Below the pieces are notes generated by a model. The model searched no databases. It worked only from the letters and a program-made list of their open reading frames with translations, and was not told the origin of the DNA. From assembly GCA_011045915.1 (NCBI GenBank), contig DSBT01000061.1, positions 1 to 36,232 on the forward strand: a DNA stretch of 36,232 nt, read 5' to 3'. Every line of letters begins with the position of its first letter. The first letter of the stretch is position 1. The stretch is from Mesotoga infera (GTDB taxonomy: Bacteria > Thermotogota > Thermotogae > Petrotogales > Kosmotogaceae). Both the position numbers and the translations under genes were made by a program. Of the stretch, positions 1 to 36,232 are shown in pieces.

Positions 1-645
1 GGGCAGCAGCAGCGGGTTGCGCTGGCAAGGGCGCTGATTATGGAACCCGATGTGATGCTTCTCGACGAGCCGCTTAGCAATCTTGATGCCAAACTGAGAG
101 AGGAAATGCGCTTCGAGATCAAGGACATTCAGAGAAGAATCGGAGTCACAATAATCTACGTGACTCATGATCAGGCAGAAGCTATGGCAATGTCAGACAG
201 GATCCTGCTACTGCATGAGGCCACTGTTCAGCAGCTGGGGACGCCAAGAGAGCTGTATGAGAGGCCCGAGAATCAATTCGCCGCAGACTTCATTGGGCTG
301 ATAAACTTCTTGAGAATCGAACTGATATCTAAAGGAGACGGTTTGTACGCTAGATTTCTCAACGCAGATGACGATACTCCTTTTGACATAAATTACAGGC
401 CTGAGCAACTCTCTCCCGGTATGCAGCGAGTATTTGCAGTAAGGCCGGAAAACGTGAAACTTGTATCTCCTCAGGAGGGTCACGTGACTGGTAAAGTCAG
501 GAAAAAGGTCTATCTGGGAAACATACTTGATTACCGCATTGTGCTTGGCAAAGAGGAGATCCGGGTGGAAGCTCCTTCTACTGCCAAATATGATATTGAT
601 CAAGTTGTCGGACTCAAGTTTTCGGACTATGTAATCTTCGAATAG
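1..645 (+). CDS. Sugar ABC transporter ATP-binding protein, MalK/UgpC type (5' truncated by window edge)
   Basis: Nucleotide-binding subunit that hydrolyses ATP on the cytoplasmic face to power a binding-protein-dependent importer, most likely for a sugar or polyol. The frame is open from base 1. It begins in the ABC signature (GQQQRVALARAL), followed by Walker B and catalytic Glu (VMLLDEP), the D-loop (SNLDAKL) and the H-loop (YVTHDQ). A C-terminal TOBE/MalK regulatory domain covers about the last 110 residues. Walker A and the Q-loop lie outside the window. 214 residues are present of an expected ~360-370. A MalG-like permease fragment sits at the other end of the window on the opposite strand, but nothing shows the two belong to one transporter. 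The substrate cannot be read from the sequence. No convincing terminator was seen in the 43 bp before the convergent neighbour. Confidence 0.93.
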   Translation, partial: GQQQRVALARALIMEPDVMLLDEPLSNLDAKLREEMRFEIKDIQRRIGVTIIYVTHDQAEAMAMSDRILLLHEATVQQLGTPRELYERPENQFAADFIGLINFLRIELISKGDGLYARFLNADDDTPFDINYRPEQLSPGMQRVFAVRPENVKLVSPQEGHVTGKVRKKVYLGNILDYRIVLGKEEIRVEAPSTAKYDIDQVVGLKFSDYVIFE

Positions 646-688
646 TTGCCCAAGAGATATTTGCGACCTCGGGGAGTCTCGTTCTTTC

Positions 689-1966
689 CTATGGATTCAG
701 GCGTTTCAGCAAGTGCTCTCTTATCGCTTCAAGTCTTTCGGGCATGTGGGGAAAGCTCCTGTATTCAGCGGGGATCCGTGAAAGATCGCTGAGATCGATC
801 CACTTCACTTCGGAAAATGTGTAATAGACTTCATTTTCATCTTCCGGTTCCGATCCGGGAGAAGGAACCGAAGAACCATCATACTCAAAGTGGAACATCT
901 TCGCAGAGTAGTACAATCCGTCTTCCGGCAGCTCGATCTCGGCAATCATGCCCCGAGGTTCGATATCCAGACAGGTTTCTTCCATAATCTCCCTTTTCAC
1001 TGCCGTTTCATCAGATTCTCCGGGGAGTTTTCCTCCACCGGGAAAGAGCCAGTCGTCAGGTCTGCCGTCGTTCCCCGTGTGTTTTATCATCAATACCTTC
1101 ATATCTTCTGAGATGATGCCTTCAAGTCTGTAAGATCTCTCCACAACTCTTTCGAGAATCGCTTTCTTTGCTCTCACAATATCAGTGTCCTTATTCTCTC
1201 TTGTGAGTTCTGCGGAAAGCTTCGCCATCTTCTCCAGAGCCGCTCTCAGAGAGTCGAAACTCATTGTAGCGAAGCATTCGCAAAAGCTCCTGTACTCACC
1301 TTCACTCATAAAGCTCTCAAGAAGCCTGGGAGAATACAGGTGGTCTGTTTTCTTGTGTAACAGAGAGAAGAGTCTGGAGAGAAAGAGGAGATTCGTGCTG
1401 TGTAGTGTGCCAGCCCTGAAAAGATCCTTTCTGCTGAGGACTCCCCACTCCATGATGATTCCATTTGCGAGTTCCAGGTAGTTCTGCTTGAATGAAGCTT
1501 CTTCATCGATCAAGGGTCTTGTCTTGCAGAATTCTTCAATCTTCTTCCTGAATGCTCCGGATTTGTCTAGAAGGACCGTTTTCTCTACTCTTCCGGGAAG
1601 GACAACGCCCTTCCAGCTATCGAGGACAGAGATTTCTCTTTCTGAGTGGAAGTGGAACTCTCCTCTGACGAAGAACTTCGAAAAGACCGCAGTCTTGACA
1701 CCGTAAAAGTTTGTGAAGTAGAACTCCACCGGAATAGTCTCTCTAAGCCATTGCTCATCGTTGAAGGTGTCGGCTGAATCGTCCCTAATGAATATATAGA
1801 ACTCTATGTCCGAAAACTTGTCAAAGTCCTCTCTCGTATAGGATCCGTAAGAGATGACTGAAACGATCCTTCTGTCTTCTCTAGCAGCATCCACAATTTT
1901 GTTGAGAATGTGTAGGTTCTTGGGGTTTTTAGATTGTCTGTAAAACTCGTCTTTCTGCATCTCCAT
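689..1966 (-). CDS. Lnu(B)-like nucleotidyltransferase fused to a C-terminal Nudix hydrolase domain
   Basis: A 425-residue two-domain protein. Residues ~1-270 resemble the Lnu(B)/Lnu(F) lincosamide nucleotidyltransferases: the polymerase-beta-type motif GSYT (41-44) followed by SDIEFYIF (52-59, acidic residues D53 and E55), then RGEFHFHSE (101-109). Residues ~280-425 are a Nudix domain with a near-canonical box at 311-333: G311, E317, R325-E326, E329-E330. The usual Gly near the end of the box is Cys332. Family knowledge: the first domain transfers NMP from an NTP to a hydroxyl, and Nudix enzymes cleave nucleoside diphosphate derivatives. The real substrates of the fusion are unknown. The first ATG is used; a second ATG lies two codons on. 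The gene is monocistronic, flanked by a convergent gene and the repeat-rich gap. Calling it an antibiotic-modifying enzyme would be an over-reading. Confidence 0.85.
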   Translation of the reverse strand: MEMQKDEFYRQSKNPKNLHILNKIVDAAREDRRIVSVISYGSYTREDFDKFSDIEFYIFIRDDSADTFNDEQWLRETIPVEFYFTNFYGVKTAVFSKFFVRGEFHFHSEREISVLDSWKGVVLPGRVEKTVLLDKSGAFRKKIEEFCKTRPLIDEEASFKQNYLELANGIIMEWGVLSRKDLFRAGTLHSTNLLFLSRLFSLLHKKTDHLYSPRLLESFMSEGEYRSFCECFATMSFDSLRAALEKMAKLSAELTRENKDTDIVRAKKAILERVVERSYRLEGIISEDMKVLMIKHTGNDGRPDDWLFPGGGKLPGESDETAVKREIMEETCLDIEPRGMIAEIELPEDGLYYSAKMFHFEYDGSSVPSPGSEPEDENEVYYTFSEVKWIDLSDLSRIPAEYRSFPHMPERLEAIREHLLKRLNP

Positions 1967-2076
1967 CTCTTCACTTCCCTTCTTGCTTTCTAGATCAAAT
2001 GAGTGTAGTACCTAGCATGAAGGATAATATCATGATTTGAAGCCAGTCTGCAGGTTCATGGAAGAATAAAACAATA

Positions 2077-2160
2077 GACGCAAGGCTGGGCAAGAACGGC
2101 CCAGGTCGCAATGCCGGCTAAGAACATGCCGGGACGCAAGGCTGCCTTCGGCAGGAGGCC
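2077..2160. repeat. Three tandem 28-bp hairpin modules with covarying stems
   Basis: Units at 2077-2104, 2105-2132 and 2133-2160 each open with a 9-bp linker GWCGCAAKG (W=A/T, K=G/T) at exact 28-bp spacing. Each linker is followed by an inverted repeat: CTGGGC/GCCCAG (2086-2091 with 2099-2104), CCGGC/GCCGG (2114-2118 with 2128-2132) and CTGCC/GGCAG (2142-2146 with 2150-2154). The first two loops share AAGAAC. Units 1 and 2 match at 19 of 28 positions, and two differences are paired and keep the stem intact (T-A to C-G; G-C to C-G). The third unit keeps the linker but has a shorter TTC loop. Function unknown. Confidence 0.8.
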
Positions 2161-2167
2161 TTCTCAG

Positions 2168-2195
2168 GTCAACCGTCAACAGTCCACCGTCCTCC
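2168..2195. repeat. Four tandem 7-bp repeats, GTCAACC type
   Basis: The stretch reads as consecutive heptamers GTCAACC, GTCAACA, GTCCACC and GTCCTCC. Array length is 28 bp, the same as one hairpin module just upstream. No coding sense is evident. Confidence 0.7.
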
Positions 2196-2202
2196 GAATT
2201 GG

Positions 2203-2235
2203 AATGCCAGCGAAGATTGTGCAGGGACGCAATGC
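2203..2235. repeat. Degenerate dispersed copy of the hairpin module
   Basis: A 33-bp segment matching 2110-2142 at 26 of 33 positions, including the trailing linker GACGCAATG (2226-2234). The stem here has decayed: CCAGC against GCAGG contains an A-A mismatch. Confidence 0.65.
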
Positions 2236-2299
2236 AACCAGGTTCTCTTGCTCTTTCCTACCCGCGACACCCAACCCCCCGACCTCGGTCCTCGCGTCC

Positions 2300-2325
2300 A
2301 AAAAAAAGGCCCCGCTAAGGGACCT
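2300..2325 (-). terminator. Rho-independent terminator of infB
   Basis: On the minus strand, AGGTCCC, loop TTAGC, GGGGCCT (7 pairs, one G-T wobble) is followed directly by an unbroken T tract. It starts about 20 bp after the infB stop codon, so infB is the last gene of its operon. Confidence 0.92.
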
Positions 2326-2344
2326 CATTCTTCTATTAGGTAAC

Positions 2345-4429
2345 CTATTCGGTGAAATCTATTGTTCTCTTTACGCTCTTCTTGCTGTGGAATTCAAGCT
2401 GATCCTCTTCCTGGAAATCATCGAAGCCGAGCGCCTTTATTCCGCACTCCTTTGGGGCATCTACCCTGCTCGCATCGTCTTTGTAATGCTTGAGTACTTC
2501 GATCGCAACGTCAGCGATTTCCTCGTTCTTTCTGTAAACTCTCATCTTGCCCTTCTTCAGCACGTGCCCATCATCAACCTGGACACCGGCGATAGTTCCA
2601 ACTTTGCTTATTTTGAACAACTGTTTTATGTGTCCGTGGCCTATCACTTCATCGACTTCCTCTGGTTCGAGGAGACCTTCGAGAGCCTTCTTGAGGTCGT
2701 CTATAAGGTTGAATATGATCTCGTAGACTTTGATCTGGACTCCCTCTACTTCTGCCTGTTTTCTTGCCTGGGCGTCGGGTTTAACTTTGAAGCCCATTAT
2801 TACGGCATCGGAGGCAGATGCAAGCATTACGTCACTCGAGTTTACAGAGCCGATACCAGAATGGACGACCTCAATCCTTACGTCGTTATTCTCTAGCTTG
2901 GCCATGGCCTGCTTCAGAGCCTCGACTGTACCGAAGGAATCGGCTTTCAGTATCAGCTTCAGATCCTTCTTCTCATCAGTGTTTCCGGTCATCGAGAGGA
3001 ATTCTTCTAGTCTAATGTGACGCCTGGTCGTGACCGACTTCTCTTTCTGAGCCTGATTCTTTGCATATTCGGCTAGCGATCGAGAAGTGTCAAGGTTTTC
3101 AACCGCGTACACAATGCTGTGGACATCGGGAACTTCGTCGAAGCCAATAATCTGCACAGGATCTGAAGGATTGGCTTCTTTGATTCGCTTCCCGTATTCG
3201 TTAATCAATGCCTTCACTCTGCCTGAGGCAGAACCGGCAACAACGTAGTCGCCAGGTCTCAAGATTCCGTCTTTTACAACGAGAGTTGCCAGGGGACCTA
3301 CGGCCTTGTCCAATCTTGAGTCAATAATGATTCCTCTTGCGTTTCCTTCGGGAATGCACTTAACATCTGCTACTTCGGCTACAAGAAGGATCATCTCAAG
3401 AACATCCTCAACGCCCTTGCCTGTTTTCGCAGATACAGGAACTGTTACAGTGTCCCCGCCCCAGTCTTCAGGAACGAGGCCCAGCTTGGAGGCGAGCTGT
3501 TGCTTCGTAAGGTCTATGTTTGCGTTTGGTTTGTCCACCTTGTTTATCGCGACTATTATGGGCACATTTGCCGTCTTCGCGTGGTTGTAAGCCTCTATAG
3601 TCTGCGGCATAACACCGTCGTCGGCCGCTACAACAAGAACTACGATATCCGTTGCTTGAGCTCCGCGGGCTCTCATTTCGGTGAATGCCTCGTGCCCGGG
3701 CGTATCAATGAACGTGATCTTCTTGTTTCTTATCTCGACCTGGTAAGCACCTATTGTCTGGGTAATGCCTCCGATTTCATCTTCGGCGACCTTGGCCTTT
3801 CTAATTCTGTCGAGAAGCGTAGTCTTCCCATGATCAACGTGCCCCATAACCGTGACGACCGGGGGCCTCTGGACCAGTCTTGAGCTTTCCTTGTAAGATT
3901 CCGCATAAGAACTCGAGATACTCTCAAAGGGGTTGATCTCTTCCTCGTGAACGAGTTCTACTTCCCACTCATAGTTCTTTGCGATATTCACTGCATCTTC
4001 AAGCGAAAGAATCTGTCCGGGTCGAAGAATTATGCCGTTCATGAACTGATCCTTTATAACCTTTGATATTGGAACGTTCATTTTCTTGGCGAGCACGTCG
4101 AGCTTGAATTCATTACTCTTCAGCTTGACGGTTCTTACTTTATGCTCAACCGGAATTTTTTTCTCGGCCGGTGGCTCCTCTTTGGAAACCAATTTCTTTT
4201 CAAGCTTCTTGACTTCTTTCTCCTGAATCTTGTTTTTTGCCTTTTCGGCCTTCCTTAAAAGTTCCTTTTTCTCTTCCTCGTAGAGACCAACTACAATATT
4301 TACGGTCTCCTCGTCAAGAACGGACATATGGTTCTTGACGGTAACACCGAGCTCCTCAAGTTCATCCAGCAGCTCTCTTGCCGTTATATTCAATCTCTTA
4401 GCAAGTTCGTACACTCTGGCTTTTGGCAT
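2345..4429 (-). CDS. infB: Translation initiation factor IF-2
   Basis: GTPase that places fMet-tRNA on the 30S subunit and promotes subunit joining. 694 residues, a compact IF-2 with a short N-terminal region. An IF2_N helical domain is at ~1-50, a charged Lys/Glu linker at ~50-100 and a second IF2_N-like domain at ~108-158. The G domain has GHVDHGKT (196-203), GGITQ (220-224), DTPGH (242-246), NKVD (296-299) and SAKTGKG (333-339). Domains II-IV follow to the C-terminus. The ATG follows GGAGGTGA located in the 3' end of ylxQ, 3 bp upstream. The usual partners nusA and rbfA are absent; only the ylxQ-infB pair of that operon is kept here. A strong terminator follows. Confidence 0.98.
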   Translation of the reverse strand: MPKARVYELAKRLNITARELLDELEELGVTVKNHMSVLDEETVNIVVGLYEEEKKELLRKAEKAKNKIQEKEVKKLEKKLVSKEEPPAEKKIPVEHKVRTVKLKSNEFKLDVLAKKMNVPISKVIKDQFMNGIILRPGQILSLEDAVNIAKNYEWEVELVHEEEINPFESISSSYAESYKESSRLVQRPPVVTVMGHVDHGKTTLLDRIRKAKVAEDEIGGITQTIGAYQVEIRNKKITFIDTPGHEAFTEMRARGAQATDIVVLVVAADDGVMPQTIEAYNHAKTANVPIIVAINKVDKPNANIDLTKQQLASKLGLVPEDWGGDTVTVPVSAKTGKGVEDVLEMILLVAEVADVKCIPEGNARGIIIDSRLDKAVGPLATLVVKDGILRPGDYVVAGSASGRVKALINEYGKRIKEANPSDPVQIIGFDEVPDVHSIVYAVENLDTSRSLAEYAKNQAQKEKSVTTRRHIRLEEFLSMTGNTDEKKDLKLILKADSFGTVEALKQAMAKLENNDVRIEVVHSGIGSVNSSDVMLASASDAVIMGFKVKPDAQARKQAEVEGVQIKVYEIIFNLIDDLKKALEGLLEPEEVDEVIGHGHIKQLFKISKVGTIAGVQVDDGHVLKKGKMRVYRKNEEIADVAIEVLKHYKDDASRVDAPKECGIKALGFDDFQEEDQLEFHSKKSVKRTIDFTE

Positions 4430-4432
4430 AGC

Positions 4433-4759
4433 TCAGTCACCTCCCGCCTGTGTCATTATCTTTGAGATTTCGTCTGCAAGGCCGTTATCGGCAACTGCCA
4501 CTGCAGAGATGTTGTCTTTGCCGATGGCCCTTCCCAGAGCGACACGGTCGTGTTCTTTGAGGAGAATACAGCTTGCCCCGTGGCTCTTGCATCTCTTGAT
4601 CCAGTCTTCCTTTATCGAATCGCTGGTATCGCAAGCCAGAATGAGAAACTTCTTCTTAAACGGCTGCCTCAAATAACTTCTCAATTGCTCTTTGCCAAAC
4701 ACAACCTTGTTTGCTCTTCTTCCTATTCCAAGGAGAGATACAATTCTCTTTTCATCCAT
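4433..4759 (-). CDS. ylxQ: L7Ae-family RNA-binding protein YlxQ
   Basis: A 108-residue small basic protein of the L7Ae/L30e fold, recognised from the start (RIVSLLGIGRRANKVVFG), the FLILACDTSD strand and the AVADNGLADEI ending. Family members bind kink-turn RNA. YlxQ is typically encoded beside infB and is presumed ribosome-associated. It lies 3 bp upstream of infB and 13 bp downstream of the UPF0173-like hydrolase gene, so the three are probably co-transcribed. The ATG is preceded by GAGGG. Its exact role is unknown. Confidence 0.88.
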   Translation of the reverse strand: MDEKRIVSLLGIGRRANKVVFGKEQLRSYLRQPFKKKFLILACDTSDSIKEDWIKRCKSHGASCILLKEHDRVALGRAIGKDNISAVAVADNGLADEISKIMTQAGGD

Positions 4760-4772
4760 ATTATGCCCTCGA

Positions 4773-5399
4773 TCAATGATAATTGAGGACGACTATCCTG
4801 GTTCCCACATTGGCCTTTTCTTCAAGCTTAAGCTCATCAAGCTGTTCAAACGGGTCGCCAGACAGAAAGTCTTCAACTTTCCCCAGCTCAAAGGCCAGGG
4901 CTTCTGTTTTAAAATGCATCGGAATGACGTACGACGGAGCTAGATCTCTTGTCAGCTCTCTTGCCTGTTTCGCATCGATTGTAAAGAACCCGCCCACAGG
5001 CACAAGCAGAACATCGGGACCCCTAAGGAGATCTTGAAGCTCTAAATCAAGTCTATGGCCGAGGTCTCCGCAATGAACGATTCTGAATCCGTCCGGGGTC
5101 GTAACTTCGAAAATTATGTTTTTGCCTCGCTTCCTTCCCTGTACGTCATCATGGAATACTGAATGACCTTCGATCTTGAACCCTTGAACAGTCTTGCTGA
5201 CGGGTTCGTTTATCAGCGCGAATCCCTGCTCAAATCTATCATGAGCATTGTGGTCATGGTGCTGATGGGATTCCAGAATAATATCCGGTTCAACCGGGGG
5301 CATGTCATAACCGACACCCTCGTCGAAGGGGTCGATCAAAAGAGTCTTTTCACCGCTCTCAAGCGAAAAACACGAATGTCCATGCCATCTCAAAACCAT
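4773..5399 (-). CDS. Metal-dependent hydrolase, UPF0173/UlaG-like metallo-beta-lactamase fold
   Basis: A 208-residue cytoplasmic protein of the metallo-beta-lactamase superfamily. Visible metal-binding residues are the N-terminal WHGHS (5-9), HQHHDH (45-50, the HxHxDH site), HCGDLGH (109-115) and PMHF (His162). This arrangement fits UPF0173/YtkL-like hydrolases; the substrate is unknown. Start choice: GTG (5408), ATG (5405) and ATG (5399) are in frame. The last is preferred because GGTGAT, a perfect anti-SD match, lies four bases upstream and a TATAAT box sits only about 20 bp away, predicting transcription from about 5412. The two upstream starts would make the mRNA almost leaderless. First gene of a hydrolase-ylxQ-infB unit. 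Confidence 0.85.
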   Translation of the reverse strand: MVLRWHGHSCFSLESGEKTLLIDPFDEGVGYDMPPVEPDIILESHQHHDHNAHDRFEQGFALINEPVSKTVQGFKIEGHSVFHDDVQGRKRGKNIIFEVTTPDGFRIVHCGDLGHRLDLELQDLLRGPDVLLVPVGGFFTIDAKQARELTRDLAPSYVIPMHFKTEALAFELGKVEDFLSGDPFEQLDELKLEEKANVGTRIVVLNYH

Positions 5400-5418
5400 A
5401 TTCATCACCCAGATACTT

Positions 5419-5447
5419 ATTATATCATGGGTTCAGCAACATGTTTA
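5419..5447 (-). promoter_or_regulatory. Sigma-A-type promoter for the hydrolase-ylxQ-infB unit
   Basis: On the minus strand: TAAACA, 17-bp spacer, TATAAT (perfect -10 at 5419-5424). It lies in the 55-64 bp gap after yfcE, so infB can be transcribed apart from nnr-rpoN-thiN-yfcE. Confidence 0.6.
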
Positions 5448-5463
5448 CGGAAACCAGGCGCTC

Positions 5464-6000
5464 CTAAAGAGCCATCGCTTTGAGTTCGAGCCCTTCTATG
5501 CTCTTGAGGCATACGACACCTTTTACGAAGTCGATTATTGCGTAGGATCCACCGGTTCCATCTTTGGGAATAGAGGGACTGCCAGGGTTCAGAAATATGA
5601 TTTTCCCTTCTCTGGAGAGATGGGAGATGTGAGTGTGGCCGGATATGATTACTCCCTCTTCGAAGGGCAGACCGAACTCCTTATGGCCATGTGAAATGAA
5701 GAGCTCGATACCGTTTATGACGAGCGTTCGCGCTTCAGGCAGGTCAACAAAGCCGATCTGCATCAGATCGATTTCGCTGTCACAATTTCCCCTCACACCT
5801 TCAATTCTTCGGGAATACTGTCTGAAAAGGGCAGCGAGTTCTTCTGGATCATAGTCACCTGGAAGAGGATTTCTGGGGCCGTGATACAGGTAGTCTCCGC
5901 AGTGAACAATAAGAATGTCTTCTCCGTTTCTCTTGAGTATTCTCTTCACCGGCTCAGGAGAGCCGTGTGTATCTGAAATTATTACTGCTTTTTCAACCAT
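5464..6000 (-). CDS. yfcE: Calcineurin-like phosphodiesterase, YfcE family
   Basis: A 178-residue metallophosphoesterase. All di-metal motifs are visible: DTH (10-12), HCGD (33-36), GNCD (71-74), HGH (104-106) and GHTH (121-124). The signatures HGPRN, RGNCDSE and NPGSPSIPK match E. coli YfcE closely, which supports orthology. YfcE hydrolyses small phosphodiesters in vitro; its physiological substrate is not settled. The ATG overlaps the 3' end of thiN by 19 bp, implying co-translation in the nnr-rpoN-thiN-yfcE operon. Confidence 0.88.
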   Translation of the reverse strand: MVEKAVIISDTHGSPEPVKRILKRNGEDILIVHCGDYLYHGPRNPLPGDYDPEELAALFRQYSRRIEGVRGNCDSEIDLMQIGFVDLPEARTLVINGIELFISHGHKEFGLPFEEGVIISGHTHISHLSREGKIIFLNPGSPSIPKDGTGGSYAIIDFVKGVVCLKSIEGLELKAMAL

Positions 6001-6629
6001 CTGAAGTATAGAACGGTACCTCCCTTGCAGAGAATCTGTACTTCTCTTTCTTTTGCCTCGTTTGAAACACCAAGCGGGTTCCCGTACTCGAGAAAGGCAT
6101 CTCTCAAAGGGTATTTGAAGCCCTTCAGTCTGATCATGGTCGGCTGTCCTCCGAAGGGGAACAGGGACCAGGTCTCACCTGGTTCTACTGAGGAGATAAG
6201 CTCTTTGGACACCATTCCGATCTCTACGCTATCCTCCACTATCGTCGCCTTCAAGGAGTTCCGCGCACCGTAGATCGAAGCAAGAGTGCCCATGAAGTGA
6301 TCGAGGCGCAGACCTGTGGCGCCGAAGATCTCCACCTCCGCTATGTCCCGTTCCTCAAGGGCCTGAAGCGCGATCTGAGTATCTGTATCATCTTTTTCAG
6401 GCGGATAGATAATAATCAGAGACCCTTTCCTTCTGCACCAGTCAAGAGTCGTCTCACTTATCGAATCCATGTCTCCGACAAGTAGATCGGGATGCCTTCC
6501 AAGACTTCTGAGCATTTCTGCACCCGAATCGGCGGCCGACACAAGATAAGTCTCCTTCAACTTTCTTGAGTAGAATTCCGAAGAAGATATGTATTCCCCG
6601 CCGACAAAGAGAGCTGCCTTGGTCGTCAT
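5982..6629 (-). CDS. thiN: Thiamine pyrophosphokinase
   Basis: Transfers pyrophosphate from ATP to thiamine to give thiamine diphosphate. 215 residues, the usual size. Hallmarks are GDMDS (52-56), KDDTDT (79-84) in the N-terminal catalytic domain and TGLRLDH, with a C-terminal thiamine-binding beta-sandwich. The ATG overlaps the rpoN stop (ATGA arrangement) and the 3' end overlaps yfcE by 19 bp. No thiamine biosynthesis or transport gene and no TPP riboswitch are seen nearby. Confidence 0.93.
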   Translation of the reverse strand: MTTKAALFVGGEYISSSEFYSRKLKETYLVSAADSGAEMLRSLGRHPDLLVGDMDSISETTLDWCRRKGSLIIIYPPEKDDTDTQIALQALEERDIAEVEIFGATGLRLDHFMGTLASIYGARNSLKATIVEDSVEIGMVSKELISSVEPGETWSLFPFGGQPTMIRLKGFKYPLRDAFLEYGNPLGVSNEAKEREVQILCKGGTVLYFRWLKKQ

Positions 6630-7816
6630 TTTGATTTTCCCAGTCCAAGCTGGTTTCTGTACTTGTTCACTGTTCTCCTGGCGATGCGTATATCTCTGTT
6701 CTTGAGTTCAATTACAAGCTGCGCGTCTGAAATCTCGGGGTCTTCACCTACGATCTCGGCTATCACTTCGAGAGCCTGTTTCTTTTCCTGCACGTTGCCG
6801 AAAAAGTACCTGATCGGGAAAGTTCCAACGGGAGTCTGAACAAACTTATCTTTCACAGCGCGGCTGACGGTTGAGACTACTACGCCTATCTTGTCCGCAA
6901 TAGAATTCATCTTAAGAGGCCTGATCTTATCGCTCGTTTTCAGTAGAAAGGGTGCGTTTCTCATCACTATCTCATTACCGATCGTGATCAACGTCGTCTT
7001 CCTTCTTTCAAGGGCGGTAATATAGAACTTTGCTTCTTCAAGTTTATCTTCAAGGTATTTCTTTGCCGTCTTTTCACCACTTTCAAGTATCTCTTCGTAG
7101 GATTCATCAACGTTCAAGACGAGTGAGTAATCCCTGACGGTGACTATGAATTTTTCATCGAGAAACTCGATATATACGTCCGGCTCAACGTATCTTACAT
7201 AGTCTCCGTCGCTGTACCCCGATGAAGGAAAGAGTCCTGGCCCCATAAGAGTTTCGAGTTCTTCGCGATTCGACGCAAAGACTCCGTCGAAGCCACCGCC
7301 TCTCATGGCAGAAATGACTGTCGAAAGTCCATCGACGGGGCAGTGATTTTCCCGGGCAATTGCCTCGAGGTCTGAGGTAATCATGCCGAAATCGTCCATG
7401 TTATCCAGAAGTATCTCGAAGAGACAGAAGAGATCATCGTCGAGTATATAGAAAGCAAAGTCTCTCAGTATCTCTCTGAAGGTCGGCTGTTGGGCTTCAA
7501 TTCTGTCGAAGTCCCAGCCGTCGCGATCCGTGCTTTCCTGTTTCATGTAGATGGAGTTGCTCGCAGGGAGTGAGTAATAATCTCCATCTTCGATATTTTC
7601 CTCGTCTTCAGGTTCTCTATTGCCTTCTTTGATTTCTTCTATAAGTTCGTAGTCTTCTCTCTTGATTTCAAGAAGGGGATTTGCCTGTACTATCTCTTCG
7701 AGTTCGGCAGAGATTTCAAGTGAACTGAGCTGAAGTAGTTTAAGGGCCTGCTGCGCCTTCAGAGAAAGGCCGAGTTTCTGCTCGAGTCGCTGAGATATAT
7801 TATGCCCTAGTTCCAT
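6626..7816 (-). CDS. rpoN: RNA polymerase sigma-54 factor
   Basis: Alternative sigma factor for -24/-12 promoters that needs an AAA+ activator. 396 residues, shorter than the ~480 of E. coli. Region I is at the N-terminus (SQRLEQKLGLSLKAQQALKLLQLS, ending in NPLLE near 46-50, given here by its key residues). An acidic region II follows, then the core-binding domain, an HTH segment (IADKIGVVVSTVSRAV) and the RpoN box ARRTVNKYRN at 379-388. The ATG at 7816 is chosen because AAGGAG lies 7 nt upstream and region I starts at once. A longer open frame to 8083 is antisense-free but lies inside nnr coding sequence. It overlaps nnr by 17 bp and thiN by 4 bp. No bEBP activator is in the window. Confidence 0.93.
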   Translation of the reverse strand: MELGHNISQRLEQKLGLSLKAQQALKLLQLSSLEISAELEEIVQANPLLEIKREDYELIEEIKEGNREPEDEENIEDGDYYSLPASNSIYMKQESTDRDGWDFDRIEAQQPTFREILRDFAFYILDDDLFCLFEILLDNMDDFGMITSDLEAIARENHCPVDGLSTVISAMRGGGFDGVFASNREELETLMGPGLFPSSGYSDGDYVRYVEPDVYIEFLDEKFIVTVRDYSLVLNVDESYEEILESGEKTAKKYLEDKLEEAKFYITALERRKTTLITIGNEIVMRNAPFLLKTSDKIRPLKMNSIADKIGVVVSTVSRAVKDKFVQTPVGTFPIRYFFGNVQEKKQALEVIAEIVGEDPEISDAQLVIELKNRDIRIARRTVNKYRNQLGLGKSK

Positions 7817-9317
7817 GGAGTTTCTCCTTCGCATTCCGCTCGAACTGCTTAAAGACAAGTGAGAAGCAGTCTGCAATTCTTGAGGCAGAATTACTTGGCT
7901 CTGAAACGCTTGAAAGCTCGGCTGCTCTGCCCATGAAGTACATTCCCAGTATCGCAGATCTATCGAGATCGCCTGTTTGGGCTGCAAAACCGGCAATCGA
8001 TCCTGAGAGGAGATCACCGCTTCCCGCCTTCGCGAGGCCGGTATTTCCCGTTGTGTTGATAGATATCTTTCCGCTTGCGTCACAAAAAACAGAAGAGGCG
8101 CCCTTCAGAATCGCGCGTGTTTCGTGACCTGCACAAAACTCCATGAAAGACTGCAGATCTGTTTTTCCTTCATTGAGTCGGCCAAACTCTCCCGGGTGAG
8201 GGGTTAGAAGAATCTCCATTGACCTTGATAGGATTGAAAGATCCTTTGAGATGGCGAAAAGGCCGTCGGCATCTACAACAAAGCTCTTGTCGGGAAAACT
8301 CTTCAACAACTGAAATACAAATTCGACACTGTCCTCTTTTCTTCCGATTCCTGGACCGACCACGACGCAGTCTATTCTGTCCATCAATTTTGAGAGGTGA
8401 TTGATGTCGCCGGGTCCGAGAAAGTCGTTGTCGCTCACAAGAGCAATTGCTTCCGGCAGAATGTTCCGTATAACGCTCGCAGATCCACCGGGGGTGTATG
8501 TATAAACCATCCCGCATCCGGATCTGAATGCGCCGAGAGCGGAGAGATACGGAGCTCCCGTGTAGACCTCACTTCCACCTGCAATTAGGACTGAACCGTA
8601 GCTTCCCTTATAGCTGTTACGAGATCTTTCAGGAAGAAGGGAAAAGACAATCTCTTCATCTATGACTTCGGAATCGGCCAGAGAATTCATAATTATCTTT
8701 GGGAAGCCGGCGCTTTCAACGCGAATCTCGCCACAGAAGCTACATCCGGGATAGAGAAAATGGCCAACTTTTGCAAGTCCGAAAGTGACGGTTTTGTCTG
8801 CCTTGAACGACGAGTTTGAAACACTGCCGTCGAACCCGGAGACTCCCGAAGGGATGTCCAAGGCCAATCTATACGTTTCAAGCCGATTTACAAACTCGAA
8901 CAGCTTGGCGATGTTTGCCTCCAGATCTCCATGAAACCCAGTTCCAAAAACGGCATCGATTATTATGTCGGCCCTTTCGAGCAGACCCTCCACAACGGAA
9001 GTTTCTTCCAGGGTTGCAACCGATCCTCCAAGAGAGGCATAAATCGCCGCATTCCTTTTGCAGTCATCGCTCGCGGGAGTGTAACATCGAACAACGGCAA
9101 CATCAGTTCCGTCGCCGAGAAGGAGCCTGGCCACTCCGTACCCGTCACCGCCGTTGTTGCCTCCGCCACACAGGACAACTGCCCGGCTAACTCCGCGTCC
9201 TTGAATCTCTTCGAAAACGCTGCGGGCAGCCTCTTCCATCAGAAGAAGCGAAGACACTCCTCCTTCTATTATCTTCTTGTCGATTTCTCTCATCTGAGCG
9301 GGAAACGCTACCTTCAA
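7800..9317 (-). CDS. nnr: Bifunctional NAD(P)H-hydrate repair enzyme (epimerase plus ADP-dependent dehydratase)
   Basis: Repairs hydrated NAD(P)H. The N-terminal YjeF_N epimerase interconverts R and S forms and the C-terminal ribokinase-like dehydratase regenerates NAD(P)H. 505 residues from the proposed TTG at 9317. GNNGGDG is at ~53-59, DAVFGTG follows, and the dehydratase begins near SYKGSYG (~235-241) with PHPGE and GNTGLAKAGSGD further on. The TTG is preferred: GAGGGGTGAT lies just upstream and the protein starts at the family N-terminus (KVAFPAQMREID). An in-frame ATG eight codons later is the alternative. The frame open to 9491 reaches back through the divergent promoter and is not credible. 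First gene of nnr-rpoN-thiN-yfcE. Confidence 0.93.
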   Translation of the reverse strand: MKVAFPAQMREIDKKIIEGGVSSLLLMEEAARSVFEEIQGRGVSRAVVLCGGGNNGGDGYGVARLLLGDGTDVAVVRCYTPASDDCKRNAAIYASLGGSVATLEETSVVEGLLERADIIIDAVFGTGFHGDLEANIAKLFEFVNRLETYRLALDIPSGVSGFDGSVSNSSFKADKTVTFGLAKVGHFLYPGCSFCGEIRVESAGFPKIIMNSLADSEVIDEEIVFSLLPERSRNSYKGSYGSVLIAGGSEVYTGAPYLSALGAFRSGCGMVYTYTPGGSASVIRNILPEAIALVSDNDFLGPGDINHLSKLMDRIDCVVVGPGIGRKEDSVEFVFQLLKSFPDKSFVVDADGLFAISKDLSILSRSMEILLTPHPGEFGRLNEGKTDLQSFMEFCAGHETRAILKGASSVFCDASGKISINTTGNTGLAKAGSGDLLSGSIAGFAAQTGDLDRSAILGMYFMGRAAELSSVSEPSNSASRIADCFSLVFKQFERNAKEKLHGTRA

Positions 9318-9368
9318 ATCATCACCCCTCAATTTGATCTTATCATTTTTATGCCTCTCTTCGCATGT

Positions 9369-9374
9369 TATAAT
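9369..9374 (+). promoter_or_regulatory. -10 box for the LolA-like gene
   Basis: A perfect TATAAT lies 20 bp upstream of the ATG at 9394. The -35 position (TTTTTA at 9346-9351, 17-bp spacer) is weak. Confidence 0.5.
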
Positions 9375-9393
9375 CTCGCGAGAGGTGAGTAAG

Positions 9394-10110
9394 ATGAAGC
9401 TTTCTGTGGTCTTGGCCGTCGCATTCTCTCTGCTTGTTGGAGGGTCTTTATTCTCTTCAGTTAATGAGTACGATGATCTGACGCTTTTCATACAACAGGT
9501 CGTTGATTCCGGCGATATCGACGCACTTGTAAGAGTTCATTTCCATTTGGTAGATACAGAAAACCCCGATTCAGAATACGAAGATCTCAAGCTAAGGATT
9601 CGGCTCGTTATGGTCGGGGGCGAAGATGTCTATGTAGAGTTTTTTGAGCCTGAGGAGCTGAGCGGAATTGCCCTTGTATATCTCTCAAGGGAGGAAGTCA
9701 CCTTCAGTGTTGTTGACGGCGTGCCCTGGAAGCAATATAGATCGAGTTATCAGACTGATTTGATCAACAACCTTACTGAGCAATTTTTCAGTGGTCTCCT
9801 CGAGTCGTCCAACTTCACATGGACCGTTACCACGGAAGATGAAAGGCGCATATACATGATTGATCCGTCCGAACAGAGACTCAGAGTACTTGGCCTTATC
9901 GGAGGCGGGGGCTACCTTCCCAATCTCATGCACATACATATTTCTTTCCTCAAGAGAGAGGGTTACTTCCCGAAGATTGAGTATGTGAAGATAACCGATA
10001 GAGTCGGTGACGAGTATCTTCTCTTGGAGGTTGACGAATTCAAGACCGTGGTGGACAGATCTATCTTCACCGATCTTAGAGGCAAGTACTACGAGACTTT
10101 TCAGAAGTAA
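9394..10110 (+). CDS. Secreted protein resembling outer-membrane lipoprotein-sorting (LolA-like) proteins
   Basis: A 238-residue protein with a clear N-terminal signal peptide: Lys2, hydrophobic core ~3-18, likely cleavage near SLFS around 20-22. The rest is beta-rich with a pattern typical of the LolA/LolB-like fold ([24 protein letters not shown], shown only by its alternating strands, then FPKIEYVKI). That fold binds lipid moieties in the periplasm. The assignment rests on pattern only and no catalytic motif is visible. The ATG at 9394 follows AGAGGTGAG; the open frame to 9334 would run through the promoter. It is monocistronic and its last 10 bp overlap the end of the convergent SSB-like gene. 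Confidence 0.6.
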
Positions 10111-10439
10111 TCGCTCTTGATCCGCGTCAGTATTCTTGGTATGTCGATATCGAGATCTCTGTCGTAGGGTCTTGTTGTCACGGTGAAGTCCCTGAGTTTT
10201 ACGTGAAGGCTCTTTCTAACTCTTATTTCGCCCCTGATAATCAGATAGCAGCCTCTGTAGATTTCCGCGAATACCCTTTTCGATTCTCTTTCATCGAAAC
10301 GAATGTCAAAGATTTCTTCGGTTTCGCCCCCGCTCTTGTATACGCATATACTCACCCTGAAGAATCCGCCCCGCACAGTAGATTCCGGGTCCGTAGTGAC
10401 TTGTCCGTATATTGTTATCTCGTTGAACGAAAGGGACAG
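10101..10439 (-). CDS. SSB-like OB-fold protein, probable CTG (or other non-ATG) start
   Basis: A 112-residue protein if it starts at CTG 10439; 91 residues from the first GTG (10376). The short version would cut off the first beta strand of an OB fold. The extended reading begins [19 protein letters not shown], which matches the SSB opening (short strand, G-x-hydrophobic, DPE). [13 protein letters not shown], a stretch where SSB has the W/F-containing strand, and [15 protein letters not shown] (SSB: KGD-V-V-GRL) then follow. GAGGTGA sits 6 nt upstream of the CTG and just past an in-frame TGA, so no ATG or GTG option exists further upstream; ATT at 10445 is too close to the SD. An SSB or PriB-type nucleic-acid-binding role is inferred. 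It lacks the acidic SSB C-terminal tail. Divergent from mgsA. Confidence 0.6.
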
Positions 10440-10470
10440 ATCAATTCACCTCGGCTGAATGCCTGGAGTT

Positions 10471-10494
10471 CCGACGGTCGGTATGTGTTATCAT
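10471..10494 (+). promoter_or_regulatory. Extended -10 promoter of mgsA with an 11-bp palindrome upstream
   Basis: TG-T-TATCAT (10486-10494) is an extended -10 about 27 bp before the mgsA ATG. No good -35 is visible. The perfect palindrome CCGAC-G-GTCGG (10471-10481) sits where RNA polymerase would contact the spacer and could be an operator. Confidence 0.4.
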
Positions 10495-10520
10495 TTTCTT
10501 GTCATAAGACGGAGGTAGCC

Positions 10521-10928
10521 ATGAGTGAAAAACCACGAGTAGCTTTGATAGCGCACGACAAGAAAAAGATCGATCTAATAATGTTCGTCAGAGAGCACGT
10601 CGATGTTTTCAGAGAGTGCACCCTTTTTGCAACCAGCACTACGGGCAATATCCTCAGGGAGAAGGTCAAATTGGAGCTCACTTCATTCAAATCCGGCCCT
10701 CTGGGTGGTGACCTCCAGATAGGCGCTCTCATTGCCAATGATGAGATTGATTTTGTCATATTTTTGAGAGACCCGCTCACCGCCCAACCCCATGAGCCGG
10801 ATGTGAGCGCCCTTCTAAGAGTGTGTGATGTTCATAACAAGCCGTTAGCAACTAACCTCGCGACGGCAGAAGCCCTGGTAATGGAGATCAGAAGGTTTCT
10901 CAAGCTTCCTGATCTCGGGGAGGAATAG
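10521..10928 (+). CDS. mgsA: Methylglyoxal synthase
   Basis: Converts dihydroxyacetone phosphate to methylglyoxal and phosphate, a bypass of lower glycolysis under phosphate limitation. 135 residues. Visible active-site residues: His12, the phosphate-binding SGPLGGD with Asp64, RDP with Asp84, and PHEPD with His91 and Asp94. The ATG at 10521 is preceded by GGAGG with 5-nt spacing; the frame open upstream to 10203 is only antisense to the SSB-like gene. The 3' 84 bp are shared tail-to-tail with dinB, so both C-termini are encoded by the same DNA. Confidence 0.95.
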
Positions 10929-12083
10929 TATATTCCCTGGAAATATGGCGTATTCTCCGAATTTATTCTCTATTTGTAGCACGGTTTCCAGCAGTTCCTT
11001 TTCTTTTTCGAACAGAGAGAGCTGCCTTTGATTCTTCTTTTCTTTAAGAGCCCAGCATGAGATTCCAATTGCCCTGACGGCCTTTCCGTTCCAGATTGAG
11101 CTGATCAGCCACGGGGTGATTTCTGTCATATCTTTGATCGAGGAAATTGTGAAGTTCAGCTTCTTTGAAATGGCTTTGGAACTTCTGTCCGCGTATCTAA
11201 AGAAGAAACTGACGCCGGAACCTTCCATTTTGTATCTTCCCATCCTGTAGATTACCCTGGCAGCCAGGAAGTTTGTTACTCTCACTATAAGATCGAAATC
11301 GCTTATATCGCCCGAAAGCGTCATAGAATGGCCTACGGATTTTGGCCTCTCTTCTTTGAAAAACTCATTTCTGGAGAATCTTTTTTTTGTGAGACTCTGC
11401 AGAAAGCCCATGAAGGCATTTCCGAACATTGTGTAAAGATCCATGGGGGACTTCTCCAACCCTTCCAGAAGCTCCCCTGTCGTCTTGTATCCCATGGATT
11501 CTAGTTTTATCAACGTGTGCTTCCCGATTCCCGGAACGTCCTTTACGGGTATCTCATTCAGGAACTCTCTTTCCATGCCGTCTTTGACCACCACGAATCC
11601 GTTTGGCTTGGAGTAATCGCTGGCGATTTTAGATATGATAGGATTTACCGAGATTCCAACCGAGGCGGTTATTCCGAATCTCTCCTTCAAATCTCTCTTA
11701 AAGGAAATGAATCTGTTAATCGATTCCTCCAGTTTAGTGTGAAAGCTGAGATCTATGTAAGCCTCGTCTACACTCGCCACCATAACTCTGGGCGATACAG
11801 AGGTCATCATCTTCATTATCTCTTTCGATATATAGCCGTACTTCTTTGACTGCACTCCCACAGCTATAAGGTCAGGACACAGCTTCAGGGCTTCGAAAAA
11901 GGCCATGCCCGATCTCACACCCAGTCTCTTTGCCTCGTAACTCGCCGAAGTCACAACGGAATGCCGCTTTCCAATTCCGGTTACTGCTATCGGTTTGCCT
12001 TTCAGAGTCGGATTGGCCGCCTGTTCTATACTTGCGAAAAATGCGTCCATGTCTATGTGCGATACGTAAGGAATTCCTTTCAA
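10845..12083 (-). CDS. dinB: DNA polymerase IV (Y family)
   Basis: Translesion polymerase, 412 residues. Palm residues: HIDMDAF (catalytic Asp11) and SVDEAYID (Asp106, Glu107). KPNGF and the thumb helix-hairpin-helix (DVPGIGKHT) follow, with the little-finger domain after that. QLSLF at ~354-358 fits a beta-clamp binding motif. It is internal, with about 54 residues beyond it, whereas in many Pol IV proteins it is at the very end. The start is TTG at 12083: GGAGG lies 8 nt upstream and the TTG is 5 bp after the stop of the small upstream gene. An ATG at 12116 would lie inside that gene with no SD. The tail overlaps mgsA by 84 bp. Confidence 0.95.
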
Positions 12084-12088
12084 AACAA

Positions 12089-12328
12089 TCACCCTCCAAG
12101 AAGATAGCTGTACCATTTCTTCGCATCTTCGTCAAATTCAAGATTGTAAGCTCCAAGTGTGGTCATTACTGAGAAATGATAGATTTTCTGAGTTCCCACG
12201 GCCTCTACCCAGAAGGAGGTAACGGAATTCACGATTATTTTTATACCATCGTAACTGAATCTTACCGGCACAAAATAATCTCCGTGAAAGTATACAAGCG
12301 CCTTAGTGAGCTTCTTATAGGCTTTCAT
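12089..12328 (-). CDS. Small DUF6504-like protein paired with dinB
   Basis: A 79-residue protein with no signal peptide or membrane segment. The order of aromatic and charged positions (FHGDYFVPVRFSY, then FWVEAVG, then YNLEFDEDAKKWYSYLLG) resembles DUF6504, small beta-rich proteins often encoded beside Y-family polymerases in other bacteria. That link is from memory of the pattern, not a search. The ATG at 12328 follows GGTGAT at 4 nt; two GTG codons just upstream (12340, 12337) are less likely. Its stop lies in the dinB ribosome binding site, 5 bp before the dinB TTG, so translation is probably coupled. A sigma-A promoter precedes it. Confidence 0.6.
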   Translation of the reverse strand: MKAYKKLTKALVYFHGDYFVPVRFSYDGIKIIVNSVTSFWVEAVGTQKIYHFSVMTTLGAYNLEFDEDAKKWYSYLLGG

Positions 12329-12360
12329 AAATATCACCACTTAGATATTAGGTATAAATT

Positions 12361-12390
12361 ATTATAACAGATGAATTTCTAGAAAGGCAA
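12361..12390 (-). promoter_or_regulatory. Promoter of the DUF6504-like/dinB operon with palindrome in the spacer
   Basis: On the minus strand: TTGCCT, 18-bp spacer, TATAAT (12361-12366), predicting a ~25-nt leader to the ATG at 12328. The 10-bp palindrome TTTCTAGAAA (12376-12385) lies within the spacer and touches the -35, a position suited to a repressor. Confidence 0.6.
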
Positions 12391-12402
12391 GTGTTTATTT
12401 GA

Positions 12403-12870
12403 TTATTTTTCCTGAAGTTCTATCGGGGCTTTGCAGCAGGAAGATAGACCCTTTTTCTCTCTGCGGTTGAAGGAAAGAGCAACAGTCTTCTTGCATGCGG
12501 AACATACCCATCTGTGTACCGGAAGTCCCTCGTACTCGGCTACGATATCGAATCCCAGTTCTTCGGACAGCTTCTTGAATTCCGGCGAGCTATGCGAGAA
12601 ATCTCTGTCATTCTTCATCAAGTAGAAGTGAGAAAGCTCGTGAAGCAAGGTTCTCTTGAGAAGCTCCTCGTTACAGGATATCGAAGAAGAGATCTCTATT
12701 CTGAGGGGAGTAAGCGTTCCACGGTTTTTCGAGTAGACAAGTCTGCCAAGGACCCTCTTCAGCCTTGAGTTAAAGGAAAAAGGGATATCTGGAAAGACAC
12801 CGAAGGCACTCAGAGAAAGCTCTCTCGCTCTCGTAGAAAGATCTCTGTCCGCGGAAGTCAACCTATACAC
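12403..12870 (-). CDS. SprT-like zinc metalloprotease-fold protein
   Basis: A 155-residue SprT-family protein. HELSH at 77-81 is the zincin active-site helix, with a likely third ligand at His93 (HSSPEFKKL). A C-terminal zinc ribbon has Cys123 and Cys126 (VCSAC) and an adjacent pair Cys145-Cys146; most relatives have CxxC in the second knuckle. The related eukaryotic protein SPRTN degrades DNA-protein crosslinks; for the bacterial family this role is inferred only. Start: GTG at 12870, with GAGGAG just 3 nt upstream. A TTG three codons later would give a wider spacing. It stands alone between the methylmalonyl-CoA operon and the dinB operon, on the same strand. Confidence 0.82.
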   Translation of the reverse strand: MYRLTSADRDLSTRARELSLSAFGVFPDIPFSFNSRLKRVLGRLVYSKNRGTLTPLRIEISSSISCNEELLKRTLLHELSHFYLMKNDRDFSHSSPEFKKLSEELGFDIVAEYEGLPVHRWVCSACKKTVALSFNRREKKGLSSCCKAPIELQEK

Positions 12871-12937
12871 ACACTCCTCTCATGGAAGCGATGTCTCGAA
12901 GATTCTCCGTGAAAATGATTGCTTTCGCCTGAAGCAC

Positions 12938-12958
12938 AGGAGCGGCAAGACCGCTCCT
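12938..12958 (-). terminator. Hairpin at the end of the methylmalonyl-CoA operon
   Basis: A perfect 8-bp stem AGGAGCGG/CCGCTCCT with loop TCTTG on the minus strand, beginning in the stop codon of the biotin carrier gene. No T tract follows, so it may act as a weak terminator, an mRNA 3'-end stabiliser or a Rho pause rather than an intrinsic terminator. Confidence 0.45.
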
Positions 12959-13382
12959 ATGCCAGTACTATCATTATCTCGCCTGCGTCTATATTGTCAC
13001 CCTTTTTCACTCTGACTTCGCTAATCGTGCCCGAATCCTCGGAGAGAATACTGTTTTCCATCTTCATTGCTTCGAGTATCACAAGCTTCTGGCCAGGGGA
13101 GACGGAATCTCCTACCGAAACGAGAACTTCGAGTATAGTCCCCGACATTGGCGACAGTATTTTGGCTCTCTCTCCCGATCCAGTGGATTCTTTAACGGGT
13201 TCAACCGGTTTATGAGCTTCCTTAACCACTTCAGAGGGTCTGGGTGAATCCGCCGCTTCGACTTTCTGTATGGGTTCGGCTTTTTTAACTGCTCCGCCCG
13301 AACTTGAATCGGATGCAGAAGAAAGCTCCTCGATCTCGACGTCGTAATCCTTGCCGTTCACTCTCACTCTGAATCTTCTCAA
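12957..13382 (-). CDS. Biotin carboxyl carrier protein of methylmalonyl-CoA carboxyltransferase/decarboxylase
   Basis: A 141-residue carrier that shuttles CO2 on biotin. There is an N-terminal strand-rich segment (RRFRVRVNGKDYDVEIEEL), a Pro/Glu/Lys-rich flexible linker at ~25-75, and a biotinyl domain with EAMKMEN, biotinylated Lys107. The start is TTG at 13382: AGGAG lies 6 nt upstream and the TTG overlaps the oadG stop (TTGA). A longer ATG frame to 13433 would overlap oadG by 55 bp without an SD. Last gene of the operon. The linker-plus-domain layout matches gamma/BCCP subunits of sodium-pump decarboxylases. Confidence 0.9.
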   Translation of the reverse strand: MRRFRVRVNGKDYDVEIEELSSASDSSSGGAVKKAEPIQKVEAADSPRPSEVVKEAHKPVEPVKESTGSGERAKILSPMSGTILEVLVSVGDSVSPGQKLVILEAMKMENSILSEDSGTISEVRVKKGDNIDAGEIMIVLA

Positions 13383-13729
13383 TTCTTGCTCCTCCTCACT
13401 TTCCAGTAGACGGTTGGTTCTCGTCGTTTCCACTGTGAGTTTGCCGACACGGTAACCGGGTCGACACTTCTGACTTTGAAGTTGCTGTGACCCATGAAGG
13501 CAGTTACTGCAGCGGTTATGACGGCTATCATTTGGTCCTCGCCGCCTTCCTTCGTCTCAATGACTCTGGAACCAGTTGCCTGGGCAGGTTTCATACTGAC
13601 TGCCTTAAGCTTGTTTTCATCTTCTCTGGAGAACAGGCGGCCGAGAATCTTGAATATGACAAAAAGCATCGTCAGCGCCAGGAATACAATTGCCACGCCT
13701 ATAATAGTGATCTGGATATACTCTTCCAT
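13379..13729 (-). CDS. OadG-like gamma/delta subunit of a sodium-pump decarboxylase
   Basis: 116 residues with one N-terminal transmembrane helix (~ITIIGVAIVFLALTMLFVIF). A polar cytoplasmic tail ends in a WKRREPTVYWKVRR segment. This is the usual build of the oadG family (PF04277), the small membrane subunit that assembles Na+-translocating oxaloacetate or methylmalonyl-CoA decarboxylases. ATG at 13729, with GAGGTG 6 nt upstream; a GTG at 13738 inside that SD is less likely. It sits 10 bp after mmdA and overlaps the carrier gene by 4 bp. The membrane beta subunit that forms the Na+ channel is not in this operon. Confidence 0.82.
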   Translation of the reverse strand: MEEYIQITIIGVAIVFLALTMLFVIFKILGRLFSREDENKLKAVSMKPAQATGSRVIETKEGGEDQMIAVITAAVTAFMGHSNFKVRSVDPVTVSANSQWKRREPTVYWKVRRSKN

Positions 13730-13739
13730 CAAATGCACC

Positions 13740-15278
13740 TCAAAGCGGTATATTCCCGTGCTTTTTGGTTGGTCTGCCTTCGACTTTCGTATCCAGCGTC
13801 TCCAAAGCCTTGATTATCTTTATTCTGCTGGCAGCCGGATCTATAATCGATTCTATATAACCCCTTCCCGCCGCAACAAATGGATTTGCAAACATGTCTT
13901 TGTATTCCGAAATCTTTTCCTGTCTGGTCTTTTCGGGCTGGTCGGAACCATCAATTTCCCTCTTGAAGATTATGTTTGCGGCGCCTTCGGGACCCATTAC
14001 GGCGATCTCGGCACCGGGCCAGGCGTAAACAATGTCCGCTCCCAAATGTTGACTGCCCATTGCGATATATGCTCCACCGTAGGCCTTTCTAAGGATCAGT
14101 GTTACCTTTGGTACGGAGGCCTCGCTGTAGGCGTAAAGGAGTTTTGCCCCGTGGCGAATTATCCCTCCATGCTCCTGAGAGACTCCCGGGAGAAATCCCG
14201 GTGTGTCTACAAAGGTGATTATCGGTATATTGAAAGCGTCCAGAAATCTAATAAATCTCGCTGCCTTGTCTGAGGCATTTATGTCTAGGGAACCGGCGAA
14301 GACAGAAGGCTGGTTTGCCACTATGCCCACCGATCTTCCGGCTATCTTTGAAAAGCCCACGACCATATTCTTCGCATAGTGTTCATGCACCTCGAGGAAT
14401 CGTCCTTCATCGACTACAAGGGAGATCACTTTTTTCACGTCGTATGACTGCTTTGGATTATCTGGCACAATTTCTCGGAGTTCTTCCAGAGCCTCGCCGC
14501 GTTCAGCCTCTCCCTTGTTTGGTTCTTCGGCATTGTTCTGCGGCAGGTATTCGAGAAGCTGCCTGACGAGAAGCATTGCGCTTCTGTCATCCGGGGCGAG
14601 AAAGTGGGCATTTCCACTCTTTGTATTATGCACAAGAGCTCCGCCAAGTTCTTCCATCGACGTCTCTTCGCCCGTCACGGCCTTTATCACCTGTGGACCC
14701 GTTATAAACATCTGTGAGTGCCTGTCGGTCATAACAATGAAGTCGGTTATCGCGGGCGAATAGACGGCTCCGCCTGCGCACGGTCCACAGATAACTGTGA
14801 TCTGAGGAATCACTCCCGAAGAAAGGGTATTCCTGTGGAAGATTCCGCCGTAACCGAAAAGGGAGTCAACACCTTCCTGAATCCTGGCCCCGCCAGAATC
14901 GTTTATTCCCACTATCGGTATGCCTAGCTTTAAAGCCATATCCTGCACTTTTATTATCTTTTTGGCGTGCATTTCCCCAAGCGATCCACCCTGTACTGTG
15001 AAATCCTGAGAGAAAACGGCTATCTTTCGCCCGTCGACCTTTCCTATTCCCGTTACGACTCCGTCTGCCGGGAATTCCTTGTCTGCAAGACCAAAGCTCG
15101 TCGCTCTGTGTTTGACAAATCTGTCGAACTCTTCGAAGCTTCCCTCGTCACAGAGAACATCGATTCTCTCTCTGGCAGTTAGCTTTCCTGTTTTGTGCTG
15201 CTTCTCGATCTTTTCCTGACCACCACCAAGGATGATCTGTTCACTCTTCTCAAAGAACTCTTCAAGTTTACCGGCCAA
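13740..15278 (-). CDS. mmdA: Methylmalonyl-CoA carboxyltransferase / decarboxylase alpha subunit
   Basis: A 512-residue acyl-CoA carboxyltransferase with two crotonase-fold halves. It moves carboxylate between methylmalonyl-CoA or propionyl-CoA and biotin. Key stretches: KLTARERID near the N-terminus, DFTVQGGSLGEMHA, NDSGGARIQEGV, CGPCAGGAVYSPA, then VDTPGFLPG and RKAYGGAYIAM in the second half. Length and motifs fit MmdA, PCC beta and transcarboxylase 12S equally; the oadG and carrier genes downstream favour a decarboxylase. TTG start at 15278 behind AGGGGG; an ATG two bases earlier is out of frame. It lies 12 bp after the epimerase gene. Confidence 0.93.
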   Translation of the reverse strand: MAGKLEEFFEKSEQIILGGGQEKIEKQHKTGKLTARERIDVLCDEGSFEEFDRFVKHRATSFGLADKEFPADGVVTGIGKVDGRKIAVFSQDFTVQGGSLGEMHAKKIIKVQDMALKLGIPIVGINDSGGARIQEGVDSLFGYGGIFHRNTLSSGVIPQITVICGPCAGGAVYSPAITDFIVMTDRHSQMFITGPQVIKAVTGEETSMEELGGALVHNTKSGNAHFLAPDDRSAMLLVRQLLEYLPQNNAEEPNKGEAERGEALEELREIVPDNPKQSYDVKKVISLVVDEGRFLEVHEHYAKNMVVGFSKIAGRSVGIVANQPSVFAGSLDINASDKAARFIRFLDAFNIPIITFVDTPGFLPGVSQEHGGIIRHGAKLLYAYSEASVPKVTLILRKAYGGAYIAMGSQHLGADIVYAWPGAEIAVMGPEGAANIIFKREIDGSDQPEKTRQEKISEYKDMFANPFVAAGRGYIESIIDPAASRIKIIKALETLDTKVEGRPTKKHGNIPL

Positions 15279-15290
15279 TTCATTCGCCCC

Positions 15291-15698
15291 CTAGTGGTGT
15301 CCTTCGACAAGTTCAGTCAGAACTCCGCCCGTGCTTTTGGGATGGAGGAAGACTACTTTTGTTCCTCCGGCTCCGGCTTCGGGCTCCGCGGAAAGAGGTT
15401 TCAATCCCAGCGAAACGGCTTCTTCAATCGCAGCTTTGACATCGTCAACGTGGAAAGCGATGTGATGAATGCCTTCCCCCCTGCTTTCCAGGAATCTTGA
15501 TATCTGGCTGTTTTCCGATGTCGATTCGAGAAGCTCAATCCGAGTGTCGCCGGCCTTTACGAAGGCAACTTTCAGGCCACGGTCTCGAAGTTCCTCGATC
15601 CCGGTAACTTCAAGTTTAAGAAGGTCTCGATAAACGGAAAGCCTCTCTTCGATCGATTTTACGGCTATGCCAATATGGTCAATTCTGTCGGATTTCAA
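15291..15698 (-). CDS. mce: Methylmalonyl-CoA epimerase
   Basis: Interconverts R- and S-methylmalonyl-CoA, linking mutase and carboxyltransferase stereochemistry. 135 residues of the vicinal-oxygen-chelate fold: DHIGIAV (metal His8), FVKAGDTRIELLE, GEGIHHIAFHV (His78 region) and the C-terminal metal Glu in LTELVEG. TTG start at 15698, with GGAGG 8 nt upstream. It sits 5 bp after meaB and 12 bp before mmdA. Confidence 0.93.
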   Translation of the reverse strand: MKSDRIDHIGIAVKSIEERLSVYRDLLKLEVTGIEELRDRGLKVAFVKAGDTRIELLESTSENSQISRFLESRGEGIHHIAFHVDDVKAAIEEAVSLGLKPLSAEPEAGAGGTKVVFLHPKSTGGVLTELVEGHH

Positions 15699-15703
15699 TT
15701 TGA

Positions 15704-16561
15704 TTACCTCCCGATATTCTCAAGAAGATACCTTATTAGTTCTTCAAGTTTATCATTTTCGGCGTAGTGTTCCTTTATAATCTGGTACGCGCTGTTCAAG
15801 TTATTGTAAAGGTTGCGCTTGGCGCGTTTCGATTCGAGCCTCCCCGAACTGAGATAACTGAAAAGCAGCTTTTCTATCTCTTCTTGGAGTTCTTCAACTC
15901 CACTCCCCTTTATGGAATCTGTCCTCATAACCGGGAATTTCTTTCCGGAAAGCTCCAAAACCGCCCTGGTTCTCGAAGCGAGCTGGTCGGCTCCGGGAAG
16001 ATCGCTCTTGTTTATCACGAATATATCTCCGATCTCCATTATTCCAGCCTTCATTGTCTGAACATCGTCTCCAAGTCCGGGCGCCATTACGAGAAGGACG
16101 ATATCTGCAAGATTCACGATGTCGGTTTCCGACTGGCCGGCCCCGACAGTCTCCACGTAAATCCTGTCGTAGCCGCTCCTGCCAAGAAACTCGACGCTGT
16201 TATAAATTGAAGGACTCAAACCTCCGACGTTCCCCCGACTGGCCACTGATCTCACGAAGACCCTGGGATCGTCGGTTGCTCGTCTCATTCTAATCCTGTC
16301 GCCGAGAAAGGCGCCTCCCGTAAAGGGGCTTGAAGGATCGATCGCGACAACGGCCGTCGTCTTTTCCTCTGCGCTTATACAGGCCAGCCGGTCTGTTAAG
16401 GACGACTTACCGGCTCCAGGGCTTCCCGTGACGCCTATTACGCAGTAATTTCGAACAGGCAATCCCTTGATGATCTTCCTGGCCGAATCAGCGTCGTTTT
16501 CTATTATGCTCAGCGATCTCGAAATCATGAGCTGGTCGACCCCGGATTTCATTGAACTCAT
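15704..16561 (-). CDS. meaB: MeaB/ArgK-type GTPase, methylmalonyl-CoA mutase chaperone
   Basis: G3E-family GTPase that gates adenosylcobalamin loading and protects the mutase from inactivation. 285 residues: Walker A GSPGAGKS (46-53), [21 protein letters not shown] (switch region) and NKSD (184-187). A C-terminal helical dimerisation segment follows. The ATG overlaps the stop of the mutase small subunit (ATGA), so the two are probably translationally coupled, as expected for partners. Confidence 0.95.
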
Positions 16562-16947
16562 TTCTTTACCGTTTCCTCTATTTTATCTATGATTGATTTC
16601 AGCGAGGTTCCCGGTCCGAAAACTTCGAAGATGCCGGCCTTTCTTAACTCGTCGGCATCCTCTGAGGGAATTATGCCGCCGACAAAGAGAGGCTTTTCGC
16701 CTATTCCTGCTTCTTTCATTAATCTAAGTACTTTGCTGCAAATCTTCATGTGGGCGCCGGACAGTATCGAGAGCCCCACAACGTCAACGTCTTCCTGAAG
16801 CGCGGCATTGACGACCGATTCGGGAGACTGCCTGAGACCTGTGTAGATAACTTCCATTCCGGCATCTCGAAGAGCCATAGCGACGACTTTGGCGCCTCTG
16901 TCATGTCCATCGAGTCCGGGCTTTGCCACGAGTACTTTTATCTTCAT
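16558..16947 (-). CDS. Methylmalonyl-CoA mutase, small cobalamin-binding subunit
   Basis: A 129-residue separate B12-binding domain. DGHDRG (13-18) carries the His that coordinates cobalt; GLSILSG and FVGGIIP are the other cofactor-contacting loops. It pairs with the large subunit encoded 15 bp upstream. ATG at 16947, with AGAGGTG 6 nt upstream; the GTG three codons earlier is part of that SD. Having this domain on its own is the two-gene arrangement best known from archaea, not the fused bacterial type. Confidence 0.95.
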
Positions 16948-16962
16948 TATCTCCACCTCTCT

Positions 16963-18627
16963 CTACAGAATCACTGCTTCGGTGTATTCTCCGAAGACGT
17001 CTCTCAGGGCGTTAGCTATTTCACCCAGAGTCGCGTATGCCTTAACGGCCTTCAGTATGAATGGCATAAGATTTCCGCTTCCCTGAGCGGCCTTCTTCAG
17101 GTCATCGAGGAGCCTTCGGACTTCGTCATTGTCTCTGTTCTTTCTGAGTGTTTCGATCTTCTTTTTCTGTCTATCCTCAATGGCCGGGTCGAGCCTAAGG
17201 AGATCTCTGTCTTGTTTCTCATCGGCAGCAAATTCATTGAGCCCGACAATTATCTGGTCCTTGTTTTCGATCGCAACCTGATACTTGTAGGCGCTGTCGA
17301 GTATTTCCTTCTGTACAAAGCCTGCCCTGACAGCCTCGACCATTCCTCCAAGGTCATCTATCTTCTTAATGTAGTCGAGTGCCTTTTCTTCCATTGTGTT
17401 TGTAAGCTCTTCAATGAAGTAAGCTCCTCCCAACGGGTCGACTGTGTCCGCTACGCCAGTTTCTGAGGCGATTATCTGTTGTGTTCTCAACGCAATAGTC
17501 ACGGAATCTTCGGTTGGCAGACCTAGAGCCTCGTCGAAGGAATTAGTATGAAGAGATTGTGTGCCTCCAAGAACTGCGGCTAGAGCCTGGAAAGCAACTC
17601 TAACAATGTTGTTCATTGGCTGCTGTGCAGTGAGGGTCGATCCTCCGGTTTGAGTGTGGAATCTAAGCATCATTGCCTTTTCGTCAGTTACATCGAACCT
17701 CTCTTTCATAATCTTCGCCCATAGTCTTCTCGCCGCCCTGAACTTCGCTATTTCTTCTAGGAATCCATTGTGCGAATTGAAGAAGAAAGACAATCTCTTG
17801 CCGAATACGTTTGGATCGAGGCCTGCATCAATTGCCGCCTGTACGTATGCTATACCGTCGGCGAGAGTGAAGGCGATTTCCTGAACCGAATTTGCCCCTG
17901 CCTCTCTTATGTGATACCCGCTAATGCTTATGGTGTTGAAATCGGGGAGGTTCTTGGAGCAGTATTCGAAGATATCCGTAATTAGCCTCATGGATGAATC
18001 GGGGGGAAAGATGTAAGTTCCTCTCGCTATATACTCCTTGAGTATGTCATTTTGAATAGTCCCTGTCAGCTTCGAGGCATCCACTCCCTGTTTCTCGCCC
18101 ACTGCGATGTACATCGCAAGGAGAATGGCGGCAGTGGAGTTAATTGTCATGGATGTGCTTACTCTTTCCAGTGGAATTCCTTCGAAGAGCGTTTCCATGT
18201 CCTCCAGCGAATCAATCGCTACTCCCACCCTTCCGACTTCGCCTTCCGACATCGGGTCGTCTGAGTCGTAACCGATCTGTGTCGGCAGATCAAAGGCAAC
18301 CGAAAGCCCTGTCTGACCCTGAGAGAGGAGGTATCTATATCTGCGGTTTGACTCTTCAGCAGTTCCGAAGCCCGCATACTGTCTCATTGTCCACAGACGG
18401 CCCCGGTACATCGTCGGCTGAACACCTCTTGTGAAAGGGTACTCGCCTGGGAATCCAATTCTCTCCACATATTCGTCCTTTGCGGCTGGCGTGTACAGAA
18501 TCTCTACCGGCCCATCGAAGGAAGTCTTGAACTCCTTCCTTCTTTCGGGAAACCTTTTCAGAAGAGGCATCACTTTTTTGCTTTTCCATTCGTCTTTCAG
18601 TCTTTCCAGTCTCTCGTGATAGCTCAC
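16963..18627 (-). CDS. Methylmalonyl-CoA mutase, large catalytic subunit
   Basis: Radical rearrangement of succinyl-CoA and methylmalonyl-CoA. 554-residue TIM-barrel subunit without a B12 domain. Seen: [22 protein letters not shown]-type substrate-binding stretch (residues ~65-88, with [11 protein letters not shown]), [19 protein letters not shown]-like [25 protein letters not shown] and [16 protein letters not shown]. The start is GTG at 18627: GGAGGA lies 6 nt upstream. The ATG at 18645 precedes that SD and has none of its own. First gene of a seven-gene operon running to 12957. Confidence 0.96.
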
Positions 18628-18708
18628 AAAATCTCCTCCATTCATGAGTTCTGTATAGTGATTTCAAGATTGACCAAGTGTCTTCTTTAAACTGACTTTG
18701 CTATTACG

Positions 18709-18737
18709 ATTATAACTGTCCTGAACCTCTTTGTGAG
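18709..18737 (-). promoter_or_regulatory. Promoter of the methylmalonyl-CoA operon
   Basis: On the minus strand: CTCACA, 17-bp spacer, TATAAT (18709-18714). Predicted leader about 75 nt. No riboswitch-sized structured leader is present, so cobalamin control by riboswitch is unlikely here. Confidence 0.5.
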
Positions 18738-18743
18738 TCCAAC

Positions 18744-18772
18744 TTCCTAACTTCTTGACCTTAGGCTATAAT
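18744..18772 (+). promoter_or_regulatory. Promoter of the M42 peptidase / radical SAM operon
   Basis: TTCCTA, 17-bp spacer, TATAAT (18767-18772), 18 bp before the ATG at 18791. The -35 is weak. It diverges from the methylmalonyl-CoA operon promoter. Confidence 0.5.
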
Positions 18773-18790
18773 TGGTTGGGAGGTGTTTTC

Positions 18791-19789
18791 ATGAATCTAG
18801 ACAGACTGACAGACGTGGTTTTTGTTCCGGGTATGACTGGAAGAGAAGAGATGATAAGGGCCAAGATAATCGAGATGCTTCCCGAAGGTGTTGAGGCCTT
18901 TGTAGATGATCTTGGAAATGTCATGGTTGAAGCCGGAAACGGAGAGTCGACAATCGCCTTTGCTGCCCACATGGATGAGATTGGTCTGCTTGTTTCCGGG
19001 ATTAATTCCGATGGATCTCTCAACTTCAAGAAGGTTGGGGGAATCGCCGACGAACTTCTCATTGGCAGGCATCTCGACGTCATCACCTCTTCGGGAGAAT
19101 CTATAGACGGAGTCATTGGAATGACACCTCCACACCTCCGAGAAAAGGCAGATCTTTCGTGGCAAAACCTCGTTATCGACGTTGGGACATCTTCCAGAGA
19201 TGAAACCTCGCGAATTGGAATTGACGTTCTTGATTACGCAGTATTCAGAAAACAGATTTCAATACTGAACGACAAATTCGTGGTCGTGAGATCTCTTGAC
19301 GATAGATCGGGCTGTCTTGCTCTGCTAGATCTTCTCGATATGTTGGTCAAGGTCAACCTGAACAGGAGAGTCGTTCTTGCCTGGACTGTGCAGGAAGAGA
19401 TAGGTTTGATTGGAGCGAGAGCGCTCTCAGAAAAGCTAAAACCGGATCTGTTTTTTCCGGTTGATTCCTTCGCCTGCTGCTCTAGACTGACAGGGGACGT
19501 TAAGCCTGGGAACGGAGCCGTCTTAAGAATGTCGGACACTTCATCGCTCGGTGATTACGGCCTCGGAAAGCGCCTTATGGAATTTGCAAAAGAGAAGGAA
19601 ATTCCCCTGCAGGTAGGAGTTACGGGTGGAGGCACCGATGGAATTCCCTTCCAGCAGAAGGGAACAAAGATGGTTCCTCTAGCGCTTGCGGTAAAGTATC
19701 TTCATTCCGAGACAGAATACATATCTATGGAAGATTACGACAATCTCTTGAGATTGATGTATCTCATTTCAACTGAATTTACGCTCTGA
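18791..19789 (+). CDS. M42 family metallo-aminopeptidase
   Basis: A 332-residue cytoplasmic di-metal aminopeptidase of the tetrahedral (TET) type. Metal and catalytic residues in order: AAHMDEIG (His and Asp), SLDDRSG (bridging Asp), QEEIGL (Glu-Glu), FPVDS (Asp) and YLHSE (His). ATG at 18791 is preceded by GGGAGGTG at 6 nt; a longer frame to 18755 has no SD. The stop and next start overlap (TGATG), coupling it to the radical SAM gene. M42 members are often misannotated as endoglucanase. The specificity (Glu, Lys or Leu type) cannot be told. Confidence 0.92.
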   Translation: MNLDRLTDVVFVPGMTGREEMIRAKIIEMLPEGVEAFVDDLGNVMVEAGNGESTIAFAAHMDEIGLLVSGINSDGSLNFKKVGGIADELLIGRHLDVITSSGESIDGVIGMTPPHLREKADLSWQNLVIDVGTSSRDETSRIGIDVLDYAVFRKQISILNDKFVVVRSLDDRSGCLALLDLLDMLVKVNLNRRVVLAWTVQEEIGLIGARALSEKLKPDLFFPVDSFACCSRLTGDVKPGNGAVLRMSDTSSLGDYGLGKRLMEFAKEKEIPLQVGVTGGGTDGIPFQQKGTKMVPLALAVKYLHSETEYISMEDYDNLLRLMYLISTEFTL

Positions 19790-21567
19790 TGAACAGTCAA
19801 GAGCGAATAAGGAAGTGGCTAGTCTCTTCGGGAGTCCTCAACAGAGTAGGCAAGCCGAGCCGATATATCGGCAAGGAACTTAACAGGGTAATGAAGAATC
19901 CCGCGGAGAAGTTGAGGATACTTCTTACCTTTCCCGATACCTATGAAGTCGGCATGTCCCATTTGGGGCTCAAGATACTCTACAAAGAACTAAATGCAGT
20001 TGATGGGTTCTACGCTGAAAGAGCGTACCTTCCCTGGAAGGATATGATCGGCGAAATGTACAACGCCAAGATTCCTCTTTTTTCTTTGGAGACATACACC
20101 CCGGCTGTCGACTTCGATATCCTGGGAATAACTCTTCAGTACGAGCTTTGCTACAGCAATGTTCTCGCGCTTCTCGATCTTGCAGATATCCCCCTGCTCC
20201 AGAATGAGAGAACAGTCGAACCCATAGTGCTGGGCGGCGGACCGTGCTCGACAAATCCCGAGCCTATGGCCGATTACTTCGACGCCTTCGTAATTGGCGA
20301 TGGAGAGTCAGTAACCTCGATTCTCTGCAACGCGGTGAAGGAAAACATCTATCTCTTGAAATCCGGGAGAAGAAGCGAGCTACTCCAGTTGCTTTCTCAA
20401 GTTCAGGGAGTCTACGTTCCTTCAATAGGGAAGAAGGAAACAGTCAAGGCTATAATCGGAGATCTCTCAGACTACGAGATAGACAGTAATCCTCTAGTTC
20501 CATACATGCGAACAGTTCACGACAGGGCAGTGTTTGAGGTAATGCGCGGTTGCAACCGTGGGTGCAGATTCTGCCAGGCGGGGATGATCTACAGGCCGGT
20601 CAGGGAGAGAGGAGTGGATGAAATAAGCCGGTCTGTGCGGAAGGTTCTGGAGAAGACGGGGTATGAAGAAATCTCCTTTCTCTCGCTGTCGACTATGGAT
20701 CACTCTTCCATAGATCTTCTAACTCAAGAGATCCTGCCTTTGCTCCAACCGCAAAGGGTCGCCCTCTCTCTGCCGAGTACGCGCATAGACTCCTTCGGAG
20801 TGGAGATCGCTTCTAAGATAGCTTCGATAAGGAAAACCGGTTTGACTTTCGCGCCCGAGGCGGGTTCTCAAAGACTGAGAAACGTGATCAACAAGAACGT
20901 ATCGGAAGACGATCTTATGTCTACCGTCAAGGCGGCTAGAAAGAACGGCTGGCAGAGAGTCAAGCTCTATTTCATGATAGGACTTCCGACCGAAAGAGAT
21001 GAGGATCTTGAAGAGATAGTGAGGTTGGCGAGGCGGGTCAAAGCCGTTGGCTTCAGAGAAGTCTCAGTTTCGGCGGCCATTTTCATTCCAAAAGCGCACA
21101 CACCGTTCCAGTTTTCGCCCCAGATAGGCGAAGTCGAAGCGGCAAGAAGGCTAGGAATTCTGAAGAGGCTTTCTGGAAGAGGAATCCAGCTCAGCAGCCA
21201 CGATCCATCTAGCAGCACGATTGAAGGTGTTCTCAGCAGAGGGAACAGAAAGGTCGGCAAAGCGATATTGAAGGCCTACAGATTGGGCGCAATCTTCGAT
21301 GAATGGAACGAGGAGTTTGATGCCGCAATATGGCACGAAGCCTTTCGTGCTGCGGGAATCGATGTAGATGATTATATGAGAGGATACGATATTCACGAAG
21401 AGCTTCCATGGGAACATATTTCCATTGGGATCTCGAAGAGTTTTCTTATTGAAGAATACGAGAAGGCACTGAGGGAAGAGACCACCGGTGACTGCAGATG
21501 GGAGGGTTGTACCGGCTGCGCCGTTTGTCAGACTGTAAACGTCTCTAATGTGCTTCGCAAAGTTTGA
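19789..21567 (+). CDS. Radical SAM protein of the TIGR03960 type (B12-binding-like N-terminus)
   Basis: 592 residues. An N-terminal cobalamin-binding-like Rossmann domain (~45-180; VLGGGPCSTNPEPM, DGES) precedes a radical SAM barrel with the 4Fe-4S motif CNRGCRFC (Cys255, Cys259, Cys262). Further barrel motifs are STRIDS, TFAPEAGSQRLRN and FMIGLPTE. The C-terminus adds a second Cys cluster at 569, 574, 577 and 580 (GCTGCAVC), likely another Fe-S or Zn site. The family is widespread but without an assigned reaction. ATG overlaps the peptidase stop by 1 bp. The last 23 bp overlap convergent murC. No DUF2344 gene, its usual partner, lies next to it. Confidence 0.85.
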   Translation: MNSQERIRKWLVSSGVLNRVGKPSRYIGKELNRVMKNPAEKLRILLTFPDTYEVGMSHLGLKILYKELNAVDGFYAERAYLPWKDMIGEMYNAKIPLFSLETYTPAVDFDILGITLQYELCYSNVLALLDLADIPLLQNERTVEPIVLGGGPCSTNPEPMADYFDAFVIGDGESVTSILCNAVKENIYLLKSGRRSELLQLLSQVQGVYVPSIGKKETVKAIIGDLSDYEIDSNPLVPYMRTVHDRAVFEVMRGCNRGCRFCQAGMIYRPVRERGVDEISRSVRKVLEKTGYEEISFLSLSTMDHSSIDLLTQEILPLLQPQRVALSLPSTRIDSFGVEIASKIASIRKTGLTFAPEAGSQRLRNVINKNVSEDDLMSTVKAARKNGWQRVKLYFMIGLPTERDEDLEEIVRLARRVKAVGFREVSVSAAIFIPKAHTPFQFSPQIGEVEAARRLGILKRLSGRGIQLSSHDPSSSTIEGVLSRGNRKVGKAILKAYRLGAIFDEWNEEFDAAIWHEAFRAAGIDVDDYMRGYDIHEELPWEHISIGISKSFLIEEYEKALREETTGDCRWEGCTGCAVCQTVNVSNVLRKV

Positions 21568-22888
21568 GAGCGCTCATTTTTGATGCTTCAGTGATGTCGC
21601 CTGCGCCGAGAAAGAGGATGACGGCATCTCTTTTCTTTTCAAGCCATTCGAGTATCTCAGAGTAGTTCACGGCATGCACTGCCGGAACACCGTAGCTACT
21701 CAAACCTTTCAAGACCTCGGTCTCATCGATTGCATACTGCCCCTTTTCGTAAGCCTCGTAGAGCTTGTAGACACAGACCTCGGTTGCATCCTTGAGGGAC
21801 ATCGCAAACCGGCCGTTTTCCCTGACCAATCTCGAATATCTATGCGGCTGAAAGACCACCACAACGTTCTTCCCGGGGAAGAATTCGCGGGCGCCTCGGA
21901 TGGTACTGCTTATTTCATCAGGAGTATGAGCGTAATCATCAAAGAAAAAGAGGTTTCTGAAATCATCGAGACCTCTGAAAGTGAACCTTCTGTCAACCGA
22001 CCTATATGACTCCAAGGAGTTCTTTATCGAATCAATTGGAACTCCCATTTCGCGGGTAAGAGCAACGGCTGCAGCTGCGTTGTAAGCGTTGTATTCCCCT
22101 GGGATCATGAGCTTGAAGACTCCGAGATCGGTATCGCCCTTCCAGCATCTGAAGGTCTGATTCATGATTCCAGTCGCTCTGTCGGAGAAGCGATAATCGC
22201 CTCTGTCTCTTCCGAAGGTTAGAGTGCCTTTGAAAATCCTTTCGGAAATTGGATCATCTGCATTCGTAACCAACATCTTTCCGACGCCTCTGGCGAAATA
22301 CTTGAAGTGATTTTTGAGATTATCGAACGAGTTATCGTAGTGCTCGAGGTGATCGCCCCGTACGTTGGTGATTATCGCGTAGTCAGGCTTAAAAGAAGCA
22401 AAGAAGCCATCGCTCTCATCAAGCTCACTCACGATAAGACCCTCGCCCTTTCTATAGTTTCCATCGCTCAAGAGAGGATTTATTCCACCGAGTAAGACTG
22501 TAGGATCTCTTCCGGAGTCGACAAGAATTTTTGAAACCATAGCTGTAGTGGTTGTCTTTCCATCGGTTCCAGTTACACAAAGAGAAGTGTTTCTCGAAAG
22601 AAGGTTCTTGAGCAGTTCCATTCTGTATATTGTTGGTACACCTTCCGAAAGAGCCCTAACCAGCTCCGGGTTTCCCTGTTTAATGGCAGTTGTTCTAACC
22701 ACCACATCGGGTTTTTCGAAGTTCTCATAAGAATGGCCAATAAAAATATCTATGCCTTTTGCGCGAAGGTAGTCTACCCTTTCGTTCTCTTCGTAATTCG
22801 ATCCATAAACCTGGTCACCCTCAGATGCTAAGTGCATTGCCAGACCGCTCATGCCAATTCCGCCAATGCCAATAAAATGATATTTCAA
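21545..22888 (-). CDS. murC: UDP-N-acetylmuramate--L-alanine ligase
   Basis: First amino-acid ligase of peptidoglycan synthesis, ATP-dependent, 447 residues. GIGGIGMSGLA at the N-terminus (UDP-MurNAc Rossmann domain), GTDGKTTT P-loop, SELDESDG, NVRGDHLEHY, then DDYAHTPDEI and FQPHRYSR in the C-terminal domain. TTG start at 22888 overlaps the murG stop (TTGA), with GGGAGG 7 nt upstream. Last gene of the murE-to-murC cluster. Its 3' end overlaps the radical SAM gene by 23 bp. Confidence 0.97.
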   Translation of the reverse strand: MKYHFIGIGGIGMSGLAMHLASEGDQVYGSNYEENERVDYLRAKGIDIFIGHSYENFEKPDVVVRTTAIKQGNPELVRALSEGVPTIYRMELLKNLLSRNTSLCVTGTDGKTTTTAMVSKILVDSGRDPTVLLGGINPLLSDGNYRKGEGLIVSELDESDGFFASFKPDYAIITNVRGDHLEHYDNSFDNLKNHFKYFARGVGKMLVTNADDPISERIFKGTLTFGRDRGDYRFSDRATGIMNQTFRCWKGDTDLGVFKLMIPGEYNAYNAAAAVALTREMGVPIDSIKNSLESYRSVDRRFTFRGLDDFRNLFFFDDYAHTPDEISSTIRGAREFFPGKNVVVVFQPHRYSRLVRENGRFAMSLKDATEVCVYKLYEAYEKGQYAIDETEVLKGLSSYGVPAVHAVNYSEILEWLEKKRDAVILFLGAGDITEASKMSALKLCEAH

Positions 22889-23955
22889 ATCGATTCCTCC
22901 CGGAGTATATTATCCAAAATAATCTCAACTGGTCTTCTTGGAGGTTTGTAACAGGTCTCTCTTTGCAACATTTCTCTTATTGCAATGCTCAAAGCTGTGG
23001 AGGTCAAATTCTCTTCCAGTATAACATAACCCAATCCAACTCTTTCCAGCGAGCGAGCGTTGTGAAATTGGTGATTTTCCGCGGCGCCGGGCCACGGTAT
23101 TATTATACCCTTTCTTCCAAAATACTGTAGCTCTGCGATAGTAGTTGCTCCTCCCCTTGACACGACGAGATCCGCACAGGCTATTGCGTCTGTAAGGTCC
23201 TCTATATAGGAAAAAGAGCGAACAAATGGGAATCGATTAAGAGAGAGGGCCCGGTTATCGTCACCAGTAGAATGGAGAAAAGCTAACCTGTCACGGCTCT
23301 TTTCAAGTTCGCTGTAAAACTTTTCTAGAGCGCTATTTATCACTTCCGATCCAAGACTTCCACCCAGAACGACAATCAAAGGACTTTCCTCTGCAAGATT
23401 AAATCTTTTCATTACTTCACTTCTCGTTGATTTCGCCTCTCTTACCGGATTACCCGATAAGATGATCCTGTCTGGCGGCAATTCGAGGCTACTACGGCTC
23501 TCTTCAAATGAGATGAACAATAGCCTTGCATACCTTGCAAGACTCTTGTTTGCTATTCCCACCACTGAGTTCTGTTCGTGAATGTATATCGGTATCCCTA
23601 ATTTATGAGCGGCTTTGACAACTGAATAGGAAACATAGCCCCCGGTCGAAAACAGGAAATCTGGTGAGAATTCGGCCAGACGCTCTCTTACAGATCTCTC
23701 GGTCTTGAAGTGAGAAAAGAGTATCCCCGCATTTGTGGGGTTGTACAGCGGCCTCTTAAGACCCGTCAGCTTCAAAGGGACTATCTTTGCTTCTGGAAAG
23801 TTTTTTCCAACGCTCCTGTCATCTATCTTTCCAGAGACAGTGAAGTACATAAGATCGATTTCCCCTAGCCTTTTTAGCTCCTGCAAGATCGAGACGGCAG
23901 GATAGTAATGACCACCGGTTCCACCACCGCAAAAGGCTACCTTAAGCTTTCTCAT
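22885..23955 (-). CDS. murG: UDP-GlcNAc--undecaprenyl-PP-MurNAc-pentapeptide GlcNAc transferase
   Basis: Makes lipid II from lipid I on the inner membrane face. 356-residue GT-B fold: GGGTGGHYYP near the N-terminus, IHEQNSVVG, VVLGGSLGSEVIN, and the donor-site RGGATTIAEL plus PWPGAAENHQFHNA. The ATG overlaps the end of ftsW by 14 bp. Confidence 0.97.
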   Translation of the reverse strand: MRKLKVAFCGGGTGGHYYPAVSILQELKRLGEIDLMYFTVSGKIDDRSVGKNFPEAKIVPLKLTGLKRPLYNPTNAGILFSHFKTERSVRERLAEFSPDFLFSTGGYVSYSVVKAAHKLGIPIYIHEQNSVVGIANKSLARYARLLFISFEESRSSLELPPDRIILSGNPVREAKSTRSEVMKRFNLAEESPLIVVLGGSLGSEVINSALEKFYSELEKSRDRLAFLHSTGDDNRALSLNRFPFVRSFSYIEDLTDAIACADLVVSRGGATTIAELQYFGRKGIIIPWPGAAENHQFHNARSLERVGLGYVILEENLTSTALSIAIREMLQRETCYKPPRRPVEIILDNILREESI

Positions 23956-25051
23956 TTTCTTTTTCCTTTTCTTCTTCCGATTCGATAAGTATGGAGAAGA
24001 CCAGGCCGTAACCGATCATCAAGGACATTATCGAAGAACCGCCGGAGCTTACAAATGGCAGGGTAACCCCGGTTGCCGGGAAAAGGCCGAGATTGACAGC
24101 TATGTTGATGGTTGCCTGTATCATTATGTAAAGAGCAAATCCGACTATATATAGTTTTCCTTCGAGAGCGGTCGAGCCCCTCAGGCCAGCGACGATGAGT
24201 TCCCTTATGAAGCCCACAAATGCGAGCATCAACACAAGCAGGCCAACCAGGCCGAGCTCCTCTCCGATGACTGCGAAAATAAAGTCGGAGTAACTAACGG
24301 GAAGGTAGTACTTGACTAGTCCCATTCCAAGCCCCGTACCTGTGAGGCCACCGGAAGAGATAGCCATGAGCGAGTATGAAACCTGTTCATGTTCCTCACC
24401 GGTGAAGGAGGACAGAAAGGAAGTTATTCTCTGAATCTGATATTCTTCTATGAATCCGCCGCTGTAGAGAACAAGAATCAGAATAACTACGAAGATCAAC
24501 GCAAGACCAATGTATTGCATCTTTATTCCGCCGATTATCATCATTACAAATGTTATCGCAACCATAATGCCAGTGGTCGAGAGGTCTGGTTCAATGAACA
24601 CGAGCATTGCGAGTGGAGCAAGAATCCCCAGCGGAATCAAGAAAGTGGTAAGAAAATTTCTCTTCTTAAGACCTCCGAAGTATTTGGCGAGTACGATCAA
24701 CAGAGAGATCTTTGCGAACTCCGAAATCTGGAGAGAAAAGCTTCCGATATCTATCCATCTGTTTGAACCGCCCCTGTCGGAAAAGAAGAGAACGGCGACA
24801 AGCAGTATTAGCGTAAGTGGATAGTAGACTGTGAAGGCTCTCTTGAAGTGCCAGGAGCCCTTCATATAAATAATTATCAGAGCTCCAGCGAGTCCTATAG
24901 CAAAGGCAATCAGCTGCCTCTCAAGAAACTCAGAAGCAGTCACTCCGGGATGCCTTGCCTCCATGCTTATTCCGGCGCTGTAAATGAATACTAGTCCAAA
25001 TATAATGAAGACACTTGAGTACAGCGCCAGCATTAGATATGTTCTCTTCAT
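23942..25051 (-). CDS. ftsW: FtsW/RodA-type peptidoglycan polymerase (SEDS family)
   Basis: 369-residue membrane protein with about ten hydrophobic segments. SEDS marks: GGSNRWIDIGSFSLQISEFAK, seen as SNRWI and QISEFAK, then IEPDLSTT (catalytic Asp region), and the C-terminal GVTLPFVSSGGSS. Placement between murD and murG favours FtsW over RodA. The ATG at 25051 follows GGAG at 5 nt and lies 2 bp after the murD stop. The frame open to 25153 is only the murD 3' end. No ftsI-like transpeptidase gene is adjacent. Confidence 0.94.
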   Translation of the reverse strand: MKRTYLMLALYSSVFIIFGLVFIYSAGISMEARHPGVTASEFLERQLIAFAIGLAGALIIIYMKGSWHFKRAFTVYYPLTLILLVAVLFFSDRGGSNRWIDIGSFSLQISEFAKISLLIVLAKYFGGLKKRNFLTTFLIPLGILAPLAMLVFIEPDLSTTGIMVAITFVMMIIGGIKMQYIGLALIFVVILILVLYSGGFIEEYQIQRITSFLSSFTGEEHEQVSYSLMAISSGGLTGTGLGMGLVKYYLPVSYSDFIFAVIGEELGLVGLLVLMLAFVGFIRELIVAGLRGSTALEGKLYIVGFALYIMIQATINIAVNLGLFPATGVTLPFVSSGGSSIMSLMIGYGLVFSILIESEEEKEKENEKA

Positions 25052-25053
25052 GA

Positions 25054-26379
25054 TCACTCCAATGCGTTTACTATCTCTCTGAAATGATTTCCTCTCTCTC
25101 CATAGTTTCTGTAAAGATCGAAGCTGGACCCTGCCGGACTCAGAACCACGCAATCGCCATCTTTTGCAAGCCGTTTGCTTATGGACACTGCATCGGCCAT
25201 GTCCCCCGCATCAGAAAAGGGGATTCCCCTCATTTGAAGTTTAGCAGATAAAGTCTTCATTGAGGTTCCCATCATGACAACGTGTTTCAGTTGACCTAAC
25301 TGTTCGATCAACTCGATGTATGTCTCATCCTTCTCCTGACCCCCGAGAATCAGAATTGTCTTCGATAGTTCGAAGTTCCTCAGAGCAGCACTGACTGCGT
25401 GGGCGTTGGTCGCCTTCGAATCGTCGTAGTACTTCACCCCTTCAAACTCTCTCACCAGCTGGAGTCTGTGGGAGAGAAAAGAGTAGCTTTTCAGCTCTTG
25501 GAAAACATCTTCAGCCGGAAGGCCGATGAGTTGTGAGATCATCAAAACTACCAGTGTATTCTCGAAGTTATGTAGACCGACGTATGGAAGATCTGCCGTC
25601 TTGAACTCTACACCGGAGATTCTCAAGTATTCCCTGTCGAAAGTATCGTCTCCCGAGTTCGACATCGAGAACAAACGAAGCTTGCAGTCGGCAAGCGACT
25701 CTTTATAACTATCTATAATTCCCTCTGGCAGAAGAGTCATTCCTTCTGTCATCTTTGCCAGCCGTAGTTTGGATTTGAAGTAGTCGTCAAGGCTCTTATG
25801 ATAGTCGAGGTGGTCTTCTCCCAGATTAATGATAACAGAGAGATGAAAACGCTTCTGCTCATTTGCAAACCACCTGAGCTGAAAGGAACTGACTTCGAGA
25901 ACGTAGTAATCGAAGTCTTCGCCCGTGACGCCGGCTAGAGGATCTCCCAGATTTCCTCCCTGAAAGACCCTTCGCTTCTTTCCGGAGATGATGTGATTCA
26001 ACATAGTTACGGTTGTCGATTTTCCGTTTGTTCCGGTCACGCCTATTACGGTTCCCCTGGGCTTAGACCACAGTCTGTCGAGAGAGACTTCAAGCTCGGT
26101 TGTGAAGTACTTGCCCGAATCGATAATTCTACTGCCCACTTCGGAAAATGGCGAAACCCCAGGAGAAACGACGAAAGAATCGCAGCCAAACAGCTTATCG
26201 GTATGTCCACTCTCTTCAAATTCTATGGCGTGCCCTTTCAAGAGTGTCTTTGCTTCTTCTGCTATAGCTCCGCTGTCGGAAACAAACAGCGATAGTGGGC
26301 CCCTTTCTTCAACTAACGTCGTCAGGAGTTTCTGATTGGATATTCCGAATCCCACAAACCCGATCTTTCCTTTTAGCAT
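25054..26379 (-). CDS. murD: UDP-N-acetylmuramoylalanine--D-glutamate ligase
   Basis: Adds D-Glu to UDP-MurNAc-L-Ala. About 441 residues: N-terminal Rossmann (KGKIGFVGFGISN), VVSPGVSP, GVTGTNGKSTT P-loop, LEVSSFQL, INLGEDHLDYH and C-terminal DDSKATNAHA and LSPAGSSFDLY. Three in-frame starts: GTG 26388, ATG 26382 and ATG 26379. The last gives the 6-nt spacing from TAGGTG seen at other genes here. It starts just after the mraY stop. Confidence 0.97.
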   Translation of the reverse strand: MLKGKIGFVGFGISNQKLLTTLVEERGPLSLFVSDSGAIAEEAKTLLKGHAIEFEESGHTDKLFGCDSFVVSPGVSPFSEVGSRIIDSGKYFTTELEVSLDRLWSKPRGTVIGVTGTNGKSTTVTMLNHIISGKKRRVFQGGNLGDPLAGVTGEDFDYYVLEVSSFQLRWFANEQKRFHLSVIINLGEDHLDYHKSLDDYFKSKLRLAKMTEGMTLLPEGIIDSYKESLADCKLRLFSMSNSGDDTFDREYLRISGVEFKTADLPYVGLHNFENTLVVLMISQLIGLPAEDVFQELKSYSFLSHRLQLVREFEGVKYYDDSKATNAHAVSAALRNFELSKTILILGGQEKDETYIELIEQLGQLKHVVMMGTSMKTLSAKLQMRGIPFSDAGDMADAVSISKRLAKDGDCVVLSPAGSSFDLYRNYGERGNHFREIVNALE

Positions 26380-26388
26380 CATACGCAC

Positions 26389-27315
26389 CTACCAGGTTAG
26401 CAGTCCAAAGACTGCTCCAATAAAAGAGATCAACGAAAATCTGAAGGCGATCTTGCTTTCTTTCCAGTTTGAAAGCTCGAAGTGATGGTGTATGGGAGAC
26501 ATTTTGAACACCCTCTTCCCAAAGGTTTTGAAGGAAAACACCTGGATGATGACGCTGAACATCTCGACAAGGAACATCATGCCGAAGAATAAGAGGTAGC
26601 CTTCCCGGCCGTCCACGGAAAACATAACAGCTATCATTCCGCCCAATCCTATCGCTCCGGTATCTCCCATAAAAACAGACGCTGGAAACCAGTTGTGCCA
26701 TAGAAAGCCTGCGAGAGCGCCGCAGATCGGTGCGATTATTCCGTTCTGCCAAACAGGAAGGAAAAGCATCGGAGCAAGCGAGAAAATGAACATCGAACCT
26801 GCCAGTCCGTCAACTCCATCCGAGAGGTTCACTGCGTTGCTCATTCCGGCGATTATTACTGCCGAGATTGGATAGTAGGCAAAACCGAAGTCGATCTTCC
26901 CGAGAAGGGGAAGCGTCATGTGAGTGTGGGGATTGGCAAATTGAATGAGAAAGACAATTATCGAGGCCGAAAGGAACTGCAGCAACAGTTTTCGTCTGCC
27001 GCTCAAACCCGATGCATTCTTCTTAACGATCTTTGAAAGGTCGTCGACAAGTCCAATAATTCCAAATAGCACGCCCGAGAGTATCACGATCAAGATTTCG
27101 ATACTGAAGGCAAAGATCAAGGCTACAGAAAGCGCGATGGGAAGGAAAATGATCCCCGCCGCCGTGGGCGTTCCGGTTTTGTAATTGTGGAGGTCGGGCC
27201 CTTCCTCTCGAATATACTGACCGATCCTATTCCTTCTCTGGTATCTCTTGAAGGGCTCGATGGCAAGTGCGCTCAACAGAAACGCCAGAAGGAAGGACAA
27301 GGCTTCTCTAGGCAT
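26389..27315 (-). CDS. mraY: Phospho-MurNAc-pentapeptide transferase
   Basis: Integral membrane enzyme that moves phospho-MurNAc-pentapeptide to undecaprenyl phosphate (lipid I). 308 residues, ~10 transmembrane helices. Signatures: VDDLSK (catalytic Asp pair), NLSDGVDGLA, FMGDTGA and SPIHHHFEL. The ATG overlaps the end of murF by 8 bp. Confidence 0.97.
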   Translation of the reverse strand: MPREALSFLLAFLLSALAIEPFKRYQRRNRIGQYIREEGPDLHNYKTGTPTAAGIIFLPIALSVALIFAFSIEILIVILSGVLFGIIGLVDDLSKIVKKNASGLSGRRKLLLQFLSASIIVFLIQFANPHTHMTLPLLGKIDFGFAYYPISAVIIAGMSNAVNLSDGVDGLAGSMFIFSLAPMLFLPVWQNGIIAPICGALAGFLWHNWFPASVFMGDTGAIGLGGMIAVMFSVDGREGYLLFFGMMFLVEMFSVIIQVFSFKTFGKRVFKMSPIHHHFELSNWKESKIAFRFSLISFIGAVFGLLTW

Positions 27316-28633
27316 TTCGAATCAGCTCCATGAAGGATTCATAAACTCTTTCAAGGGCTACCGCTCTTGATGCTTTGAAGAAGATCAGATCTCCGGGCAC
27401 GACGTTTCTGTGGAGCCAGGAAGCCACTTCCCCAATTTCACTGCTTACAAAGGAAGGCTCCACATTCTTCGAAGCCGCTTCAATTGCTTTGTCCTGATTG
27501 AAAAAAACCGTTTTGTCAAAGCTCTTCAAGAGTTTTCCCAGTTTTTCGTGAGTTCGCTTCGACTCCCTACCCTGTTCTAGTATTGATCCTGCAACGGCTA
27601 TCTTTCTTGAGTGTCTTAGTTTCTGAATCGATACTATTGCCGATTCCCAGGATTCGAGGCTGCTGTTGTAGAAATCACTTATCAGGGTTATCCCGTGGAG
27701 AGTCTCGACTGAAAATCTGTCCTTGAAAGGCAGCCTTAAGTCATTGAGAAAAATAGAGGGCTCGGGGAGGCCCGCAAAAAGTGTCACAAGATAAGCGGCC
27801 CCAAGATCCATCAGCTGTCCGTAGCTCCAGATACCCTTTAACCTTGCAAAACGATCTCCTTGACAGTCGAAGTGAAGCATCGTGTCGCACCCGTCGTATG
27901 AGAAATCAATTATGGAAAAGTCGGCGTTGTCTCTTCCAAAGAGGGCTGTCTCCACCGGTAAGCTGGCGGCAAACTCCCTAAGCCTTTCATCACATCCTCC
28001 CAGTATTGCCTTGGTGAGCCTGCTCGAATCGAATATTGAGAGCTTCTCCATCAGCAGTTCTTCGGGTTGATTGAAGTTTCCCACATGAGCAGTTCCAACG
28101 TTGAGAAGTACGCAGATATCTGGCTCCACGAGATTAACAAGACTCTCTATGTCTCCCCTAGCACTTGTCCCGAATTCGAAGACTCCGTACTGAGATGAGA
28201 TTAGCCTTCTCCTGTTTTCGAGCAGAGACAAAGGCAAGCCGATTTCTGTGTTCAAATTGCCGGCCGTTTTGAAGGTCTTTCCAAGTTTCGAAAGAAGATG
28301 CGCCGTTATCTCCTTCGTTGTGGTCTTCCCGTTAGAACCAGTGATTCCGATCCTGCTCTTCAGGTGTGATCGAGAGAGAACTTTTCTTGCCGCTTCTACT
28401 AGTAGTTCTTTAGTATCGTCAACCGTTATTACTCTGCTGTTTGCAGATGATCTGCTGGAAAAGACCAGAGAAGCTCCTGCCGATAGGGCATCGTCAACGA
28501 AGTCGTTACCATCCACACGTTCGCCCTTCAGTCCCACGAAGACATCTTCGTTCGACACTCTTCTTGAATCTATTACAATCGGTCTTTCTTCTGTGCGAAT
28601 CAGAAATTCTTCAACCGTCGATTTCGGTATCAC
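27308..28633 (-). CDS. murF: UDP-MurNAc-tripeptide--D-Ala-D-Ala ligase
   Basis: Adds D-Ala-D-Ala, completing the pentapeptide. 441 residues, Mur ligase order of domains: DSRRVSNEDVFVGLKG at the N-terminus, GITGSNGKTTTKE P-loop, GNLNTEIGLP, FEFGTSARGDI and a C-terminal DFYNSSLESWESA stretch in place of the usual DAYNANP. GTG start at 28633 overlaps the murE stop (GTGA). Confidence 0.95.
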   Translation of the reverse strand: MIPKSTVEEFLIRTEERPIVIDSRRVSNEDVFVGLKGERVDGNDFVDDALSAGASLVFSSRSSANSRVITVDDTKELLVEAARKVLSRSHLKSRIGITGSNGKTTTKEITAHLLSKLGKTFKTAGNLNTEIGLPLSLLENRRRLISSQYGVFEFGTSARGDIESLVNLVEPDICVLLNVGTAHVGNFNQPEELLMEKLSIFDSSRLTKAILGGCDERLREFAASLPVETALFGRDNADFSIIDFSYDGCDTMLHFDCQGDRFARLKGIWSYGQLMDLGAAYLVTLFAGLPEPSIFLNDLRLPFKDRFSVETLHGITLISDFYNSSLESWESAIVSIQKLRHSRKIAVAGSILEQGRESKRTHEKLGKLLKSFDKTVFFNQDKAIEAASKNVEPSFVSSEIGEVASWLHRNVVPGDLIFFKASRAVALERVYESFMELIRNA

Positions 28634-30126
28634 TTCTTGATGTGCCTCCGGAACTTGCTCTCGAGTATGTCCTTTACTACCAGTTTGTCGTTGAAGGGAA
28701 CCTTTCTGTCACGTAGAATCTGAAAGTCTTCATGGCCACGTCCGGCTATCAAGACCATATCCTGGCGGTTCGCCAGCGTAAGCGCAACGGATATTGCTTC
28801 CCGTCTGTCGGGAATGACAAGATACGGCTTGAACTTGTCTACGCCGCTTTCAAGATCCTGTAGAATCTCTACAGGGTCGTCAAGCTTTGGATCGTCGGAA
28901 GTGAGAATAACCACGTCACTGAATTTAGAAGAGACCTCAGCCATCAACGGCCGCTTTCCTTTATCGGCCGACCCACCGGCTCCAAAGACAAGAATCAACC
29001 TCCCCGGAGTCAGTCTTCTAGCAGTCTTCAGGAGTTTCTCCATAGCATCCGGTGTGTGCGCGAAGTCAATCACAACATCGAAGCCGTATTTGGTTGCTTC
29101 CTCAACAAACTCGAATCTTCCGGGCACGCCGCCGAAAGAGGAAATTGCTTTGGCTATGTGATTAAGGTCGTAATTAAGTGAATTGAGTGCGGCAATGGCG
29201 GCCGCAATATTGTAGGCATTGTGTTCTCCAATCAATCTCGAATAGATTCTGTGTGAGGAGCCGTAAGGAGTCTGTATCGTGAAATCCATTCCCGTTCGGG
29301 AAATATCCAGATTCTCGATCCTGTAATCCGACTCGTCACCAAAACCGTAAGTGGTGATTCTGTTTCTGGCGATGTGGATGTCTGCAATGTTCAACCTGTC
29401 ACCATTTGCGATGGCGATTCCATTTGCCTTCAACAAAGAGAACATCCTCATCTTAGACCTGTAGTAATCGTCAAAGGTGAGGTGAAAATCCAGGTGATCT
29501 CTTGTCACGTTGCTGATTATTCCAACATCGAAGCGCATTCCCTCTACCCTGTTCATTGAAAGTGAGTGAGAAGAGACCTCCATTATGAAATACTCGCTCT
29601 TCATCTTTGCCGAAAGCTGGAGAAGTTTCGCCAGTTCAACGGGCCCTGGAGTTGTATTTTTTGGGTTCGAATATATACTCTCACCCACAACATTTCTCAC
29701 GGTGCCTATCAGTGATGCCTTTCTTTCAAATGAAGAGAGAACATGGTAGATAAGGGTTGTGATGGTCGTCTTGCCATTTGTGCCAGTTACACCGATAGTA
29801 GTTAGTTTTCTGTAAGGATGGCTGTACTCTTCCATGGTAAGCAATGCCTCGACAAAACGGGAACTCTTCACATAAACAACAGGAACACTCACTTCCTCGT
29901 CTTCTATCGGCATTTCCGCTATCAAAGCGACTGCGCCCTTTCTCTGAAGTTCCCTCGCAATCAGATGTGAATCGAAACTCGTTCCCTTGATACATATGAA
30001 GAGGTTATTCTCTCTAAGAACTCTTGAATCACTCTCAATATGATCAAATTCCGGATCGATGTTACCGGGATTCACCACCTGAAGAACACTGTTGCCGAGG
30101 AGTTCTATGACCTGAGATAACCTCAT
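28630..30126 (-). CDS. murE: UDP-MurNAc-tripeptide synthetase
   Basis: Adds the third stem-peptide residue. 498 residues: ESDSR, GTNGKTT (115-121), TTPGP, EVSSHSL, Lys225 in YRSKMRMF (the usually carbamylated Lys), DFAHTPDAM and GAGGSADKGKRP. The specificity loop is DDPK (411-414), not the DNPR that marks meso-diaminopimelate ligases. Thermotoga maritima MurE has DDPR and adds lysine, so lysine is the likelier substrate here (inference). ATG at 30126 follows AGGGGTG. First gene of the seven-gene wall cluster, with a good promoter at 30153-30181. Confidence 0.95.
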   Translation of the reverse strand: MRLSQVIELLGNSVLQVVNPGNIDPEFDHIESDSRVLRENNLFICIKGTSFDSHLIARELQRKGAVALIAEMPIEDEEVSVPVVYVKSSRFVEALLTMEEYSHPYRKLTTIGVTGTNGKTTITTLIYHVLSSFERKASLIGTVRNVVGESIYSNPKNTTPGPVELAKLLQLSAKMKSEYFIMEVSSHSLSMNRVEGMRFDVGIISNVTRDHLDFHLTFDDYYRSKMRMFSLLKANGIAIANGDRLNIADIHIARNRITTYGFGDESDYRIENLDISRTGMDFTIQTPYGSSHRIYSRLIGEHNAYNIAAAIAALNSLNYDLNHIAKAISSFGGVPGRFEFVEEATKYGFDVVIDFAHTPDAMEKLLKTARRLTPGRLILVFGAGGSADKGKRPLMAEVSSKFSDVVILTSDDPKLDDPVEILQDLESGVDKFKPYLVIPDRREAISVALTLANRQDMVLIAGRGHEDFQILRDRKVPFNDKLVVKDILESKFRRHIKK

Positions 30127-30152
30127 TGATCACACCCCTTTCGCTCTTATTG

Positions 30153-30181
30153 ATTGTATCATCGGTCTCTGAAGTTGACAA
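30153..30181 (-). promoter_or_regulatory. Promoter of the murE-murC cluster
   Basis: On the minus strand: TTGTCA (30176-30181), 17-bp spacer, TACAAT (30153-30158). Each hexamer differs from consensus at one position. The -35 overlaps that of the divergent hrcA promoter. Confidence 0.75.
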
Positions 30182-30203
30182 CAGAGGCGGCATATGGTAA
30201 CAT
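30175..30203 (+). promoter_or_regulatory. Promoter of the hrcA operon
   Basis: TTGACA (30175-30180, perfect), 17-bp spacer, TAACAT (30198-30203). Predicted transcription start near 30210, inside the CIRCE element. It shares its -35 bases with the murE promoter. Confidence 0.75.
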
Positions 30204-30206
30204 TTA

Positions 30207-30233
30207 TTAGCAGTCTATGGGAGGGAGTGCTAA
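30207..30233 (+). promoter_or_regulatory. CIRCE element (HrcA operator)
   Basis: TTAGCAGTC, nine bases, GAGTGCTAA: the CIRCE inverted repeat with exact N9 spacing and one departure from consensus (C to G at position 7 of the left arm). The N9 contains GGGAGG, so the operator also covers the ribosome binding site. Its right arm ends on the base before the GTG start codon of hrcA. Confidence 0.93.
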
Positions 30234-31277
30234 GTGTCGAAAAAGCGAACAGGTGGCCCAGAACTGAATCCAAGGCAGATAAGGGTGTTATACTGCGTTT
30301 CTAGAGAATACATCTCTTCTGGAAAACCTGTGAGTTCTAAACAGGTTCTGGAGCACTCTAATCTCAAGTTCAGTTCTGCAACGGTAAGAAATGACATGAG
30401 AAAACTCGAGTTTCTAGGATATATATACCAACCCCATACCTCTGCGGGCCGTGTTCTGACGGACAAGGGGTTGAGGTTTTACCTTGATTCGGTAAGGACC
30501 ATCACCGAAGATCTCCAGGAGAGCAATGTTGCGATAGCTATAAGACAGACAAGCGTTGTTGGTGATGTGGAGCATCTCTTGCAGGGGATGACAAGGATAC
30601 TTGCTCGTGCCGTATCGGGATTCGTGGTGATTGAGAAACCCAAGTTTGACGGCTTGCTTGTCAACAGCGTAGCTATTTCGAAGATAACCGATGGCTACCT
30701 AAACGTGTCAATAGTCACCGATCTTGGAGTCAGTCTTAACACTACTGTTTTTGTAGGCACCAGCGATTTCGACATTTCCAGTTTTCAGAGGTATGTAAAT
30801 ATGGCCGTCGTAGGAAAGAATATCGGCGAGATAAGAAAGGGAATCAGAAATGTAGAACTGAGATACGATCAGTGGCACGACAGAAGATTCCAGGATATCA
30901 TACACTTCTTGCAGAGCATATTCGAGAAGGAAAACGAAGAGAAGTACTACAAGTACGGCCTAGAGTTTATTATTTCGAACGACCATCTCGATTCTTCAGA
31001 TATCTCTGGCCTTGTAAGATCTGTGGAAAATCCGAGGAATCTTGAGTTGTTGCTAAGCTCCTTTGGTGAATTCGATGATTACAGGGTCTTCATAGGCGAT
31101 GAAGTAGGCAGGGATGAGCTCAAGAACTTTGCGGTGTTTGCCTCCCCATACACAAGAAAAAATGAGAAGATAGGATATGTCTTCATTATTTCGCCGAAGC
31201 TGACCTACTACGAGAAGATAAACGCGTACTTGAACTTTTCAATAAACAGATTATCAGAGGTTTTTTCGAATAGATAG
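30234..31277 (+). CDS. hrcA: Heat-inducible transcription repressor HrcA
   Basis: Binds CIRCE and represses heat-shock genes; its activity depends on GroEL in studied bacteria. 347 residues. N-terminal winged helix (LNPRQIRVLYCVSREYI; FSSATVRNDMRKLEFLGYI; PHTSAGRVLTDKGLRFYLD, each family-typical), followed by the GAF-like and dimerisation domains. GTG start at 30234 directly after CIRCE. First gene of hrcA-grpE-dnaJ, so it represses itself. Confidence 0.97.
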   Translation: MSKKRTGGPELNPRQIRVLYCVSREYISSGKPVSSKQVLEHSNLKFSSATVRNDMRKLEFLGYIYQPHTSAGRVLTDKGLRFYLDSVRTITEDLQESNVAIAIRQTSVVGDVEHLLQGMTRILARAVSGFVVIEKPKFDGLLVNSVAISKITDGYLNVSIVTDLGVSLNTTVFVGTSDFDISSFQRYVNMAVVGKNIGEIRKGIRNVELRYDQWHDRRFQDIIHFLQSIFEKENEEKYYKYGLEFIISNDHLDSSDISGLVRSVENPRNLELLLSSFGEFDDYRVFIGDEVGRDELKNFAVFASPYTRKNEKIGYVFIISPKLTYYEKINAYLNFSINRLSEVFSNR

Positions 31278-31289
31278 GAGGAAGGCAAT

Positions 31290-31937
31290 ATGAGGCAAGC
31301 CAAAAATGAAAAGAATCTAGAAGAAATCAAAAAAGAAGTAGATGAGAGAGAAAGACTCGGAGAGAACGAGATTCAGGGATCCGAAATGCGCGAAGAGTCA
31401 GAAATAGAAGAAATCAAGGAAGGCCAAGAAAGAAACGGACATGCAAGTGGCGCTGAAGAAGAGTCTGAGATAGACGAGACGGAAATGTTGAAGAATGAGA
31501 TAAGAGCGCTTAAGGAAGAAAATGCAAGACTTAGAGCGGAGTTCATCAACTACAGAAATGCCCTTATTCGCGAATCGGAAGAGAACTCAAAGAGACACAA
31601 AGAGAAGACGATTCTCAAACTAATAGATGTGTACGATAATCTTGGACGTGCTCTGGAAAACGCTGAAGATTCAAGCGAGGGTCTCGTCTCGGGTATTAGA
31701 TTGATTCACAAATCTATCGAGCGGCTCATGCTTGACGAAGGGCTCTCACTTATACTTCCCGAGATCGGCAAACCCTTTGATCCCTTTTCCCATGAGGTTG
31801 AGGAGACCGTTTCTTCAAACGATGTTTCGGACATGGCCGTTTTTGGTGTCGTGGAAAGCGGATACAAAATGAATGGCAAGGTTCTCAAACCTGCTAGAGT
31901 CGTTGTTGCCGTAAACAACTCTTCTGAGTTCGAGTGA
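31290..31937 (+). CDS. grpE: GrpE nucleotide exchange factor
   Basis: Releases ADP from DnaK. 215 residues. A long acidic, Glu-rich N-terminus (~1-70) is probably disordered. A coiled coil (EIRALKEENARLRAEFINYRN region, ~68-95) follows, then the C-terminal beta domain with FDPFSHEVEE, VFGVVESGYKMNGKVLKPARV-type ending (recognised at GYKMNGKVLKPA). ATG behind AGGAGG, 12 bp after hrcA. Confidence 0.96.
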   Translation: MRQAKNEKNLEEIKKEVDERERLGENEIQGSEMREESEIEEIKEGQERNGHASGAEEESEIDETEMLKNEIRALKEENARLRAEFINYRNALIRESEENSKRHKEKTILKLIDVYDNLGRALENAEDSSEGLVSGIRLIHKSIERLMLDEGLSLILPEIGKPFDPFSHEVEETVSSNDVSDMAVFGVVESGYKMNGKVLKPARVVVAVNNSSEFE

Positions 31938-31958
31938 GAGCCTTCGGTGGTGATATAG

Positions 31959-33086
31959 ATGGCTCAGTCAAGAAAAGATTATTATGAGATTCTCGGAGTT
32001 TCTCGAAACGCTTCCGACGACGATATAAGAAAGGCATACAGGAAGCTGGTCAAGGAATGGCATCCGGATGCCTATAAGGGATCCAGCAAGAAGGATGCTG
32101 AATTGAAGTTCAAGGAGATCCAGGAGGCGTATGAGGTTCTCTCAGACAAGGAGAAGAGGGCAATGTTCGACCGTTTCGGATATGTCGGCGACCCCTCTTC
32201 ATTCAGCCGCGGTTCGGGGAGGACGCCGGGAAATGCCGGAGGAAATTTCGACGAAATCTTTGGGGATTTCCAGGATGTCTTTGACGTCTTTTTTGGAGGA
32301 AGCAGATCCGGTGCCAGCAGCAGATCTCAGGGGCCGCGAGCAGTCAGGGGAGAGGATATTCACGCTTCGGTCGTTATTGAGCTGAGAGACGTAATCCTGG
32401 GGAAGAAAGTAGTTCTCGAATACGACAGGAACAAGGTCTGTCAGAGCTGTAACGGAACGGGTGCGGAGGACGGAACAAGCTATAGAACCTGTCCCACGTG
32501 TAACGGCAGCGGTTATGTGAAGGAAGAGCATAGATCATTCTTTGGAATGTTTAGCAATACCCATGCCTGCAACACCTGCAACGGTTCGGGAAGAATAATT
32601 GACAAGCGATGTGGTGTTTGCGGCGGAAGAGGCTTCGAGAAGGAGAGACACAAGGTCAGTGTAACGATTCCTGCGGGTGTTGAAAATGGCGCAACGCTGA
32701 GGATTGGCGGTCATGGGAATGCAGGACAGAATGGAGGCCCGTATGGCGATCTTTATGTCAGTGTTAGGGTCGAAATGCCCACGGAGTTCAGGCGTAGCGG
32801 GAATGATCTTTATATCAGCAAAGAGATAGACTATGTTGAAGCGGCGCTCGGTACTACATCAGAGGTTTCGCTTCCAGAGGGGGGAACGGAGACCCTCAAA
32901 GTCCCGGCGGGGACAAGTCCCAACACGGTCTTCAGAATGAAGAATCTCGGCGTTCCCAGTGTATCTGGAGGTAGGCGCGGAGACCTACTGGTAACCGTAA
33001 GAGTCAATATTGGCAAACCTTCAAGCAAGGAGAAGAAACTTCTCCAGCAAATTGCGAAGCTCAAAAATTCGAGGGTTGTAGAGTGA
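31959..33086 (+). CDS. dnaJ: Chaperone DnaJ (type A Hsp40)
   Basis: Stimulates DnaK ATPase and holds unfolded proteins. 375 residues. J domain with HPD at 35-37; Gly/Phe-rich linker ~78-130. Four CxxCxGxG zinc repeats start at Cys161, Cys178, Cys204 and Cys218. C-terminal substrate domains and dimerisation tail follow. ATG preceded by GGTGGTGAT. dnaK is not in this operon. Confidence 0.97.
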
Positions 33087-33087
33087 G

Positions 33088-33945
33088 TTGAGCAGGAAGA
33101 CTTTTCTCGATTACTTTCTGATCACGATTGGATCAGCGCTTACCGCAGTTTCAATAGTGTCATTCATGATCCCAAACAACATCATTGCCGGCGGGGTGAG
33201 CGGACTGGCAATAATTGTTTTTAGGGTCTTTGGACTCTGGGTAGGTGCCCAGATGTTTGTGTACAACATTGCTCTCTTTCTTCTTGCCTTCGTGATTTTG
33301 GGAGTGGGTTTTGGAATAAAGTCAATATACTCTGCGGTTCTGATGTCCTTGAGTGTTGATCTTCTTCAGAGAGTGAAATTCCCAGTTTTCGATGCCTCTA
33401 CGACTCAAGACGGCTTTCTTCTGGTGGCAATTTACGGCGGTGTAATTGCAGGTGCGGGAATGGGCTTGGTTCTCTGGCGAGGGGCCTCGACCGGAGGTAC
33501 GGACATCCTTGCGATGATATTTTCCAAGTATCTTGGCTTCAGCACTGGCACGGGTCTACTGATCAGCGATTCATTAATCACTTTGCTTGCGGTCCTTGTG
33601 TTCGGTCCAATTGCTGCTATGTACGGGATTATAACGATTTTCACCACCAGCAAGACAATAGACGGAATAATCGAGGGTGTGGGAAACACCAGGACGGCCT
33701 TTGTGATAAGCAAGGAAAGTGAATCGATAAAGAGTCGAATCATCAAAGAAATGGAGCGCGGTACTACAATGTTGAAGGCCACCGGCGGCTTCTCGGGCGA
33801 GGATAGGCCTGTCCTTATGGTCTCGATTAGACGAAGGGAGATCGGACAGTTGAGGCATATTGTGAAAGCTACAGACAAACGGGCCTTTGTTATAATAGTG
33901 AACAATTCTGAAGTCTTCGGCGAGGGCTTCAAGAATCTTAACTGA
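33088..33945 (+). CDS. YitT family membrane protein (DUF161/DUF2179)
   Basis: 285 residues: five to six hydrophobic helices (~8-30, 50-75, 80-95, 110-130, 150-180) with family-typical FMIPNNIIAGGVSGLA and LWRGASTGGTDILA. A C-terminal cytoplasmic DUF2179 domain (~200-280; GTTMLKATGGFSG) follows. Function unknown; the soluble domain is ligand-binding-like. TTG start at 33088, 1 bp after the dnaJ stop, with only a weak SD, so translation probably depends on dnaJ. Probably co-transcribed with the heat-shock genes. Confidence 0.88.
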   Translation: MSRKTFLDYFLITIGSALTAVSIVSFMIPNNIIAGGVSGLAIIVFRVFGLWVGAQMFVYNIALFLLAFVILGVGFGIKSIYSAVLMSLSVDLLQRVKFPVFDASTTQDGFLLVAIYGGVIAGAGMGLVLWRGASTGGTDILAMIFSKYLGFSTGTGLLISDSLITLLAVLVFGPIAAMYGIITIFTTSKTIDGIIEGVGNTRTAFVISKESESIKSRIIKEMERGTTMLKATGGFSGEDRPVLMVSIRRREIGQLRHIVKATDKRAFVIIVNNSEVFGEGFKNLN

Positions 33946-33954
33946 GGAGATGCG

Positions 33955-34611
33955 ATGAAGTACATATGTTTCGATACTTCTTCAAGAACCCTTCTTCTCT
34001 CTGTCAGTAATGGCAGGGCAGTTATTGACGTCAGAGCGCAAGAGATCGACAGATACGGCTCGATGTTGGCCGTAATCATAAAACAGTCCATGGAGAATTC
34101 GAAGCTCAAAGTCTCGGAACTCGATTTCATTGGAGTTGGGGTCGGACCCGGTTCGCTTACGGGACTGAGGGTCGGTATCTCAACGGCAAAGGGAATGGCT
34201 TTTCCCTTCGATCTTCCCACCGTCCAGTTCAACTCTCTTGACATTCTTGCAAGGCCGATCGACAGCGAGAGATTCGCAGTCTTGAGACGTGGAAGAGAGG
34301 GGCACTACTACTGGAGAGAGTACAGAAATGGAACTCCCTTTGGAGAGACGAGTTTCACAAGCACGGCAGAACTTGTTTCTCGAATCGACGCTTCAGAGAT
34401 CGAGCTCTTCCTAGATGGCGAGAAGGATCCGTTATTTAACGGCTTCAGAATCAGTGAAGTGAAGCGGTACGATCCCTCCATAATGAGAGACATTGCTGTC
34501 GAGAAATTCTCTGGCGGGGAAACAACAAAGTACTCCAGTTTGGAGCCGATTTATCTTCAGAAGTCAATAGCCGAGATAAACTGGGAGAAGAAGTCCGAAG
34601 GAGAACATTAG
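33955..34611 (+). CDS. tsaB: tRNA threonylcarbamoyladenosine biosynthesis protein TsaB
   Basis: Inactive-kinase-like partner of TsaD in t6A37 tRNA modification. 218 residues of the ASKHA fold: FDTSSRTLLLSV at the N-terminus and the diagnostic GVGPGSLTGLRVG, with AKGMAF after it. TsaD and TsaE are not in the window. ATG behind GAGGAG, 9 bp after yitT. Ends tail-to-tail with the phosphatase gene (4-bp overlap). Confidence 0.93.
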   Translation: MKYICFDTSSRTLLLSVSNGRAVIDVRAQEIDRYGSMLAVIIKQSMENSKLKVSELDFIGVGVGPGSLTGLRVGISTAKGMAFPFDLPTVQFNSLDILARPIDSERFAVLRRGREGHYYWREYRNGTPFGETSFTSTAELVSRIDASEIELFLDGEKDPLFNGFRISEVKRYDPSIMRDIAVEKFSGGETTKYSSLEPIYLQKSIAEINWEKKSEGEH

Positions 34612-35792
34612 TCTTTTCTCAAAAGAATCAGTGGAACAAGCATTTCCTCAGGAGTCATTCCCCCGTGTCTCCCTTTAAGAGAGTGTTCCTGCCCGGTATA
34701 TTTGAAACACAATGAATAATCACCTTTAGAGATAGTTATTAACTCACCTCTTCTCTTTCTCAGGGTATTAGTCAAAGATTTTCCAAAGAGCTTCATCTCG
34801 TCGGTTTCCGATGGTTCAAGAATCTCCAGATAATCCCCGAATTCCTCCTCCATCTTTTTCCTGGTCTTTTCTCTGTCACGGGAATAGATATAAGACATCC
34901 GCTGCTCGCCTCCGGGCATCGAGTACATCTCCTCAAAGACAGGATCGAACTTTGACCACCAGATCTCGTGTTCCCAGGGGGTTTCAATTTGACCGTGATC
35001 GGCTGTGATTAATAATGCGGTGTCTTGCTGCACCCTCTCTTCGAAAAATCTTTCAAATGCGGAGAACAGTATTGCAGTCTCCGAAATATATGACAGGGAA
35101 TTCGGTCCGTATCTGTGGCCGTACGTGTCGATAAGTCCCCAGTAGACAACGGTCAGGTTTGGACCTTCTTCCGATGAAAGAATAACATCTAACTCTTCAA
35201 ACATATCACCAAGGCCGTGTACGCCCCGTGCAATACCTCCGCGCGAATGCATCCTCGTCAAGCCGGTGTTCACGAAGCTCTTCGAAGTAAGGTGGTATCC
35301 TTTCACACCCGCTTCCTTGAGAGATTCGAAGACGGTAGGTCTTTGATTGAACTTGAGAGGATCGAAACCCAGTCTGGTGAGGTTGTCTCTGTCTTGAGTG
35401 TAAGGAGTCAATTCGATCATATTTACAAGTCCACCGAACTCCGGCATGTTTTGAAGATAACCCATTATTCCGTGTTCTCCTGGAACCGATGCGGTAAATA
35501 TCGACGTGAGGGCACTCGAAGTGGTCGAAGGGAAGACGGATGTCAGCATTCTTAAGTCCTCTCTTGTGAAGTATTTGAAGCTGTTGCTCTCCAGCACTTT
35601 CGAGAGATTGTAGTAACCGACTGCATCCACGATGAACACGACAAGCTTCTCTATTCCTTCAAGATCCAGCCCGTTCTCTGGAAAAGAGTATTCCTTCACC
35701 CCGGAGGGTACCTCAGCTCCAAAATGCTTCAGAATGGCCGCCGATAGGTTTACTATAGAATTACCGTCGTATCGTGGATAGATGAACTCCAT
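34608..35792 (-). CDS. Alkaline phosphatase superfamily protein (type I phosphodiesterase/nucleotide pyrophosphatase)
   Basis: 394 residues, no signal peptide, so probably cytoplasmic. Binuclear zinc site visible: FIVDAVG (Asp56), FPSTTSSA (Thr nucleophile, 90 or 91), DTYGHRYGP (Asp222, His226), TADHGQ (Asp265, His266) and GRHGG (His376). GEHGIMGYLQ is typical of the NPP/PglZ-like group. Substrate unknown: a nucleotide, phosphodiester or phosphonate are all possible. The ATG at 35792 is chosen for AAGGAG at 6 nt; the frame open to 35885 has no SD. Monocistronic by position. Similar proteins are common in Thermotogota, but that is recollection only. Confidence 0.88.
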   Translation of the reverse strand: MEFIYPRYDGNSIVNLSAAILKHFGAEVPSGVKEYSFPENGLDLEGIEKLVVFIVDAVGYYNLSKVLESNSFKYFTREDLRMLTSVFPSTTSSALTSIFTASVPGEHGIMGYLQNMPEFGGLVNMIELTPYTQDRDNLTRLGFDPLKFNQRPTVFESLKEAGVKGYHLTSKSFVNTGLTRMHSRGGIARGVHGLGDMFEELDVILSSEEGPNLTVVYWGLIDTYGHRYGPNSLSYISETAILFSAFERFFEERVQQDTALLITADHGQIETPWEHEIWWSKFDPVFEEMYSMPGGEQRMSYIYSRDREKTRKKMEEEFGDYLEILEPSETDEMKLFGKSLTNTLRKRRGELITISKGDYSLCFKYTGQEHSLKGRHGGMTPEEMLVPLILLRKD

Positions 35793-35809
35793 TGCAAACT
35801 CCTTCCACT

Positions 35810-35823
35810 CTTTGACATCAAAG
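35810..35823. promoter_or_regulatory. Near-palindrome in the leader of the phosphatase gene
   Basis: CTTTGA-CA-TCAAAG, two perfect 6-bp arms around a 2-bp centre, 18 bp upstream of the ATG at 35792. It could be an operator or a small mRNA hairpin near the ribosome binding site. Confidence 0.3.
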
Positions 35824-35895
35824 CAAAACGGGCCTCTGCAAAGAAATGCCTGTTTCAGAAAATCAGTATTTGCTTTGGTTCTCAATCATTCTACA

Positions 35896-35901
35896 ATTAT
35901 A
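35896..35901 (-). promoter_or_regulatory. -10 box for the phosphatase gene
   Basis: TATAAT on the minus strand, giving a leader of roughly 95 nt. The matching -35 (AGAAAG) is poor. The gap 35793-36072 otherwise holds the leader palindrome and the permease terminator. Confidence 0.4.
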
Positions 35902-35969
35902 TACGATCGCTGCCCCGACTTTCTTACTTACGGACGCAGAGAGCGGCACTTGCCTTTTGACGGCTATTG

Positions 35970-36008
35970 AAAAGAGCCCGGTTCCGGCCTTGCAGCCGAA
36001 GTGGGCTC
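35970..36008 (-). terminator. Terminator after the sugar ABC permease gene
   Basis: On the minus strand GAGCCC (36003-36008) pairs with GGGCTC (35974-35979). The inner arms TTCGGC and GCCGGAA extend the stem with a one-base bulge. TTTT follows. It lies 65 bp after the permease stop. Confidence 0.6.
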
Positions 36009-36072
36009 AGACTCGTTCTTTTTGATTCGCAATTCAAAACATATCGGCAGGGAAGAACATGTCGAGAGAAAA

Positions 36073-36232
36073 CTACTCTTTCACTCCTCCCTGTGTCAAA
36101 CCTCCAACAATGTAATCCTGTAACACCAGGAAGAAGATCACCATAGGGACTGCACCGATGAGAGCCGCTGCAGTAAATGGTCCCCAGCTTGTCTCGAATC
36201 TTCCCGAAAACTGCCAGAGTCCCACCGCGTAA
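36073..36232 (-). CDS. Sugar ABC transporter permease, MalG type (C-terminal fragment at window edge)
   Basis: The last 52 codons are inside the window, too short and open-ended to appear as a full gene. The translation contains WGPFTAAALIGAVPMVIFF and LQDYIVGGLTQGGVKE. This is the end of the last transmembrane segment and the characteristic C-terminus (LQ-(R/K)-Y-hydrophobic-x-GLT-x-GAVK) of MalG/UgpE-type permeases. The conserved EAA loop lies outside. The rest of the transport operon should lie to the right. Confidence 0.88.
   Translation of the reverse strand, partial: YAVGLWQFSGRFETSWGPFTAAALIGAVPMVIFFLVLQDYIVGGLTQGGVKE

Follow-up and report, generated by a model that had tools for sequence, protein, structure and literature searches.

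What kind of element is the short tandem array at positions 2077–2160 of contig 61 of the Mesotoga infera genome, and is its folded form what is being kept? The array lies in a window of 36,232 nt (the whole stretch of DNA analysed), within a genome of 2.81 Mb in 415 contigs (G000). In the first-pass annotation it was described as three units with a fixed linker at 28 bp spacing, each followed by an inverted repeat, with compensated stem changes around an unchanged loop and a position beyond the infB terminator. The linkers do start at 2077, 2105 and 2133, an exact 28 bp period, with a perfect inverted repeat after each; from unit 1 to unit 2, pair 2 goes from T-A to C-G and pair 5 from G-C to C-G, both sides being altered. 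The constant loop holds for units 1 and 2, which have AAGAAC in common, but not for unit 3, where the loop is a three-base TTC. The terminator is indeed separate from the array, and the locus reads as follows:

2066..2076, plus strand: leader resembling AATAAAACAATA, a sequence also present upstream of the copy on contig C99 of the same genome, with a looser match at C382
2077..2104, plus strand: unit 1, with linker GACGCAAGG (2077-2085), stem CTGGGC/GCCCAG (2086-2091/2099-2104) and loop AAGAACG
2105..2132, plus strand: unit 2, with linker GTCGCAATG (2105-2113), stem CCGGC/GCCGG (2114-2118/2128-2132) and loop TAAGAACAT
2133..2160, plus strand: unit 3, with linker GACGCAAGG (2133-2141), stem CTGCC/GGCAG (2142-2146/2150-2154) and loop TTC (GAA when read on the minus strand), then GAGGCC
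2161..2200, plus strand: spacer module TTCTCAGGTCAACCGTCAACAGTCCACCGTCCTCCGAAT, dispersed, also on contigs C34, C110, C209, C201, C245 and C234 of the same genome
2201..2235, plus strand: fourth, decayed unit, CCAGC/GCAGG with an uncompensated A-A mismatch, and trailing linker GACGCAATGC
2236..2299, plus strand: another dispersed intergenic module (CTCTTGCTCTTTCCTACCC...), with similar stretches on C411, C201 and C137 of the same genome
~2300-2326, minus strand: infB intrinsic terminator, outside the repeat and conserved 3' of infB in relatives without the array (found downstream of infB in G002, G005, G006 and G007)

The 84 nt of the array fold no better than dinucleotide shuffles (z = −0.6 and −0.4 for the RNA fold, −0.9 and −1.1 for the DNA fold), so that folding energy alone would have missed it. 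The linkers are more telling: only four exact copies occur in the whole window, all of them at this locus. This array was absent from the stretches read downstream of infB in eight relatives (in G006 and G008 contig ends are close), and the infB-side copy thus appears to be lineage-specific; in G001 and G004 seemingly ordinary coding sequence lies downstream of infB. The protein encoded at 689-1966 of the window (minus strand), adjoining infB, combines an N-terminal nucleotidyltransferase-like part with a C-terminal NUDIX domain. Among 2.18 Mb of G002 only a weak NUDIX-level match to it was found, and synteny therefore breaks just at the array.

A covariance model trained on 18 units, of the kind that the first-pass annotation had proposed, was run over 10 Mesotoga genomes (G000 and nine others). 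It returned 63 matches in the array's own genome, and copies in six of the nine others (130 in G002, 161 in G006, 156 in G007, 48 in G005, 27 in G008 and 15 in G009), with zero matches in G001, G003 and G004. A linker-N-linker pattern that does not require pairing found the same 7 of the 10 genomes, and its reversed control gave 0. Unit 1 of our array is itself present in G005, G006, G008 and Mesotoga sp. WOFB36. Throughout, a unit consists of a 9-base linker (GWCGCAAKG or GAAGTGAKG) and a short hairpin whose GC-rich stem is variable and mostly perfect; units measure 22–28 bp and are arranged in direct tandem. The family is found mostly between genes (32 of 45 arrays are not mainly within ORFs of 100 aa or more) and is dense in toxin-antitoxin and defence islands. 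In ~85,000 species genomes a strict pattern scan hit 14 stretches. Pairing is complete (5 of 5) in the six that come from Mesotoga sp. WOFB36; the eight from other organisms, which pair at 0–2 of 5, were rejected as chance, leaving no paired copy outside Mesotoga in that scan. One 3.2-kb contig assigned to another genus of the same family (G032:C104) carries one perfect unit in a linker-spacer-linker pattern; it may be a misbinned Mesotoga contig, or a case of transfer. A chance repeat was rejected on the basis of the linker count in the window, the recurrence across the genome and the genus, and the pairing; a coding repeat was rejected since the 28 bp period is not a multiple of 3. The suspicion that the array is REP/BIME-like, i.e. 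part of a dispersed structured family with many copies and stems that are paired yet varied, is thus borne out in its own genome and in its relatives.

The pairing does not depend on how copies were chosen. Stem positions 1 to 5 are Watson–Crick paired in 87–95% (137 of 149 distinct inner sequences, chosen by their linkers alone). For long-loop units the value is 91%, against 56% when arms are shuffled, and, again with linker-only selection, 80 of 116 distinct long-loop units have perfect stems, against 15 after shuffling. Some 14 perfect stem types are found along with about 30 one-off imperfect variants, whose changes are uncompensated. The first-pass annotation had taken covariation as a sign that the fold, in RNA or single-stranded DNA, is what is kept or what drives amplification. 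That stems pair across the family is clear; present-day constraint is another matter. In orthologous DNA of G002 and G007, where the island is ~95–99% identical, 11 of 257 stem sites (4.3%) are changed, against 4.9% in linkers, 5.3% in loops and 4.3% in all other aligned DNA, whose flank sites include coding DNA; one poorly aligned unit aside, the stem changes are one-sided. With equal rates in stems and flanks and changes on one side only, the covariation separates old stem classes and shows no present constraint. Paired changes could have arisen without selection, if one arm were copied from the other during template switching. The family shows clearly, in nature, that stem covariation can exist without detectable present-day constraint, although it is usually taken to prove that an RNA fold is under selection.

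These data bear directly on whether the units act as RNA, that is, as terminators, mRNA-stabilising hairpins or a small RNA under selection on the folded transcript. Covariation between stem classes and the GC-richness of the hairpins are what such a role would lead one to expect, but stems evolve no more slowly than their flanks, and units with one mismatch (6 G-T, 11 A-C and 17 others) show no bias towards G-T, i.e. G-U in RNA, so that selection at the RNA level is unsupported. Furthermore, array orientation is independent of the neighbouring genes (the upstream gene points toward the array in 16 of 45 cases), no Rfam covariance model matched the window at its gathering score, and the array under study lies beyond the infB terminator. 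As intrinsic terminators the units were rejected, given the lack of orientation bias to flanking genes and, in the array sequence inspected, of any T-run 3' of the units. The evidence is against a fold selected as RNA, and we regard an RNA-level element as unlikely.

Single-stranded DNA fits better, because of the loops. Read in the direction of the linker, short loops are mostly C(TNC)G or C(TNNC)G; the opposite strand then has c(GNA)g or c(GNNA)g. The closing pair of the short loops is C-G in 151 of 156. Loop variants affect the middle base in 18 instances and the outer two in 5 (p = 1e-5, stem-loop combinations being counted as independent). Among short inverted repeats, GNA-type loops make up 59 of 105 (56%) in family regions and 14–17%, near background, elsewhere in G002. 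GNA and GNNA loops form extraordinarily stable DNA mini-hairpins (PMC4686876). Under a nearest-neighbour DNA model with standard parameters, triloop hairpins show no strand difference; the DNA signature therefore rests on the loop statistics and on published measurements. In their choice of loop the units obey the stability rules of DNA, not those of RNA, and of the two molecules originally suggested for the fold it is DNA that gains from the comparison; the folded form may drive amplification.

Another hairpin family, whose linker is GGCCAGTC and whose triloops are TNC, is frequently found after the first in the same orientation (e.g. G000:C201:13929-14011 and G000:C234:155-222) and is genus-wide. 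Its stems also covary (CAGGC, CTTTGC, CTCGCC, CACC, CGCAC, CTCTGCC). By pattern it occurs in 9 of 10 genomes, counting a single unpaired match in G004 that is probably due to chance.

How, then, do arrays change? When orthologous arrays of G002 and G007 are aligned, whole units and blocks differ, joined at linkers, and the paralogs on contigs C61 and C99 of G000 are one precise 27-bp unit apart. Units are gained and lost whole, and arrays are mosaics. They look like small DNA that spreads itself or is driven by recombination, more than like a conserved RNA. We consider it fairly probable that this locus holds one lineage-specific member of a non-coding family of modular hairpins, confined to the genus, that is maintained as DNA and remodelled by slippage and recombination. 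Maintenance would operate at the DNA level, where a hairpin with a direct-repeat linker would lend itself naturally to strand slippage and template switching whenever the DNA is transiently single-stranded; whole units would thereby be added or deleted and one stem arm copied from the other, while homologous recombination between arrays of the same orientation would reshuffle arrays and neighbouring genes. A host function is unnecessary to explain the observations. Slippage accounts for the number of units, not for dispersal to new loci, and together with homologous recombination it can explain remodelling, not first arrival. No insertion with a clean empty site was found in orthologous intergenic DNA, since that DNA is a mosaic of other modules. 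Indeed, intergenic DNA of array-bearing Mesotoga is largely made up of dispersed modules (AACTTGCAACTTGG, CCGTTGAACGGTT, GTCATCCTGA..TCAGGATCT, ACCCGCAACCCCCGACC). Arrays also break assemblies, many copies in G000 being at contig ends.

Orientation adds something that plain slippage does not predict. A single array orientation is held across stretches of 30–77 kb that are rich in toxin-antitoxin genes, whatever the direction of those genes: 17 of 17, 19 of 19 and 7 of 7 arrays in three stretches of G006 and G007 and, with genes pointing both ways, 12 of 12 multi-unit arrays at 1.214–1.269 Mb of G002. Counted as units, all agree in G006:C8 (69/69), G007:C8 (72/72) and G007:C7 (27/27), whereas G006:C11 is mixed (8 minus, 3 plus). 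The G002 stretch is a 55-kb island (C1:1213980-1269477) in which the arrays lie among IS110 genes and toxin-antitoxin and defence genes (Pfam assigns PhdYefM/PIN, PemK, AbiEii/AbiEi, HicA, HepT with nucleotidyltransferase, ParE and a TOTE primase-helicase); it is orthologous to that of G007:C8, and the two are not independent cases. Along G002, runs of one orientation exceed chance (p = 0.001), partly via local duplications. Looked at for a possible replication-strand bias, the correlation with local GC skew is 0.2–0.5; array positions are weakly associated with synteny breaks (5 of 19, against 1.6 expected; p = 0.025). Elsewhere in G002, arrays lie within an apparent CRISPR array (C1:1736800-1738100, repeat GTTGCGTAAGAACCATAGTGGTATGGAAAC) and are tandemly duplicated with it, and at ~1.76–1.93 Mb of C1 matching pairs of arrays are offset by ~76 and 86 kb, which suggests that large segments have been duplicated.

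Uniform orientation irrespective of gene direction, island genes of the toxin-antitoxin and defence type, and strand-specific GNA hairpins together recall integrons, whose attC sites are recombined as bottom-strand hairpins (PMC2727003); the arrays would then be single-stranded recombination sites between toxin-antitoxin cassettes. Against this, the integron integrase model TIGR02249 scored over its cut-off in 0 of 10 genomes, which have only XerC/D-like matches, as do all control genomes, and an integron integrase as required partner was rejected. Arrays are also found singly next to housekeeping genes, infB being one, the genes that separate arrays face both directions, and the G002 and G007 islands amount to one locus. 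We hold integron-like cassettes to be improbable. Very unlikely, in our judgement, is a version that dispenses with the integrase, in which the arrays would be recognition sites of a system that recombines folded single-stranded DNA (bottom-strand cGNAg) and so captures toxin-antitoxin and defence cassettes and shuffles them, in fixed orientation, in Mesotoga islands. If arrays do guide recombination, this would help explain how Mesotoga builds such islands.

Dispersal could also depend on a protein acting in trans. Palindromic, intergenic, many-copy repeats are what a RAYT, a Y1 transposase that recognises and moves REP/REPIN hairpins, would be expected to leave, and RAYT-like Y1 proteins of ~250–340 aa are encoded in G001, G003, G005, G006 and G007. 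Their distribution does not track that of the units: Y1_Tnp is absent from G000, G008, G009 and the complete genome G002 with its 130 units, and G001 and G003 have Y1 without units. As a required partner RAYT was rejected and is largely refuted; RAYT-driven movement of the family is decidedly unlikely. For the only RAYT read in context, on G007:C7, the flanking palindrome (AAAATGGGTACAGAC...GTCAGTCCCCATTTT) is not that of the arrays. This RAYT-like transposase (G007:C7:27801-28130) has a REP-type palindrome to itself (GGGTACAGAC...GTCAGTCCCC), with no relation to the arrays. A retro-type small dispersed repeat, moving via RNA and reverse transcription, would match the units in size and in compensated stems, as seen in the small dispersed repeats of Nostoc, and RVT_1 proteins are abundant in G002, where they probably belong to group II introns. 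But G005 and G009 have units without an RVT_1 match and G001 has 18 RVT_1 matches and no units; reverse transcriptase as a required partner was rejected on these grounds, and retro-type movement seems highly improbable.

The small dispersed repeats (SDR) of Nostoc are ~21–27 nt long and share a secondary structure, which compensatory changes preserve although their sequences have little in common. The Mesotoga units, at 22–28 bp and with compensated stems that pair well beyond shuffled arms, resemble them when set against that general description; on the same footing they differ in belonging to another phylum, in forming ordered tandem mosaics with shared linkers and in the GNA-loop signature. 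The promoter of the N4 virion RNA polymerase is likewise a small DNA hairpin with a 3-nt loop and a sheared G:A pair, some of whose stem bases may vary if paired, and it extrudes in supercoiled phage DNA at sub-physiological supercoiling with Mg2+ (PMC4496689); for the Mesotoga units nothing points to a phage RNA polymerase or to use as a promoter. With attC sites the units share strand-specific hairpins and, in islands, uniform orientation between toxin-antitoxin genes, but they are tandem, 22–28 bp long and found without integron integrase.

REP, BIME and REPIN elements are short extragenic palindromes that occur in many copies and in arrays, with the potential to form single-stranded DNA hairpins (PMC3116915). 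The Mesotoga units are also extragenic, palindromic and highly repeated, but the absence of RAYT from G000 and G002, which are among the array-bearing genomes studied in most detail, means no dependence on it there, and the one RAYT read carries another palindrome in its immediate flanks. In build, too, they differ from an inverted REP doublet with its single conserved sequence: the Mesotoga unit joins a linker to one hairpin, units follow each other in direct tandem, and their stems are interchangeable. In the RepRanger survey the repeat columns hold 1,814 and 824 for M. prima, and the REP motifs of Thermotogota are said to resemble no others (PMC12306157, in the portion considered here), so that the presence of palindromes is not new; that portion gives counts, and linkers, modular arrays, stem classes and GNA loops are undescribed in it. 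Within the limited literature searched, there appears to be no description of the modular build, of covariation in the absence of constraint, of the GNA loops or of islands in which arrays keep one orientation. Set beside these systems, the family is a genus-restricted, modular kind of short interspersed palindromic repeats.
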